DNA from: Chitinophagaceae bacterium
Lineage (GTDB): Bacteria > Bacteroidota > Bacteroidia > Chitinophagales > Chitinophagaceae
Length of the DNA stretch: 64,000 nucleotides
Direction: 5' to 3'
Assembly: GCA_025449645.1 (NCBI GenBank)
Contig: JANWIY010000163.1
Location: 1 to 64,000 of the forward strand
Shown piece by piece: positions 1 to 64,000 of this stretch (positions within the stretch are counted from its first letter, which is position 1; every line of letters starts with the position of its first letter). A model generated the notes under the pieces. It ran no database searches and was not told where the DNA came from. It saw nothing but the letters and a program-made list of their open reading frames with translations. The position numbers were made by a program, and so were the translations under genes.

Positions 1-984
1 ATCGCCCTTATTTTGCTGGGTGCTGGCGGCCTGAAAAATGCGGATGATGCCATCCCGCAATACATGCGAAAGCGCTTTGACCTCGCTGAAATTGCAGATC
101 CATACGCCGTTTTTCTCCCCGAAACAATCCATGTCTTTCGGCATGACGCGCGTCACAAGGATAGCCACATGGGCGGCTTGCTGACGCATATCGTGTTTCA
201 GTTTATCCACCCAGTCGGTTTCAAAATATTTGGTTCTTTTGCTTTCATAAATAATTGTCCCGCATTCCTGGCCAAGCTGGTTTCTGACGGTAAGTGTACA
301 ATCTGCCCCGCGAACACCCTTTCCTACCGGTGCAACCAGGTCGAATGGGAACGATGCCTGCAATAAGGTTTCCAGCGCAAGCTCCTGCACTTCTCCCTGT
401 AAGTGCATGGAGCCCTGCTCTGCTTTGCGCTGTAATTCCTCAATGAGTTTTTTCTGGTCTTCGAGCTGCTTTTCTTTTTCCTTCAGGCGAAGCTGGTGCT
501 CCGTTTCCTTAGCCGCAGTCTTCTGCTCTTCGATGCTCCGTATTTCTCCGGCGATTTTTTCGCGCTCCTCCTGTAATTTCCTTTGTACAGAAAGCTCCAG
601 TTCGGACTCTTTAATTTTCAAAGCCTGTTCCATTTGCAGAAACTCCAGTTCTTTTTGCCGCGCCAGCTTTAGCTTTTCCTGATTATCGCTGTTGGATTGC
701 TGGAGAAGACTAAGGCGGTTCTCAAAATCAGCACTGATGGCCTTTCGTATGTTTTCTTCCAGGGATTGCTGAAGCTGTTTTTTTTCTTCACTCATCTTTT
801 TCTCGAAGAATTCTTCCTGCTGCTTAAGCTGCCTGGAGTAATCGGCAGTCTTCTGCTGGAATTCTTCTTCTTTTTTCCGCGTGAAACTGATCATCTGTTC
901 ACGCAGGTCTTTTTTGTATTGCTCGGACACGGCTTCTTCCATCGCAAATTCATGCTGACAATTCGGGCACTTGATGGTGGACAT
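1..984 (-). CDS. DUF2130-type coiled-coil protein (5' complete, runs off the left edge of the window)
   Basis: Minus-strand translation from ATG at 984: MSTIKCPNCQHEFAMEEAVSEQYKKDLREQM... long Glu/Lys coiled coil, then ...GADCTLTVRNQLGQECGTIIYESKRTKYFETDWVDKLKHDMRQQAAHVAILVT... typical of DUF2130. Missing from the ORF track because it is edge-truncated. Confidence 0.85.
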   Translation of the reverse strand, partial: MSTIKCPNCQHEFAMEEAVSEQYKKDLREQMISFTRKKEEEFQQKTADYSRQLKQQEEFFEKKMSEEKKQLQQSLEENIRKAISADFENRLSLLQQSNSDNQEKLKLARQKELEFLQMEQALKIKESELELSVQRKLQEEREKIAGEIRSIEEQKTAAKETEHQLRLKEKEKQLEDQKKLIEELQRKAEQGSMHLQGEVQELALETLLQASFPFDLVAPVGKGVRGADCTLTVRNQLGQECGTIIYESKRTKYFETDWVDKLKHDMRQQAAHVAILVTRVMPKDMDCFGEKNGVWICNFSEVKALSHVLRDGIIRIFQAASTQQNKGD

Positions 985-1015
985 TTGTCGTTTTTGGGTA
1001 AAGTTAGTGAGGAAT

Positions 1016-1058
1016 GGTTGACGGTTGACAGTTGATGGTTGACTGTCAACCGTCAACC
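1016..1058. repeat. Heptameric (TTGACGG-type) inverted repeat: 17-bp perfect stem, 9-nt loop
   Basis: GGTTGACGGTTGACAGT-TGATGGTTG-ACTGTCAACCGTCAACC in the divergent spacer between DUF2130 and ggt. Confidence 0.9.
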
Positions 1059-1092
1059 CTTTTGCCCTATCTTTAAACAACAATTATTGCTC

Positions 1093-3117
1093 ATGAAATA
1101 CCTTCTCGCCGCGGGATTGATTCTATTTTCAATTCCGGGTTTTTCCCAGCGCACGGAAAAACCGCCTTTATACGCAAAACATTGGATGGCTATTACCGGG
1201 AAACCGCTTGGGGCCGAAGCGGGTGCTCAGATTTTTCAGAAAGGCGGAAATGCAGTGGATGCAGCCTGCGCCATGCTCGGTGCTGTTTGTACCATGTGGG
1301 ATGTGCTGAGCTGGGGAGGAGAGACTCAGGCCATTATTTATAATCCAAAAACAAAACAGGTGATCTCCCTGGACGCCCTGGGCTTTGCACCTGGTGCGGC
1401 AACCGTTAGTTATTATAAGAGTAAGGGATATTATTTCCCGCCAGAATACGGCCCCCTTGCTGCAGTGACGCCGGGTACGCCGGGCGGACTTTGCCACCTC
1501 CTTGCTGAGTACGGAACGATGAGCCTGAAGGAAGTGCTGGCTCCGGCAATGCAGATGGCTGCAGGATATCCAATTGATGCCCAAATTGCAAACAGCATCC
1601 AGGCCAACAGGAAAATGATCAGCCAGTGGCCATACAGTAAAAAAGTATTTTTGACACATCCGGGCGAAAAAAGAGAAGCGCCCTATCCCGGGGAAATCTT
1701 TGTTCAAAAAAACCTGCTTGCCACACTGACCAAAATGGTGGAAGCAGAGCAAGAGGCTTTAAAGAAGGGGAAATCGCGCAAAGAGGCCATCTATGCCGCA
1801 TATGACCGGTTTTATAAAGGTGATATCGCCAAAGAATTTGTGCGCGGTTGCCAGGAACAGGGAGGACTGATCACCATGGAAGACCTGGCGCGCTGGAAGC
1901 CGGTTGAGGAAGAGCCGCTCCACGTGAATTACAAAGGTATTGAAGTATATAAACTTCAGCAGTGGAGCCAGGGCCCAAGTTTATTGGAAGGTCTGAATAT
2001 CCTGGAGAATTTTAACCTGAAAGATATGGGTTACAATAGTGCACGCTATATCCATACAATTTATCAGACCATGAACCTGGCGTTTGCTGATCGTGATTTC
2101 TATTATGGAGATCCCTATTTTGCGAAAGAGCCAATGAAGGGACTATTGAGTAAAGAGTATGCAAAAGAAAGGGCCGCGCTCATTCAATACGACCATAACG
2201 ATTCCGTCGCTGCACCCGGCGATCCTTATCCCTTCGAGGGCAAAAGAAATCCTTATGCAGATCAACTGAAGAAAAGATTCGGTCCGTCCTGGCCGAACGA
2301 AGATTCGCGTTCAGCGTTATTCAGTCCGCAATCAGAGTCAAGCCAATCTTCAACCTCTCCATTCGTCCTTATAGCGGACCCATCTGTCAACCGTCAACAG
2401 TCAACGGTCAACGGTCCCCCCGTCAACGGTTCTCCCGTCAACCATCAACCATCAACCATCAACGAAACCTCCTACGCGCTAAGCGACAAAGACGAATCCC
2501 TCTATATGGACCGCCTTTGGCGCGGCACTACATCCATCGAAACCTGCGATGAAGATGGCTGGGTCGTGTCAGTAACTCCCAGCGGCGGATGGACCCCCGC
2601 CTGCATTGCAGGAGAGACCGGGGTGGGCATGAGCGAGCGGATGCAAAGCTTCGTGCTGGATTCCACCATCAATCCTTTTAATGTTCTTGAGCCCTATAAA
2701 AAACCGCGGGTTACTTTAACACCTACCCTGGCCATGAAAGATGGTAAACCTTTTCTCGCATTCGGGGTGCAGGGAGGAGATACCCAGGATCAGAACCTGC
2801 TCCAGTTTTTCCTGAATGTTGTTGAATTCGGTATGACGGTGCAGGAAGCAACAGAAGCGCCCAATATAAATACCGAGCAATTATGGCTTTCCCTCGGTGG
2901 TGACAGGCTGCAGGATCGTCAACCCCGTCCTGGAAGAATTTTATTGAACAGCAATACTTCTCCCTGGATCCGAAAGGAACTGAACGGTATGGGATATAAA
3001 ATGACTTTCGCAGACAGAACCAGCGGGCCTATCAATGCGATTTATTTCGACTGGAAGCACGGCAGTTTTTGGGGAGGCAGCAGTAATTATGGGGAGGATT
3101 ATGGGATAGCGTGGTAG
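1093..3117 (+). CDS. ggt: Gamma-glutamyltransferase family protein
   Basis: GKPLGAEAGAQIFQKGGNAVDAACAMLGAVCTMWD..., nucleophile region LWRGTTSIETCDEDGWVVSVTPSGGW, signal peptide MKYLLAAGLILFSIPGFS. ATG at 1093 preferred over the upstream 1039 start, which lies in the repeat. Confidence 0.92.
   Translation: MKYLLAAGLILFSIPGFSQRTEKPPLYAKHWMAITGKPLGAEAGAQIFQKGGNAVDAACAMLGAVCTMWDVLSWGGETQAIIYNPKTKQVISLDALGFAPGAATVSYYKSKGYYFPPEYGPLAAVTPGTPGGLCHLLAEYGTMSLKEVLAPAMQMAAGYPIDAQIANSIQANRKMISQWPYSKKVFLTHPGEKREAPYPGEIFVQKNLLATLTKMVEAEQEALKKGKSRKEAIYAAYDRFYKGDIAKEFVRGCQEQGGLITMEDLARWKPVEEEPLHVNYKGIEVYKLQQWSQGPSLLEGLNILENFNLKDMGYNSARYIHTIYQTMNLAFADRDFYYGDPYFAKEPMKGLLSKEYAKERAALIQYDHNDSVAAPGDPYPFEGKRNPYADQLKKRFGPSWPNEDSRSALFSPQSESSQSSTSPFVLIADPSVNRQQSTVNGPPVNGSPVNHQPSTINETSYALSDKDESLYMDRLWRGTTSIETCDEDGWVVSVTPSGGWTPACIAGETGVGMSERMQSFVLDSTINPFNVLEPYKKPRVTLTPTLAMKDGKPFLAFGVQGGDTQDQNLLQFFLNVVEFGMTVQEATEAPNINTEQLWLSLGGDRLQDRQPRPGRILLNSNTSPWIRKELNGMGYKMTFADRTSGPINAIYFDWKHGSFWGGSSNYGEDYGIAW
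2386..2464. repeat. Heptameric GTCAACN tract inside the ggt coding sequence
   Basis: GTCAACCGTCAACAGTCAACGGTCAACGGTCCCCCCGTCAACGGTTCTCCCGTCAACCATCAACCATCAACCATCAACG, encoding SVNRQQSTVNGPPVNGSPVNHQPSTINE. Confidence 0.9.
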
Positions 3118-3139
3118 TTGAGCAAGCCCTTGAATATTT

Positions 3140-3229
3140 GGTGGATGGTATATTGTGGATGGTAGATGGATCTCAGGTGCGGATCCCCAATGGAAGTCCA
3201 TCCACCATCCACCATATTCCATCCACCAC
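3140..3229. repeat. Composite hairpin element, short-core version (TGGATGG arms)
   Basis: Left arm GGTGGATGGTATATTGTGGATGGTAGATGG; right arm CCATCCACCATCCACCATATTCCATCCACCACT; 28-nt core ATCTCAGGTGCGGATCCCCAATGGAAGT. Lies between convergent genes. Confidence 0.9.
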
Positions 3230-4117
3230 TCAATTCTTAAGCTTAAAATTAAAAATCAACGTTCCTACCGACTCATCCGATCCGGTATTAAACCTGATCT
3301 GGTGGGCTTTGCGCAAAGCAATAGCCTTCAGGGAGGCATCAGCGGTAGTTGAACCCCGGGGCTGAAAATCTGCACTGATCACATTGCCAGCAGCATCAAC
3401 ATGGATATCGACGGCAACTTTTGCATTTTCATTAAAATCGTCAGTGAAGGAGGGAAGGCTTCTTATTGATCTTCCCTGCAATCCACGGGCGATAGCAACA
3501 CCGGAGCCGTTACCCCCGCCTTTATAATTATTTGAGTTCGGATCTCCGCCGGGCTGTCCCTGATCTCCCTTCCCGCCAGCAATGCCCTGATTTCCGCCGG
3601 GTTTAAAATGATCTGCATCATTACCTCCGCTGCCGTCGCCATGTACTCCGTGGAAAACAGCTTTCGGTTTGGGGGGTGCCGGCGTGGGATTGGGAGCAAT
3701 TTCTTTTGCTTTCCTTGGCGTTTTTACGGCAAGATCTTTATCGGGTATTTTTGTTGCGTTGGGTCTGGTCACAGGAGGCTGTTTCACCGCCGGCACATCC
3801 TCAGTCTGCTTATCATCAGTCTCAACACTCTTCAAGGCCTCTTTTTCCCTTGCAACGGCTTTTGGTGGAGTGTATTTTTCCTGGTCCTTTGCGGAAGGAT
3901 TACCCGGCAGGAAGGGTTGGTCGGTTCCAAGACCCTGATCACTGTTGCCCAGATTTACTTCCAGACCTTCTTCCACTGGCTGCGGCGGATTAAAAGGGAG
4001 GGTCCATGATACCAGGAAAAAAAGAAGAAAAAGACTTCCGCTGATAAGGAGAGTATAGAGGGAAGCTAACCGGTTTTTGCGGGCTTCGAATTCTTTATTG
4101 ATGTCCCGATGATTCAC
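3230..4117 (-). CDS. TonB-like energy transducer family protein
   Basis: N-terminal TM, Pro/Lys-rich linker, C-terminal ...KVAVDIHVDAAGNVISADFQPRGSTTADASLKAIALRKAHQIRFNTGSDESVGTLIFNFKL resembling TonB_C. Confidence 0.75.
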   Translation of the reverse strand: MNHRDINKEFEARKNRLASLYTLLISGSLFLLFFLVSWTLPFNPPQPVEEGLEVNLGNSDQGLGTDQPFLPGNPSAKDQEKYTPPKAVAREKEALKSVETDDKQTEDVPAVKQPPVTRPNATKIPDKDLAVKTPRKAKEIAPNPTPAPPKPKAVFHGVHGDGSGGNDADHFKPGGNQGIAGGKGDQGQPGGDPNSNNYKGGGNGSGVAIARGLQGRSIRSLPSFTDDFNENAKVAVDIHVDAAGNVISADFQPRGSTTADASLKAIALRKAHQIRFNTGSDESVGTLIFNFKLKN

Positions 4118-4189
4118 ATGACGAAGTTAGTTCAAACCTTTGTGAATATGCAGAAGAACTCATGCAGCGCACCAAATGCATTTTCCGGA

Positions 4190-5479
4190 TCAAGATGCAA
4201 AATCTTTTTCAAAATTTCCCCGGATGCGTTCCATCGGCGGATTGAAATAACCAAATTTTAACAGCGGGAATTCAGTTTTCAAAAGATCCATAAGATTTTT
4301 TACGCCCATGGCCGTTCCGGTCTCCGCACTGCCTGTCTTCCCCAGGTACCAGTCGGGATCAATATTGAAATTTCGCCATTGGATCATGCGGAGCCCCGTG
4401 GCCTGAATGAATTTCCTCAGCGCCTCATATTCTTCGATACTGTCAGTCATTCCGGGAAACACAAAATAATTGATGGATGTCCACCCACCCGCCTGCCGCA
4501 CGATGCGCAGGCTTTCGATGATATCTTCAAATACATAATTATTGGGCCGGTAATAGGCTTCGTATAAATGCTTTCGCGCAGAATTCATACTAACCCTTAT
4601 GGAATTCAACCCGGCTTCGCAGAGTGCGTGAACTGCTTCAGGTCTCGATCCGTTTGTGTTGATATTGATGCTGCCCCGGGCGGTATGTTTACGGATTTCC
4701 AGAATAGCTTCGCGAATGATTTCCCACATCAGCAAGGGCTCTCCTTCGCAACCCTGTCCGAAGCTCACAATCGGGTAGGCCGCCGTTTGCAGATGAGGGA
4801 CGGTGAATTCAACAATCTCTTCCGATGAAGGCCGGAAACTGAGTCTGTCCTGCGTGGAATGAATGGTTTCCTCCTGCGGCTGAAAAGAAATACATCCGAT
4901 ACAATTTGCATTGCATGCCGGAGAGACGGGCACCGGGCATTCCCAGCGGCCCAATGAAAAATTACGCGCAGCGGGACAATGATACGTCATGCAGCAATTT
5001 TCCATCAGGTGTTTTACAAGCCGGTTATGCGGATAGGATTTCAGTAAATGGCTGGCTCCTTTTTTAATATTTTGTTCGTTATAACCAAGGGCTTCCTGCC
5101 GGATATCCTGTTCGATGCGCAAGGCGGGAACATAGAACCGGTCTTCGTGCCAACCCGTTGCTGTATAACAGAAGAGCGGCAGGGTGGGAGCATCTTTTTC
5201 TGTTTCATAAGCTGCAAGATATAGTCCTGTGTGCGCGGGTGGAATAAATGCTGCAACGGCCCAGCCTTTTTCACACAGCCGCATGTTCCCGGTTCTTACA
5301 TCAATACCGATACCGCGGCGGCCGGGAAGTTCATATAGTGATCCCCCTTCCGGCAGCAGGATCCAGTCTTCCTCATCCACGGGCACGGCATCCCATCCGC
5401 TGCGTCCTGCAGCATAGAGCGAAACATCTTCGAAGATATTTCCGCGGCCATCTGAATAGAGGAGAAAAGGGGAAAACAT
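4190..5479 (-). CDS. Radical SAM protein
   Basis: SPACNANCIGCISFQPQEE (CX3CX2C cluster), FGQGCEGEPLL, NTNGSRPEAVHALCEAGLNSIRVSMNS. Confidence 0.88.
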   Translation of the reverse strand: MFSPFLLYSDGRGNIFEDVSLYAAGRSGWDAVPVDEEDWILLPEGGSLYELPGRRGIGIDVRTGNMRLCEKGWAVAAFIPPAHTGLYLAAYETEKDAPTLPLFCYTATGWHEDRFYVPALRIEQDIRQEALGYNEQNIKKGASHLLKSYPHNRLVKHLMENCCMTYHCPAARNFSLGRWECPVPVSPACNANCIGCISFQPQEETIHSTQDRLSFRPSSEEIVEFTVPHLQTAAYPIVSFGQGCEGEPLLMWEIIREAILEIRKHTARGSININTNGSRPEAVHALCEAGLNSIRVSMNSARKHLYEAYYRPNNYVFEDIIESLRIVRQAGGWTSINYFVFPGMTDSIEEYEALRKFIQATGLRMIQWRNFNIDPDWYLGKTGSAETGTAMGVKNLMDLLKTEFPLLKFGYFNPPMERIRGNFEKDFAS

Positions 5480-5516
5480 TGGGCAAATTTAATTAAAGTT
5501 GATCGTTGGTGAAAAG

Positions 5517-5653
5517 GGTTGATGGTAGATGGTCGATGGTTGATGGAGGAACCTAATCCGGTAATAGCGAAAACGAATTCAACAGCAAGGGAGGAAAATT
5601 CTATTGGAGCCTTGCATCCAAAGTCCATCAACTATCAACCATCTACCATCAAC
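5517..5653. repeat. Composite hairpin element, full core (TTGATGG/TAGATGG arms)
   Basis: Left arm GGGTTGATGGTAGATGGTCGATGGTTGATGG; right arm CCATCAACTATCAACCATCTACCATCAAC; 78-nt core containing GCGAAAACGAATTCAACAGCAAGG. Confidence 0.92.
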
Positions 5654-6195
5654 TTCTCTAAGTGCTCCCGGCAATAGAGATTAAACTCATCCTCATCAGC
5701 ATCCGGTTCTTCATCATCCAGCACTTCTTTCTGGAATAATTTATTATTTCTAAAATCCAGGGTCAGGATCCCGTCCTTGAGTATCACGGCATTTAGTTCT
5801 TTCCAGGAAATCTTTTTTTTGAAGAACGTATTCAGCACGATCTCGTTTTTATTGAACCCGATCTCCAGCGGATACTTGGCCTGACTTTCAAATACCGCGA
5901 AAAAAATAAACAAGAGGATCATCCATTGAAAAAAAGGCATCCCGATCCAGAAAACGCCGGCTGCCAGCAACCAGTTCCTGAAAATTATTTCTTTCCCCTT
6001 ACGCGCAGCGAAAATATTCTGCAGCATGCCGGTGATTAGGATGAGGGCCGCAAAGCTGAGGAAATAGCTAAACCGGAAGGAGCGGATCTGCAGGAGGATA
6101 AATGCGAGGACAGAAAAAACTAAAAGGAAAAAACTGGCGAAATCGGTGCGTCGCGCATTTTCCCGCTTCAGGGCAACTACATACTCGTAGCGCAT
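5635..6195 (-). CDS. Hypothetical membrane protein
   Basis: 186-aa ORF with several TM helices. The last residues KLMVDG and the TGA stop lie in the 5517-5653 repeat. Confidence 0.7.
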   Translation of the reverse strand: MRYEYVVALKRENARRTDFASFFLLVFSVLAFILLQIRSFRFSYFLSFAALILITGMLQNIFAARKGKEIIFRNWLLAAGVFWIGMPFFQWMILLFIFFAVFESQAKYPLEIGFNKNEIVLNTFFKKKISWKELNAVILKDGILTLDFRNNKLFQKEVLDDEEPDADEDEFNLYCREHLEKLMVDG

Positions 6196-7262
6196 TCGGC
6201 CACTTTAGAAGTTACGGGCAAGGGGTTCGAAGCAATCAGCATATTGCAGAGCTTCCACAGGATCCGCGCGCCAACATTGGCATCAACGCTGGTTTCACCA
6301 ACTGCAATTTCATCCAGGTCAAACCCAATCAGCCGCCGTCCGCTTTCCATGATCTTCTTAACGAGATAAAGGACCTGCTCCACTTCAAAACCACCATTCA
6401 CCGGCGTTCCTGTGTGCGGGCACAATTTGGGATCAAGCCCGTCCACGTCAAATGAAATATAAACATGAGAAGGAAGCTGACTCACGATCTCGTCTACAAT
6501 GGTTTGCCAGGTTTGCCCTTCATACAATCTTTCCTTGATCTCCTTATCGAAATACGTGATCACACGGCGCTGACTATTGCATATATAATTCCATTCTTCC
6601 TCACTATAATCCCTTATCCCAATCTGGATAAGGCGCGAGATCTGCGGGATCTCGGTAAGGGCATTATACATGATGCTTGCATGGCTATGGTCAAAATTTT
6701 CATAAGTCTTGCGAAGATCACAGTGGGCATCAATTTGCAACACGCCAAAATCAGCGTATTTCTCGGCAATGGCTTTCAGGTATCCGAACGGGATACTGTG
6801 GTCGCCACCGAGAAGGGCAACCAGCCTGCCCTGGTTGAGCAGGTTAATTGTTTGCTCATAAACCCATTTATTGAGATTTACGCTGCCTTCATTGATTTCC
6901 TTGAGTGACTTGCACATGAAATTATTCTTCTCAACCTGCTCGCCCTTGGAGATATAATTAATATATAGTTCAGCCTCTTTGCGCAGATAGTCACTCTTCA
7001 TTAGGATTTTCCGGTCAGGGTGACGCATATAAATACCCTGTCTCCACGCATTGTTGCTTTCAAGGTCGAACAGGTCCACCTGCATGCTGGCGTTGAAAAT
7101 GTGTTCACCACTACGTGAGGTTCCGGAGCCGTAGCTTACGGTTACTTCCCATGGAACGGGTAAAACGATCAGGCGGGCCTCCTCTTCCGTAAACGGAAGA
7201 CCAAAGATGCTGTTCTTTGGATTGCTGGGTATATTCGCGTCGAATGTGGATAGGTCACTCAT
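6177..7262 (-). CDS. Agmatinase/arginase (ureohydrolase) family protein
   Basis: LLGGDHSIPFGYL, LQIDAHCDLRKTYENFDHSHASI, YISFDVDGLDPKLCPHTGTPVNGGF: ureohydrolase metal-binding motifs. Confidence 0.9.
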   Translation of the reverse strand: MSDLSTFDANIPSNPKNSIFGLPFTEEEARLIVLPVPWEVTVSYGSGTSRSGEHIFNASMQVDLFDLESNNAWRQGIYMRHPDRKILMKSDYLRKEAELYINYISKGEQVEKNNFMCKSLKEINEGSVNLNKWVYEQTINLLNQGRLVALLGGDHSIPFGYLKAIAEKYADFGVLQIDAHCDLRKTYENFDHSHASIMYNALTEIPQISRLIQIGIRDYSEEEWNYICNSQRRVITYFDKEIKERLYEGQTWQTIVDEIVSQLPSHVYISFDVDGLDPKLCPHTGTPVNGGFEVEQVLYLVKKIMESGRRLIGFDLDEIAVGETSVDANVGARILWKLCNMLIASNPLPVTSKVAECATSM

Positions 7263-7380
7263 TTTTTCACTCTCTTCTTTGAAACGGCTGGCAAAGTTAA
7301 TGCAGTATGTGGGACGGGCAAAAGTTTATCTTTCCTTTCAGAAGGCCCATAAAAGTATATCCCCGAATGTGTTTTTCGGG

Positions 7381-7388
7381 TAACTTTG
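7381..7388 (+). promoter_or_regulatory. Bacteroidota-type -7 box TAACTTTG before ccmE
   Basis: Exact match to TAnnTTTG, 6 nt before ATG at 7395. No clear -33 element identified. Confidence 0.5.
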
Positions 7389-7394
7389 CGGCTC

Positions 7395-7811
7395 ATGAAG
7401 CGTCTCCACATCATCCTTCTTGTTTTCATTGCCGCCGCTATCGGGCTGCTAGTCAGTTTTATGGGAAATCTCTCTACCTATGAAACCATTGCTTCTGCCC
7501 GCCAGAAAGAGGGGAAAAGTGTCACCATCATTGCCAAACTGGATAATAGCCAGCCAATTGAATACAATCCGGTAAAGGATCCCAACTATCTCAGCTTTCA
7601 CATTCAGGATACTCTGGGTAACCGCGCCAAAGTCATTTATCATTATGGAAAACCATATGATATGGAAAAAGCAGAAAGGATCGTGCTGAAAGGTAAAATG
7701 CATGGAGATGTGTTTGAAATTTCCCAAAAGGACGGAATTCTGATAAAGTGTCCATCCAAATACAAAGACGATCCGGAGACTGCCAGGAAGAATCTCAGTC
7801 AAACTCAATAG
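7395..7811 (+). CDS. ccmE: Cytochrome c maturation protein CcmE
   Basis: MKRLHIILLVFIAAAIGLLVSFMGNLSTYETIASARQ...VIYHYGKPYDMEKAERIVLKGKMHGDVFEIS...ILIKCPSKY. Confidence 0.85.
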   Translation: MKRLHIILLVFIAAAIGLLVSFMGNLSTYETIASARQKEGKSVTIIAKLDNSQPIEYNPVKDPNYLSFHIQDTLGNRAKVIYHYGKPYDMEKAERIVLKGKMHGDVFEISQKDGILIKCPSKYKDDPETARKNLSQTQ

Positions 7812-7817
7812 CCCATC

Positions 7818-10271
7818 ATGGATTATGTTGGTGAACACCTGCTGCCCGGAAAGCTGGGTCAGTTTTTTGTGGTACTCTCTTTCGCCGCTTCCTTTGTAGC
7901 CAGCCTTTGTTATTTTAAATCCGCAAATGGAAAAACGCCGGATGATCAGAACACCTGGAAAAAAATGGCCAGGATAGCCTTCTTCATCGATACCATTTCC
8001 ATATTCATCATCTTCGGCACCATCTATTATATTGTCAGGCAGCATTATTTCGAATACAATTTTGCCTGGGAGCATTCCGGGAAGAAACTGGATACGAAAT
8101 ATCTCCTGGCCTGTATCTGGGAGGCCCAGGAAGGCAGCTTTTTATTGTGGATGATGTGGCATGGCGTGCTGGGGATCATCCTGATGTTCAGGGCGGGCAA
8201 ATGGGAAGCGCCCGTTCTTACGGTCATCAGCTTCGCGCAGTTTTGCCTTGGCACAATGATCCTGGGCGTTTATGTTTTTGGTCAGCAGGTCGGGCACAGC
8301 CCTTTTATGCTGGTTAGACAATTATTTCAGGAGGCGCCGATCTTTCAGCAGGCAGACTATCTGTCGATTCCCCAGATGCAGGACGGACAAAGTCTGAATG
8401 CCCTGCTGCAGAATTACTGGATGGTGATTCACCCGCCGGTGCTCTTTCTCGGATTTGCCTCCACCATTATTCCTTTTTCATATGCGATAGCCGGGTTATG
8501 GAAAAAGCAATATGGCAGCTGGACAAAAACAGCACTTCCATGGACCTTGTTTTCCTGTTGTATCCTGATTACAGGCATCATGATGGGAGCGGCCTGGGCT
8601 TATGAGTCCCTGACCTTCGGCGGCTACTGGGCCTGGGATCCGGTTGAAAATGCATCGCTGGTTCCCTGGCTGGTCCTGCTGGCAGGCCTGCATACGCAGG
8701 TCGTTTATAATGCTACCGGTCATTCCCTGCGTGCAACTTATTTTTTCCTCATACTGGGATTTGTGCTGGTATTATATGCTACATTCCTTACGCGCAGCGG
8801 AGTATTGGGAGACACTTCGGTGCATGCTTTTGTCAGTTCAGGCATGGATTTGCAATTGATTCTTTTTATACTGGTCTTTTTCATACCGGCCATCATTCTT
8901 TATTTCCTCCGCTACAGGCAGATTCCGCATATCAAAAAGGAAGAAAATACCTGGTCGCGTGAGTTCTGGATGTTCATCGGCTCGCTCGTTATTTTCTTAT
9001 CAGCCATTTTTATTTGCATTGCCACATCTCTGCCTATAATAAACGATATATTCGGCACCCACCACACGACCGGCGATGACCCTAAATTTTCCTACAACCG
9101 GATTGAGATTTTTGTAGCTATCGTCCTGGGGGTGCTCACAGCTATCGTACAATACCTGAAATATAAAAACACACCCAGGGGACTTGTCTGGAAAAAGATA
9201 TGGCCAGCCACGGTAGTCGCACTTTTGATTTCTATTGGTGTCATCTTGTTTGGCGGTGTGAACTATGATCAGTACGGTAATGGTTTTCTGACCGCCATTC
9301 ACATTGCCATATTTGCCGGCATATATGCATTGGTTGCCAACACCGCTTATATTTTCACAGAACAGAAAGGAAGGTTAAGGGTGGCCGGTGCTTCGGTAGC
9401 ACATGCCGGCTTTGGCTTGTTGCTGGTTGGCATCCTGATGTCTTCATCAAAAAAAGAAGTGCTTTCCTATAATTCCACCGGTATTAATATTCCTTTTGAT
9501 CCAAAGACCAAGGAAAATCCGCTGGAGAATATTACCCTTCTGAAAAATGTGAAGACGGATATGGGCAAATATTTTGCAACCTATCTGAGTAATGATTCCG
9601 TAAACAAGGCCGGGAATATTATTTATTTCAAGATTAATTTTAAAGATAAATCGACGGGTGAATCTTTCAACCTCTGGCCCAACCTGATTAGGAATACAAA
9701 AGGATCAGAAGGATTTTCCAACAACCCTGACAAGCGTCATTACCTCGGTCACGATATATTTACTTATATCAGTTATGCCAATATCCTGGACAACCAAAAG
9801 GATACAGGGGGCTTTGTTTCTCATCCGGTTTCGATTCACGACACCATATATTATTCGAAGGGGATGATGATCCTGGATACCGTATTTGTAAATCCCGACA
9901 ATGAAAAATATCATTTTGCAGCATCGGATACAGCCCTGCTGGCCAGTATCCGGGTGATCAGCCGGGATAGTGAGCGGTACACAATAATGCCTTTGCTGTA
10001 CGTTAAGGACAATAAGATACACCGGATAGCGGATACGCTTTTTGCCCAGAATCTGGCCGTTGAACTGGGAGCAATACTAAATAACCGGAAAATCGAATTG
10101 CGCGTTAAGGAATCAAGTGATATGGTCCCCTTTGTTTCGCTGAAAGTGTACACTTTTCCGGAGATAAACCTGGTGTGGACCGGAATTCTGATCATGGTAT
10201 CCGGAATTGCAATAAGTATGCTTTACCGGCGAAAACAACGCATGCAGGCACCTGACCTTCCTGCAGTGTGA
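7818..10271 (+). CDS. ccmF: Cytochrome c biogenesis protein CcmF/CcsA family
   Basis: MMWHGVLGI, WMVIHPPVLFLGFAS, WAYESLTFGGYWAWDPVENASLVPWLVLLAGLHTQ (WWD-type haem-handling motif). Confidence 0.92.
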   Translation: MDYVGEHLLPGKLGQFFVVLSFAASFVASLCYFKSANGKTPDDQNTWKKMARIAFFIDTISIFIIFGTIYYIVRQHYFEYNFAWEHSGKKLDTKYLLACIWEAQEGSFLLWMMWHGVLGIILMFRAGKWEAPVLTVISFAQFCLGTMILGVYVFGQQVGHSPFMLVRQLFQEAPIFQQADYLSIPQMQDGQSLNALLQNYWMVIHPPVLFLGFASTIIPFSYAIAGLWKKQYGSWTKTALPWTLFSCCILITGIMMGAAWAYESLTFGGYWAWDPVENASLVPWLVLLAGLHTQVVYNATGHSLRATYFFLILGFVLVLYATFLTRSGVLGDTSVHAFVSSGMDLQLILFILVFFIPAIILYFLRYRQIPHIKKEENTWSREFWMFIGSLVIFLSAIFICIATSLPIINDIFGTHHTTGDDPKFSYNRIEIFVAIVLGVLTAIVQYLKYKNTPRGLVWKKIWPATVVALLISIGVILFGGVNYDQYGNGFLTAIHIAIFAGIYALVANTAYIFTEQKGRLRVAGASVAHAGFGLLLVGILMSSSKKEVLSYNSTGINIPFDPKTKENPLENITLLKNVKTDMGKYFATYLSNDSVNKAGNIIYFKINFKDKSTGESFNLWPNLIRNTKGSEGFSNNPDKRHYLGHDIFTYISYANILDNQKDTGGFVSHPVSIHDTIYYSKGMMILDTVFVNPDNEKYHFAASDTALLASIRVISRDSERYTIMPLLYVKDNKIHRIADTLFAQNLAVELGAILNNRKIELRVKESSDMVPFVSLKVYTFPEINLVWTGILIMVSGIAISMLYRRKQRMQAPDLPAV

Positions 10272-10338
10272 AAATCCTGACAAGGGCCATTCCCACAGCT
10301 TTGCAGGTGCCATAAAAAATGGTACCTTTAGAGACACT

Positions 10339-11010
10339 ATGCGGGCGGTTCGTACTTTATATTTTTTGTTTCTGATTCCACTTATCCTTTTGATTACGGT
10401 TCAGCCTGTTGCTGCCCAGCAATCACCATCTCCTTCCCGGAAAACACCCGGAAGTTTACCGGAAACGCCGGCCGGCCGGTTCGGAAAAAATGATACGATT
10501 TACAGTATGATAGTTGTATATGACGGGGATACTATTCCAGCCGAGACGCTTGAGCTGGTCAATATAGATCGCGAAATGACCCGGGCCCAGCGGCGACGCT
10601 GGGAGGAAATGACCAAGCTGAGAAATGCTGTGTATGTCACCTATCCTTATGCAAGAAAAGCGGGTATCATTTTGAATGATATAAATGGCCAGCTGGCAAG
10701 GATGCGGTCCGAATCTGAGAAAAAAGCCTATATTAAAACCCGCGAGAAAGACCTGAAAAAGGAGTTTACCGATCCTTTAGAGAACATGTCGGTTTACCAG
10801 GGAAAGGTCTTGATGAAACTCATCAACCGGCAAACTGGAAATAATTGCTACGATATCATTAAAGAATACCGGGGCGGGTTTACCGCACGCTTCTGGCAGA
10901 CCATCGCCTTCTTTTTCGGGAGCAGTCTCAAACAACCCTACGATGCGCGAGGTGATGATAAGGAAATCGAAGCGATCGTACTGGAAGTTGAGCGTATGTA
11001 CCGCGGTTAG
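10339..11010 (+). CDS. DUF4294 family protein
   Basis: Signal peptide followed by MTKLRNAVYVTYPYARKAGIILNDINGQLARMRSESEKKAYIKTREKDLKKEFTDPLENMSVYQGKVLMKLINRQTGNNCYDIIKEYRGGFTARFWQ. Confidence 0.8.
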   Translation: MRAVRTLYFLFLIPLILLITVQPVAAQQSPSPSRKTPGSLPETPAGRFGKNDTIYSMIVVYDGDTIPAETLELVNIDREMTRAQRRRWEEMTKLRNAVYVTYPYARKAGIILNDINGQLARMRSESEKKAYIKTREKDLKKEFTDPLENMSVYQGKVLMKLINRQTGNNCYDIIKEYRGGFTARFWQTIAFFFGSSLKQPYDARGDDKEIEAIVLEVERMYRG

Positions 11011-11253
11011 TTTCCGCCATTTTATTAATTATTTACTTATTTCTGCTGGATAAATTTTCCTGGCCATTTGCTTCGCGCGCAATTCCTTTTGCTTAGTACC
11101 CCAATTATCACGTTTCAGTAATCCATTCTTCAGGTTGAGGGTTTTCCGCCGATTTCCTGTACAGCAATTAAGCATATTTGCCTGTCTACTCTAAGCCTAT
11201 ATGACTCACGGAGAACTAATTGACGTCATAATATAAAATCAAAACTACTGCAC

Positions 11254-14200
11254 ATGAGAAGCCTTATCCTTTTGATTTTTCTAGCCTTTGTCGCTATATC
11301 AGTAAATGCGCAGCCAGCAGTAATTACCGGAAAAGTTACCAACAGCAGGGGAGAGCCGATCTCATACGCGACAGTTACGCTCCGAGGAACAAAGGTTTCT
11401 GTTGCAGCCGATATTGACGGCGCGTTCAGTATTCGCGCTGACCGCGGACAAACGCTTTTGGTCACTGCCACAAACTATGGGAGTCAGTCCGTTCTTATTA
11501 ATTCGGATCATCTCGATATACAGTTGTCCGTCCGGGAAACCGCACTTTCAGAAGTGGTTGTCACCGCACTCGGACAATCTCAAAACAAGGCCAAGCTTGG
11601 ATATTCTGCTGCGAGTTTCGGAACGGCCACGATCAATAAGGATGCCCCTGTAGGAATGCTGGATGGCCTGGCCGGAAAGATCGCGGGTGCAGAAATTTCC
11701 ACAACTGGCGGACCCGGCTCCTCTACCAAAGTAATTTTGAGGGGGTTTGGTGTAATTGCAGGAGGCGATAACCAGCCCTTGTACGTAATAGACGGTGTTC
11801 CTTTGACCAATAATCAATTTCAAAATACGTCGAATACATTAAATGCACTCACCAACACGACGGACTTTGGAAATGGCATGAACGATGTGAATCCCAATGA
11901 TATTGAGACCATCACCGTGCTGAAAGGCACGGCGGCTTCTTCTCTCTATGGCGGTCTCGCCAAAAACGGAGCCATAATGATAACCACCAAGAAAGGCAGG
12001 GCGGGCAAATTAAAAGTGGAATACGACGGAGCGTTTACGCTCAGTACCGTCGGCAAGCTTCCGGATTATGAGTCGGAATTCGGACAGGGCTGGGGCGGCG
12101 TTTTTGTATTGTCCGAAAATGGCAGCTGGGGACCCAAACTGGATGGCAAGGAAAGACTGTGGGGATCTATTGTGGACCACAGTCAGCTGGAGAAGCCTTT
12201 TAGTTTCCAGAAAAATAATATAAGGGATTTTTATACAACGGGAACGGAATTAAACAATACGATTGCTTTATCCGGCGGAAATGATGTTTCAAGGTTTTAC
12301 TTTTCCTATGGAAATGTATCCAGTGATGGAGTGATTCCCACCACTTCGGATTATCTGGAACGGAACACGTTTGCGCTGCGGACCAACAGCAATTTTGGAA
12401 ATTTTGCAATAAATACCTCTTTCAATTATGTAAATCGCAGACAGAACGCGGTCGCCGGCGGGCAAACCGGCAGTGATGGCGGTGGAATTTTCCAATCCCT
12501 CCTGCAGATTCCGGTTGATATTCCCATAAATAATTTCAGGGATTACAAAAACAAATTCTTCAATGTAGATAACTATTTCACGCCCTATGCTGAAAATCCT
12601 TACTTCGGCCTGAATGAAAATGGAGACGTTCAGCATACGGACCGATTCTTCGGAAATGTGGATATGAGCCTTAAGTTCCTTTCTTATTTCACTGCGCAAT
12701 TGCGGGTGGGCGGCGACTTCACCGATGCGCGCACAAAAGACTGGAAGCAGCTTGCCATGGCCAATCCGGGAAGCTGGGATGCCGGGAACAATGTGGAGGG
12801 TTTTCCGAGAACACCCGATGTGGGGTCTGTTACAGAAGCTTCTGACAATGAAAGTGTGCTCAACGGCGACTTCATACTAAAATTCAATAAGGATCTCGGA
12901 AATAAATTTAGCGTGGAAGCGCTCGCAGGTGGTAATTATTATGAAAACAGGCAGCAATCCCAGGCAACGCAAGTGACCAATTTAGTGGTTCCCGGTTTTT
13001 TTAATCTTTCCAATACAAGCCTGCCGCCCACTACGGCGAGCACTTATTTTCTGCAGCGCAGAATGGGCATATATGCTCAGGCGACCGTTTCATATGCAGA
13101 TCAGCTCTATCTGACCGGTAATATCCGCAACGATTGGTCAAGCACCCTTCCCATCGAAAATAATTCAATTCTTTATCCGGGAGCCAACCTGTCCTGGGTA
13201 GCATCTCAGAATTTCAATTCGAGAAATATCATCTCTTACCTGAAATTTCGGGCGGCCTATGGTGAGACCGGCTCTGATCCCGCACCTTATCTCACCTATC
13301 CCAGCCTGGCAAGCGGCACCATCAACCTTCCTTTTGGTTCCCTGATCACGCCATTTAACGGAGTCAGCGGATTCAGGGTCAGTAACAATATCGCCAACGC
13401 TACTCTCAAACCGGTGTTCACAACTGAACTGGAGTTCGGTTCGGAAATCAGGTTTTTTAATGACCGGATTGGGCTGGATGTTACAGTATATGACAAAAAA
13501 GACGATGGACAGATCTTTCCGATAACAATTGCTCCATCTACCGGTTATTCCTCACTCACTGAAAACCTCGGTGTGGTTAGTAACCGGGGGGTGGAAATCA
13601 CGCTGAACCTGCGGCCAATCGAGACCAAAGATTTTGTATGGTCCCTGATCTATACATATGCCAAGAACGATAATAAAGTGATCAATCTTACGGGAGGCAC
13701 ATTGAATCCTGTGGTGTTCGGTATTACAAACGGACCGGAATTACGTGCTGTAGTTGGAAAATCGGTTGCATCTGTTTATGCACCCGTTCCGCAAAAAACT
13801 CCGGATGGTAAAATTGTGGTGGACGCTACCACAGGATTTCCTTCCATAAATCAAACACCGCTGGATCAGTTCGGATTGAAAAATGGTTATTTCGGTAGTG
13901 GCCTTTATGATTATACGATGGGTTTATCCAATAACTTCCAGTACAAGAGTTTTTCCCTTAGCTTTTCATTGGACTTCCGCTATGGCGGGGTGATGTACAG
14001 TCAGACTGCTGCTGAAGTCCTGTTCGACGGTAACGGGATTGCCACTACATATAATGACCGCAGGCCATTCATAGTTCCAAATTCTGTAAATGCCGTAACT
14101 GATGGTACAGGCAAAACCGTTTATGTTGAAAATACAACTTTTGTCGGACCCGGTTCCGTAGCTCTGGGAGGAAAAAACCCCGGTGGTGGAAGCGGACAAA

Positions 14201-14523
14201 CGGATTTTCATTTTGGATATTACAATCCATCCTACAATCAGGGCGGCGGTGACGGGTATCAGATCTTCGACAGGTCCTTCCTGAAATTGCGCGATGTCAA
14301 CCTTTCTTTTACGCTTCCCCACACCTGGAGCACAAAGATCAGCGCCGCCAGTGCGTCGCTCGGAATATATGCACGCAACTTTTTATTGTGGACGCCAAAG
14401 GCCAATGTGTATGTTGATCCTGAAGCGACCAACCTGGGCAATGACCTGGGTGGTGAGTTGGGTGAATTTGCCACAGCACCCCTGTCCAAGAGTTATGGCA
14501 TTATCTTAAAACTTGTCTTCTAA
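11254..14523 (+). CDS. SusC/RagA family TonB-linked outer-membrane protein
   Basis: N-terminal carboxypeptidase-like repeat (ITGKVTNSRGEPISYATVTLRGTK), plug LRGFGVIAGGDNQPLYVIDGVPL, VNPNDIETITVLKGTAASSLYGGLAKNGAIMITTKKG. Confidence 0.95.
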   Translation: MRSLILLIFLAFVAISVNAQPAVITGKVTNSRGEPISYATVTLRGTKVSVAADIDGAFSIRADRGQTLLVTATNYGSQSVLINSDHLDIQLSVRETALSEVVVTALGQSQNKAKLGYSAASFGTATINKDAPVGMLDGLAGKIAGAEISTTGGPGSSTKVILRGFGVIAGGDNQPLYVIDGVPLTNNQFQNTSNTLNALTNTTDFGNGMNDVNPNDIETITVLKGTAASSLYGGLAKNGAIMITTKKGRAGKLKVEYDGAFTLSTVGKLPDYESEFGQGWGGVFVLSENGSWGPKLDGKERLWGSIVDHSQLEKPFSFQKNNIRDFYTTGTELNNTIALSGGNDVSRFYFSYGNVSSDGVIPTTSDYLERNTFALRTNSNFGNFAINTSFNYVNRRQNAVAGGQTGSDGGGIFQSLLQIPVDIPINNFRDYKNKFFNVDNYFTPYAENPYFGLNENGDVQHTDRFFGNVDMSLKFLSYFTAQLRVGGDFTDARTKDWKQLAMANPGSWDAGNNVEGFPRTPDVGSVTEASDNESVLNGDFILKFNKDLGNKFSVEALAGGNYYENRQQSQATQVTNLVVPGFFNLSNTSLPPTTASTYFLQRRMGIYAQATVSYADQLYLTGNIRNDWSSTLPIENNSILYPGANLSWVASQNFNSRNIISYLKFRAAYGETGSDPAPYLTYPSLASGTINLPFGSLITPFNGVSGFRVSNNIANATLKPVFTTELEFGSEIRFFNDRIGLDVTVYDKKDDGQIFPITIAPSTGYSSLTENLGVVSNRGVEITLNLRPIETKDFVWSLIYTYAKNDNKVINLTGGTLNPVVFGITNGPELRAVVGKSVASVYAPVPQKTPDGKIVVDATTGFPSINQTPLDQFGLKNGYFGSGLYDYTMGLSNNFQYKSFSLSFSLDFRYGGVMYSQTAAEVLFDGNGIATTYNDRRPFIVPNSVNAVTDGTGKTVYVENTTFVGPGSVALGGKNPGGGSGQTDFHFGYYNPSYNQGGGDGYQIFDRSFLKLRDVNLSFTLPHTWSTKISAASASLGIYARNFLLWTPKANVYVDPEATNLGNDLGGELGEFATAPLSKSYGIILKLVF

Positions 14524-14527
14524 AAAA

Positions 14528-16048
14528 ATGACTATGCGTATCCCCATTAATAAATTATTGTCGTGCGCCTGCCTTGTTTCATTTCTTTTTTGGGAAACTG
14601 GTTGTAAGAAAGCGCTGGACATAAACTTTAACCCGAATGTTCCCCAACTGTCACAAGGCAATCCTTCACTGATTTTTCCGTCTGCCGTACTTGCAACAAC
14701 AGCAAAGGCGGGTGGCGACCTGGCCATTGTAGGTGGCATGTGGTCCCAGTATTTTACCCAGGCAGCGCTCGGAGAGCAGTATACAGATGTTGATTCTTAT
14801 AATCTCAACGCCAATGACGGGTTTGTTTCCGGTGGTTTTTCAAGCTGGGACGTGTTGTTTGAGTCCGGGCTGAAGAATTATGCCTTTGTGCAGCAAAAAG
14901 CGATTGAAGCCGGTGATTGGAATTTCTATCTGATGAGTACAGTGATGAAAGTATATACGACCACCATACTGGTCGATTTGTATGATCAGATTCCTTATTC
15001 CGAAGCCCTGCTGGGAGCAACGAACCTGCAGCCCAAGTTTGACGATGGTTTTACAATATACCAGGAGTTGCTGGATACCCTGAATATAGCGCTTGGTAAG
15101 GATTTCACGCTTTCAACCAATACAGATCCCGGTACCCAGGACCTGATATTCGGTGGAAATATGGACAACTGGAAAGCATTTGCCAACACGCTTAAACTGA
15201 AAATGTATCTGCGAATGATCAATGCGCATTCGGATGTGGCTACTTCAGGTATCACGGCCTTATATGCCGGCAACCCCGTATTTCTCACGACGGATGCTGC
15301 CGTTACCAACTTTACAGATGCGCCAGGCCTTGACAACCCGCAGTATGAACAGGATAAACGCAATCTGAATACGGCTTCCAATATTAAGGCGAGCACAACA
15401 TTTGTAAGCTGGCTCACCGACAATGGAGACCCGAGGATTATATATTATTATCAGAGCGCATCACCAACTTCCATTAATCAGGGGGATTTTGGTGCGACCA
15501 ATCCAAATTATTCGGCTGCGCCCGTTTACCGGAACATAGATCACACGGCTGCAACAGATCCCGTAGAATTTCTTTCTGCGGCTGAGTCCTATTTCCTGCA
15601 GGCAGAAGCGGACGTACGCTTTTTTGGCGGACTCAATGCAAAGAGTTTATATGAGCAGGGCGTAATGTTAGCCTTTGCAGCAACCGGAAATGACGCCACT
15701 ACCTTTATTGCTCCGGGCGGAGTGTATGAATGGGGGAATGAAAAGGAAGGAGGAGTTGTGCTGGATCCCATCGCACAGATCATCCGCCAGAAATGGGCTT
15801 CATGTGCTTTTGGCGGTCACGGCATTGAAGCTTTTTTTGAAAAAAACAGGACAGGATTCCCGGCCACCAGTCCGGTATATTCCAACGATCCCGCTTATAT
15901 ACCGGGGCAGTTGGTGGTCGTCAGGAATTCAGTACTGCCTCCCGGCATGATGCCTAAAAGATTTGTGTTCCCTATTTCTGAAACTTCAGTCAATAAGAAT
16001 GCGCCCGCCGCCGTGCCAATAACTACACCAACCTGGTGGGGGAAATAA
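14528..16048 (+). CDS. SusD/RagB family nutrient-binding lipoprotein
   Basis: Lipobox-like WETGCKK, FNPNVPQLSQGNPSLIFPSAVLA, SAAESYFLQAEADVRF, IIRQKWASCAFGGHGIEAFFEKNRTGFP. ATG at 14528 preferred. Confidence 0.9.
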   Translation: MTMRIPINKLLSCACLVSFLFWETGCKKALDINFNPNVPQLSQGNPSLIFPSAVLATTAKAGGDLAIVGGMWSQYFTQAALGEQYTDVDSYNLNANDGFVSGGFSSWDVLFESGLKNYAFVQQKAIEAGDWNFYLMSTVMKVYTTTILVDLYDQIPYSEALLGATNLQPKFDDGFTIYQELLDTLNIALGKDFTLSTNTDPGTQDLIFGGNMDNWKAFANTLKLKMYLRMINAHSDVATSGITALYAGNPVFLTTDAAVTNFTDAPGLDNPQYEQDKRNLNTASNIKASTTFVSWLTDNGDPRIIYYYQSASPTSINQGDFGATNPNYSAAPVYRNIDHTAATDPVEFLSAAESYFLQAEADVRFFGGLNAKSLYEQGVMLAFAATGNDATTFIAPGGVYEWGNEKEGGVVLDPIAQIIRQKWASCAFGGHGIEAFFEKNRTGFPATSPVYSNDPAYIPGQLVVVRNSVLPPGMMPKRFVFPISETSVNKNAPAAVPITTPTWWGK

Positions 16049-16067
16049 TTTATTCAATGTAAAGAAT

Positions 16068-16727
16068 ATGAATAAGAAATTAAGTGTCCATATTTTTTTG
16101 ATCTTCTCGTGCTTGATTTTGTTTTCCTGCAAAAAGGACAATTTCAATTACCCGCCGGGAATGGTAGGCATTTCCAAGATCATCTTTTTTCCTTCCGTGA
16201 CCATTGTGGGAGACAGACTGCTCATACTTCAGCAGGGAGCTCCTTTCACGGATTCCGTAATTTCCACCCTTAACGGGCAACCGGTTCCGTTTACGACCAA
16301 TGTAACGGTAAGTACGGCAAATCCGGGAGTATATAATGTAGTGTATACCGCTTCAAATCCGCAGGGATTTACTGCCACGGACTGGAGAACAATCGTGGTA
16401 ATAGGTAGTGATGTGGCTGCCAACGATTTTTCCGGCACTTATTTAAGAGCAGCCACGGGTGTTACCAGCACATGGACAAAAACGGCTACGGGTGTTTACA
16501 CAGTGGAAAATGCAGGCGGAGCATCTGTTGGAGTCGGGCTGAATGTAATAGCAGTTAATTACACAGGGACGCAAATCGCAATACCAGTGCAGGAGTCAAC
16601 GGATTACGGAGGACTGGTGAGTTCTTCGAGCGAAACGTATACACTGACGCCGGCACCACCAACATATTCCTGGATATTTCACGCGACTAATTACGGCACC
16701 GGACTAAGAACCTTTACTAAACAATAA
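16068..16727 (+). CDS. Surface lipoprotein with an Ig-like N-domain (DUF5012 / BT_2262-like)
   Basis: LIFSCKKDN lipobox; ...FTDSVISTLNGQPVPFTTNVTVSTANPGVYNVVYTASNPQGFTATDWRTIVV. Sits directly after susD. Confidence 0.65.
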   Translation: MNKKLSVHIFLIFSCLILFSCKKDNFNYPPGMVGISKIIFFPSVTIVGDRLLILQQGAPFTDSVISTLNGQPVPFTTNVTVSTANPGVYNVVYTASNPQGFTATDWRTIVVIGSDVAANDFSGTYLRAATGVTSTWTKTATGVYTVENAGGASVGVGLNVIAVNYTGTQIAIPVQESTDYGGLVSSSSETYTLTPAPPTYSWIFHATNYGTGLRTFTKQ

Positions 16728-16737
16728 AGTCACCTTT

Positions 16738-17223
16738 ATGCGAAAATTATTTTGTGCGTCTGGAATCCTAGCTATTATCTTTTTAGGTGCCTGTAAGAAA
16801 AGTACCTATAATCCCGGTCTGACCGCCACAGAAAAAGCAGCCGGAGGATGGTGGGTAACATTTACCCAGGGTGGTGTTGACGTGTATGGTCTGGGAACTT
16901 TTTTTCTAACTACTTACAATGATGCAGCCAACGATCAGGATTCACTATGGGTAGATGACCTGACGCATTCCTGGGGGTTTAAATGCAAGGTTGGCCTGAA
17001 TTATAAGAACCTGACTTTTTCGGTTACAAATGGAATAAACGAATATCAGAATGATTCGGTGAATATCGCCAACGGCAAGATCCTTACCAAAGCAGGCAGA
17101 TCAAAGGCCGGAAACCCAACGGACAGTATTTATATGGAAGCGACATTCTCAGACGATCCCACAAAATCTACCTATATCATCAGCGGGACGGAGAGAACCG
17201 GTTTTATCGAAGATGATTATTGA
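16738..17223 (+). CDS. Lipoprotein of the lipid-binding putative hydrolase (Lipid_bd / BT_2261-like) type
   Basis: IIFLGACKKST lipobox, AAGGWWVTF...; last gene of the susCD operon. Confidence 0.6.
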   Translation: MRKLFCASGILAIIFLGACKKSTYNPGLTATEKAAGGWWVTFTQGGVDVYGLGTFFLTTYNDAANDQDSLWVDDLTHSWGFKCKVGLNYKNLTFSVTNGINEYQNDSVNIANGKILTKAGRSKAGNPTDSIYMEATFSDDPTKSTYIISGTERTGFIEDDY

Positions 17224-17611
17224 AATCCCTCGGAGTCATCCCCGTAAGTGCTTTAAAGGTTCTCGCCAGGTGGCTCGTATCAGTGAATCCGGTCAGAGGA
17301 ACTATTTCGGACAAGGGCATTCCCATCTTCAGCAACTGTATTGTTTTCTCCACTCGGAGATTCAGAAGATAAACCTTCGGCGTCATGCCAACTGTTTTCT
17401 TAAATACACGCAACAGGTGACATGGGCTCAACAACGCGATCGTTGCCAGATCATGTAACAGTACCTTGTGTTTTACATTGTCGTGAATATAATCGAGCAC
17501 ATTTTTTATCCGGTGGTCGAGCGGCGGGTCATGAGCTTCATCATGAACGTAATAACCCTTTCTGTCATCAGGGCTGGCCTTGAGATTGCCGGAAGGGTTA
17601 TTTTCAATCAT
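17204..17611 (-). CDS. AraC-type helix-turn-helix regulator (DNA-binding domain)
   Basis: VLDYIHDNVKHKVLLHDLATIALLSPCHLLRVFKKTVGMTPKVYLLNLRVEKTIQLLKMGMPLSEIVPLTGFTDTSHLARTFKALTGMTPRDF. Confidence 0.9.
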   Translation of the reverse strand: MIENNPSGNLKASPDDRKGYYVHDEAHDPPLDHRIKNVLDYIHDNVKHKVLLHDLATIALLSPCHLLRVFKKTVGMTPKVYLLNLRVEKTIQLLKMGMPLSEIVPLTGFTDTSHLARTFKALTGMTPRDFNNHLR

Positions 17612-17637
17612 ATGATCTTGTTGTCAGAGCAGCAGCG

Positions 17638-18384
17638 TTAAAGGTCTCCCAGCCATTTTTTAAATGCACTTGAATTCTCACGACTGATCTGTATCTCCGG
17701 ATTGATAGGCAGTGCAAGTTCTACGCTTACCCTGCTTTTGGACAAAGGCTTAAACCGCCGGATATAATTTACATTAATGATAAATTTCCGGTTCGCCCGG
17801 TAAAAGAGCGATTCATCCAGTTTTTTTTCAAGCGAGCTGAGACTGTAATCCTCAACAACATATCTTTTATTGTTCTTGTCTGCCAGGGAGATCAATTTCT
17901 TATCCGCTCTTATATAGACAATATCATCAGATAATAAGGGATAGTAATCGGTTTTTCCCTTTACCAGGAAACGTTTTTTCGTCCTGTTACGCTCATTCAT
18001 GAAGTCAATAAAACGGTCTATGTTATTTACAAAATGATTCCTGATCGTTTTATATTTATCCAGGATATTTTTTAGCTTATTGCAGTCAATGGGTTTGTTC
18101 AGGTAATCAAAACAATTCATTCCGAAGACCTTGGGATGAAGGTTATTTTCGGGGCCCATCAGCACCACGGGGCAAAGTTGCAAATCCTTCAACATTTCGG
18201 CATGCTGAATATCGGATTCCATATCCCTGAAGATAAGATCAGGTATTCCGGCCTCAAGCCTTTTCAGGCAGGATTTTACCGAAGAATGGATTTCAATGGA
18301 TTCGATGCCTGCTTCGATATCCAGCAGGGCTTGCTTTAGCCAAAGAGCCTGCAGGTGGTCAGCTTCAATAATTAATATTTTCAT
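17638..18384 (-). CDS. LytTR-family response regulator
   Basis: Receiver MKILIIEADH...DLIFRDMES...LNKPI plus a LytTR domain (DIVYIRADKKLISLADKNNKRYVVEDYSLSSLEKKLDESLFYRANRKFIINVNYIRRF). Confidence 0.9.
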   Translation of the reverse strand: MKILIIEADHLQALWLKQALLDIEAGIESIEIHSSVKSCLKRLEAGIPDLIFRDMESDIQHAEMLKDLQLCPVVLMGPENNLHPKVFGMNCFDYLNKPIDCNKLKNILDKYKTIRNHFVNNIDRFIDFMNERNRTKKRFLVKGKTDYYPLLSDDIVYIRADKKLISLADKNNKRYVVEDYSLSSLEKKLDESLFYRANRKFIINVNYIRRFKPLSKSRVSVELALPINPEIQISRENSSAFKKWLGDL

Positions 18385-18442
18385 AGTGCGGTGATTTTTG
18401 TTCATCCAATAACTAAGCCTGCTGATTGCCGGCCCTTTCGCC

Positions 18443-19201
18443 TTATAATTTTTCTCCGATCCATTGTTTAAAAAACGAAGTATTCTGCTGACTGATCAAT
18501 ATCGGCTCGCTCATTGGCAGAATCAGCTTTAACCTGATCCTGCTGGAATGAGCGATGCTGAACACCTGGATAAAGTCAACGTTCACAATAAATTTCCTGT
18601 TTGCCCTGTAAAAAGTATTCCGGTCCAGCTGGCTGAATAATTCAGAAAGGCTTCTGGCAGCAGTCAGGTATTTTCTGTTTTCCTTGTCAACCAGAAAAAC
18701 GAGCTTATGGTCAGAGAAAAAATAAACCACTTCGCTGATTTTGAAAGTTTGAAATTCGGTGCCTTTTTTTATCAGTATGCGTGACTTTAATTTTTCTTTA
18801 CCGTTTAAATGCTCAAACAGGGAAGAATGGTTCTTGATAAAGAAGTGCTGGAGCTCCCTGTAATGTTCAAGGCATTTTTTGAGACTATACGGATCCAGGG
18901 GTTTTATTAGCACATCAATGCAATTGTGGAGTTGTGAGTCCGCATAATTTTCTTCTGCGTTCAGGATAAAGGCCACGGGGCAGTCCACATCCACAGCCTG
19001 GAATAAATTGAAATAAATGCTGTTTTCAGGATCTATCTCCATGAATAGTAAATCGGGCTGTGCGTTATTCCGGAAATAATGGATCGCCTGGCCAATAGTG
19101 GACAGCGTGGCCAGAATTTCTATCTTGTCATCTATAGAATGAATTTTTTCCCGGAGAGTATCCGACTGTTTTTTCACTGTTTCTAAAATCAATGCTTTCA
19201 T
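18443..19201 (-). CDS. LytTR-family response regulator, paralogue with an atypical receiver
   Basis: MKALILETVKK...PDLLFMEIDPENS...VLIKPLDPYSLKKCL plus EVVYFFSDHKLVFLVDKENRKYLTAARSLSELFSQLDRNTFYRANRKFIVNVDFI. Confidence 0.9.
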   Translation of the reverse strand: MKALILETVKKQSDTLREKIHSIDDKIEILATLSTIGQAIHYFRNNAQPDLLFMEIDPENSIYFNLFQAVDVDCPVAFILNAEENYADSQLHNCIDVLIKPLDPYSLKKCLEHYRELQHFFIKNHSSLFEHLNGKEKLKSRILIKKGTEFQTFKISEVVYFFSDHKLVFLVDKENRKYLTAARSLSELFSQLDRNTFYRANRKFIVNVDFIQVFSIAHSSRIRLKLILPMSEPILISQQNTSFFKQWIGEKL

Positions 19202-19785
19202 GTTGGTTCAGAATTGATTTGCACTTGAGTGCCCGGATCTTGATTTTAACCTTAAAATTATCAGGTTCGTTTCTTCGATCTCCCGTTTGGGTAAATGAGC
19301 GAATAAAGAATATTTATTCCTGTTTAAATTTGTGCTAGAGAGTTCAGATTACCAGGGTGCCTGGAATTTTCTCATGTGACTTAGCGGGTGGTTTCTACTA
19401 CCTGCTTTTTCTATAACATAATGCAAGATAAAGAACCGCTTGGCACAACGCCTGTTCGACCTTCACCACTCATCACAATCGCAACATTTTACTATAATGC
19501 ATGAACGCTAATTTGAGAAGCTTAAAATAAAAATAGCATTCTTAAAAAGGCGGCTGATTGAATATTTTATAATTAGGATGAATGGTAACTCGTTCATAAA
19601 AAATTATATTAGATTATGTAATGCGGTTTTTGATTTGGCTGCACAGTAAAGTAATCTTCTGTTCGCAAAATCTGATGCACAAAGGCTCTAATCAGACAGA
19701 CTCAATGCCTGTCAATCGCTTTTATTTGTGTTCCGGGAGATGGAGTTGATCCGGAGAATCGGATCAAGGGAATCGGGAAGAAATA

Positions 19786-20277
19786 CTACAGGCTCCTGAT
19801 TTTCCCAATGAGACCTGTTGAAGAAAAACCATCCAGCATGGGATTGATCACTACTCGTCCGCCATTGGACTGAACCTCATTTGCCCCCACGATCTGGTCG
19901 ATAGTATAATCGCCGCCCTTCACAAGCACATCGGGTTTTATCAGTTCGATCAGTTCCAGCGGCGTATCTTCTTCAAAAATGACGACGGCGTCTACCACGA
20001 GCAGGGATGCCAGGATGAGGGCGCGGGATTCTTCATCCATCACCGGCCGGCCTTCGCCTTTTAGGCGCCGCGCGGAGCTGTCTGAATTCAGGCCAACAAT
20101 AAGTACATCGGCTTCCTTAGCAGCTGAAGAAAGGGAAGAAATATGACCTGGATGCAGGATGTCAAAACATCCATTGGTAAATGCAATGGTCTTGCTCAGC
20201 AATTTCCAGCGGTTGCGCTGAAAAACGATCTCGCGTGTGGAGAATATCTTATGCTGTATAACCTGCGGGTTTTTCAT
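19786..20277 (-). CDS. rfaE2: D-glycero-beta-D-manno-heptose 1-phosphate adenylyltransferase (RfaE2-like)
   Basis: IAFTNGCFDILHPGHISSLSSAAKEADVLIVGLNSDSSARRLKGEGRPVMDEESRALILASL...VLVKGGDY. Confidence 0.9.
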   Translation of the reverse strand: MKNPQVIQHKIFSTREIVFQRNRWKLLSKTIAFTNGCFDILHPGHISSLSSAAKEADVLIVGLNSDSSARRLKGEGRPVMDEESRALILASLLVVDAVVIFEEDTPLELIELIKPDVLVKGGDYTIDQIVGANEVQSNGGRVVINPMLDGFSSTGLIGKIRSL

Positions 20278-21286
20278 CCGGCTTTTTGTTAACACGATTT
20301 ACGCGGGGAAGTAAAATAAAACTGACCACGCCAAAAATAACGAAGCTGAGGAACTGTCCGAACCAGAGCAGCCAGCCGAGCGCTTGCCCGTATGGTTCTT
20401 TCGGGATCTGATACAGTGCCACCGTTTCCATTACCAGCAGGGCATAGGCGCCAATACCGCCCGGTGATAGGATCATGCCGACACTTCCCATGGCAAGCAC
20501 CGTAAGTGCGTCTGCGAGGGTCAGACGGCTGGTTTCGTCGATGGCAAAAAAGCCGCACCAGGTGCTTAGCAGGTACATGAACCATATGGCCACCGTGTAT
20601 ACGAAGAACAGGGGTTTGTTTTTTAATGCGCGCACACTGATCAGTCCATGCCAAACGCCAATGAGGATAGCTTTTAATTTCTGAACCAGGTTAATGTGGC
20701 CGAAACGGCTGAAGATAATTTTCAGGGTAATAAAAAACAAGATCAGGGCGGCAACGAGGAAAATGATTTTATGGTAAGCTGTTTGTCCGTTACTGTTCCT
20801 GAATGCTGGCAGTATATAATTCTGCACGAGCGAAGAGATAATATCAAATTGGAAAAAAAAAGCGAGTCCGAATACGAGGAGCAGGCAGATCACGTCAAAG
20901 GCCCTTTCGGCCACAATGGTGCCCACCAATTTTTGTGCGGGTACTTTCTCATAACGGGCAAGGACAGTACATTTAACCACTTCGCCGAGGCGCGGAGCGC
21001 CTAGATTTACAAAGTATCCGATCATGACTGCAAAAAAGGTATTCATCATGGATGGCCTGTATCCCATGGGTTCCATCAACTGGCGCCAGCGCAGGGACCG
21101 TATCCAGTGGCTGATCAGCAATAAACCAAAAACAGGAATCAGGAGCCAGTAGTGTGCGCGGTCCATAGCTTTTTTGAGCTGCTCCCATTTTTCATGGTCA
21201 AGTCCCCGAATACTCAGCCAGACGAAAAATATGGCAAGAGCCGCAAAAAAAGCATACTGAAGAGTCGCCAAAAACGTTTTCTTCAT
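20249..21286 (-). CDS. Lysylphosphatidylglycerol synthase TM-region / UPF0104-type flippase-like membrane protein
   Basis: SHWIRSLRWRQLMEPMG...MIGYFVNLGAPRLGEVVKCTVLARYEKVPAQKLVGTIVAERAFDVICLLL...SPGGIGAYALL. Confidence 0.85.
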   Translation of the reverse strand: MKKTFLATLQYAFFAALAIFFVWLSIRGLDHEKWEQLKKAMDRAHYWLLIPVFGLLLISHWIRSLRWRQLMEPMGYRPSMMNTFFAVMIGYFVNLGAPRLGEVVKCTVLARYEKVPAQKLVGTIVAERAFDVICLLLVFGLAFFFQFDIISSLVQNYILPAFRNSNGQTAYHKIIFLVAALILFFITLKIIFSRFGHINLVQKLKAILIGVWHGLISVRALKNKPLFFVYTVAIWFMYLLSTWCGFFAIDETSRLTLADALTVLAMGSVGMILSPGGIGAYALLVMETVALYQIPKEPYGQALGWLLWFGQFLSFVIFGVVSFILLPRVNRVNKKPDEKPAGYTA

Positions 21287-21358
21287 AGAGGCTGGTAAGA
21301 TACGATATTAAAGGGATTTCTCAAGATGCAAGACCTTCATTGTCAGATCAAAACGAAG

Positions 21359-21703
21359 CTATAATTTGTTTCCTTTTTTCGGGAATACAACCCACGGATC
21401 AAATTTTTTTGCCAACTCAAAATCCATCCTCGCATAAGAGATTACGATCACGATATCACCTACTGCTCCGCTTCGTGCAGCCGGACCATTAAGGCAGCAG
21501 ATGCCGGAGCCCCGCTTACCCTTAAGCAAATAGGTTTCTATTCTGGCCCCGGTATTCACATTCACCACCTGCACTTTTTCATTAACGATCAAATGGGCGG
21601 CATCCATAAGATCTTCATCGAGCGTGAGACTGCCCACATAATGCAGATTAGCCTCCGTTATAACTACCCGGTGAACCTTTGATTTCAATATTTCTATTTC
21701 CAT
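21359..21703 (-). CDS. panD: Aspartate 1-decarboxylase
   Basis: [38 protein letters not shown], with the GS self-processing site, [19 protein letters not shown]. Confidence 0.95.
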
Positions 21704-21735
21704 AGTCGCCCTGAATTTTTAGCCTGCAAAAGTAA

Positions 21736-22581
21736 TCAATTGAGCAGCATATTGTCAATCAGTCGTACTTCGCCGAGAAATGCAGCGACAAGCGCCACTG
21801 CCTTTTCCTTTCCATCCCAGGAGATCAGGGGCTTCAGGTCCTTCGCTCCTGCAATAGCAATATAGTCTGTTTTAAATCCGGCTTCTTCCAGCATTTGTTG
21901 AGCAATATGAAGCACAGGACCAGGGTCGCCGGCATGTAATTCGCTTCTGATATAGCCGAGCATTGCAGGTATGGCCGCGGCCTGCTTGCGCTGTACCGGA
22001 TTCAGCCTGCCGTTCCGGCTGCTCAGTGCAAGGCCGTCAGGAGCCCTCAAAGTCGGAACAGTATGAAACCTGACTTTGAGTTTCATTTGAGAGATGAGTT
22101 GCTTAATCACCAGGCATTGCTGGAAGTCCTTTTGGCCCATAAAAAGATGATGTGGATTTACAACCATCAGCAGCCGGCTCATCACCTGACACACACCCTG
22201 GTAATGACCGGGACGGTACCTGCCTTCGAGAATGGTTTCCAGATACCCGATCTCATATTTTTCCAATGACCTGGCCGGGGGAAAGATTTCATCCACGGAA
22301 GGCAGGAAGAGAATATCTGTTCCCACTTTTTCAAGCAGCTGTATATCGCTCTCTGTGTTAACAGGATATTTTTCAAAATCCTTCCGGTCATTGAATTGAT
22401 ATGGGTTCACAAAAATGCTGCAAATAGTGAGCCCGGCTTCCGCCTGCGATGCCCTGATAAGGCTGATATGTCCATCATGAAGGGCACCCATCGTAGGCAC
22501 GAAACCGGTCTTCAGCCCTTTTACCTGCCGGTTGTTTTCAAGGAAAGTGCGCAGATCGGCCGGGTTCTTAAAAAGTATCAT
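21736..22581 (-). CDS. panC: Pantothenate synthetase
   Basis: KTGFVPTMGALHDGHISLIRAS, SIFVNPYQFNDRKDFEKYP, HHLFMGQKDFQQCLVIKQL. ATG at 22581 (MILFKNPADL) preferred over the longer ORF. Confidence 0.95.
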   Translation of the reverse strand: MILFKNPADLRTFLENNRQVKGLKTGFVPTMGALHDGHISLIRASQAEAGLTICSIFVNPYQFNDRKDFEKYPVNTESDIQLLEKVGTDILFLPSVDEIFPPARSLEKYEIGYLETILEGRYRPGHYQGVCQVMSRLLMVVNPHHLFMGQKDFQQCLVIKQLISQMKLKVRFHTVPTLRAPDGLALSSRNGRLNPVQRKQAAAIPAMLGYIRSELHAGDPGPVLHIAQQMLEEAGFKTDYIAIAGAKDLKPLISWDGKEKAVALVAAFLGEVRLIDNMLLN

Positions 22582-22597
22582 TTTCAGGGTTTTATGT

Positions 22598-22618
22598 CTC
22601 CCGGAGCCAGTCCGGGAG
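22598..22618 (-). promoter_or_regulatory. Perfect 8-bp hairpin in the panC leader
   Basis: Minus strand CTCCCGGA-CTGGC-TCCGGGAG, ending about 16 nt before the panC ATG. Confidence 0.5.
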
Positions 22619-22638
22619 CCGATTTGGGGAATAAACCT

Positions 22639-22646
22639 TACCTTTG
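22639..22646 (+). promoter_or_regulatory. TACCTTTG -7 box for the glycogen-synthase-like gene
   Basis: Exact TAnnTTTG match, 47 nt before ATG at 22693. Confidence 0.4.
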
Positions 22647-22692
22647 CAAACTGATTTTCAGGTAATCTCCTGGTCACCAATTCCCTTTCCTA

Positions 22693-23505
22693 ATGGTCGC
22701 AAAGAAAAGAATTTTATTTATTTCCAATGAAATGTCTCCTTATCTCGAACTTACTGAGTTTGCTGAAACGGTGAATAAATTAGCGATAAAATCAAATGAC
22801 AATGGATTTGAAGTGCGTTGTATCATGCCCCGGTTTGGGGTAATAAATGAAAGGAGGCATCGTTTGCACGAAGTGGTCCGGCTTTCAGGTATTAATGTTT
22901 CGGTAGACAATGACGATTACCCTCTTCAAATTAAAGTCGCCTCCCTTCCCAATGCACGTTTACAGGTTTATTTCCTGGAGAACGAGGACCTTTTCAAGCG
23001 CAAGTTCATCTTTCACGATGAAAAGGAAAAATGGTTTGACGATAATGGATTGCGCACAGTCTTTTTCTGCAAAGGTGCCCTGGAAACCGTTAAAAAATTC
23101 GGCTGGCCCCCGGACATCATCCATTGCAGCGGCTGGATGACGAGCCTGATCCCTTTTTATCTCAAAACGGTTTATAAGAAAGAACCCGTATTTGCCCATA
23201 GTAAAGTAATCTTTACCATTGGCCAGAACACATTTAAGGAAAAACTGGGCGCCGGATTTACCAAGATAGCCAACATACATGCATCGATTAAAGAGAAAGA
23301 CCTGGAGCCCTTCAGCGATGCTACCAACAGTGCATTGTTCCGGGGAGGAGCACTTTTTGCTGATGCCATCACATTTGGTGCAGAGAAAACAGATAAGAAA
23401 CTGGTTGATGAATTCAGCAAGGTGCGCGGCAAAAAAGTACTGCCATTCAACGCGGAGTCCGATCTGACCGATTATCTTCAGTTATACACGGACCTTTCTC
23501 AATAA
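22693..23505 (+). CDS. Glycogen/starch synthase (GT5) N-terminal-domain-like protein, short form
   Basis: RILFISNEMSPYLELTEFAETVNKLAIKSNDNGFEVRCIMPRFGVINERRHRLHEVVRLSGI...PPDIIHCSGWMTSLIPFYLKTVY. Only the N-terminal Rossmann-like half is present. Confidence 0.85.
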   Translation: MVAKKRILFISNEMSPYLELTEFAETVNKLAIKSNDNGFEVRCIMPRFGVINERRHRLHEVVRLSGINVSVDNDDYPLQIKVASLPNARLQVYFLENEDLFKRKFIFHDEKEKWFDDNGLRTVFFCKGALETVKKFGWPPDIIHCSGWMTSLIPFYLKTVYKKEPVFAHSKVIFTIGQNTFKEKLGAGFTKIANIHASIKEKDLEPFSDATNSALFRGGALFADAITFGAEKTDKKLVDEFSKVRGKKVLPFNAESDLTDYLQLYTDLSQ

Positions 23506-23544
23506 GTTCTTTACGATGAACGGGAATCCTAATGGTTCAACTAT

Positions 23545-23552
23545 TATCTTTG
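23545..23552 (+). promoter_or_regulatory. TATCTTTG -7 box upstream of metK
   Basis: Exact TAnnTTTG match in the intergenic region. Confidence 0.4.
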
Positions 23553-23623
23553 CGTCGCCATCCATTAATTACTCCGTAGTTAGTGGTTTTTTGTTTGTGT
23601 AAGACCAATTTCAAAAGCTCAAC

Positions 23624-24877
23624 ATGTCTTATTTATTCACTTCTGAAAGTGTCTCCGAAGGTCACCCCGACAAAGTGGCGGACCAGATTTCCGATGCCCT
23701 GATTGATCATTTTCTTGCCTTCGACCCGCAGTCAAAAGTAGCCTGTGAAACCCTTGTAACTACCGGGCAGGTGGTACTGGCCGGCGAAGTAAAATCAAAA
23801 GCATACCTGGACGTACAGGAAATTGCACGTTCAGTGATTCGGCGGATCGGATATACCAAGAGTGAATATATGTTCGAGGCCAATTCCTGCGGCATTTTCT
23901 CTTCGATCCATGAACAGTCTGCCGATATTAACCAGGGCGTTGACCGCACCAAAAAGGAAGACCAGGGAGCAGGGGATCAGGGCATGATGTTCGGATATGC
24001 CAGCCATGAAACGGATAATTATATGCCACTTGCTCTGGACCTGGCCCATATGCTTCTTATCGAACTGGCGGCTTTGAGACGGGAAGACAAGCAGATTAAA
24101 TATTTGCGGCCGGATGCAAAAAGCCAGGTCACACTGGAGTATGACGACAATAACAATCCGATCCGGATTGATGCGATTGTGATTTCCACACAGCATGATG
24201 ACTTTGACACGGAAGCGCGGATGCAGGATAAGATCAGGAAAGATATTATCGGAATCCTTATCCCGAGGGTAAAGTCGAAATATAAAAAATACGCACACCT
24301 GTTCAATGATAAGCTCAAATATCATATTAACCCAACCGGAAAATTTGTAATTGGCGGCCCTCATGGCGATACCGGACTCACCGGGCGGAAAATCATTGTA
24401 GATACGTATGGAGGAAAGGGTGCTCATGGCGGAGGAGCTTTCAGTGGAAAAGATCCCTCGAAAGTGGATCGCAGTGCGGCCTATGCAACCAGGCATATCG
24501 CGAAGAATCTGGTAGCGGCCGGCGTGGCCACGGAGGTATTGGTGCAGGTTTCCTATGCGATCGGCGTGGCACAGCCCACTTCGATACATGTTGATACTTT
24601 TGGAACAGCCAGGGTAAAACTGAGTGATGGTGAAATCGGCAAAATTGTAGAGCAGGTTTTCGATATGCGCCCATACTTTATTGAACAGCGGTTGAAACTG
24701 CGCAATCCGATTTATAGCGAAACCGCGGCTTACGGCCATATGGGCCGCAAACCGGAAATTGTTGTTAAAACATTTGTATCCCCCGACGGAAAGACCATTA
24801 AGAGAAAAGTTGAGCTGTTTACCTGGGAGAAACTTGATTACGTAAAGAAAGTAAAGCAGGCATTCAAGATTAAATAA
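23624..24877 (+). CDS. metK: S-adenosylmethionine synthetase
   Basis: [93 protein letters not shown]. Confidence 0.98.
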
Positions 24878-24895
24878 AAATTCGTTTCAAAGCTG

Positions 24896-24931
24896 AACAG
24901 GGTTAGCCGCTCAGGCTGACCCTGTTTTTGT
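24896..24931 (+). terminator. Rho-independent-like terminator after metK
   Basis: AACAGGGTTAGCC-GCTCA-GGCTGACCCTGTT followed by TTTG: 13-bp stem with one T:G wobble. Confidence 0.8.
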
Positions 24932-24969
24932 TAAAGCATGTACAGCCATTATAATTAGTATTTTCGATC

Positions 24970-25533
24970 ATGAACATTCATAAAAATCCATGGGAAATTC
25001 TTGACCAGCAAATGGTATACGAAAACCCATGGATCCAGGTTACTGAATTTCAGGTATTGAATCCCTCCGGAGGAAGGGGCATCTACGGAAAAGTACATTT
25101 TAAAGGTATTGCCGTTGGGGTAATTCCCCTGGATGATGAATTCAATATTTATCTCGTTGGCCAGTACAGGTTTCCACTTCAAAAATACAGTTGGGAAATT
25201 CCTGAAGGTGCGGCACAAATGGAAGAGGATCCTCTCCAGGCTGCAAAAAGGGAATTGATCGAAGAAACGGGATTGGTAGCAAATGAGTGGACGCAGTTGC
25301 TCAGCATGCATCTTTCCAATTCTGTAACGGATGAACTGGCTGTGGTATTTCTGGCAAGACGGCTGGAGCAACACAATGCCATGCCGGAAGAAACGGAATT
25401 ATTAACCATAAAGAAAATTCCCTTTGAGCAGGCATATGAAATGCTGGAATCCGGCGGAATTTCAGATTCGATTTCGGTAGCTGCCATTCAGCAGGTCCAG
25501 CTTATGCTGCTCGAGGGCAGAATTAAAAAATAA
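24970..25533 (+). CDS. NUDIX hydrolase (ADP-ribose pyrophosphatase-like)
   Basis: PEGAAQMEEDPLQAAKRELIEETGLVANEW: Nudix-box-like pattern. Confidence 0.9.
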   Translation: MNIHKNPWEILDQQMVYENPWIQVTEFQVLNPSGGRGIYGKVHFKGIAVGVIPLDDEFNIYLVGQYRFPLQKYSWEIPEGAAQMEEDPLQAAKRELIEETGLVANEWTQLLSMHLSNSVTDELAVVFLARRLEQHNAMPEETELLTIKKIPFEQAYEMLESGGISDSISVAAIQQVQLMLLEGRIKK

Positions 25534-25537
25534 ATAT

Positions 25538-26272
25538 TTGAAACCTTCTTCAATAATCATCGGGCGGCAGCCTTTAATCGAGGCCATTCAATCTGGCAGG
25601 GGAATCGATAAAATTCTTTTTCAACGGAATGTGAGTGGTGAATCCATCGGCGAGATCCGCAAACTGGCGGAGAAGCTCGGCATTCCTATCCAACAGGTTC
25701 CGCAGGAGAAATTGTACAGCTTCACCCGCGCCAACCACCAGGGCGTGCTCGCGCTGGCTTCGCTTTTTCAATACATAGATCTGCAGCAGGCCATTGATCA
25801 TGTGGTATCCCTGGGCCAGGTGCCGCTTTTTATCCTGCTGGAGGGCATTACTGATGTAAGAAATATCGGGGCCATCGCGCGGAGTGCGGTTTGTTGCGGG
25901 GCCCAGGTGATGATCATTCCGGACAAAGGCATTGCGGCTCTGAATGAAGAGGCCCTGAAATCCTCTGCCGGTGCGCTGGAAAAAATTCATATCTGCCGCG
26001 TAAGCAGTTTATTGAAGGCTGTGGACACCCTGCACCTCAATGGGATAAAGGTTTATGCGAGCGAAAGGGAAGCAGATAAAAAGCTGTTTGAATTGAACCT
26101 GAAAGACCCTTTCTGCGTGATGATGGGCAGTGAGGACAAAGGATTGCAGCCTCATTTGCGGAAGGCGGCGGACGAACTCTTTACGATTCCGATGGCCGGG
26201 AGTTTTGATTCGTTCAATGTTTCCGTAGCTGCAGGAATTATTTTGTATGAGGCGATGAAAGGGAGAATTTGA
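25538..26272 (+). CDS. rlmB: 23S rRNA 2'-O-methyltransferase (RlmB / SpoU family), TTG start
   Basis: IIIGRQPLIEAIQSGRGIDKILFQ, LLEGITDVRNIGAIARSAVCCGAQ, VMMGSEDKGLQPHLRKAADELFTIPMAGSFDSFNVSVAAGIILYE. Its TGA stop lies in the following repeat. Confidence 0.93.
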   Translation: MKPSSIIIGRQPLIEAIQSGRGIDKILFQRNVSGESIGEIRKLAEKLGIPIQQVPQEKLYSFTRANHQGVLALASLFQYIDLQQAIDHVVSLGQVPLFILLEGITDVRNIGAIARSAVCCGAQVMIIPDKGIAALNEEALKSSAGALEKIHICRVSSLLKAVDTLHLNGIKVYASEREADKKLFELNLKDPFCVMMGSEDKGLQPHLRKAADELFTIPMAGSFDSFNVSVAAGIILYEAMKGRI

Positions 26273-26535
26273 TAATTTGAAAATGAAAGGCAAATGTGGT
26301 AATGTGCAAATGTGGAAATGCTTTGGCTGCTGAAGGGCAGCTAAGATGGACAGTGATTTGAAAATTTGATAATTTGAAAATGAAAGGCAAATGTCGCAAT
26401 GTGCAAATGTGGAAATGCTTTGGCCACCAAAGCGCAGCGAAAGCGGGTGGTGATTTGAAAATTTGAAAGTTTGATAATTTGAAAATGCTTTGCCAACCGC
26501 AGGGCAGAGAAGGTGGGCGGAAATTTGAGAATATA
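26266..26535. repeat. Imperfect tandem repeat, about 97-105 bp period, about 3 copies, with 8-9-nt subrepeats
   Basis: AATTTGATAATTTGAAAATG at 26266 and 26363, variant at 26468; GGCAAATGTsGyAATGTGCAAATGTGGAAATGCTTTGGC in the first two units. Confidence 0.88.
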
Positions 26536-26645
26536 TTAAAACATGAGGCCCGTCGAAGTTGTTTGCGATGAGAAAGATCAGTGGGTAGAAATAATGAATA
26601 TAAGTTTTGCAAAACAAGTATTTGATTCAATAATCGGAGGCTGAT

Positions 26646-26676
26646 TTTTACTTTTTACTTTTTAATTTTTAATTTG
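26646..26676. repeat. TTTTTAC heptamer tract
   Basis: TTTTTACTTTTTACTTTTTAATTTTTAATTTG, repeated almost exactly at 57883-57912. Confidence 0.9.
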
Positions 26677-27537
26677 ACCCAACAAATCAAACTAATCGAA
26701 TGTCCGCGCGATGCGATGCAGGGATGGCCCCACATTATTCCCACGGAAAAGAAGATTGAATACCTCAATGCGCTCCTGAAGGTGGGATTTAACAGTCTTG
26801 ATTTCGGCAGTTTTGTTTCCTCAAAAGCCATTCCGCAAATGGCGGATACTAAGGAGGTTCTTGCCGGGTTGAGATTGAATGGGTCAGAAACGAGATTGCT
26901 TGCCATTGTTGCCAATACGCGGGGTGCGCGCGAAGCCTGTGGCTATTCCGAAATTAGCGATATCGGATTCCCCTTTTCTGTTTCGGAAACTTTTCAGCAG
27001 CGAAACGCGAATAGTTCTATAGAAAAATCTTTACTCACTGTTCATGAGATCCTGGAACTCTGCGGGGAAAATTCAAAACGGCTGGTTATTTATATTTCAA
27101 TGGCCTTTGGAAATCCTTACCGCGATCCATGGTCGGAAACCATCGTGCAGGATTGGATTCATAAGTTCGTCGAAATGAAAGCAGACGTTATCTCACTTGC
27201 GGATACGGTGGGTCTTGCAACTCCTGAACAGGTGTATTCCCTGGCCAGATTCACAATCACGCGGTTTCCCACAATTGAAACAGGCGTACACCTGCATTCG
27301 CGCAAAGAACACAGCATCCAAAAAGTGGAAGCTGCTTTTTCTGCTGGCTGCCATCGGTTTGACGGAGCATTGCGCGGGATCGGCGGCTGCCCGATGGCCG
27401 GTGATGAACTGGTTGGCAATTTGGATAGTTTGCTGCTGATTGACTATTTCCGAAACAAAAAGAGACCTGCAATATTGCACGAAGAGGCTCTGGAGCATGC
27501 TGTTGCCCTGACTGATGATATTTTTTTAAATCATTGA
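26674..27537 (+). CDS. Hydroxymethylglutaryl-CoA lyase family protein (TTG start at the repeat edge)
   Basis: IKLIECPRDAMQGWPHIIPTEKKIEYLNALLKVGFNSLDFGSFVSSKAIPQMADT, FVEMKADVISLADTVGLATPEQVY, FDGALRGIGGCPMAGDELVGNL. Confidence 0.9.
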   Translation: MTQQIKLIECPRDAMQGWPHIIPTEKKIEYLNALLKVGFNSLDFGSFVSSKAIPQMADTKEVLAGLRLNGSETRLLAIVANTRGAREACGYSEISDIGFPFSVSETFQQRNANSSIEKSLLTVHEILELCGENSKRLVIYISMAFGNPYRDPWSETIVQDWIHKFVEMKADVISLADTVGLATPEQVYSLARFTITRFPTIETGVHLHSRKEHSIQKVEAAFSAGCHRFDGALRGIGGCPMAGDELVGNLDSLLLIDYFRNKKRPAILHEEALEHAVALTDDIFLNH

Positions 27538-27538
27538 T

Positions 27539-28522
27539 GTGGAATCCTTTTTTTTGCCGATCCAGATAAACCCGCCCGCGGAAAGGATCCGCTACCAGCA
27601 GAAAATATTGCTGACCGGTTCCTGCTTTACTGAACACATTGGCAACTGGCTGGAAGATGTGAAATTTGATGTATTGCAAAATCCAAACGGGATTCTTTTT
27701 GATACGCTAAGCGTAGCAGGCAGCCTGGTCTCTTATGTCGAAGGAAGACAATACCAAAAAGGCGATCTTTTTTTTCTGAATGATCTTTGGCAAAGCTGGA
27801 AGCACCATGGCTTGTTCTCAGATACCAGCCAGCAACGCTGCCTCGAAAAGATAAACGAATCGCAGTCGGCCGCTCATGAATTCTTAAAAAAATCAGACTG
27901 GCTGATCATTACCCTCGGATCCGCTTTTTCTTACACGCTGAAGGAAAATCAAATGCCGGTTGCCAACTGCCATCGTGCACCTTCGGATTGGTTTACAAAG
28001 ACGCTATTGTCAATTGAGGATATGCTGGCCGTATTTGATGAAACTCTTCATCGCCTGTTTCAATTTAATCCTGCTCTGAGAATAATATTTACCGTTAGTC
28101 CGGTTCGCCATATCCGCGATGGAGTTATAGAAAATAACCGGAGTAAAGCGCGGCTCATTGAGATGGTTCACCATTTTGCGAATAAGTTTGACCGCATTTA
28201 TTATTTTCCCGCCTATGAACTGGTAATAGATGTGCTTCGTGATTACCGGTTTTTTGACAAAGACCTGGTGCATCCTAATTACCAGGCGACAGACTTCGTA
28301 TTGGATAATTTCATGCAACACTATGTGGAATCTTCATCCAGGGCCATCGCTGACGAAGTAAAAAAAATAAAAACCGCATACAGACATAGGGCGCTTCATC
28401 CGGATACCGAGGCGCACAAGCGCTTTCTAAATGAGTACCTGTTAAAAACAAAAGTACAGGCTGAAAAATACCCGTTCCTGGATTTTAAAAAGGAGATTGA
28501 CCACTTTTCCTCGTGGCCCTGA
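27539..28522 (+). CDS. GSCFA-domain protein
   Basis: KILLTGSCFTEHIGNWLEDVKFDVLQNPNGILFDTLS...VSPVRHIRDGVIENNRSKARLIE. Confidence 0.85.
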   Translation: MESFFLPIQINPPAERIRYQQKILLTGSCFTEHIGNWLEDVKFDVLQNPNGILFDTLSVAGSLVSYVEGRQYQKGDLFFLNDLWQSWKHHGLFSDTSQQRCLEKINESQSAAHEFLKKSDWLIITLGSAFSYTLKENQMPVANCHRAPSDWFTKTLLSIEDMLAVFDETLHRLFQFNPALRIIFTVSPVRHIRDGVIENNRSKARLIEMVHHFANKFDRIYYFPAYELVIDVLRDYRFFDKDLVHPNYQATDFVLDNFMQHYVESSSRAIADEVKKIKTAYRHRALHPDTEAHKRFLNEYLLKTKVQAEKYPFLDFKKEIDHFSSWP

Positions 28523-29066
28523 TGATTATTTTTTTAAATAAAGACCTAAAAACATGATTACCAGGGATACCCAGAAGGTAAACATCCATTTTGACCAGGC
28601 CAAATTTTGTTTGCGCAAGATTATCTTTTGTTGCATACCTAAGCTCATTTCTTCTTTCCATTTCTGACAGATCTGCCTTGGTCGCGAATTGCCTCAATTC
28701 ATTTATTAAGTCAGCTGCCATGGAATGGATGGATGAATGAACCTGTTTCAGTTCAGCTTTCATTTCAGCCCGCAACGAAATGTTGCCTTCATGAACCTGT
28801 TTCAGTTCATCTTTCATTTCGGCCCTAAAGGAATCGAATCTTAAATCAGCTTGTTTGAATTCATCCTTCATTTCAGTTTGCATGGAATGGATGACTGAAT
28901 GTACCTGTTTCAGTTCATCTTTCATTTCAGCCCGCAACGTATTGAGTTTTGAATCGGGTAGCTTGAAATCATTCTTTGTTTCTAACCGATTCGATTCGAT
29001 CTTTGAATCAAAGCGCTGCAGGTCTGATAGAATCAGTTGGAATTCGCTGTTGGAATCTTCATTCAT
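28485..29066 (-). CDS. Coiled-coil protein with 18-aa repeats; apparent +1 frameshift near 28589 (intact version would end at 28526)
   Basis: ATG at 29066 (MNEDSNSEFQLILSDLQRF). The annotated frame ends in an unusual tail (DVYLLGIPGNHVFRSLFKK...). The +1 frame encodes KWMFTFWVSLVIMFLGLYLKK*, a TM helix. Confidence 0.75.
   Translation of the reverse strand: MNEDSNSEFQLILSDLQRFDSKIESNRLETKNDFKLPDSKLNTLRAEMKDELKQVHSVIHSMQTEMKDEFKQADLRFDSFRAEMKDELKQVHEGNISLRAEMKAELKQVHSSIHSMAADLINELRQFATKADLSEMERRNELRYATKDNLAQTKFGLVKMDVYLLGIPGNHVFRSLFKKIIIRATRKSGQSPF
28677..28946 (-). repeat. 54-bp tandem repeat, 4 clear copies plus one degenerate
   Basis: CATTTC marker at 28761, 28815, 28869 and 28923 (exact 54-nt spacing). 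Protein units: LNTLRAEMKDELKQVHSV / IHSMQTEMKDEFKQADLR / FDSFRAEMKDELKQVHEG / NISLRAEMKAELKQVHSS. Confidence 0.92.
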
Positions 29067-29270
29067 GGTAAGTGCCGGTTTTGCAAGGATGTTTGTTTTG
29101 TTCCTGAACTGAAGCGGGCGGTTCATAATATCTGATGTAATTGTTCTGGACCAGCCTTTTTCAATGATGGACAAAACCTGAATGGCTTAATGCTGCTTTC
29201 CAAAATTAATCAAATACTTTTCCGGCTCGAAATGAATTCGTGAAAAAAGCATAAGTAAAATCACCCTTTT

Positions 29271-29909
29271 TTAATGGATCCGGTCGCCGCGGACATCCAT
29301 TTTTGAAATGACGGTGGCTTCGTATTTGAGCCATTCTGCCCAGCGATTGCGCACTTTTTCCTTTCCAAGAAAAGTTTCCGCGAGATCGATGAAGAGATGG
29401 TAATGGCCGGCTTCACTTTCCATAAAGCGGCGGTAGAAATTTTTCAGGTATTCGTCTTTGAGTCCTTCACTCAGGCGCTTGAACCGTTCACAACTGCGTG
29501 CTTCGATCATCGCCATGGTCAGGAGCTGATCCAGGAAGCGATCCTCGAAATCTCCTCCCCTGCGCTGAAAAGTGATGAGCTGATTTACATATTCATCCTT
29601 CCTTTGTTTTCCCAGCTTTAGTCCGCGTTTGGTCAGTTCGGCAAGAACCATCCGGAAGTGTCCCCATTCTTCCGTAACAATGGGCGCGAGCTCACTCACC
29701 AGTCTTGGCCGATCAGCATATTTCTGAATGAGTGAAATGCAGGTCGTCGCTGCCTTTTGTTCACAAAAGGCATGATCCGTCAGGATCTCCTCTATGGATA
29801 TGCCGGCCAGATCCACCCATCGCGGATCTGTGGGTAGTTGAAGCCCCAGGATGTTTTTGGTGATGGTCATCGTTTTGCAAATGTCTGAATTAAGGAGATC
29901 TTTGAACAT
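29271..29909 (-). CDS. miaE: tRNA-(ms2io6A)-hydroxylase-like diiron protein
   Basis: HAFCEQKAATTCISLIQKY, LAPIVTEEWGHFRMVLAELTKRGL, MIEARSCERFKRL, ESEAGHYHLFIDLA: ferritin-like metal motifs. Confidence 0.9.
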   Translation of the reverse strand: MFKDLLNSDICKTMTITKNILGLQLPTDPRWVDLAGISIEEILTDHAFCEQKAATTCISLIQKYADRPRLVSELAPIVTEEWGHFRMVLAELTKRGLKLGKQRKDEYVNQLITFQRRGGDFEDRFLDQLLTMAMIEARSCERFKRLSEGLKDEYLKNFYRRFMESEAGHYHLFIDLAETFLGKEKVRNRWAEWLKYEATVISKMDVRGDRIH

Positions 29910-29984
29910 TAAAGTTAATAAACCTCAATCCCTTATCAACGGCAGGCGGGCGGCCGCTATTAAAAATTGGGAGACCAACCATGT

Positions 29985-31103
29985 ATGCCTCAGGATTTTC
30001 TCGATAGAAAATTGCAGGACAGATTTCAAAGAAATGCTTATCGCCGTTTGCAACTGGCAGCGGGCGAGCATGATTTCTTTTCCAACGATTACCTGGGTAT
30101 TTCCAGGAACGGGCTGATCGACGAGAAGCTTAAAGGGAATTCTTTTTCACATGGATCTACCGGCTCGAGGCTGCTGGCAGGGAATTATCCATTAATTGAA
30201 GAAACAGAGCGAATGATTGCGAACTTCCATGAATCGCCCTCCGCCCTGATATTCAATTCCGGTTATGATGCAAACCTGGGTCTTTTGTCATGCATTGCCG
30301 AAAGAGGCGATACTATTTTGTATGATAAGCTGAGTCATGCTTCAATCCGTGATGGGGTCAGGCTCTCGCAGGCGCAAGCCTTTTCTTTTGGTCACAATGA
30401 CCTGGAGGATCTGAAAAATAAATTACTGAGAAAAAAGGGGGAGTGCTTTGTTGTTACCGAATCAGTTTTTTCTATGGATGGAGATATGGCACCAGTCAGG
30501 GAAATGCTTGCCCTTTGCGAGTCTGCTGATGCACGCCTGATCGTTGATGAAGCACATGCAACAGGCGTGGTTGGCAATCATGGAGAAGGCCTGATTCAGC
30601 ACGAAGGCATCCACCACAATTGTTTCGCGAGGATCATAACCTTTGGCAAAGCGCTGGGCTGTCATGGTGCTGCCATCTTATCCGGTGAACTGCTCCGGAA
30701 TTTCCTGATCAATTTTTCAAGGTCTTTTATTTTTACGACAGCCCTTCCTCCTGTTGCCATTGCTGCCATTAAAACTTCTTACGAGATTTTTCCGGACATG
30801 CATGCGGAAAGAGAGCAATTAAAAGATTTGATCCGTTTCTTCAGGCAAAATCAGACCATTCATACAGCTTCGGGGGAAACATATTTATTCAAAGAATCCG
30901 GTACGCCCGTTCAGGGGCTCATTGTTCCGGGAAATGCAAAAGTAAAAGCGGTTGCAAGTCAACTGGGCAGGATGGAGATGGACGTTCGGCCCATACTGTA
31001 TCCCACAGTTCCGGAAGGCGAAGAAAGGCTTCGGATTGCATTGCACAGTTTCAACAGCGTGGAAGAAGCCGGCGCGTTAGTCTCGGCGCTAAGAGAAATT
31101 TAA
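29985..31103 (+). CDS. 8-amino-7-oxononanoate synthase-like PLP enzyme
   Basis: FSNDYLGISRN, HGSTGSRLLAGN, LIVDEAHATGVVGNHGEGL, ARIITFGKALGCHGAAIL, SRSFIFTTALPP. ATG at 29985 preferred. Confidence 0.88.
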   Translation: MPQDFLDRKLQDRFQRNAYRRLQLAAGEHDFFSNDYLGISRNGLIDEKLKGNSFSHGSTGSRLLAGNYPLIEETERMIANFHESPSALIFNSGYDANLGLLSCIAERGDTILYDKLSHASIRDGVRLSQAQAFSFGHNDLEDLKNKLLRKKGECFVVTESVFSMDGDMAPVREMLALCESADARLIVDEAHATGVVGNHGEGLIQHEGIHHNCFARIITFGKALGCHGAAILSGELLRNFLINFSRSFIFTTALPPVAIAAIKTSYEIFPDMHAEREQLKDLIRFFRQNQTIHTASGETYLFKESGTPVQGLIVPGNAKVKAVASQLGRMEMDVRPILYPTVPEGEERLRIALHSFNSVEEAGALVSALREI

Positions 31104-31107
31104 TTTG

Positions 31108-33684
31108 TCATTGGCGCGGGGGAGCCGGTGGGCGGCCTCCGGGATTACTCAATGCAGCGCTGAAAAATCCGCCGAACAGTCCATCCATTCCAAGCCTCAC
31201 TCCAACCTGGCCGGTTTTCCCATTGAGATAGGAAGCCACTACGTCCACACGGAATATTTTTAAGATATTTTCCAATCCGCCAAAGACTTCCACATAATTA
31301 TTATTGCGGTTTACATAAAAAGCATTGGATCCGGCGACCAGGTTCCACTGCAAATTTCTCAGGAGCGGAATCTTATTGGTGATCATGCCATTAAAATGCT
31401 GTTCAATATGGCCCACGGCGTAGAAAGCTGCAGTGGTGCTGTTTGCATAGTATGGGGCCAGCTGGAAGCTGTTGAGGTAAGGGGTTGCATAAAAAGTCTG
31501 GTTTCCATTGAAATGCTGGTAATCCTGGATAAACAATTTTCTCGTATTGAGGAAACCACCGATACTGAAACGGTATTTAAAAACACCTCGAAGTTTCAGG
31601 TTGAGGTAATCCCAAAATGAAAACTGCCATTTATCATAGTCCACATCGGACCCAAAAATGTCCGGAATTCCTTTACGGTAACTGAAAGCCAGGGTTGGGT
31701 ATTTGGAACCGATGGCCAGCTTGTTGTCCGGGAACTCGATATAACGCTGTCCGGGTTTGAACTGAAGATCGACGCCTGCAATCAATGCCTGATGCTGCTT
31801 GAACGGAGCATTCAGTTTTTCAAAAGGGTAATTCGGACTGAACGGAATGTTCTTATTTCCGAAGAAAGAAAAATCAGTTGTATTGGTCAGGGGGATACGG
31901 TCTTCGTACAATAGTGAACCCGTTATTCTGAATCCATTGTCAAAACGTGTTTTATATTGGACGGAGCCAAAATTATTTTCATAGATTTTCATGTAGTTCT
32001 TTCTAAACATCAGGGTATAGATCTCGTTGATAAATGGTCCGATCGGATTTTCCGGATTGAACTGGCTTACCCTTTTGCCTCCCGAGAAGGATAAGGAGGT
32101 ACGGCTGGCGCTGCCTCCGTTCAGATCGAAGACTCCTTTTTTCCGGTTAAAGTTCAGGGTGCCCCATGCATTCAGCCGGGTATTGCTGAATCCGTAACGG
32201 ATATGCGGGATGAATTCGGTACTATTACCTGTATTCGTATTTTCTTTCAGAAAGGCGGCTTCTCCGTTTAATACCAATCCCTCCACCGTATTGTATTCAA
32301 CCTTTAGCAGGAGGGGTTGGGTTGTGAATGACAAAGGATGTACAGGATTGTAGTCAGAGCGCTTGATCCCGTTGAATAAAATGTTTGTTATTGTAATGCC
32401 ACCTTGTTTTTTTCGCAGCGAGTCGATTACCCGTTTACTGGATGCAGAATCGTGATTGCTCCTGAAAATACTGTCCTTTATCCGGTAGTCTTCCAGTTCC
32501 TCCGGTTCCAATGGAACGGGTCTCAGGGAATCCCAGTAAGCAATTGTTTTTTTATTAACTCCTGTATCGTATTTTATCACTACGTTGTTGAAATATTTTT
32601 TCCTGAACCTGGGGCCCAGGTCGTACTTGCCGTAGACATTTAAAATACTGCCATCGGCATCTATCCCGAATTTTTTAAAATTGATATTCACTATCTGGTT
32701 CTGAGTCCTCCATACGTCCCGGGTAATGGGGGCCTGAATTTGCCGGATATTAAAAGTGTCTACAATTTCGAGCCCGTAATCCTTTGTCAGGGTTAAATCC
32801 AGACTGTGTATCCTCCAGTCACCGTCCGTAATATTGATCGTACCGGTAAAAAGCGGTTCAAACCTTCTTTTCGGGATCACCTGGATCTTATTGATTTCCT
32901 TTCCATCTTCAGTAAATGATCCCAGATATTTATAATGGTAATAATTTAATGCACCGTCTGCAATCGGGGAGACATATCCGCGAGGGCTCAATTGGGTAAT
33001 AAAAACGTTTACGTTATTGTTATAGAAATTGATGAAGGTGGGAAAATTAAAACCAAATCCATTTGTTCCGCTTTCTCTGCCTGATATGACCTCAAGTTTA
33101 ATCTTGTCCGGTTTTTTGTATGAGATTTTGGTCACCGATTCTGAAAGGTAAATGATGCCCTTTCCTACGGAATCCACGCCCAGTGCTTTCCGATCTTCTT
33201 CCTTCATTGACTTTCCCATTATCCTGGTGGGAAGGGTGCGGGTTTTCAGCAGCGTTTTAATATATGCTTCGCAGGTAAAGGAGTCCAGCGGGTTTTCATA
33301 GGATTTTCTCTTTTTGATAGCGTGGCGGATGATCTCATAGGCCGGATCTTCGGCGCCGGATTTTACTATGATCTCTTTCATGGAAGTTTGCTGAAGCGAC
33401 AATTTGAAATCCAGGGTCAGCGGTTCCGTTCCAAGGTTTATTGTTTTCTCCTGGCGGCCATACCCGACGTATTGGCAAACAATGGTATATTTTCCGGCGG
33501 GAAGGTCAATGAAATACCTGCCGCTGTTATTACTTGTTGTTCCGCGCGAAGTCCCTTTTACAAAAACAGAAGCATAGGGAAGAAGGGTACCCTTGTTGTC
33601 GGTTACTGTCCCGCTGATCCTGGCTGCCAGGAGGGGGTGAAAATGGACAAAACAAAATGAAAAAAGAATAAGGGCCTGCTTCAT
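31108..33684 (-). CDS. DUF5686 / carboxypeptidase-like regulatory domain outer-membrane protein
   Basis: Signal peptide, ISGTVTDNKGTLLPYASVFVKGTSRGTTSNNSGRYFIDLPAGKYTIVCQYVGYGRQ, ...PAYEIIRHAIKKRKSYENPLDSFTCEAYIK, long beta-barrel-like C-terminus. Confidence 0.85.
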   Translation of the reverse strand: MKQALILFSFCFVHFHPLLAARISGTVTDNKGTLLPYASVFVKGTSRGTTSNNSGRYFIDLPAGKYTIVCQYVGYGRQEKTINLGTEPLTLDFKLSLQQTSMKEIIVKSGAEDPAYEIIRHAIKKRKSYENPLDSFTCEAYIKTLLKTRTLPTRIMGKSMKEEDRKALGVDSVGKGIIYLSESVTKISYKKPDKIKLEVISGRESGTNGFGFNFPTFINFYNNNVNVFITQLSPRGYVSPIADGALNYYHYKYLGSFTEDGKEINKIQVIPKRRFEPLFTGTINITDGDWRIHSLDLTLTKDYGLEIVDTFNIRQIQAPITRDVWRTQNQIVNINFKKFGIDADGSILNVYGKYDLGPRFRKKYFNNVVIKYDTGVNKKTIAYWDSLRPVPLEPEELEDYRIKDSIFRSNHDSASSKRVIDSLRKKQGGITITNILFNGIKRSDYNPVHPLSFTTQPLLLKVEYNTVEGLVLNGEAAFLKENTNTGNSTEFIPHIRYGFSNTRLNAWGTLNFNRKKGVFDLNGGSASRTSLSFSGGKRVSQFNPENPIGPFINEIYTLMFRKNYMKIYENNFGSVQYKTRFDNGFRITGSLLYEDRIPLTNTTDFSFFGNKNIPFSPNYPFEKLNAPFKQHQALIAGVDLQFKPGQRYIEFPDNKLAIGSKYPTLAFSYRKGIPDIFGSDVDYDKWQFSFWDYLNLKLRGVFKYRFSIGGFLNTRKLFIQDYQHFNGNQTFYATPYLNSFQLAPYYANSTTAAFYAVGHIEQHFNGMITNKIPLLRNLQWNLVAGSNAFYVNRNNNYVEVFGGLENILKIFRVDVVASYLNGKTGQVGVRLGMDGLFGGFFSAALSNPGGRPPAPPRQ

Positions 33685-33746
33685 GAACAGAAAATAAAGA
33701 CGAAGCTAAGTGATAGATCGTTGCTTTTCTCTGCCGGGCTTCTGAT

Positions 33747-34115
33747 TTACTTCGATGAAGGAGCGTGGAAAACAATTCTTCTTCCGTAAGATCCTGCCAG
33801 GGCAGCAAAACCCGCAACAAGGGCTCCGATGAGCGAGGTGATTATTATCAGCAGAAGAGAAGATCCGTCCAGGCCGAAGATATAAGCTATTTTTTGAGAA
33901 AGGATCCCGTTGTTTTTATTATCTATCCACCAGGCAAGTACTTCCCATAAAAGAAATACGCCAAGGAAACCAGAGAGAAAAGAATAGGCCGGCTTCTGCG
34001 GTATGGCTGCACTTACTGCAAATGCGGCAATGGCGATTCCCCACCAGGGAAGATACAGCCCGCTTACGAATGAAAGCAACGCCGTAACCAGAATGGAAAG
34101 TATGTATTTGAACAT
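33747..34115 (-). CDS. Small multi-TM hypothetical protein
   Basis: 122 aa, several hydrophobic helices, adjacent to and co-directional with the penicillin acylase gene. Confidence 0.65.
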   Translation of the reverse strand: MFKYILSILVTALLSFVSGLYLPWWGIAIAAFAVSAAIPQKPAYSFLSGFLGVFLLWEVLAWWIDNKNNGILSQKIAYIFGLDGSSLLLIIITSLIGALVAGFAALAGSYGRRIVFHAPSSK

Positions 34116-34127
34116 AATGATGCAGCT

Positions 34128-36665
34128 TTATAATGCAGTTATCCTGATAATGGCCTTTACTCTTTTATCGGTCTCCTCATCTTTTGTCATCATCCATAAA
34201 AGATAATATTTACCATTGGCCCAGTTGTCAACAAAATTATCATAATAAGGACTACCGGGATTTCCGCTTTGTCCGCCTGGATATATCCCATAAGCTTCGG
34301 TACTTGCCGTAAGCTGAACGATCATGCGCCAACTCGGGCCGTGATCCTCCTTAACAGAATTTATTGCATAAGTGCCGCCGGAATCCATGATGTTCAAACG
34401 GCTGAATGGATCGAGGTTGGCCAGGTGTTCGATGCGGGTTGCTTTCATTTTTCCCCAAACCAATTTTCCTTCACTGTCCAATTGTCTGCATGCGCCTGCA
34501 GCTTTCTTAAAGGCCAGATTTACATCCTGTTTAAGGGTTTCCTTTTCCGGGGTGCGTACATCGTCCAGGAATTCGTAAGCGGAATCCCGCAATATACCTT
34601 CCAGCAGGGTGCTTTCATGAGGATAAAATCCCGGCATATTGTCTTTTTCAAGATCATCATCCCATACAATACTGGTGAGACTGTCCCACACTTCCTTAAA
34701 AATGGATGGTCCTTTGCCTTCGGCTTCATAGTGGAGATCCCATTCCCTCAAAAGGTCATAATACTTTCTTTCCGTTGCGTTCAGGTCGGAAGAATCTATA
34801 TTTCTTAGAAGCACGGGTCTGGCCATTTCGGCAAACAGGTTGTACGTGTCCGTTTGCAACTTCATCATGTCTTCAATACCGATATCCTTCATCTGGTTAA
34901 GATAACGGTTGATCATCATGCCACGGTAGTTAGGGTAAGATCCGCCTAAATAATAAGGATATACGCCGGGGTCCACGGGATACTGGTTTGCGCTGCTTAC
35001 ATACCCGCGTTCGGGATTCACCATGATTGGATTTTCATCCTGGGGGATCATTCCCTGCCATGCATAGCTGCTGTCGGTCCCGGGCATTACAAAATCTCCC
35101 TGCCTTTTCCACTTGGCAGGAAATTCCCCCTGATCGCAAATGGCAATTTCACCCTGCTTGGAGGCAAAGGCAACGTTTTGTCCGGGCGTATGCAGCCATT
35201 TGATTGCTGCGAGATAATCGGAATAATTTCTGGCGTGATCCAGTGCATTGAAAATCATCAATTCATTTCCGGCATCATGGGCTTTCCAGCGGACGGCATA
35301 ATATTTATTATTTGTCAGCCTGTTGCCGGAATAACTTTTATCATACATCACAGGACCAAAAACAGTATAGGCAACGGTATCAACATATTCCGGCTCGCCC
35401 TTCTGCAAAATATGTTCATAGCGGAATTCGGCCGGCTTCCATTCACCATTATACCAGTATTCCTTTTTGCTGTCATCTTTGAATTGTATTTCATAATAAT
35501 CCCTGACATCGCGCATGGCATTGGTGAATCCAAATGCGCAACTGTCGTTAAAGCCGATAATGATGCCGGGAGCGCCGGGAAAACTTGCACCATAAGCGTT
35601 AAAGGAAGGACAGCTTAATTGCATTTCGTACCAAAGGGATGGAAGGTGCAGGCCCAGGTGTGGATCATTGCAGAGTATGGGAGCTCCGCTCTTTGTCCTC
35701 TTTCCGCTGATTGCCCAGTTATTGCTGCCATTATCCCGGTCGGGCTTGGTCGCTTTCACACTAACGGTGTCCGTGCTATGAAGATATGCTGAGTCGCTGC
35801 CGGGCGGAGGTTTTGGTATTAGTCTGGAGCCCCAGATTGAATCGCCGCGAACGCTCATATTTGGGTAAATTGTCCATCCATCCTTTGCTTCATGCGGGGT
35901 TTTACCTGAATGCGAAGCCAATAGGCCGGGTTTTGCTGAAAGCGTATCAAATGGAACAATCGGATCCAGGGAATCCTGTTTAACCGGGAACATTTTATTA
36001 AAAGTCGTATAACCCAGCAGGGACCTGAGGTTGGTATATTCGAAATCGTCTTCCGCTCCGGCGAGATCGAGCGACATAAATTTCAGGAATAGGGCTGTCT
36101 TCAGATTGCTCCACAATTCCGGCTTATAATTCAATAATTTATATTCAACCGGGAGCTCGCTTTCTTTGAGGTTCGTGATATAGGCATTTACACCCGCAGT
36201 ATAAGCGTCTGCCTCAGCTTTGGAAACCGAATCCTGTTCCAATGCCACTACTGCTTTCTCGGCGGCATAGCCCATGCCCAGTCTTCTTTTTTCCCGGTCG
36301 AAATTCAATGCCCTGGGCCCGATCAATTCACTTATCCGGCCGGCAGCTGCATAGGTCTGGAATTCCATCTGCCATAAGCGGAACTTAGCATGCAGGTAGC
36401 CCTGAAGATAAAATGCGTCTGCGTCATTTCCGGCAAAAATATGGGGAACAAGGCGCTCGTCCAGGTACACTTCAGCAGGTTCCCTGAGTCCTGGCAGCTG
36501 CAGATCCTGTCCGAAATCCTTATCTACCGGCTCTGCGTTCTGCCAAAAACCATGTTGCGGGCTCAGGAACTTTCCTATTGGCGGAATTTTCCCCCAGGGA
36601 GAGTTGAATGCAATGACCAGTAAAACGGTTATGGCTACGGATATCAGGAATGGAATAAACTTCAT
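34128..36665 (-). CDS. Penicillin acylase family protein (Ntn hydrolase)
   Basis: Autoprocessing site DNGSNNWAISGKRTKSGAPILCNDPHLGLHLPSLWYEMQL; FGFTNAMRDVRDYYEIQ. Confidence 0.95.
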   Translation of the reverse strand: MKFIPFLISVAITVLLVIAFNSPWGKIPPIGKFLSPQHGFWQNAEPVDKDFGQDLQLPGLREPAEVYLDERLVPHIFAGNDADAFYLQGYLHAKFRLWQMEFQTYAAAGRISELIGPRALNFDREKRRLGMGYAAEKAVVALEQDSVSKAEADAYTAGVNAYITNLKESELPVEYKLLNYKPELWSNLKTALFLKFMSLDLAGAEDDFEYTNLRSLLGYTTFNKMFPVKQDSLDPIVPFDTLSAKPGLLASHSGKTPHEAKDGWTIYPNMSVRGDSIWGSRLIPKPPPGSDSAYLHSTDTVSVKATKPDRDNGSNNWAISGKRTKSGAPILCNDPHLGLHLPSLWYEMQLSCPSFNAYGASFPGAPGIIIGFNDSCAFGFTNAMRDVRDYYEIQFKDDSKKEYWYNGEWKPAEFRYEHILQKGEPEYVDTVAYTVFGPVMYDKSYSGNRLTNNKYYAVRWKAHDAGNELMIFNALDHARNYSDYLAAIKWLHTPGQNVAFASKQGEIAICDQGEFPAKWKRQGDFVMPGTDSSYAWQGMIPQDENPIMVNPERGYVSSANQYPVDPGVYPYYLGGSYPNYRGMMINRYLNQMKDIGIEDMMKLQTDTYNLFAEMARPVLLRNIDSSDLNATERKYYDLLREWDLHYEAEGKGPSIFKEVWDSLTSIVWDDDLEKDNMPGFYPHESTLLEGILRDSAYEFLDDVRTPEKETLKQDVNLAFKKAAGACRQLDSEGKLVWGKMKATRIEHLANLDPFSRLNIMDSGGTYAINSVKEDHGPSWRMIVQLTASTEAYGIYPGGQSGNPGSPYYDNFVDNWANGKYYLLWMMTKDEETDKRVKAIIRITAL

Positions 36666-36772
36666 GAAGTGTTTTTCTGCGTTGAAATTCGTTTAAAAGT
36701 AAAATATTTTTAGCCAATTCTGAAGGGTTTGATGAAATCGCAGCTCAGTTTCTTAAAACCTCAACCCTTTAG

Positions 36773-36780
36773 TAAATTTG
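36773..36780 (+). promoter_or_regulatory. TAAATTTG -7 box immediately before trhO
   Basis: Exact TAnnTTTG match, 4 nt before the GTG start at 36785. Confidence 0.45.
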
Positions 36781-36784
36781 CGGC

Positions 36785-37840
36785 GTGGCACTACTTCATA
36801 ACCGGATATCGCAAAAAGAGCTTAAACAAAGGCTGTTTGAAGAAACAGAACCGCGGACGACCATTTCGTTTTACCGTTACTTTCCCATTGCCGATCCTAT
36901 GTGTTTCCGGGATGAATTATACCTTGCGCTTTCCGGTTTACAATTATTCGGAAGAATCTACCTGGCCCGGGAAGGCATCAACGCGCAGGTGAGTGTACCC
37001 ATTTCCAGGTTAGAGGCATTCCGTGATTTTCTTGAATCACAGGCACCATTAAAAGGTCTCCGGCTGAACAGGGCCGTAGCGGATGACGGCAAATCGTTCT
37101 GGGTTTTAAAGATTAAGGTCCGGAATAAGATTGTAGCGGACGGCATCCGGGATGAGAACTTCAGCATGGAGAAGAAGGGAATGTATGTAAACGCAGAAGC
37201 GTTTAATGAACTCAGTAAGGATCCCGAGACGGTGGTCGTGGATATGCGGAATCATTATGAATATGAAGTGGGGCATTTCGAATGCGCCATGGAGATTCCC
37301 AGTGATACTTTTCGGGAGCAACTTCCCATGGCGGCCAGATTATTAAGGGAAAAGAAGGATAAGCCGGTGATCATGTATTGCACGGGTGGCATACGTTGCG
37401 AAAAAGCCAGTGCTTACCTGCTGCATCAGGGTTTCAGGAAAGTATATCATTTGGAAGGCGGCATCATTCACTATGCAAATACCGTAAGGGAAAAAGGGCT
37501 GGAAAATAGGTTCCGTGGTAAAAATTTTGTATTTGATGAGCGCCTCGGCGAGCCGATTTCGGAAGACGTGATCGCGCACTGCCACCAATGCGGCAAACAA
37601 GCCGATACGCATACGAATTGTAAAAACAGCGCCTGCCATCTGTTGTTTATCCAATGTCCGGAATGCGCGGCGAAATACGAAGGGTGCTGCAGCCCGGAGT
37701 GCCAGGAAATTTACAATCTCCCCGAAGAAGCACAAAAATTAATCCGCAGGGGAAAGAAAAATGATCAGCGGATTTTTAGTAAGGGGAGGAAGGGGAGGGG
37801 TGATTTGAAAATGTGGAAATGTGGAAATGTGAAAATGTGA
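36785..37840 (+). CDS. trhO: tRNA uridine(34) hydroxylase / rhodanese (TrhO/YceA-like), GTG start
   Basis: [101 protein letters not shown]. The C-terminal [13 protein letters not shown] is repeat-encoded. Confidence 0.93.
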
Positions 37841-37868
37841 AAATGTGAAAATGTGAAAATGTGAAAAT
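37801..37868. repeat. Octamer tandem repeat (GAAAATGT/GGAAATGT), about 8 copies
   Basis: GATTTGAAAATGTGGAAATGTGGAAATGTGAAAATGTGAAAATGTGAAAATGTGAAAATGTGAAAATT; contains the trhO stop codon. Confidence 0.93.
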
Positions 37869-37917
37869 TAAGACCCTTATGAGGAATGCAATTTCACTTA
37901 AAATCCGCAGTGACCCA

Positions 37918-37951
37918 TTTTTACTTTTTACTTTTTACTTTTTACTTTTTC
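37918..37951. repeat. TTTTTAC heptamer tract, 4 copies
   Basis: TTTTTACTTTTTACTTTTTACTTTTTACTTTTT; the purC stop lies in it (minus strand AAA AAG TAA). Confidence 0.93.
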
Positions 37952-38868
37952 CCTTTTAATTCCCCGACAACCACCTCATAAATCTCATCCCCGGTCATCG
38001 TAACCCGAACGAATTTCTCCCCGATAACTTTTTCATATAATTCGATATAGCGGTTGGAAATGGTTTGTATCCATTCGTCAGTCATTTCAGGCACCTGCTG
38101 ACCTTCTTTGCCCATGAAATTATTGCCAATTAACCACTCCCGTACAAATTCCTTACTGAGCTGCTTTTGCTTTTCCCCCCTTTTTTGCTTTTCTTCAAAA
38201 CCGTCAGTGTAAAAGTACCGGGAGGAATCGGGTGTGTGGATCTCATCCATCAGATAAATCGTGTTGCCGATCTTTCCAAATTCATATTTGGTGTCCACCA
38301 GGATCAGCCCTCTTTTGCCCGCAATCTCTTTTCCCCGCTGAAAAAGCGCCAGTGTATATCGTTCCAGGATCTGATAATCGTTTTCATTCACAATCCCGCG
38401 TGAAATAATTTCTGCTCGGGAAATGTCTTCGTCATGACCGGCTTCTGCCTTTGTGGACGGGGTTATGATGGGCTGGGGAAAGTAGTCGTTTTCTTTTAAC
38501 CCCTCAGGTAAGGCCACACCACATAAGTTTCTTTTTCCGTCGGAATAGGTTCGCCACGCATGTCCGGTCAGGTTTCCCCTGACCACCATTTCCACGCGGT
38601 AAGGAATGCATCGCTTTCCGATACTTACCTGCGGAGCGGGGACGGACAGCAACCAATTGGGGCAGATATCCCGTGTGGCATTCAACATATATGCAGCAAT
38701 CAGATTCAGAACCTGTCCTTTGTAGGGGATGGGACGGGGAAGGATCACATCAAATGCAGAGATCCTGTCGCTCGCGACCATCACCAGCAATTCTTCTTTA
38801 ATGCTATATACATCGCGAACCTTGCCACGGTAAAAACCAGTCTGATCCGGAAAATTAAATCTGTCCAT
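37942..38868 (-). CDS. purC: Phosphoribosylaminoimidazole-succinocarboxamide synthase
   Basis: [87 protein letters not shown]. Confidence 0.95.
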
Positions 38869-39054
38869 CTGTCGATTTGATTGCAAATATTGGAATTAGA
38901 TTTTAATTCCCGCTTTTTAAACCATTATTCAACTGGAAATTAATCCCGGAAATACAAGGCAGGGTATCATCATCCGGCAAATAATTTTTATTTAACCGGA
39001 ACAAGGCTGTATTTTCCCTCCAGCTTACCAATTCAATAACAAAAATTGCTGGCC

Positions 39055-41847
39055 ATGAAACATCATTTGGGCACCATATGCATCCTTTTGATTTGCATTT
39101 TATTTCATACTCGCCTCATCGCACAAACTTCAATCCTTTCCGGAAGAATTATTAATTCAGAAACAAAAGAAGGAATTCCTGCGGCATCCGTGCTGCTGAA
39201 AGGAGCTACCTCCGGAACATTTACAGATAGCCGGGGTAATTTCAAACTCAATACGAGCCATTCGTTTCCTGTTATACTTGTCATTTCCTCCGTTGGATAT
39301 CGATCCAAAGAAATTCCGGTAGACAATAGTGCGCAATTTCTGGAGCTAACCCTTGAGCCGGTCTCAACCATGGGAACTGAAGTCGTGGTTTCTGCAACAC
39401 GCTCCCAAATCAGAAGCCTGGAATCCCCTGTTTCCATCGAACGATTGAGCGGCGCAGCAGCCCTGGAAGTTCCGGCGCCTTCTTTCTATGATGCGCTTGC
39501 AAATCTGAAAGGCGTAGACGCGGTCACTTCCTCCATCTTTTTTAAAACCTTGGGTACAAGAGGATTTAACGGAAGCGGAAATCTGAGAATGAACCAGCTG
39601 GTGGACGGAATGGATAATCAGGCACCGGGATTGAATTTTTCCGTAGGCAATATTGTAGGTCTGAATGAACTGGATTTGGACAATGTGGAACTTCTGCCGG
39701 GAGCGTCTTCGGCACTGTACGGGTCGGGTGGCATGACGGGCACCATATTAATGACCAGTAAGGATCCATTTAAGTACCAGGGACTGAGCGTTCAGGTGAA
39801 ACAAGGTATAAATCATATTCATGATGCCCAAAGTAATCCTTCTCCCTACTATGACTGGATGGCCAGATATGCTAAAGCATTCAACAATACATTCGCATTC
39901 CGGATTTCAGCCGAATATACCAAGGCCAGGGACTGGATGGTTTCTGATTACCGCAACTTCAGCGCCTTAAAAGGGCAACCCATTGCAGGCGACCGCAGCC
40001 TGTCCGATTATAACGGAATAAACACTTATGGGGACGAGAGTGCTTATTTTAATGTAAAGGATCAATTGAATATTGCGTCTGCAAATTATGCTTCTGCATC
40101 GCAGGCCGCTGCTGCTGCCGGGAATCCGGTACTGGCAGGGCAATACCACGCTATGTCGGTGGAGGTTGGCCAGCTCGCTTTCCTCACACCTGCCAGTTCA
40201 AACGTTACCCGCACAGGTTACAATGAAAATAATTTAACGGATTATAAAGCCTACAATTTCAAAACCTCCGCGGGGCTGTTTTACAAAATTAGCGATAATA
40301 TCACCGCCAGTCTGAGCGGCAACTTCGGAATTGCAAGTACCATTTATCAGGGAACAGACCGTTTCAGTTTGAAAAATGTACGCATTGGCCAATACAAGGC
40401 CGAAATAACAGGCAGCCGGTTTTATGCGCGCATATATACCACGCAGGAAAATGCGGGTGATTCTTATGATATGGTGGCAGCAGCAACATTGCTGAATGAA
40501 GTGTATGCGCCCACTGCTTCGGTTTGGGCGCCTAATTATATTGAAGCCTATGCGCAGACGCTCAGTTCGGCCATTGGGTTAGGACAATCTCCGAGTCAGG
40601 CTTATGTTATCGCGAGCGCAGGTGCACGGGGGTACGCGGATACACACCGGCTGCAACCGGGCAGTACTGCTTTTAGAAATGCACTGGCTTCCATTGAAAA
40701 GCAACCCATCCCTGAAGGAGCTAAATTCAATGACCAGACAGACCTGTATGTCGGGGAAGGCATGTACAATATTTCCGATCTGATTAAATGGGCCGATCTC
40801 ACGGTGGGCGCGGATACCCGTGAATTTATTTTGAATTCCCATGGAACCATTTTCTCTGATACGGCCGGGACGATCCCCATCAATGAGACAGGAGCTTTTG
40901 CACAGCTGCAAAAAGGATTTCTGAATAATCTGTTGAAAATGACCCTGGCAGGAAGGTATGATAAGAATTCCAATTTCGCGGGCCGGTTTACACCCCGGGT
41001 AACTGCCGTGTTTCGTGTTGCACCGGACAATTTTATACGGGCTTCTTATCAGACAGCCTACCGCTTTCCTTCAACCCAAAATCAATACATCAACCTGCAA
41101 ACCGGATCAGCGCGTTTAATAGGAGGTCTGCCCCAATTTATTGATGCGTATGGTTTAAGAACTGACACTTATGACACGGCTTCGCTCGGTAATTATGCAC
41201 GGACGGGGGCTCCGCCCGTGCAATATCAGTTCAGGGAGTTTAAGCCGGAAACCGTGGCTTCCTGGGAGTTGGGATATAAAGGACTTATAGCAAAGAAACT
41301 GCTGATTGATATTTATGGCTTTTACGCTCAATACACTAATTTTATAGGCCTCACGGTGCTGGTAAAGAATCCTTTTACGCAGGGACAGACGCCGGTAAAC
41401 ACATTCGGGATCTATACGAACAGCAGTAATAAGGTGAATACAGTGGGAGCGGGCCTGGGGCTGGATTATTCTCTGCCCCTGGGATTTATTGCCTCCGGAA
41501 ATATTGCTTACAACGATATATCCAACAAGGATGTTTCGGTGCTCACCCAATTCAACACACCCAAAATAAAATTCAATCTTTCTATTGCAAACTATACCCT
41601 TGCGAAATATTATGGGTTTAATTTCAGTTACCGCTGGCAGGAAAGCTATATTTATGAATCTTCTTTTGTGAGTGGGACTACTCCGGAATTTGGCACGCTG
41701 GACGGACAGATCAGCAGAAAACTTCCGAAGATCAATTGCCTGATCAAGATCGGCGCAACCAATTTATTAAATAAATATCATGTGGATGCAATCGGCGATT
41801 CGAGGATTGGCGGATTATATTATGTTAGCCTGGGTTATAATTTATGA
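39055..41847 (+). CDS. TonB-dependent receptor with N-terminal carboxypeptidase-like domain
   Basis: LSGRIINSETKEGIPAASVLLKGATSGTFTDSRGNFKL, VVVSATRSQIRSLESPVSIERL, LDNVELLPGASSALYGSGGMTGTILMTSKDPF, barrel C-terminus. Confidence 0.93.
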   Translation: MKHHLGTICILLICILFHTRLIAQTSILSGRIINSETKEGIPAASVLLKGATSGTFTDSRGNFKLNTSHSFPVILVISSVGYRSKEIPVDNSAQFLELTLEPVSTMGTEVVVSATRSQIRSLESPVSIERLSGAAALEVPAPSFYDALANLKGVDAVTSSIFFKTLGTRGFNGSGNLRMNQLVDGMDNQAPGLNFSVGNIVGLNELDLDNVELLPGASSALYGSGGMTGTILMTSKDPFKYQGLSVQVKQGINHIHDAQSNPSPYYDWMARYAKAFNNTFAFRISAEYTKARDWMVSDYRNFSALKGQPIAGDRSLSDYNGINTYGDESAYFNVKDQLNIASANYASASQAAAAAGNPVLAGQYHAMSVEVGQLAFLTPASSNVTRTGYNENNLTDYKAYNFKTSAGLFYKISDNITASLSGNFGIASTIYQGTDRFSLKNVRIGQYKAEITGSRFYARIYTTQENAGDSYDMVAAATLLNEVYAPTASVWAPNYIEAYAQTLSSAIGLGQSPSQAYVIASAGARGYADTHRLQPGSTAFRNALASIEKQPIPEGAKFNDQTDLYVGEGMYNISDLIKWADLTVGADTREFILNSHGTIFSDTAGTIPINETGAFAQLQKGFLNNLLKMTLAGRYDKNSNFAGRFTPRVTAVFRVAPDNFIRASYQTAYRFPSTQNQYINLQTGSARLIGGLPQFIDAYGLRTDTYDTASLGNYARTGAPPVQYQFREFKPETVASWELGYKGLIAKKLLIDIYGFYAQYTNFIGLTVLVKNPFTQGQTPVNTFGIYTNSSNKVNTVGAGLGLDYSLPLGFIASGNIAYNDISNKDVSVLTQFNTPKIKFNLSIANYTLAKYYGFNFSYRWQESYIYESSFVSGTTPEFGTLDGQISRKLPKINCLIKIGATNLLNKYHVDAIGDSRIGGLYYVSLGYNL

Positions 41848-41911
41848 TGGATACAAACTTTAGATTTTGAAAATAGCTGGGCCTGCGAATCTGAATATAA
41901 AATGATGCCAA

Positions 41912-43012
41912 TCAGACGTTAAACCGGAAATGCATCACGTCGCCATCTTTTACAACATAGTCTTTTCCTTCAATCCGGAGCCTGCCTGCTTCACGACAGG
42001 CAGCTTCTGATTTATATTTTAAGAAATCGTTGTATGCGATCACTTCGGCCTTGATGAATCCTTTTTCAAAATCTGTATGTATCACGCCTGCAGCCTGAGG
42101 GGCCTTCCACCCAGTATGGATTGTCCATGCCCGCACTTCCTGAACTCCGGCTGTAAAATAAGTTTGTAAGGAAAGCAGGGTATAGGCAGCCCGGATCATT
42201 TTATTGAGGGCCGGCTCTTTCATTTGATACTCTTCCATGAACATGCCTTTGTCCTCGGCATTTTCCAGTTCTGCGATCTGTTGTTCTATGGAATTGTTCA
42301 TGATGATCATCTGTGCCATTTCTTCTTCGACCGCCTTTTTCAATGCTGTTGTAAACATGTTCCCGGTATGCATGGATGCTTCATCCACATTGGCTACGTA
42401 CAATACGGGTTTATCTGTAAGTAAAAAAAGATCGGCGATAGCAGACTTATCCTCCTTGCGCAGGTCGAGATCCCGGATATTATTTCCTTTTTCAAGATGC
42501 TGCTTGCATCGTTTAAGTATTTCATATTCGGCTTTCACTTTCGGGTCAGCCGTACGCAATAGTTTTTCTGTGCGTGAAAATTTTCTTTCTACACTATCGA
42601 GATCTTTGAGCTGGAGTTCGGTATCAATAATTTCTTTGTCGGATATGGGATCGATCCCGCCTTCGTCACGCAGTATATTTTCATCTTCAAAACACCGGAT
42701 AACATGCACGATGGCATCCACTTCACGGATATTGGCAAGGAACTTATTTCCCAGACCTTCCCCTTTGCTGGCGCCCTTCACCAAACCCGCTATATCAACG
42801 ATTTCAATCTGTGTTGGAACGATCCGGTTGGGATTCACCAGCTCTGCGAGTTTTTCCAGCCTGGAGTCTGGAACATCTACAAGTCCTATATTGGGTTCGA
42901 TGGTACAGAAACGATAATTACTGGCCTGCGCCTTGGCACTGCTGCTGACTGCATTGAAAAGGGTGGATTTGCCTACATTGGGTAGGCCGACAATGCCTGC
43001 CTTTAACGACAT
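41912..43012 (-). CDS. ychF: Redox-regulated ATPase YchF
   Basis: MSLKAGIVGLPNVGKSTLFNAVS, NYRFCTIEPNIGLVDVPDSRL, IVDIAGLVKGASKGEGLGNKFLANIREVDAIVHVIRCF. Confidence 0.97.
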   Translation of the reverse strand: MSLKAGIVGLPNVGKSTLFNAVSSSAKAQASNYRFCTIEPNIGLVDVPDSRLEKLAELVNPNRIVPTQIEIVDIAGLVKGASKGEGLGNKFLANIREVDAIVHVIRCFEDENILRDEGGIDPISDKEIIDTELQLKDLDSVERKFSRTEKLLRTADPKVKAEYEILKRCKQHLEKGNNIRDLDLRKEDKSAIADLFLLTDKPVLYVANVDEASMHTGNMFTTALKKAVEEEMAQMIIMNNSIEQQIAELENAEDKGMFMEEYQMKEPALNKMIRAAYTLLSLQTYFTAGVQEVRAWTIHTGWKAPQAAGVIHTDFEKGFIKAEVIAYNDFLKYKSEAACREAGRLRIEGKDYVVKDGDVMHFRFNV

Positions 43013-43126
43013 GGGTTATATTATTTTTAGGATTGGGAACGGATTGTTTTTGAGCCCGCAAAGATAGAAGTATTTGAGAGATCGTTATTTTATTACTTAT
43101 ATTCATTCCACAATTAATGGAAGGAT

Positions 43127-44359
43127 ATGGCGCTGAATCTCATCTGGATCATTTTTTTTCTGATAGCCTTCATTACTGCCCTGGTGCGCCTCATCGTTTA
43201 CGGAGATACGGATATTTTTAAAACCATCGTGGACGGCGTTTTCGATTCTGCGAATACGAGTGTTCAGATCGCTATCGGACTGATCGGCGTGATGGCGCTT
43301 TTTCTGGGATTTATGAATGTGGGGGAAAAAGCCGGAGCCGTCAGGTTCCTTTCCCGGATCATCGGACCTTTTTTCAACCGTTTGTTTCCCGAAGTGCCGA
43401 AGGATCATCCTTCCATGGGACATATGGTTATGAATTTCTCTGCCAACCTCCTCGGCCTGGACAACGCGGCCACTCCATTCGGCTTAAAAGCAATGATAAG
43501 TCTTCAGGAGCTTAACCCGAATAAAGACACCGCATCAAATGCACAGATCATGTTCATGGTGCTTCATGCTTCCGGACTTACTATTATCCCTGTGAGCATT
43601 ATTGCTCAAAGGGCCATCCTAAAATCAAATGACCCCACGAGTATTTTCATTCCATGTATGATCGCCACTTTTGCTGCGACCGTGGTTGCGCTGACGGTTG
43701 TGGCCATAAAGCAAAAGATCAATTTATTTCAGCCCGTGATCCTGCTTTGGGTTGGCGGAATTTCTTTGCTGATTGCTTCTCTCGTTTATGTATTGCATAT
43801 GCACGGTGATTTCATTGTTCCATTTTCCAAGATATCCAGTAACGGGCTCATTCTTTTGCTATTTATTATTTTCATCGTAGGCGGAATGATCAAAAGGATC
43901 AATGTTTACGAAGCTTTCATTGATGGTGCCAAGGAAGGTTTCCAGGTGGCAGTCACGATTATTCCATACCTGGTAGGCATGCTCGTGGCCATCAGCGTGC
44001 TCAGGAGCTGCGGCGTGTTTGATTATATCGTGCAGGGAATCGGATCTTTTTTCCATATGCTTCATGTGAACACCGATTTTGTTTCGGCTTTGCCGACGGC
44101 GCTGATGCGCCCGCTGAGTGGCAGCGGGGGAAGGGCCATGATGATTGATACTATGAAGACTTACGGACCGGATTCTTTTCCCGGACAGCTTTCAGGTATA
44201 TTTCAGGGCACCGCAGATTCTACCTTCTATATTGCCGCATTATATTTTGGCTCGGTAGGCATTAAAAGGATACGGTATGCTATTCCTGCAGCATTGATTG
44301 CAGACCTTGCGGCGATTGTTACCGCTATTTTGATTGGGTATTTGTTTTTTCCCCATTAA
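43127..44359 (+). CDS. Nucleoside recognition / SpmA-SpmB-like fused membrane protein
   Basis: Two Gate-like regions: NLLGLDNAATPFGLKAM...AQIMFMVLHASGLTIIPVS and ALPTALMRPLSGSGGRAMMIDTM...SGIFQGTADSTFYIAALYFGSVGIK. Confidence 0.9.
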   Translation: MALNLIWIIFFLIAFITALVRLIVYGDTDIFKTIVDGVFDSANTSVQIAIGLIGVMALFLGFMNVGEKAGAVRFLSRIIGPFFNRLFPEVPKDHPSMGHMVMNFSANLLGLDNAATPFGLKAMISLQELNPNKDTASNAQIMFMVLHASGLTIIPVSIIAQRAILKSNDPTSIFIPCMIATFAATVVALTVVAIKQKINLFQPVILLWVGGISLLIASLVYVLHMHGDFIVPFSKISSNGLILLLFIIFIVGGMIKRINVYEAFIDGAKEGFQVAVTIIPYLVGMLVAISVLRSCGVFDYIVQGIGSFFHMLHVNTDFVSALPTALMRPLSGSGGRAMMIDTMKTYGPDSFPGQLSGIFQGTADSTFYIAALYFGSVGIKRIRYAIPAALIADLAAIVTAILIGYLFFPH

Positions 44360-44364
44360 TAATT

Positions 44365-44510
44365 GGTTGATGGTAGATGGTAGATGGTAGATGGTTGATG
44401 GAATTCAGGTGCAACAGTTTATTTGAATTTACCAACCTTGTTTGTCAAATTCGTTTTCGGTATATATCCGTCGGAGGCTTCCATCAACCATCTACCATTT
44501 ACCATCAACC
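44365..44510. repeat. Composite hairpin element, full core
   Basis: Left arm GGTTGATGGTAGATGGTAGATGGTAGATGGTTGATGG (44365-44401), right arm CCATCAACCATCTACCATTTACCATCAACC (44481-44510), 79-nt core. Lies between convergent genes. Confidence 0.93.
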
Positions 44511-44515
44511 GCAAC

Positions 44516-46147
44516 TCAGTCTTTATACAATTCTAGCTTCGTCTTCGGTCTCCTCTTCTCCAGCCACTTAAAATTCCGGAGTTTCATATCATCGAGGTTT
44601 ACCTTGCGGATGGGATACATAACTCCGTCTGCGTCGTTTCGAAGCACGACCTTGTTCAATAGTTTGTCCTTGAAGATCATGTCGATGATGTCTGCTTTAT
44701 TCACCCTGTTCACCCCTACCAGGGCCATGCTGTCGTCTTTGATATAATACACGCTTTCCGCACTTCCCTTGGCCCGCATATAATCGATGACACCGCCTTT
44801 GAAATAACCTGTTATTGTATTTCCCTTCACCTGGTTATACATGTAATCTCCGGCCTTCCCGACAACCAGTCCGTTTTCAAATACATAGAGGCGGTCCGGT
44901 TTTTTATTTTTGGTATAGAGGAACATGGTGTCGCCTGTAACCTGGTAGCCGCTGGCCCAGGCCACCGGATTCGTATAGAGCCGGAATATGGAATCAAGCC
45001 CGGAATAGTAGAGGCTGTCGGCGACCGCCTGGAGCGAATCCGAGAAGATGCGCACATGGTGATAAGCAGTCAGATAACGCAGGCTGCTGTCGTTTGGATT
45101 GCTTGCCGTTTTCACGATGGCCATACCCTGAACGGAATCTGTCCGGTTTAATATTGAATCCGGGATCTTTCCTGAAAAAAGTGTGTCGGCACGGATATAA
45201 ATGTAATCCTCATCACCCTTTAAAATCAGAAGCGGCTTTTGAGTGGCTAGGAGCGTATTGCTCTTTTTATCTGCAACCATATTATCCGAGATAACGGAAA
45301 ATCCTTCTGCTGTGTCTTTATAAACTGCATTTCCATGGGCGGTACTCAACCCGAGGCTGTCGTCAAAATGGATTGAATCTGCGGTGATGACCTGGGATCC
45401 GTCTGTTATTGTAGGTCTTTTGCCAAATTCCGCGCGGTGATTCTTCAAATCATAAAACCCCTGCTCTGTCCGGATCGTGCGCCCGCTGCTGTCGCGTATG
45501 TAGGTAGTCGTGATAAAAGTGGCGAGTTGCTTATCGCTGTTGTACAAAAGTGAATCTGCTTTGAGGTCGTATGCAGGGTCTTTCAGCACCACATCATTCC
45601 TGAACAACACGTCTTTGGTATCTGCATAATATGTTCCTTCTTTGCTGGTAACCGTGGTTTTTTGATTTACCACCTTTCCGCCATTCAGGTAATTTCCCAC
45701 ATGGATATTCATATCGTAGGTCAGTTCTTCTGTACTGAGTATTCCCCTTCCATCCTTAAGCAATACATTCTTCCGGAAAATAATGAATTTGGTATCCACA
45801 AAATATTTCATGTACTGGGAATAAATATCGGTGGAATCATTGTCGTTGATATGCACGTTCCCGAAGGCTTCAATGAAGTTTTCCTTATGATTCATTGCGA
45901 GGCTGTCACAATAGAAAAAAGTTTTTTCGCTTTGTAGTTTCACGTGACCAAACAAACTCTGTATGGCAACGGAGTCTTTCTGCACTTCCCGCAGCGTATC
46001 AGAATGCCATATGTAAACGGTGTGGGTGCTGCCTCCGGTTTTAGACTTGAAAGGGACAGCCACCTGCGCGGAGGAATAAAAACCCAGGCAGCAGGATCCG
46101 AAAGTCATCAGCATTGCTGCCAGTTGTTTCATCCATTGATTTGTCAT
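44516..46147 (-). CDS. OstA/LptA-like protein
   Basis: YIWHSDTLREVQKDSVAIQSLFGHVKLQSEKTFFYCDSLAMNHKENFIEAFGNVHINDNDSTDIYSQYMKYFVDTKF. ATG at 46147 avoids overlap with the MCE gene. Confidence 0.85.
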   Translation of the reverse strand: MTNQWMKQLAAMLMTFGSCCLGFYSSAQVAVPFKSKTGGSTHTVYIWHSDTLREVQKDSVAIQSLFGHVKLQSEKTFFYCDSLAMNHKENFIEAFGNVHINDNDSTDIYSQYMKYFVDTKFIIFRKNVLLKDGRGILSTEELTYDMNIHVGNYLNGGKVVNQKTTVTSKEGTYYADTKDVLFRNDVVLKDPAYDLKADSLLYNSDKQLATFITTTYIRDSSGRTIRTEQGFYDLKNHRAEFGKRPTITDGSQVITADSIHFDDSLGLSTAHGNAVYKDTAEGFSVISDNMVADKKSNTLLATQKPLLILKGDEDYIYIRADTLFSGKIPDSILNRTDSVQGMAIVKTASNPNDSSLRYLTAYHHVRIFSDSLQAVADSLYYSGLDSIFRLYTNPVAWASGYQVTGDTMFLYTKNKKPDRLYVFENGLVVGKAGDYMYNQVKGNTITGYFKGGVIDYMRAKGSAESVYYIKDDSMALVGVNRVNKADIIDMIFKDKLLNKVVLRNDADGVMYPIRKVNLDDMKLRNFKWLEKRRPKTKLELYKD

Positions 46148-46157
46148 GCACGATTCA

Positions 46158-47153
46158 TCATTTGTGCGTTGGAGCATTGCCGGTGGTATCACTGAGTGGA
46201 GCGCCCAGTGGGGCGCTTTTATCCTTTTTTCCGAAAACGGTAATCGTCACGTAGCGTTTTGGATGCATGCGCACATCATCCAATAAGGTGTTCAAGCTGC
46301 GCGTGGTCGATTCCAGGTTTTGATACAATTTCTTATCATTCAGCAATAACCCCAGAGAGCCATTGGTACTGTTCATTTTATTTACGGCATCTTTAAGGGA
46401 GTTCATGGCATCCTGGGCGCTTTTCAGGGTCTCATCAATTTTCGCATTGGCCAGCTTGTTTGTCGTCTTTTCGAGATTATCAAGGGTTCCGTTGATCCGC
46501 TCGTTATTCCTGTTGAGGTTATTGGTGAAGCTGTCCAGGTGCGTGAGGGAATGGGAAAGTGCTCCGGTCTTTTCATTCAGCAACACCTGAAGGGAAGCCG
46601 ATGATTTTGCCAGGTTGGCGATTATTGAACCAAAATTGTTTTTCACATTAGGATCGAAAAGTCCGCCAATAACCCGGATCAGGGAATCCAGGGATCCGAG
46701 TGTGTTGCTCAGGCCCTCCACGACCGGACTTATATTACTTTGCACTTCTGATAGAATATTTCCTTTTTCCTGGGTTGATAAGGTATCTCCGTCCTTTAAA
46801 TATTCTGTGGCGTCTCCCTTCTTAATGATGATATTGGCTGACCCGATAAGACCTGCGTTAATGATAGCAACGGAATTCTTCGGGATGTTCACCTCTTTTT
46901 TCATACTGATGGAAACGACAATGCCGTCCACATTTTTGTCTGTCGGACTGATCGCGTAAACGGAGCCGACTTCCAGCCCTTTAATGTTTACAGAATTTGA
47001 ATTTTCCAGCCCTTCCACATTTTTAAATACCGCATAGATCTTTTTGCTGTGTTCAAACAAATCCTTTCCCTTTAGAAAATTAAATCCAAAGAACAGCAGG
47101 GCAATGGCAATGGCCGTGAGTGCACCTATCTTAGTTTCGTTTGAAATTTTCAT
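46158..47153 (-). CDS. MlaD/MCE-domain protein
   Basis: TKIGALTAIAIALLFFGFNFLKGKDLFEHSKKIYAVFKNVEGLENSNSVNIKGLEVGSV, long helical C-terminus. Confidence 0.92.
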   Translation of the reverse strand: MKISNETKIGALTAIAIALLFFGFNFLKGKDLFEHSKKIYAVFKNVEGLENSNSVNIKGLEVGSVYAISPTDKNVDGIVVSISMKKEVNIPKNSVAIINAGLIGSANIIIKKGDATEYLKDGDTLSTQEKGNILSEVQSNISPVVEGLSNTLGSLDSLIRVIGGLFDPNVKNNFGSIIANLAKSSASLQVLLNEKTGALSHSLTHLDSFTNNLNRNNERINGTLDNLEKTTNKLANAKIDETLKSAQDAMNSLKDAVNKMNSTNGSLGLLLNDKKLYQNLESTTRSLNTLLDDVRMHPKRYVTITVFGKKDKSAPLGAPLSDTTGNAPTHK

Positions 47154-47258
47154 TCAGGATCTTTTAAAGGAATTCCGCTCTTCTTCCTTACCAACTATAT
47201 GCTTACAAACCTACACGAAAAAGCTCATTAGGCAAACAAGGACAGGATGGTCTGCAAC

Positions 47259-48278
47259 TTATTGCTGGGAAGTATTGGCCGGTGCGGCTTCGATGGTATC
47301 AGGAGAACCTTCCAGTTGGTCCTTATATCGTTTCAGGGCGTCCACAATATTCTGCACCACTTCATCCTGTCCTTCATTGCTGTTAAGGTATTCTTCTTCT
47401 TCTTTATTGCTCAGGAAGCCGACCTCGATTAAGACGCTGGGCATGCCGGTAGCCTGCAGCACCTGGATACCTTTGTCACGCTGTTTTACGCCTCCACTCA
47501 GGCGGCCTGCAGTTGCAAATGATTGTTCTACGAGTGTTGCGAACAAGGCGCTGTTGTCAAAATACTTCTTTTCGTAAAGTTGGGCGCGCATACGTGCCTC
47601 GGGAGAACTCAGGTCGAATGATTCTTCCGAACTATCGGAAATATCTTCACCACTTTCATCCCGCTCATTGATGGCATCTCCCTTTTTCGTGTTCCGGTCA
47701 GCTTTCCAGATATAAGTTTCTGTGCCTACCCGGGTATTGATCACCCAATACGATTGATAGATCGGTGCATTTATCCATATTTTCCTTTTCTTAGTTCCCC
47801 TTCCCACATATGCAAGCTTTTTCTTGTGACCGATTACTCTTTTTTCATAGTAACCGCCCGGGGGCTGGCGCGTGGAATTGCAGTGAATGCTGATGAAAAG
47901 ATCTCCTTTGGCCTGGTTTGCGATCTCGGCCCGGCCATGAAGATCGTCGTGCAGGTTGGTGGCATTGTTCACGCACGCATCCGTGGTCCTGGTGAATACC
48001 ACTTTCATATCGGGGAATCTTTTCTTGACAGCCTCGCCCAGTTTCAGGGAAATATCCAGGGTTACATCTTTTTCAGTGGAAATTAGTCCGCGGGCTCCCG
48101 GGTAAAGACCACCATGTCCGGGGTCTATGATCAGTGTGCGAACTTTAATGGGCTTCCGGAAGCGAGCACTTCCGTTTTGAAAAGAACTGCATAAAAATAG
48201 AAAAGCAAGTGAAAAAATGAATCCGGAAACCGCTCTCTGCATACTTTTCTTTTTGACAGTCAATATGTTAATCTTCAC
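47259..48278 (-). CDS. N-acetylmuramoyl-L-alanine amidase
   Basis: TLIIDPGHGGLYPGARG...EKDVTLDISLKLGEAVKKRFPDMKVVFTRTTD, LFISIHCNST, VLIEVGFLSNKEEEEYL. Confidence 0.95.
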   Translation of the reverse strand: MKINILTVKKKSMQRAVSGFIFSLAFLFLCSSFQNGSARFRKPIKVRTLIIDPGHGGLYPGARGLISTEKDVTLDISLKLGEAVKKRFPDMKVVFTRTTDACVNNATNLHDDLHGRAEIANQAKGDLFISIHCNSTRQPPGGYYEKRVIGHKKKLAYVGRGTKKRKIWINAPIYQSYWVINTRVGTETYIWKADRNTKKGDAINERDESGEDISDSSEESFDLSSPEARMRAQLYEKKYFDNSALFATLVEQSFATAGRLSGGVKQRDKGIQVLQATGMPSVLIEVGFLSNKEEEEYLNSNEGQDEVVQNIVDALKRYKDQLEGSPDTIEAAPANTSQQ

Positions 48279-48300
48279 AATTTCTTAGATAGGATACTCC

Positions 48301-48308
48301 TATTTTTG
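48301..48308 (+). promoter_or_regulatory. TATTTTTG -7 box before the LptD-like gene
   Basis: Exact TAnnTTTG match, 14 nt before ATG at 48323. Confidence 0.4.
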
Positions 48309-48322
48309 TACCATTACTATGT

Positions 48323-51028
48323 ATGAGTAACGGAGGCAAAATTAGTTTAAAATACCTTTCCACGTTAATTATTGCGTTGTTAATATTTTGCATAACTATT
48401 AACAGTTCAGCAGGTTATTCGATCCGAACCCATATCATTTCACGCATTTCAAACGACAGCATCCCGGAAAAAATTGTATCAAAGGCCCGTGATACTATTC
48501 CTGCCGATTCCACCCTGGAAGACAGCATTCCTTTCGGCAGTGATTCCCTCGGTCTGAGGACCGATACGATTCATTTTAAGGTTTCAAAGGATTCCCTGGA
48601 CGCGCCCATTACTTATAGTGCCGCTGATTCCGTAGTGCTCGATGTGCCCACCAAAAATGTGACGCTGTACAATAAGGCTAATACGAAATATAAAGACATA
48701 AACCTGGATGCCTACAAGATCCAGTTGGACCAGCCCCATCAGCTTCTCACGGCATCTTTTATACGGGATACAGCAAACCTGATTATCGGCAAGCCGAAAA
48801 TGACCCAGACAGAAAGTACGCTGGAATCTGATTCCATCGTGTTCAATATGAAAACGCAGAAAGGGATCACTTTAAATACGTTCACCCAGAGCAATGACAT
48901 GTATGTGATGGCTGAAAAGATGAAGAAAATATCTAAGAACGAATACTTTGCTTTTCACGGACGGTTTACGACCTGCAACCTGGACACACCCCATTTTGCT
49001 TTTCGTACCAATAAAATGAAGCTCATCAATAAAAAAATGGCGATATCAGGGCCCGTGCATCCCGAGTTCGAAGGCGTGCCCCTTCCTATTTATATACCCT
49101 TCGGTTTCTTTCCGATATCCCAGGGCAGGCATTCCGGATTCCTTCCTCCCACGTTTGATGTGAGCTCCCAGTACGGACTGGGACTGGAAGGGCTTGGATA
49201 TTACAAAGTGCTGAACGATAATTTCGACGTCACCATGCGCACCAATCTTTATTCCTATGGTGGGTATAATTTGTTTCTGACTCCGGAATACAGGGTCCGT
49301 TACCGTTATAGCGGGCGATTGAGTTTCACTTATCAGTTAACACGCTTACTTAGCAATACCGGGAAATCGCCCTATGAGGATACCAAGACCTGGAGTCTCG
49401 CCTGGAATCATACGGTTGACAGCAAGGCACATCCGGGCCAAACCTTTGGTGCGAACCTCAACCTGATGTCACAGAAATTCAACAAGCTTGTCTTAAACAA
49501 CCCTACTGCAAATTTCTCAAACCAGATCAGTTCGTCCATTTCCTATTCAAAAACCTGGGATGGGAAATACAACCTGACCGTGAGTGGAAACCACAACCAG
49601 AATAATCAGACCGGGCAGGTTAATGTAAATCTGCCCAGCCTCGGATTTACAGCTGTTACGATATATCCATTCGTGCCGAAAGAATTTGTCGGCGCCCCCA
49701 AATGGTATCAGAAACTCGGGATCGGCCTTCAGACCAATGTGACGGGTCTGACCAGTTTTTATGATTCACTTTTCAGCATCAAGCATGTGCTGGATACTTT
49801 TCAATATGGGGCCCAGAACAATATTCCAATTTCATTGGCGCTTCCACCCCTCGGTGCTTTGCAGATCTCTCCCGGGGTCAGCTTTCAGAACAGGATATTG
49901 TCAAGGAAATATGATTATGTATGGGATAATGCCCGCCAAAAAGTGGATACGAGTTTCAATAAAGGCATATTCACAGCAAATTCAGTTGCCTTCTCACTCA
50001 ATTTCAGCACTGCCCTTTTCGGGACCTTTCAGAATTTCGGGAAAAACAGCAATATCCTTGGCATCAGGCATACCGTACGACCTACTTTCGGTTTTTCTTA
50101 TTCTCCCGATCTGGCAAAAAGTTATTATGAGAATATTCAGGTGGACCCTGTAGGTCACTTCCAGAATTTTAACAGGTATTCAAATAATATATATTCGGGA
50201 TTCTCCCCCGGGGCATTCGGCGGAATCAATTTTGGCATCGACAATAATCTCGAGATGAAAATGAAATCGAAGACAGACAGCTCGGCGGGAGCAAACCAAA
50301 AAATGAAACTGATTGACGGATTTGGGTTTACCGGAAGTTATAATTACCTGGCTGATTCCTTCAAACTGCAACCTTTTAGCATTTACTTCAGAAGTACCCT
50401 CTTCCAGAAAGTTAATATCAGCGCCACAACTGTACTCGATCCCTATCAATATGATAATTATGGTTACCGCCTGGATAAATATACCTGGCAGGGAGGCAAA
50501 GGGTTTAATCTCGGCCATATTACCAGCGGCACTATTGCAATCACCACTTCGTTCAAAAGCAAGCCTAAAGATGAAAAGAAAGCGGAGGAAGAAAAAAAAG
50601 GGGAAGACAGCCAGCTGCCCATGACCCTGGAGGAACAGCAGGCCGAGCTGAATTATATTAACAGCCATCCGGCAGAATTCGTAGATTTTAATATAACCTG
50701 GTCGGCGAATATTTCCTATTCACTTATTTTCAGCCGGGAATTGAAGCCGGATTACACAGGATATACTATCAACCTGAGTTCATCACTGACGCTGAATGGA
50801 GATTTCAATCTTACGGAGAAATGGAAAATGGGTTTCAATACTTATTACGACGTTAAGAACCTGAAAGTGCAATCCCTCACCGGTTTCCTTTCGAGGGATA
50901 TGCATTGCTGGCAGCTTTCAATCAACGTTACGCCAGTTGGAATATACCGTTCCTTTAGCGTAACCATTAATCCGAAGTCAAGCATTCTGAGAGACTTGCG
51001 CATTAACCGGAACCGGACATTTGATTAG
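48323..51028 (+). CDS. LptD-like outer-membrane LPS assembly protein
   Basis: OstA-like N-terminus, KNEYFAFHGRFTTCNLDTPHFAFRTNKMKLINKKMAISGPVHPEFEGVPLPIYIPFGFFPISQGRHSGFLPPTF, long barrel. Confidence 0.88.
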   Translation: MSNGGKISLKYLSTLIIALLIFCITINSSAGYSIRTHIISRISNDSIPEKIVSKARDTIPADSTLEDSIPFGSDSLGLRTDTIHFKVSKDSLDAPITYSAADSVVLDVPTKNVTLYNKANTKYKDINLDAYKIQLDQPHQLLTASFIRDTANLIIGKPKMTQTESTLESDSIVFNMKTQKGITLNTFTQSNDMYVMAEKMKKISKNEYFAFHGRFTTCNLDTPHFAFRTNKMKLINKKMAISGPVHPEFEGVPLPIYIPFGFFPISQGRHSGFLPPTFDVSSQYGLGLEGLGYYKVLNDNFDVTMRTNLYSYGGYNLFLTPEYRVRYRYSGRLSFTYQLTRLLSNTGKSPYEDTKTWSLAWNHTVDSKAHPGQTFGANLNLMSQKFNKLVLNNPTANFSNQISSSISYSKTWDGKYNLTVSGNHNQNNQTGQVNVNLPSLGFTAVTIYPFVPKEFVGAPKWYQKLGIGLQTNVTGLTSFYDSLFSIKHVLDTFQYGAQNNIPISLALPPLGALQISPGVSFQNRILSRKYDYVWDNARQKVDTSFNKGIFTANSVAFSLNFSTALFGTFQNFGKNSNILGIRHTVRPTFGFSYSPDLAKSYYENIQVDPVGHFQNFNRYSNNIYSGFSPGAFGGINFGIDNNLEMKMKSKTDSSAGANQKMKLIDGFGFTGSYNYLADSFKLQPFSIYFRSTLFQKVNISATTVLDPYQYDNYGYRLDKYTWQGGKGFNLGHITSGTIAITTSFKSKPKDEKKAEEEKKGEDSQLPMTLEEQQAELNYINSHPAEFVDFNITWSANISYSLIFSRELKPDYTGYTINLSSSLTLNGDFNLTEKWKMGFNTYYDVKNLKVQSLTGFLSRDMHCWQLSINVTPVGIYRSFSVTINPKSSILRDLRINRNRTFD

Positions 51029-51770
51029 GTTGCTGTTTAAGTATATAATTCTTCATTATATCATGAACCCGCAGCTTGAGTTGCTCCACCGATTCATCCG
51101 GTAATGCAGATATTTCGGGTAGGAAATCCATATAGAGCCTGACCGGAAGAAGAAAAAATCCTTTTGTTGGCGGATTGGCCCGGCGGCTGTTGAAGATGAC
51201 CATGGGTATAATGGATTTACCGCTGCTCAGGGCCAGGCGGAAAGCGCCATCATGAAAAGACTTCAGGGGTTCGGAGGTGGTATTTCTTGTTCCTTCCGGA
51301 TAAATGCACATATGCAGGCCCATATCCAGCACCTCTTTCATCTTTACAAAACTGTCACGCCGGCTTTTTTCATTTTTCCGGTCGACCAGGATACTTCCGG
51401 TTTGATAGATCAGACCGAATACCGGAATTTTTGCCATCTCGGCTTTGGCAATCGTTTTATTTCCCCCCGGAATTCCCGGAGAAGAAACAGGGACATCAAT
51501 CAGGGCATTATGGTTTGAAACCACGATATAGGTCTGGCCCTTGCGAAAATATTCGCGTCCCCTGATCCTGAGTGGACATCCTATAATAGAAAGATAGACG
51601 CCCATCCATACCCGGGAATATGTGATGAAGCGGATGGTCTTTTTCGGATCCTGCTTAAAATAAGAGAAGGCGAAGAATGGGATCAGGAAAATGATCATGG
51701 TGCCAACAAATGCAATGGCGCCCCAGACTGCCCAAACCCGGCCGAAAATATTTTTAATGGATCGCATCAT
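51003..51770 (-). CDS. 1-acyl-sn-glycerol-3-phosphate acyltransferase (PlsC-like)
   Basis: VVSNHNALIDVPVSSPGIPG, GSILVDRKNEKSRRDSFVKMKEV, MCIYPEGTRN. Confidence 0.92.
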   Translation of the reverse strand: MMRSIKNIFGRVWAVWGAIAFVGTMIIFLIPFFAFSYFKQDPKKTIRFITYSRVWMGVYLSIIGCPLRIRGREYFRKGQTYIVVSNHNALIDVPVSSPGIPGGNKTIAKAEMAKIPVFGLIYQTGSILVDRKNEKSRRDSFVKMKEVLDMGLHMCIYPEGTRNTTSEPLKSFHDGAFRLALSSGKSIIPMVIFNSRRANPPTKGFFLLPVRLYMDFLPEISALPDESVEQLKLRVHDIMKNYILKQQPNQMSGSG

Positions 51771-51792
51771 TTTTAAAAAAGGGTTTCTGTAT

Positions 51793-52464
51793 TCAGAGTT
51801 GCCAGTCCACCGGATCAATACCATTCCTCATCAGATATTCATTGGCCTTTGAGAAATGCCGGCAGCCAAAAAAACCCTTGTCAGCCGAGTATGGAGAAGG
51901 ATGGGCAGCTTTCAGCACCAGGTGCTTGGTTTCATCAATGAGCACTTGCTTTTCCTGGGCGAATTTGCCCCAAAGTAAAAACACGATATTTCTTTTCAGA
52001 TCAGAAATTTTATGAATGACAGTATCCGTAAATTCTCCCCATCCCTGTTGCGAATGGCTCATGGGCGCCCTGGCCATCACAGTCAGGTAGGCGTTGAGCA
52101 GCAAAACTCCCCGGGATGCCCAGGGGCTGAGATCTCCGGTCTGAGGTAGGGGAAGCCCTGTATCTGATTTAAGTTCTTTGAAAATATTCTGGAGAGAAGG
52201 TGGCGGAAGGATTCCGTCCGGAACGGAGAAACTTAATCCATGCGCCTGTCCCGCACCATGATAAGGGTCCTGACCAAGAAGTACAACCTTTACTTGGTCG
52301 AAAGAAGTTTTATTGAATGCATTAAAAATAAGGCTTCCCGGCGGATAGATGACCTTTCCGGCATTCTTTTCTGTCTTAAGAAAATGGACAATTTGTAAGA
52401 AATAAGGTTTTGAGAATTCGGAGTCCAATACTTTTTTCCAGCCCGGCTCGATTTGAACGTTCAT
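51793..52464 (-). CDS. ung: Uracil-DNA glycosylase
   Basis: VVLLGQDPYHGAGQAHGLSFSVPDG, WASRGVLLLNAYLTV, AAHPSPYSADKGFFGCRHFSKANEYL. Confidence 0.97.
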   Translation of the reverse strand: MNVQIEPGWKKVLDSEFSKPYFLQIVHFLKTEKNAGKVIYPPGSLIFNAFNKTSFDQVKVVLLGQDPYHGAGQAHGLSFSVPDGILPPPSLQNIFKELKSDTGLPLPQTGDLSPWASRGVLLLNAYLTVMARAPMSHSQQGWGEFTDTVIHKISDLKRNIVFLLWGKFAQEKQVLIDETKHLVLKAAHPSPYSADKGFFGCRHFSKANEYLMRNGIDPVDWQL

Positions 52465-52530
52465 ACGGAATTGCTGATAAGTAACAAATGTATAATCATC
52501 TTTTACACAAAATCAATTAATCATAAGCCC

Positions 52531-52538
52531 TAATTTTG
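52531..52538 (+). promoter_or_regulatory. TAATTTTG -7 box before the aldo/keto reductase
   Basis: Exact TAnnTTTG match, 36 nt before ATG at 52574. Confidence 0.4.
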
Positions 52539-52573
52539 CAGGGTCTACTATTCAATGGCTAAAATCACGAAAC

Positions 52574-53578
52574 ATGAAATACAGAAATCTGGGAAAAACA
52601 GGACAAAAACTTTCCGCAATCGGACTCGGCTGCATGGGTATGAGCTTTGCGTACGGGCCCAGGGACGATAATGAATCCATTGCAACCCTTAACCGGTCTA
52701 TAGAGCTGGGTATCAATTTCTGGGATACGGCGGACATGTACGGCCATGGGCACAATGAAGAACTCATTTCGAAGGTTCTTGTGCCGAACCGTAATAAGAT
52801 CTTCCTGGCAACTAAATTTGGATTTCGTCAAAAGTCGGAAACTTCCGGGATCACGGGTACCCCAGGAACTTATTTTGATGGTTCACCGTCTTATGTAAAA
52901 GAAGCCGTGGAGAAAAGCCTTAAGCGGCTTAAAATCGAAACGATTGATCTGTATTATGCCCACAGGGTCGACCAGCAGGTTCCTGTAGAGGAGACAGTTG
53001 CTGCCATGGCTGAACTGGTGAAACAGGGCAAAGTAAAATACCTTGGACTTTCTGAAGCTTCAGCATCTTCCATCCGCAGGGCTCACGCCGTTCATCCTAT
53101 TACGGCACTACAAAGCGAATATTCGCTGATGACAAGGGATGTGGAGGGAGAAATTTTGAACACCATCAGGGAATTGGGGATCACCCTGGTGCCTTATTCT
53201 CCGCTGGCCAGGGGTTTGATCACGGCAACTGTTCCTGATAAGGATAAGCTCCCATCCGATGATTTCAGGAGAACGCTTCCGCGATTCGACCAGGATCACT
53301 GGAAGAACAATCTGCAGCTGGTTAATGAATTTGCAGAAATTGCAAAAGGCCAGGGTTGCACAGCTGCCCAACTCGCGCTCGCCTGGGTATTAGCACAGGG
53401 AGAGGATATGATCCCCATCCCGGGCACCAAGAAAAGAAAATACCTGGAGGAAAATGCAGCCGCAGTCGACATCAGGTTAAGCGAAGCGGTTTTGGACGAA
53501 CTCGATTTACTTTTGAACAAATATCCGGATACCGGAGACCGGTACGGAGCAGGTTCGATGAAACTCGTGAATAAATAA
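52574..53578 (+). CDS. Aldo/keto reductase
   Basis: [69 protein letters not shown]...[36 protein letters not shown]. Confidence 0.97.
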
Positions 53579-53581
53579 ATT

Positions 53582-54274
53582 ATGCCGCGTCCGCATAAAG
53601 ATATTTTTGAAAACCGGAGAGAATTTCAGCTCGAGCGCATGATCCTCTTCAGTGAGGGGGTATTTGCGATTGCTATTACGCTGCTCATCCTGGATATCCG
53701 TCTTCCCGACCAGGCAATAAATACCGAATCGGCAGTAGTCAATATGCTAATGGGAAAAATTCCCCAATTGATTGGATTTGCATTCAGCTTTGCTGTGATC
53801 GGACAGTTCTGGGTGAATCATCACCGGTTGTTTTCTTATATTTCTGACTACGACACAGGTCTGCTATGGCTAAATCTGCATATGTTGTTCTGGATCGTAC
53901 TCTCTCCTTTTTCAACCAGTTTTAATTTCCGGTACGGCAGCGTGGATCTCACCTGGAGCTGGTATTCGGTGAATATGGGCATGATTGGTTTAGCCATGTA
54001 TTTAATCTGGCGTTACATTAGTAATCCCAGGCGCAACCTATCTTATCTTCTCAGCGAGCCCAGAAGACTAAAATACGGAAGGGTCCGAAGCCTGGCTGTA
54101 ACCCTTATTTTTTTTATGGGATTCATCCTTTGTTTATTCCATAACGAAATGTTGTCTGTTCTTTCCCGGTTTATTTTCTTCCTTATCTTCCCGACCATGT
54201 GGTTTATATCCCGCCGTTATCATAGAAAAAATGCGAAACAACAAGCGGTAATTTCAGGTCCTTTGGCAGAATAA
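53582..54274 (+). CDS. TMEM175/DUF1211 family membrane protein
   Basis: RMILFSEGVFAIAITLLILDIRLP...QFWVNHHRLFSYISDYD. Confidence 0.9.
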   Translation: MPRPHKDIFENRREFQLERMILFSEGVFAIAITLLILDIRLPDQAINTESAVVNMLMGKIPQLIGFAFSFAVIGQFWVNHHRLFSYISDYDTGLLWLNLHMLFWIVLSPFSTSFNFRYGSVDLTWSWYSVNMGMIGLAMYLIWRYISNPRRNLSYLLSEPRRLKYGRVRSLAVTLIFFMGFILCLFHNEMLSVLSRFIFFLIFPTMWFISRRYHRKNAKQQAVISGPLAE

Positions 54275-54320
54275 GTATATTTAGGTTTGGTTCCTTATTG
54301 TATTTCTTAAAACTTTTTTT

Positions 54321-54743
54321 ATGGCAACACGAAATATTGAGCTTATTCCCTATGTTAGTTTTGACGGAAATTGTGAAGAAGCGCTAAATCTCTATAAGGA
54401 GATCCTGGACGGGCGCGTTGAAATTGCAAGCCGGTATGACAATCCCGCAATGAAGGCGCCCGACGACTATAAGAATAAAATTCTGCACGCCCGTTTTCAT
54501 TTCGGAAACCAAACTATTTTTGCCTCCGACGTAATGCCCGGAAAATCAGGCAAAGGGCATGCGGGAAGAATTGCCCTGTCATTGGGCCTGCATGATGAAG
54601 AACTGGCCAAAAGGATTTTTGATCAACTTGCTGTGGGAGCTGAGATTGGCGTTCCCTTTGCAAAACAATTTTGGGGTGACTGGCACGGTAATCTGGTTGA
54701 CCGGTTTGGGGTGCGCTGGATGCTGAATTCCAGCAAGGCCTGA
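54321..54743 (+). CDS. VOC/PhnB-like protein
   Basis: IPYVSFDGNCEEALNLYKEILDGRVEIASRYDNP...ILHARFHFGNQTIFASDVMPGKSG...WGDWHGNLVDRFGVRWMLN. Confidence 0.9.
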   Translation: MATRNIELIPYVSFDGNCEEALNLYKEILDGRVEIASRYDNPAMKAPDDYKNKILHARFHFGNQTIFASDVMPGKSGKGHAGRIALSLGLHDEELAKRIFDQLAVGAEIGVPFAKQFWGDWHGNLVDRFGVRWMLNSSKA

Positions 54744-54817
54744 TTGTTCAGGGAGCAAAGGTAGCTTCGGTATTCGTAAATTGGAGCGAATTGAATTTCC
54801 CAGAGTAAAATGAATTT

Positions 54818-55486
54818 ATGTTTATTGGACATTTTGGAGTTGGATTAGGAGCGAAAAAAGCGGCCCCTTCCTTATCACTCGGAGTTTTATTTATTGCGGC
54901 TCAGTTCCTGGATTTGCTTTGGCCCACTTTACTATTACTGAACCTGGAGCATGCGGTGATAGATCCTGCAAATAAGAATCAACCGCTGATTTTTACAGAT
55001 TACCCCATCTCCCATAGCCTCCTGATTGTTTTGATCTGGAGTTTATTATTCGGACTGATTGGCTGGCTCTGGAAAAGAAATATCCGGATAGCCCTGGTTC
55101 TGGGCCTTTGTGTTCTGAGTCATTGGGTCCTGGACCTGATTGTTCATTTTCCGGATCTTCCTTTGTATCCTGGTCATTCTCCGATGGTCGGCCTGGGCCT
55201 TTGGCAATCGCTACCGCTGACGGCCGTGGTGGAAGGTTCCATCTTTATCATCGGCCTGATATTATATCTCCAAACGACCAAGGCAAAAAATGCCGTTGGG
55301 CGTATTGGGTTTTGGGTCCTGATCCTGCTCCTCGTATTTTCTCATATAGCCAGCATTATCGGGCCGGCACCCGCAAGCATGAATGCCGTAGCCTGGGGCG
55401 CACAATTACAATGGATATTCGTTTTCCTTGCATTTTGGGTGGATAAAAACAGGGTTATCCGCGAATTGCCCATACGTGGAATATAA
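54818..55486 (+). CDS. Membrane protein of unknown function
   Basis: MFIGHFGVGLGAKKAAPSLSLGVLFIAAQFLDLLWPTLLL... multi-TM with conserved-looking His/Asp. Confidence 0.75.
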   Translation: MFIGHFGVGLGAKKAAPSLSLGVLFIAAQFLDLLWPTLLLLNLEHAVIDPANKNQPLIFTDYPISHSLLIVLIWSLLFGLIGWLWKRNIRIALVLGLCVLSHWVLDLIVHFPDLPLYPGHSPMVGLGLWQSLPLTAVVEGSIFIIGLILYLQTTKAKNAVGRIGFWVLILLLVFSHIASIIGPAPASMNAVAWGAQLQWIFVFLAFWVDKNRVIRELPIRGI

Positions 55487-55542
55487 TGCCCGGAATTGAC
55501 CGGAACTTCCCCTTTAATATTTTTTCATATAGGTTCTGAAGG

Positions 55543-55560
55543 AAATGCTGCGCAGCATTT
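55543..55560. repeat. 18-bp perfect palindrome upstream of the DUF892 gene
   Basis: AAATGCTGCGCAGCATTT. Confidence 0.85.
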
Positions 55561-55648
55561 TTCTGCGCAGGCTTTGAATTTCCAACTTGCCGAAAGCTGG
55601 CACAGAATTTTAAACCATTCGTTATGACATTATTTAAAAAGTAAAAAA

Positions 55649-56224
55649 ATGAATATGGAAACAAAAACAGTCAAGAAAACCGGCACGCCTAAATTAACAT
55701 CTTCCGGCAGACCTGCCGCCAGCGATTCCAGGCTGGAAGAATTTTTTATTGATGAGCTCAAAGACATCTACTGGGCAGAAAAACATATTGTCCAGGCACT
55801 GCCTAAAATGAAAAAAGCAGCGAGCGGAGAGGAATTGAAGAATGCATTCGAAGAACATCTGGCCACAACAAAAACGCATGTCACCCGAGTTGAAAAAGCG
55901 TTTGAAATGATGGGTGAAAAAGCAACGGCCAAGAAATGTGAAGCTATGGAAGGAATTATTAAGGAAGGAACAACAATTGTGGAAGATACAAAGGATGGGA
56001 CGGCCACCCGCGACGCAGGTTTAGTGCTTGCCGCGCAAAAAGTAGAACACTATGAAATTGCCACTTATGGCGGGCTGATTCAGCTGGCTAAAACACTGGG
56101 TCACGATGATGTTGGTAACCTGCTGCACCAGACACTGGAAGAGGAAAAACAAACCGACGAACTATTGACAAGAATTGCTGAAAATCATATTAATTATGAT
56201 GCGGCGCAGGAAGTGGAAGACTGA
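55649..56224 (+). CDS. Ferritin-like DUF892 protein (YciE/YciF-like)
   Basis: LEEFFIDELKDIYWAEKHIVQALPKMKKAASGEELKNAFEEHLATTKTHVTRVEKAFEMMG...VEHYEIATYGGLIQLAKTLG. Confidence 0.95.
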   Translation: MNMETKTVKKTGTPKLTSSGRPAASDSRLEEFFIDELKDIYWAEKHIVQALPKMKKAASGEELKNAFEEHLATTKTHVTRVEKAFEMMGEKATAKKCEAMEGIIKEGTTIVEDTKDGTATRDAGLVLAAQKVEHYEIATYGGLIQLAKTLGHDDVGNLLHQTLEEEKQTDELLTRIAENHINYDAAQEVED

Positions 56225-56239
56225 TCATTTTTTTTTGAT

Positions 56240-56267
56240 AACCCCGCTGAATGCGGGGTTTTTTTTG
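56240..56267 (+). terminator. Rho-independent terminator after the DUF892 gene
   Basis: AACCCCGC-TGAAT-GCGGGGTT followed by TTTTTT. Confidence 0.92.
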
Positions 56268-56321
56268 GAATTTATTGAACGGATTCTACAAAGATGTTAC
56301 TTTGACATGTAAAATTCCCGG

Positions 56322-57869
56322 ATGAAAAAGACTCGGATTGCACTTTTAACGATAGCTCTGTTTTATTACTTCGCTATATATGGTCAGCAGGCTGCGATTA
56401 TCCTGCATGCCGGTGAAGTCAGATACAGGATAAGCAAAAATATATATGGTCATTTTGCGGAACACCTTGGTCATGGCATTTATGGCGGAATTTATATCGG
56501 TGATACCAATAAACTGATCCCGAATTCGGATGGAGTGCGGGATGATATCATTGCCGCACTGAAAAAACTCAAGGTCCCGGTGTTGCGCTGGCCCGGCGGC
56601 TGTTTTGCGGATACCTATCACTGGAAAGACGGTATAGGGCCGAAAAAAAACCGCCCTTCGATGGTGAACAAATGGTGGGGCGGGGTAACAGAAGACAATA
56701 GTTTCGGTACGCATGATTTTTTAAATTTCTGTGAGCGTATTGGAGCAGATCCCTACCTGGCTGGGAATGTGGGCAGTGGCTCTGTGCAGGAGCTTTCCCA
56801 GTGGGTTCAATATGTAAATTCGGACGGCCAGGCCCCCATGTCGAACTTGCGAAAAGCCAATGGCCGCAAGCAACCCTGGCATGTGAAATACTTTGGTGTG
56901 GGGAACGAGGCCTGGGGATGCGGAGGGAACATGACACCGGAATATTATGCTAATATTTTCAGGCAATACGCCACTTTTATGACTGACTGGAATAACAGCG
57001 ATCATATTTTTCGCGTAGCATCCGGAGCAAACGGCGACGATTACCATTGGACTGAAGTATTGATGCGGGACATTCCGCATCAATTGCTTGAGGGCGTGGC
57101 ATTGCATTATTATTCCGTCATTGACTGGAAAGCAAAAGGACCTGCCATTGATTTTACCCAGCAGCAATATTTTTCCATTTTAAAACAGGCTCTCAGGATG
57201 GAAGAGCTTGTATCCCGCCATTCCGCAATCATGGATAAATACGATCCGCAAAAGAAGATCGCCCTGGTTGTGGACGAGTGGGGTGGGTGGTATGATGCGG
57301 AGTCCGGGACCAATCCGGGTTTTTTGTTTCAGCAAAACACCATGCGCGATGCCATGATAGCTGGTGTTACATTGAATATTTTTAACAATCATTGCGACCG
57401 GGTGCGCATGGCAAACCTTGCGCAAATGGTGAATGTATTGCAGGCAGTCATTCTTACTGACAAAGAAAAAATCATTCTGACGCCAACCTACCATGTTATG
57501 GAAATGTATAATGTGCACCAGGATGCCGGGCTTATCCCGGTTACTGTTAAAAATATCAGCTACGTGTACGGAAAGGATTCCCTGCCGGCCATTTCAGTCT
57601 CTGCTTCAAAAGATGCGAAAGGCATCACTCATCTTTCTATTGTAAATATAGATCCGGGTAAAACCAATATGGTGTCTGTCCAACTTCTGGGTGAAGTTTA
57701 CAAAGAAGTGACCGGAAGAATACTCTCTTCCCATGAAATACAGGATCATAACAGTTTTGATGACACCGATAAAATCAAACCAGTTCCTTTTTGGGGAGCG
57801 GAAATAAAAAATGATATGCTGCAAGTCAAATTGCCTCCGGCATCCGTAGTAGTACTTACATTGAGATGA
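56322..57869 (+). CDS. GH51-like alpha-L-arabinofuranosidase
   Basis: [90 protein letters not shown]. Confidence 0.95.
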
Positions 57870-57882
57870 ACTGGTTCCCTTT

Positions 57883-57912
57883 TTTACTTTTTACTTTTTA
57901 ATTTTTAATTTG
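57883..57912. repeat. TTTTTAC heptamer tract
   Basis: TTTTTTACTTTTTACTTTTTAATTTTTAATTTG, ending 3 nt before the next ATG. Confidence 0.9.
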
Positions 57913-57915
57913 CCA

Positions 57916-58902
57916 ATGAAAGTATTTGTAACAAGAATAATTCCTGATGCAGGATTGCAACTGATGAAGGATGCCGGTATAGAAATTATCCAATGGACGG
58001 AAAAGAGAGATTTAACAGCAGAAGAATTAATTCACCATTGTAAACCTGCTGATGCACTGCTCAGTGCGGGTAGTAACCGGATTGATAAATCATTTTTAAA
58101 TGCCTGTTCACACTTAAAGGTGATAAGCCTTCATTCTGTAGGGTACGATAAAGTTGATGTTGCTGCTGCAACCGCATTAAAAATTCCGGTTGGAAATACG
58201 CCCGGCGTATTGAGCGATGCAACTGCAGACATTGCTTTTTTGCTGATCCTCGCTACTTCCAGGAAGGCGTTTTTTATGCACAATACGATTATCGGGGGAA
58301 AATGGGGATTTTTTGAACCCACTGCCAATCTCGGAATTGAAATCAGAAATAAAACACTCGGCATTTTTGGCCTCGGTAAAATTGGTTTTGAACTTGCATC
58401 CAGGTGCGCTTCCGCTTTTCATATGAAGATCATATATCATAACAGGAACCATAACGAAAGGGCGGAAAAAGAATTGAATGCAGTTTGGGTTTCGTTTGCG
58501 GATTTGTTAGAACAGAGCGATGTATTAAGCGTACATACATCACTGACAGAGCAAACGACAGGAAAGTTTAATAAAGCAGTATTTGTAAAAATGAAACATA
58601 CATCAATATTTATCAATACAGCAAGAGGTGCGATCCATAATGAACCCGATCTGATGGACGCTTTGCAAAAAGGAGTTATTTGGGGAGCGGGGCTTGATGT
58701 TACGGATCCTGAGCCCATGCAAAGCAATAACCCTTTGCTTCAGATGCCGAATGTATCCGTGCTGCCGCACATTGGTTCTGCTACGGAAGAAACGCGAAAT
58801 GCCATGGCGGTGATTGCAGCAGAAAATGTGATCTCCGGATTAAAAGGAGAGAGATTGCCTTTTCCGGTAAATCCGGAAGTATGGGAGGGGGATGAATCAT
58901 AG
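57916..58902 (+). CDS. D-2-hydroxyacid dehydrogenase (glycerate/glyoxylate reductase-like)
   Basis: HSVGYDKVDVAAATALKIPVGNTPGVLSDATADIAFLLILA, LGIFGLGKIGFELASRC, FINTARGAIHNEPDLMDALQKGVIWGAGLDVTDPEPM. Confidence 0.95.
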   Translation: MKVFVTRIIPDAGLQLMKDAGIEIIQWTEKRDLTAEELIHHCKPADALLSAGSNRIDKSFLNACSHLKVISLHSVGYDKVDVAAATALKIPVGNTPGVLSDATADIAFLLILATSRKAFFMHNTIIGGKWGFFEPTANLGIEIRNKTLGIFGLGKIGFELASRCASAFHMKIIYHNRNHNERAEKELNAVWVSFADLLEQSDVLSVHTSLTEQTTGKFNKAVFVKMKHTSIFINTARGAIHNEPDLMDALQKGVIWGAGLDVTDPEPMQSNNPLLQMPNVSVLPHIGSATEETRNAMAVIAAENVISGLKGERLPFPVNPEVWEGDES

Positions 58903-58941
58903 GTGATGGGTGATGAAGATGAGTGATGGATGATGGATTGA
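58902..58941. repeat. Heptameric RTGATGG tract (single arm)
   Basis: GGTGATGGGTGATGAAGATGAGTGATGGATGATGG between convergent genes. Confidence 0.7.
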
Positions 58942-58989
58942 TTTCAAACCTCATTCAGCTTGCCCAAAGAAATGAGCGATTGCGCTTTT

Positions 58990-60336
58990 TTACAGGCCAA
59001 AGGGATGGGTGATGCCCAGGTGAAGTCCGGCGCTTGCAATGGGGAGATTGCCAATACCTACGCCAGCCAAAGGAATTTTCACATAAGGTTCAATCCGGAT
59101 CTGGCCAATCTTCCTCCATTTATATACATATCCGGCGCTGAATTGCATAATGGAAAAAAGGTTATTTCCTGAGTTATGGTAATATATATTCTGTGACCAC
59201 GAATTTCCGTAGCCTTCAGCATTGTAGGCATAGTTTTCTTTATTCATGATATAGGCGGATAGCCCGAATGTTGCAAAGAAGCGGCCTTTGTGGTTGTAAG
59301 CAAAATCATATCGCAAAGCCACTGGAATTTCAAACATGTTGCAACTACCGTCAAGATCCTTGATACTTACTGCGTTAGGTATATTTGTCTTGCTTGTATT
59401 GAAATATTTCCCATCACTGTAATATTGTTTCTTATCCCAGAAAAGACCGGCTTCAAAGGATATATGTTTGCTAAAACGGTAACCCGCCTCCAAGCCGATA
59501 CTGTAACCGATATTCTTAACCGGTTGAAATTTAACTGTACTAAAATCAGGGCCCGCCAACAGACTTATGTACATGCCCTTTTCTTGTCCCTGTGAAACCT
59601 TAGCCGGCTTACTCTCTTTTTGGCCGGTTTGCCCTTTAACGACAGGTTCCTTAACGGATGCTGTTGCAATGGATTTTTGAACCTGATCAGGCCCGGCGCC
59701 AGCTGGATTTTTATCTGGCGCGGCCCTGGCAGCCTGATCTTTTTCGGTCAGGCTGTTCCGTGCCGGAGTCGGATTTTCTGATGAATCTTTTTTATTCGGA
59801 GAAGAGGATGCCTGCGATAATTTTTCTGCAGCGAAATCCCGATTATCCGCTCTCTGATATAAATTTTCATTTGAATTAGCGGAGTGCCGCTGGGTTTTAA
59901 TTGAAATCGCGGCAAGAGAAGATTTCAGAATATTGTTATAAAGATGTGCAGTTTGCTGTTGCCGGACACTTTTATTGATCCTCCGCTCTAAAATTGCAAC
60001 ACCTGAGGCACTCATTGTATTTGCAGGGGCTTTTTTGCCGGCAGTTGATAAACGGGAGGGAATGGTTTTTTGTGCAACCTGTACATTTCTCTTTTCACTT
60101 GATCCGGAAAAATAGAGAATAGTGATCATGCTGAATGGAAGCAGGAGTAAAAGCCATAAAAACTTTTTCTTATTATTCCCTTTTCTCCCGGTTTCGAATT
60201 CGTAGGAAGATACGCCTCCAACCTGCGGCTGCAGTCGGCCAAGTACCCCGTTCCAATCTGAATTGTTTGTTTTTAGGGGGTATTGTTCACCAGCTTTGCG
60301 AAACAGATCATCCATATCTTCGTTTAGATATTCCAT
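58990..60336 (-). CDS. Single-TM protein with disordered linker and C-terminal OmpA/PorT-like beta-barrel
   Basis: N-terminal DLFRKAGEQYPLKTNNSDWNGVLGRLQ, TM KKKFLWLLLLLPFSMITILYF, Ser/Lys-rich linker, then GMYISLLAGPDFSTVKFQPVKNIGYSIGLEAGYRFSKHISFEAGLFWDKKQYYSDG. Confidence 0.8.
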   Translation of the reverse strand: MEYLNEDMDDLFRKAGEQYPLKTNNSDWNGVLGRLQPQVGGVSSYEFETGRKGNNKKKFLWLLLLLPFSMITILYFSGSSEKRNVQVAQKTIPSRLSTAGKKAPANTMSASGVAILERRINKSVRQQQTAHLYNNILKSSLAAISIKTQRHSANSNENLYQRADNRDFAAEKLSQASSSPNKKDSSENPTPARNSLTEKDQAARAAPDKNPAGAGPDQVQKSIATASVKEPVVKGQTGQKESKPAKVSQGQEKGMYISLLAGPDFSTVKFQPVKNIGYSIGLEAGYRFSKHISFEAGLFWDKKQYYSDGKYFNTSKTNIPNAVSIKDLDGSCNMFEIPVALRYDFAYNHKGRFFATFGLSAYIMNKENYAYNAEGYGNSWSQNIYYHNSGNNLFSIMQFSAGYVYKWRKIGQIRIEPYVKIPLAGVGIGNLPIASAGLHLGITHPFGL

Positions 60337-60911
60337 GATTTAACATCCTCCTTTTCTTTAATTAACTTTTGTAAGAATGCCCTTGCCCTCGACAGATTTG
60401 ATTTTGAAGTTCCTATGGAAATTCCCAGTGCGTCCGCTATCTCAAAATGAGAACAACCATCTATGACAAACATGTTAAACACAATTCTGTACGTTGGCGG
60501 GAGACTCTTTACGTAGGTGATCAGCTCTTTATATAGCAGCAGCTGATCAGCTTTCTGGCTCCTGTCTGCCTCTTCCCACACATATTCCGGAATCCCCCCG
60601 ATCTCGGGTGTCATGTTGTTCTTTCGCAATTCATCGATTGAAGTATTGATCACTATACGTCTGATCCAGCCCATAAGCATCCGCTCCAGTATTTCATCGT
60701 CTTCATTTCTGAATTTTTCAAAATGACGGAAAAGCTTTACAAAAGCATCATTGACTACATTCGCCGCGATATCATACCGGTAAATGTAGCGGAAACTGAT
60801 TTTCAGCGCATAGCCATAATACCGCTCATAGAGTATCTTCTGATACCGCGGCTCCTGCTTTTTGCATCCTTCAATAAGCTGTTTCAGACTCTCCAATGTG
60901 ATCGTATGCAA
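60324..60911 (-). CDS. ECF-type RNA polymerase sigma factor
   Basis: YERYYGYALKISFRYIYRYDIAANVVNDAFVKLFRHFEKF...LPPTYRIVFNMFVIDGCSHFEIADALGISIGTSKSNLSRARAFLQKLI. Confidence 0.93.
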   Translation of the reverse strand: MHTITLESLKQLIEGCKKQEPRYQKILYERYYGYALKISFRYIYRYDIAANVVNDAFVKLFRHFEKFRNEDDEILERMLMGWIRRIVINTSIDELRKNNMTPEIGGIPEYVWEEADRSQKADQLLLYKELITYVKSLPPTYRIVFNMFVIDGCSHFEIADALGISIGTSKSNLSRARAFLQKLIKEKEDVKSWNI

Positions 60912-61204
60912 TTAACTGAGTTAAATCTTGAATGCTTATATTCCTGGTTCCTCTACAGTTTAATCAGGGGCCACAATTTGACCAATATATGCTGGTCCGG
61001 CAGTGCTGTCCGGATAAAGGCCGACGCCCATTGAATTTTGGTTTGGCTTATCTTCAAGGATTGGATTTAACAAAGATAAAAGAGTATCGGATGATTTTTG
61101 ATCCGGCTGGAAGGAAAACGACCTGACGTCGCCGTCATTAACCATTTCTGCCAGGATTGTCTGATATATGATGATTTACAGGCTTTTTTAAGGAAATTGG
61201 ACTC

Positions 61205-61227
61205 CCGGAGCCCTGATTTGGCTCCGG
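61205..61227. other. Perfect 8-bp inverted repeat
   Basis: CCGGAGCC-CTGATTT-GGCTCCGG in the large divergent intergenic region. Confidence 0.5.
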
Positions 61228-61488
61228 AATGGCCGGAAACGGATTATTCAGCAGCATTAAGGATTTTCTCAATATAACTGAAATTTCCGTATCGCCATTG
61301 TTAGAAATGTATACGTTAAGTAAGGATCCGGGTTGCGTATTACTTGAAATGGAATGTTAGTCGACTGAAGGGTGCTGTTTGTCGATTTGCCATTCTGTAA
61401 TTCCATTTTTCTGGTAACTTTCAAACCTGTTTTTCCCTACTCCCAATTTATTTGCTGCAGCCCGAACACCACATAAATCGTTTTAGTC

Positions 61489-62493
61489 ATGCAAATCCTT
61501 TTGTATATGTCCCTTACGCGCAAATGGATCATGTTGGTCTTTTTGCCTGCCCTGATTTTTCCTGCTATCAATCAGGCCCAACCCAATACCGGCACCCGGA
61601 GTATGAATCAGGAAATTTTTAGGATCATCCGCTCGGGTAGTGCGGAAAAACTGGAAAACCTGCTCCGGAACGGCGCCGACGCAAATGCGATTGAAGATGG
61701 TAGTTCCGCATTAATGGCCGCCGCGCTCACCGGCACAAGAGAAGAGATGGAATTGCTGATCCGGCATGGTGCCAATGTAAACCACCAGGATTCGGATGGT
61801 ATAACCGCCTTGTGGTACGCTATTCCGGACTTTGACAAATCAGATCTATTGTTAAGCCACGAAGCCGACCCGCAATTGCGTTCCAGGGAAGGATTCTCGG
61901 TTCTGGTTAAGCTTGCAAACTATCCGGGCACGGAGAGGTTGTTTCGTTTGCTGATGGAACGCGGTGCGAATCCCCTGAAAAGCGGACCTGATAATTCCCT
62001 GCTATATAATGCAGCTTCTTCCTGCGATACTGCTATTCTGGGATTGCTGCTGCGAAGCGGTCTGCACGCTAATGATACCATTTCTTTCGGCGACTATCCG
62101 ATAAATAATGCATTGAATTTTCGTTGCTTTCCCAGCGTGAAAATGCTTGTCGATTACGGAGCTGATGTAAACGTGGCCCCCATGAATTTTAGCCTCGATC
62201 TGATCAACGGGATTACCCCGCTGATGTTTGCCGCTGTGAGCAATGACAGCCTTTCTTTTTTTTACCTGCTCGAACATGGCGCAAACCCCAATGCCCGAAG
62301 CAAGAGAGGGTATAGTGTACTCATGTATGTGCAGCAGGCTGAAAAAGAGGAACCGGCCATGACCAGGGCCTTAATCGAAAAGGGGGCAGACCCAAATGTA
62401 AAAGCGCCGGATGGAACTGATGCCTTCTCGCTGGCGCAGTTAAAAGGAAATACCGAAACCGTGAAACTGTTAAAAAAATATTCAACTAACTAA
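61489..62493 (+). CDS. Secreted ankyrin-repeat protein
   Basis: Signal peptide; NLLRNGADANAIEDGSSALMAAALTGTREEMELLIRHGANVNHQDSDGITALWYAI and further ANK repeats. Confidence 0.93.
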   Translation: MQILLYMSLTRKWIMLVFLPALIFPAINQAQPNTGTRSMNQEIFRIIRSGSAEKLENLLRNGADANAIEDGSSALMAAALTGTREEMELLIRHGANVNHQDSDGITALWYAIPDFDKSDLLLSHEADPQLRSREGFSVLVKLANYPGTERLFRLLMERGANPLKSGPDNSLLYNAASSCDTAILGLLLRSGLHANDTISFGDYPINNALNFRCFPSVKMLVDYGADVNVAPMNFSLDLINGITPLMFAAVSNDSLSFFYLLEHGANPNARSKRGYSVLMYVQQAEKEEPAMTRALIEKGADPNVKAPDGTDAFSLAQLKGNTETVKLLKKYSTN

Positions 62494-62513
62494 GTGCTTA
62501 AAATTGCATCGCC

Positions 62514-63566
62514 ATGAAACTAAAAAGTTTTTCTACTATCCTGATTTTTTCAATGGCTGTTTGTCTGGCTGCGACACTTACCAGCTGGACAAAAAAAACG
62601 TCTACCATTGACCCCGGTATCATTGGCCGTTCCGCAGAAAAAGGTTTGGTGCTCCTGCAAAAAAGCGGCTATAGCTTTATGCAACGGGGACATTGCGTAT
62701 CCTGTCATCACAATATTCTGACGGCCATGGCCCTGGAAAAAGCCAAACAAAAAGGGATTACATACAATGATTCATTGTCAAAGCAATGGATCAGGGGCAT
62801 GGAAATGGGGTTAAAGAATGTGTGTAATCTCAACCTGGTAAATGAATTCATCACAGCTAAGTTTATTGCGCCCTATATGCTTTTAGGACTCTATGCCGAG
62901 AAATATCCCGCCAGCAAAGCTACAGATATCGGGGTGGACTATCTCCTGGGACAGGCCCGGCCGGATGGCAGTTTCGGAGGCGAAGCCATGCGTGTGCCTT
63001 TGGAATCGGGGGATATACATTTAGCTGCCGTTGCCATTCGCGCAATCACCGTATATGCCCCATCATCACGGATGGCCAGGGTAAAGGAGGTCGTCAACCA
63101 AACAAGAGAATTTCTCGAGCAGGCCGATCCCTCCAACCAGCAGGAACTGGCATTTCAGTTAATGGGACTTCAATGGACCGGCGGAAGCACAGAAAAAAAA
63201 TCAGCAGTTGTTAAGAAATTAATTTCTCTGCAATGCGCCGATGGGGGTTGGGCCCAGTTGCCGACCCTTGCGAGTGATGCTTATGCAAGCGGAGAAGCAC
63301 TTTGTGCCTTGTACGAAAGTGGCATGGTTAAGGCCGATGATGAAGTGTATCAGAAGGGGATACTTTATTTACTAAAAACGCAGGACGGCGAGGGAGCCTG
63401 GGTTGTTCAAACGAGGGCAAGCCCCATTCAACCTTTCTTCAGCAGTTATTTCCCGCCTTATGATGAAAACCAGTATATTTCTGCCGCGGCCAGCAACTGG
63501 GCGGTGATGGCTTTGCTGAACGCGATTCCGGATAAATCATATGGCTCGCTAAGTGCGGAAAATTAA
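62514..63566 (+). CDS. Secreted alpha/alpha-toroid (squalene cyclase/prenyltransferase-like) protein with a CxxCH motif
   Basis: QRGHCVSCHHNILTAMAL; repeats QARPDGSFGG, QCADGGWAQLP, QDGEGAWVVQT. Confidence 0.85.
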   Translation: MKLKSFSTILIFSMAVCLAATLTSWTKKTSTIDPGIIGRSAEKGLVLLQKSGYSFMQRGHCVSCHHNILTAMALEKAKQKGITYNDSLSKQWIRGMEMGLKNVCNLNLVNEFITAKFIAPYMLLGLYAEKYPASKATDIGVDYLLGQARPDGSFGGEAMRVPLESGDIHLAAVAIRAITVYAPSSRMARVKEVVNQTREFLEQADPSNQQELAFQLMGLQWTGGSTEKKSAVVKKLISLQCADGGWAQLPTLASDAYASGEALCALYESGMVKADDEVYQKGILYLLKTQDGEGAWVVQTRASPIQPFFSSYFPPYDENQYISAAASNWAVMALLNAIPDKSYGSLSAEN

Positions 63567-63646
63567 ATGAGCACGGATAGAAATGGCCAGGAAATAAATA
63601 TTCCGGCCTATTTTGTGCATTCAATTTTTACAAGCAAATTGAAATT

Positions 63647-64000
63647 ATGAATACAGGAAAGTTTGAATCCGGAAATCAGGCATCGCAGGAAATTCACCGC
63701 AGGAAATTTTTACAAACGGCGGGAATGGGCGTATTAGGCGCCGCAGTGCTTCCGGGACGGCTTTTTAAGGGGTTTGAAATTCCCTCATCCGCGCCCGCGA
63801 AAATCGGTTTACAACTCTACACTGTACGAAATGAGATCAGCCACGATATTGAGGGCACACTTCGCAGGGTTGCGTCATTTGGATTTGAGGCTGTTGAAAC
63901 AGCCTTCTGGCCGGAGCATGTTTCTATTCAGCAGGGCGGGAAATACCTGAAGGCAGCAGGACTTACAGTTTCCTCTGCACATGTGGAGATACCCATCGGG
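63647..64000 (+). CDS. Sugar phosphate isomerase/epimerase family protein with Tat-like leader (3' truncated by the window)
   Basis: MNTGKFESGNQASQEIHRRKFLQTAGMGVLGAAVLPG...AKIGLQLYTVRNEISHDIEGTLRRVASFGFEAVETAFW. Confidence 0.88.
   Translation, partial: MNTGKFESGNQASQEIHRRKFLQTAGMGVLGAAVLPGRLFKGFEIPSSAPAKIGLQLYTVRNEISHDIEGTLRRVASFGFEAVETAFWPEHVSIQQGGKYLKAAGLTVSSAHVEIPIG

Follow-up and report, generated by a model that had tools for sequence, protein, structure and literature searches.

Heptamer-armed hairpins as a dispersed family at gene 3' ends in a few soil Bacteroidota

About 100 hairpins with arms made of tandem heptamers lie dispersed through the source genome (G000, a 3.59 Mb draft of 190 contigs, 86% complete), just after genes, and constitute a real multi-copy family that is hosted by a few soil Bacteroidota and is a variant of bacterial interspersed palindromic repeats. 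Orthologous sites are occupied in related species, the elements sit close to stop codons, their two arms change in a coordinated manner, and their core is sometimes inverted between species. We consider it probable that these are non-autonomous dispersed hairpins which settled at gene 3' ends mostly before the split of three species and have since been inherited in place, with template switching maintaining the arms and flipping the core. Among open-licence papers, we found no published account of heptamer-armed inverted repeats in Bacteroidota and no description of the combination of mirror-image arms with a middle that flips between species. With this family, arm correction and spacer inversion at a hairpin can be followed as a single mutational experiment that nature has repeated about 100 times per genome, and one can ask what keeps 3'-end hairpins in place, selection or mutational drive.

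Three copies were already described in a sequence-only reading of the window (i.e., the whole 64,000-nt stretch of DNA analyzed here), and all three loci were confirmed in the sequence (Table 1). The same reading had aligned the two long cores over their full length in reverse orientation, an alignment that we reproduced at 65% identity, with a score of 21.5, while 2000 mononucleotide shuffles reached at most 13.5. It had also called the 28-nt core at 3.1 kb shortened, which proved to be the wrong way round, as 28 nt is the commonest core length (85 of the 152 copies parsed across three genomes have exactly this length) and the long core belongs to a minority. In the 5.5 kb copy, the right arm contains the stop codon of the upstream gene. 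Searching the 64-kb window against Rfam at gathering thresholds returned no match. The 3'-end location, the core flips, the coordinated two-arm change and the other word families of the same architecture reported below all go beyond the sequence-only reading.

Table 1 Heptad-armed hairpins and related features of the window
Feature	Position	Strand	Remarks
Long-core heptad-armed hairpin (44.4 kb copy)	44365–44510		Between convergent genes, stop codons 7 nt off on both sides
Left arm, 44.4 kb copy	44367–44401	+	TTGATGG TAGATGG TAGATGG TAGATGG TTGATGG
Long core, 44.4 kb copy	44402–44480	-	79 nt; orientation relative to the 5.5 kb core
Right arm, 44.4 kb copy	44481–44508	+	Four complementary heptads
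Second long-core copy (5.5 kb copy)	5517–5653		78-nt core at 5547–5624; between two - strand genes
Typical short-core copy (3.1 kb copy)	3140–3229		Heptads at 3142–3169 and 3198–3225; between convergent genes
Asymmetric core, 3.1 kb copy	3170–3197	+	28 nt, ATCTCAGGTGCGGATCCCCAATGGAAGT
Core-less TTGACGG/TTGACAG hairpin	1016–1058		17-nt arms, 9-nt loop; divergent gap
TTGACGG/TTGATGG-type heptad array	2386–2463		Lies in the coding region of a gamma-glutamyltranspeptidase homologue

To size the family, we combined BLAST with pattern searches. The 44.4 kb element gave 126 BLAST matches on dozens of G000 contigs, mostly to its arms; it aligned with the 5.5 kb copy (76%; E = 1.5e-19) and led to a third long-core copy on contig C49. 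An exact pattern with two heptads per side matched G000 96 times (nested forward matches), with 0 matches in the reversed control, and an exact arm-N-arm pattern with a core of 26–30 nt matched 40 times in G000 and 30 times in G007, again with 0 in the reversed controls. A more permissive parser, run on the stretches around matches, recovered 93 copies in G000, 43 in G007 and 27 in G019. Since 20 further G000 contigs (316 kb, taken in number order with content ignored) added only 2 copies, the total for this genome is near 100. These counts and their empty controls support the proposal of the sequence-only reading that the loci belong to a small non-autonomous dispersed repeat family with further core-containing copies in the genome. 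Across 33 genomes of the genus, the pattern was abundant in G000, G019 and G007, the core was seen in these three only, and G017, G224 and G020 had a few core-less pattern matches; a 199-genome sample of the order gave only a few loose, core-less matches. Over the stretches compared, G019 is 85% and G007 77% identical to G000. Note additionally that the parser, hairpin finder and gene calls (codon-based) are simple scripts, and that some of the heptad pattern is built in by the parser, with the argument being carried by the comparison of left with right arms, by core half-swaps and by the orientation of orthologues. Heptad positions 1, 4 and 7 seemed invariant, but this came partly from the parser and was hence set aside.

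A typical copy has its core flanked by four heptads on one side and four complementary ones on the other, and measures about 84–90 nt, or more where the core is long. Arm words include TTGATGG, TATATGG, TGGATGG and TTGACGG: heptads one, two and four from the core are mainly TTGATGG, TGGATGG or TAGATGG, unlike the third, which is TATATGG or TTGATAG, while a third subfamily is built from TTGACGG/TTGACAG heptads. As the outer heptad of G000 copies, TTGATGG occurs 62 times and TGGATGG 17 times. Left-right heptad agreement within an element greatly exceeds the shuffled level at every position (e.g., 0.60 vs. 0.28 for H1 and 0.53 vs. 0.18 for H2; elements shuffled within the set, with 0 of 2000 shuffles reaching the observed agreement). 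This agreement is position-matched, with the left third heptad equal to the right third at a frequency of 0.45 and to right heptads 1, 2 and 4 at 0.26, 0.24 and 0.17. The heptads are thus mirrored in a position-specific manner, and left-right covariation is confined to the arms. A consensus-like short-core element has a predicted folding energy of about -63 kcal/mol, with a z-score of about -15.

Oriented by expectation-maximisation, the 28-nt core reads ATcTCAGGTGCGAATTCgCAAcTAAAGT and is clearly asymmetric. Swapping core halves among elements costs 94 log units (log-likelihood -1610, vs. -1704 with sd 11 when re-paired), ruling out a perfectly palindromic core, and the core pairs internally less than re-paired halves do (0.52 vs. 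0.575). An asymmetric core with halves that are not interchangeable indicates that the copies descend from one oriented sequence. The long-core subfamily (78–93 nt) comprises both long window copies, those at C49, L046:10718, L059 and L161, and one G019 copy, and the last 14 nt of the long core resemble one half of the short core. Core orientation is random relative to transcription (18 vs. 25), ruling out the core as an RNA-strand signal.

Next, we compared orthologous sites between species. Where both flanks were found, a parsed copy was present in 10 of 11 and 10 of 12 cases in G019 and in 26 of 36 and 25 of 29 in G007, fractions that are biased upward because loci were picked around elements. 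The three window sites were picked without reference to G007, yet each of them holds a copy there, with TTGACGG arms and a core of about 28 nt. The family is absent from all three in G015; G017 has no element at the 5.5 and 44.4 kb junctions, with the convergent stop codons nearly abutting at the latter, and the genes of the 3.1 kb junction are no longer adjacent there. No target-site duplication was recognized between empty and occupied sites, at an identity between species (~75%) that leaves the alignments too diverged for a short one. At occupied sites, 19 heptads are mirrored perfectly within each species and differ between species, compared with 5.0 (sd 2.0) expected when the right arm is shuffled. 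With a small sample of G000–G019 pairs, and with three carriers that are draft assemblies of many contigs in which short-read assembly across palindromes could artificially flip a loop, the cores of L043/L064 (score 24 inverted vs. 10 direct, null p = 0.003), L047/L074 (24 vs. 8, null p = 0.003) and L086/L067 (20 vs. 4, p = 0.015, L067 being at a contig end) appear inverted, giving three individually well-supported cases of core inversion between species at shared sites. The cores of L045/L071 and L055/L079 match directly, and inspection by eye adds one that looks inverted (L081:8403 vs. L298) and two direct (L081:4142 and L066:5588). Many of the G019 contigs L063–L082 begin or end within ~100 nt of an element, which suggests either that the assembly is ambiguous at these repeats or that the population truly varies in structure there.

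Inverted repeats are already known to homogenise their arms and invert their spacers, as in plastid hairpin-loop inversions. Template switching between inverted repeats has both effects according to one study (PMC8604942), and would account for the mirrored arms, the random core orientation and the core inversion at shared sites. Under the mechanism we favor, replication would switch template inside the inverted repeat, where a nascent strand copying one arm from the other would homogenise the arms, and one copying the spacer backwards would invert the core. Quasipalindrome template switching, as treated in PMC8604942 and PMC7202029, shares arm homogenisation and spacer inversion with the present case but is described as a single-site mutational process, whereas here a whole dispersed family would be involved. 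Template switching leaves uncovered the first dispersal, the long core common to two sites and the replacement of words by unrelated ones, which together imply copying between sites or repeated insertion. Because two unrelated sites share the long core and their G007 orthologues are short, copies may trade words or cores, or existing sites may receive new elements. The sequence-only reading had suggested a REP-associated Y1 transposase as partner; PF01797 (Y1/RAYT) had 0 matches in G000, G019 and G007 (the last 99% complete), as did PF00078 (reverse transcriptase; retron, DGR, group II intron), making RAYT and retroelement routes of spread unlikely.

Sites without the family also proved informative. 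Orthologous sites that lack it usually hold a remnant arm or another hairpin, and a hairpin scoring at least 14 was present at 6 of 9 non-remnant sites vs. 27 of 192 other 3' gaps (p = 7e-4), the nine sites being a small, hand-assembled set of which one (L059|L110) contains family-like words. A few orthologous sites have a hairpin whose 7- or 8-mer word is unrelated to those of the family, and the 44.4 kb junction carries GCGGGAN-type arms in G005 and TTTGCGN-type arms in G014. Outside the family, 21 of 27 long hairpins have tandem period-7 or period-8 arms, and 0 of 67 divergent gaps contain a long hairpin. Unrelated arm words include ATTTGAAA, ACAATGG and TAAAAAG, as well as AAAGCCT, CTTTGCGN and GCGGGAN in other species. 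For instance, hairpins at L203:1294, 7013 and 19666 of G017 form a family apart, with AAAGCCT arms and a long core common to them, and word-armed hairpins occur with CTTTGCGN and ACAAGRN in stretches of G014 and with GGAAGTAT in stretches of G005; a 40 kb sample from each of G015, G009 and G229 contained none. We tentatively raise the possibility, which we rate as appreciable but short of probable, that the genus harbors a general class of word-armed hairpins, in which the junction hairpin is long-lived, its words are rewritten in place on both sides and its core flips. An equally tentative part of this reading is that rewriting may take place both within the family (TTGATGG, TGGATGG, TTGACGG) and between unrelated words. 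If true, such a class would amount to a form of concerted evolution not yet described for dispersed elements. Should words really be replaced at fixed sites, a mechanism is needed, and we know of no bacterial repeat family that supplies one. Separately, the G007 orthologue of one element site (L105:6585-6791) holds palindromic sequence that is GC-rich and resembles GAAGCTTTCTTCGA; it may belong to a further repeat family.

The elements show a preference for gene 3' ends. From the arm edge, the median distance is 10 nt to a flanking stop codon and 90 nt to a flanking start; of 81 copies in tandem gaps, 69 lie on the stop side (p = 7e-11). Copies are scarce in divergent gaps (10/125 vs. 117/474, p = 2e-5) and over-represented in convergent ones (p = 0.001). 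This preference matches that of both REPs and terminators. A 3'-end role as a REP-like or terminator-like barrier is plausible but unproven, with neutral tolerance at 3' ends as the default alternative. Under the template-switching reading, the hairpin might be tolerated or selected as an mRNA 3'-end barrier or terminator, perhaps acting in both directions between convergent genes. A stricter explanation holds that these are bidirectional transcription terminators, kept by selection on RNA pairing without any mutational bias. The location and near absence from divergent gaps are consistent with it, as are the stable predicted hairpin directly downstream of genes, the compensated arm changes and the presence of a classical terminator at the G007 orthologous site of one copy (L056 vs. 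L117). We nevertheless consider it unlikely: U-tracts behind the hairpin are not enriched (25/126, or 20%, vs. 18% in the control), the core is conserved in sequence and asymmetric yet has no preferred orientation to transcription, some orthologous convergent junctions of G017 have no hairpin at all, and core inversion is not predicted. An exclusion of classical terminators from element gaps first looked strong (0/125 vs. 36/317 gaps), but the effect was gone once elements were excised and gaps length-matched (5 seen vs. 5.7 expected), a result that also counts against the stricter explanation, and we make no claim of terminator replacement.

Somewhat less likely again, in our judgment, is a MITE origin, in which the elements would have arisen by deletion from a DNA transposon and would be mobilised by a transposase encoded elsewhere in the genome. 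Inverted termini, a common internal core, many dispersed copies and family-empty sites in G015 and G017 are all as expected of a MITE, but most sites are common to the three species and not polymorphic, no transposase with the same ends was noticed in G000 (a fragmented MAG), and no target-site duplication was recognized, within the limit on alignments given above. Integron attC sites, raised by the GTT-type heptamer, were set aside, as the copies are dispersed singly.

The closest resemblance is to REP/BIME/REPIN elements, which are likewise palindromic, present in many copies, extragenic, stop-adjacent and absent or rare in divergent gaps, and some copies here end in GTGG...CCAC, similar to "double foot" REPs (PMC6006769). 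Mobilisation in trans by a RAYT (Y1 HUH) transposase is nonetheless improbable: the carriers have no RAYT, Y1 genes are frequent in relatives without the family, and most copies have no GT[AG]G foot, which only the TGGATGG-ended minority could carry. Arms of 28–30 nt made of tandem heptamers, an oriented asymmetric core and core flips also set the family apart from REPs.

We give very little credence to a phase-variable invertible switch, in which a site-specific recombinase would act on the arms. Cores are inverted between species at some sites, as such a switch would require, but a 28-nt core has no promoter-sized content and shows no orientation bias to genes, and one recombinase would have to serve ~100 dispersed copies, with no candidate noticed. 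Chance or microsatellite expansion without a shared element can practically be dismissed, even with arms that are tandem heptamers and with heptanucleotide repeats being the commonest 5–11 nt class in many bacteria (as cited in PMC4679880), given the conserved 28-nt core, position-specific heptads and zero control matches; the sequence-only reading was right that this is no simple microsatellite.

Intergenic heptamer tandem repeats are also found in cyanobacteria and Beggiatoaceae (STRR, TAACTGA) and have been reported in a few Bacteroidetes (PMC4679880). Those of the STRR/TAACTGA type are repeated directly, for the most part ahead of start codons, and only one case is inverted (PMC4679880), whereas the present family has paired inverted arms, gene 3' ends and a conserved core. 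Within the window, the heptad array in the gamma-glutamyltranspeptidase homologue is in-frame and falls in a linker (about PSVNRQQSTVNGPPVNGSPVNHQPSTINET), of which G015 has a shorter version and G007 a different one. The small dispersed repeats of Nostoc (Elhai and colleagues, 2008) are reportedly very small and associated with tandem heptamers; they belong to a different phylum, and we liken them to the present family by description, not by sequence.

Other tandem repeats were also observed in the window. A four-copy repeat of period 54, a multiple of three, at 28734–28954 apparently lies within coding sequence. At 26255–26680 and 37789–37967, period-8 arrays (ATTTGAAA/ATGTGAAA) adjoin period-7 TTTTTAC arrays, and the same words make up hairpin arms in 3' gaps elsewhere in these genomes.
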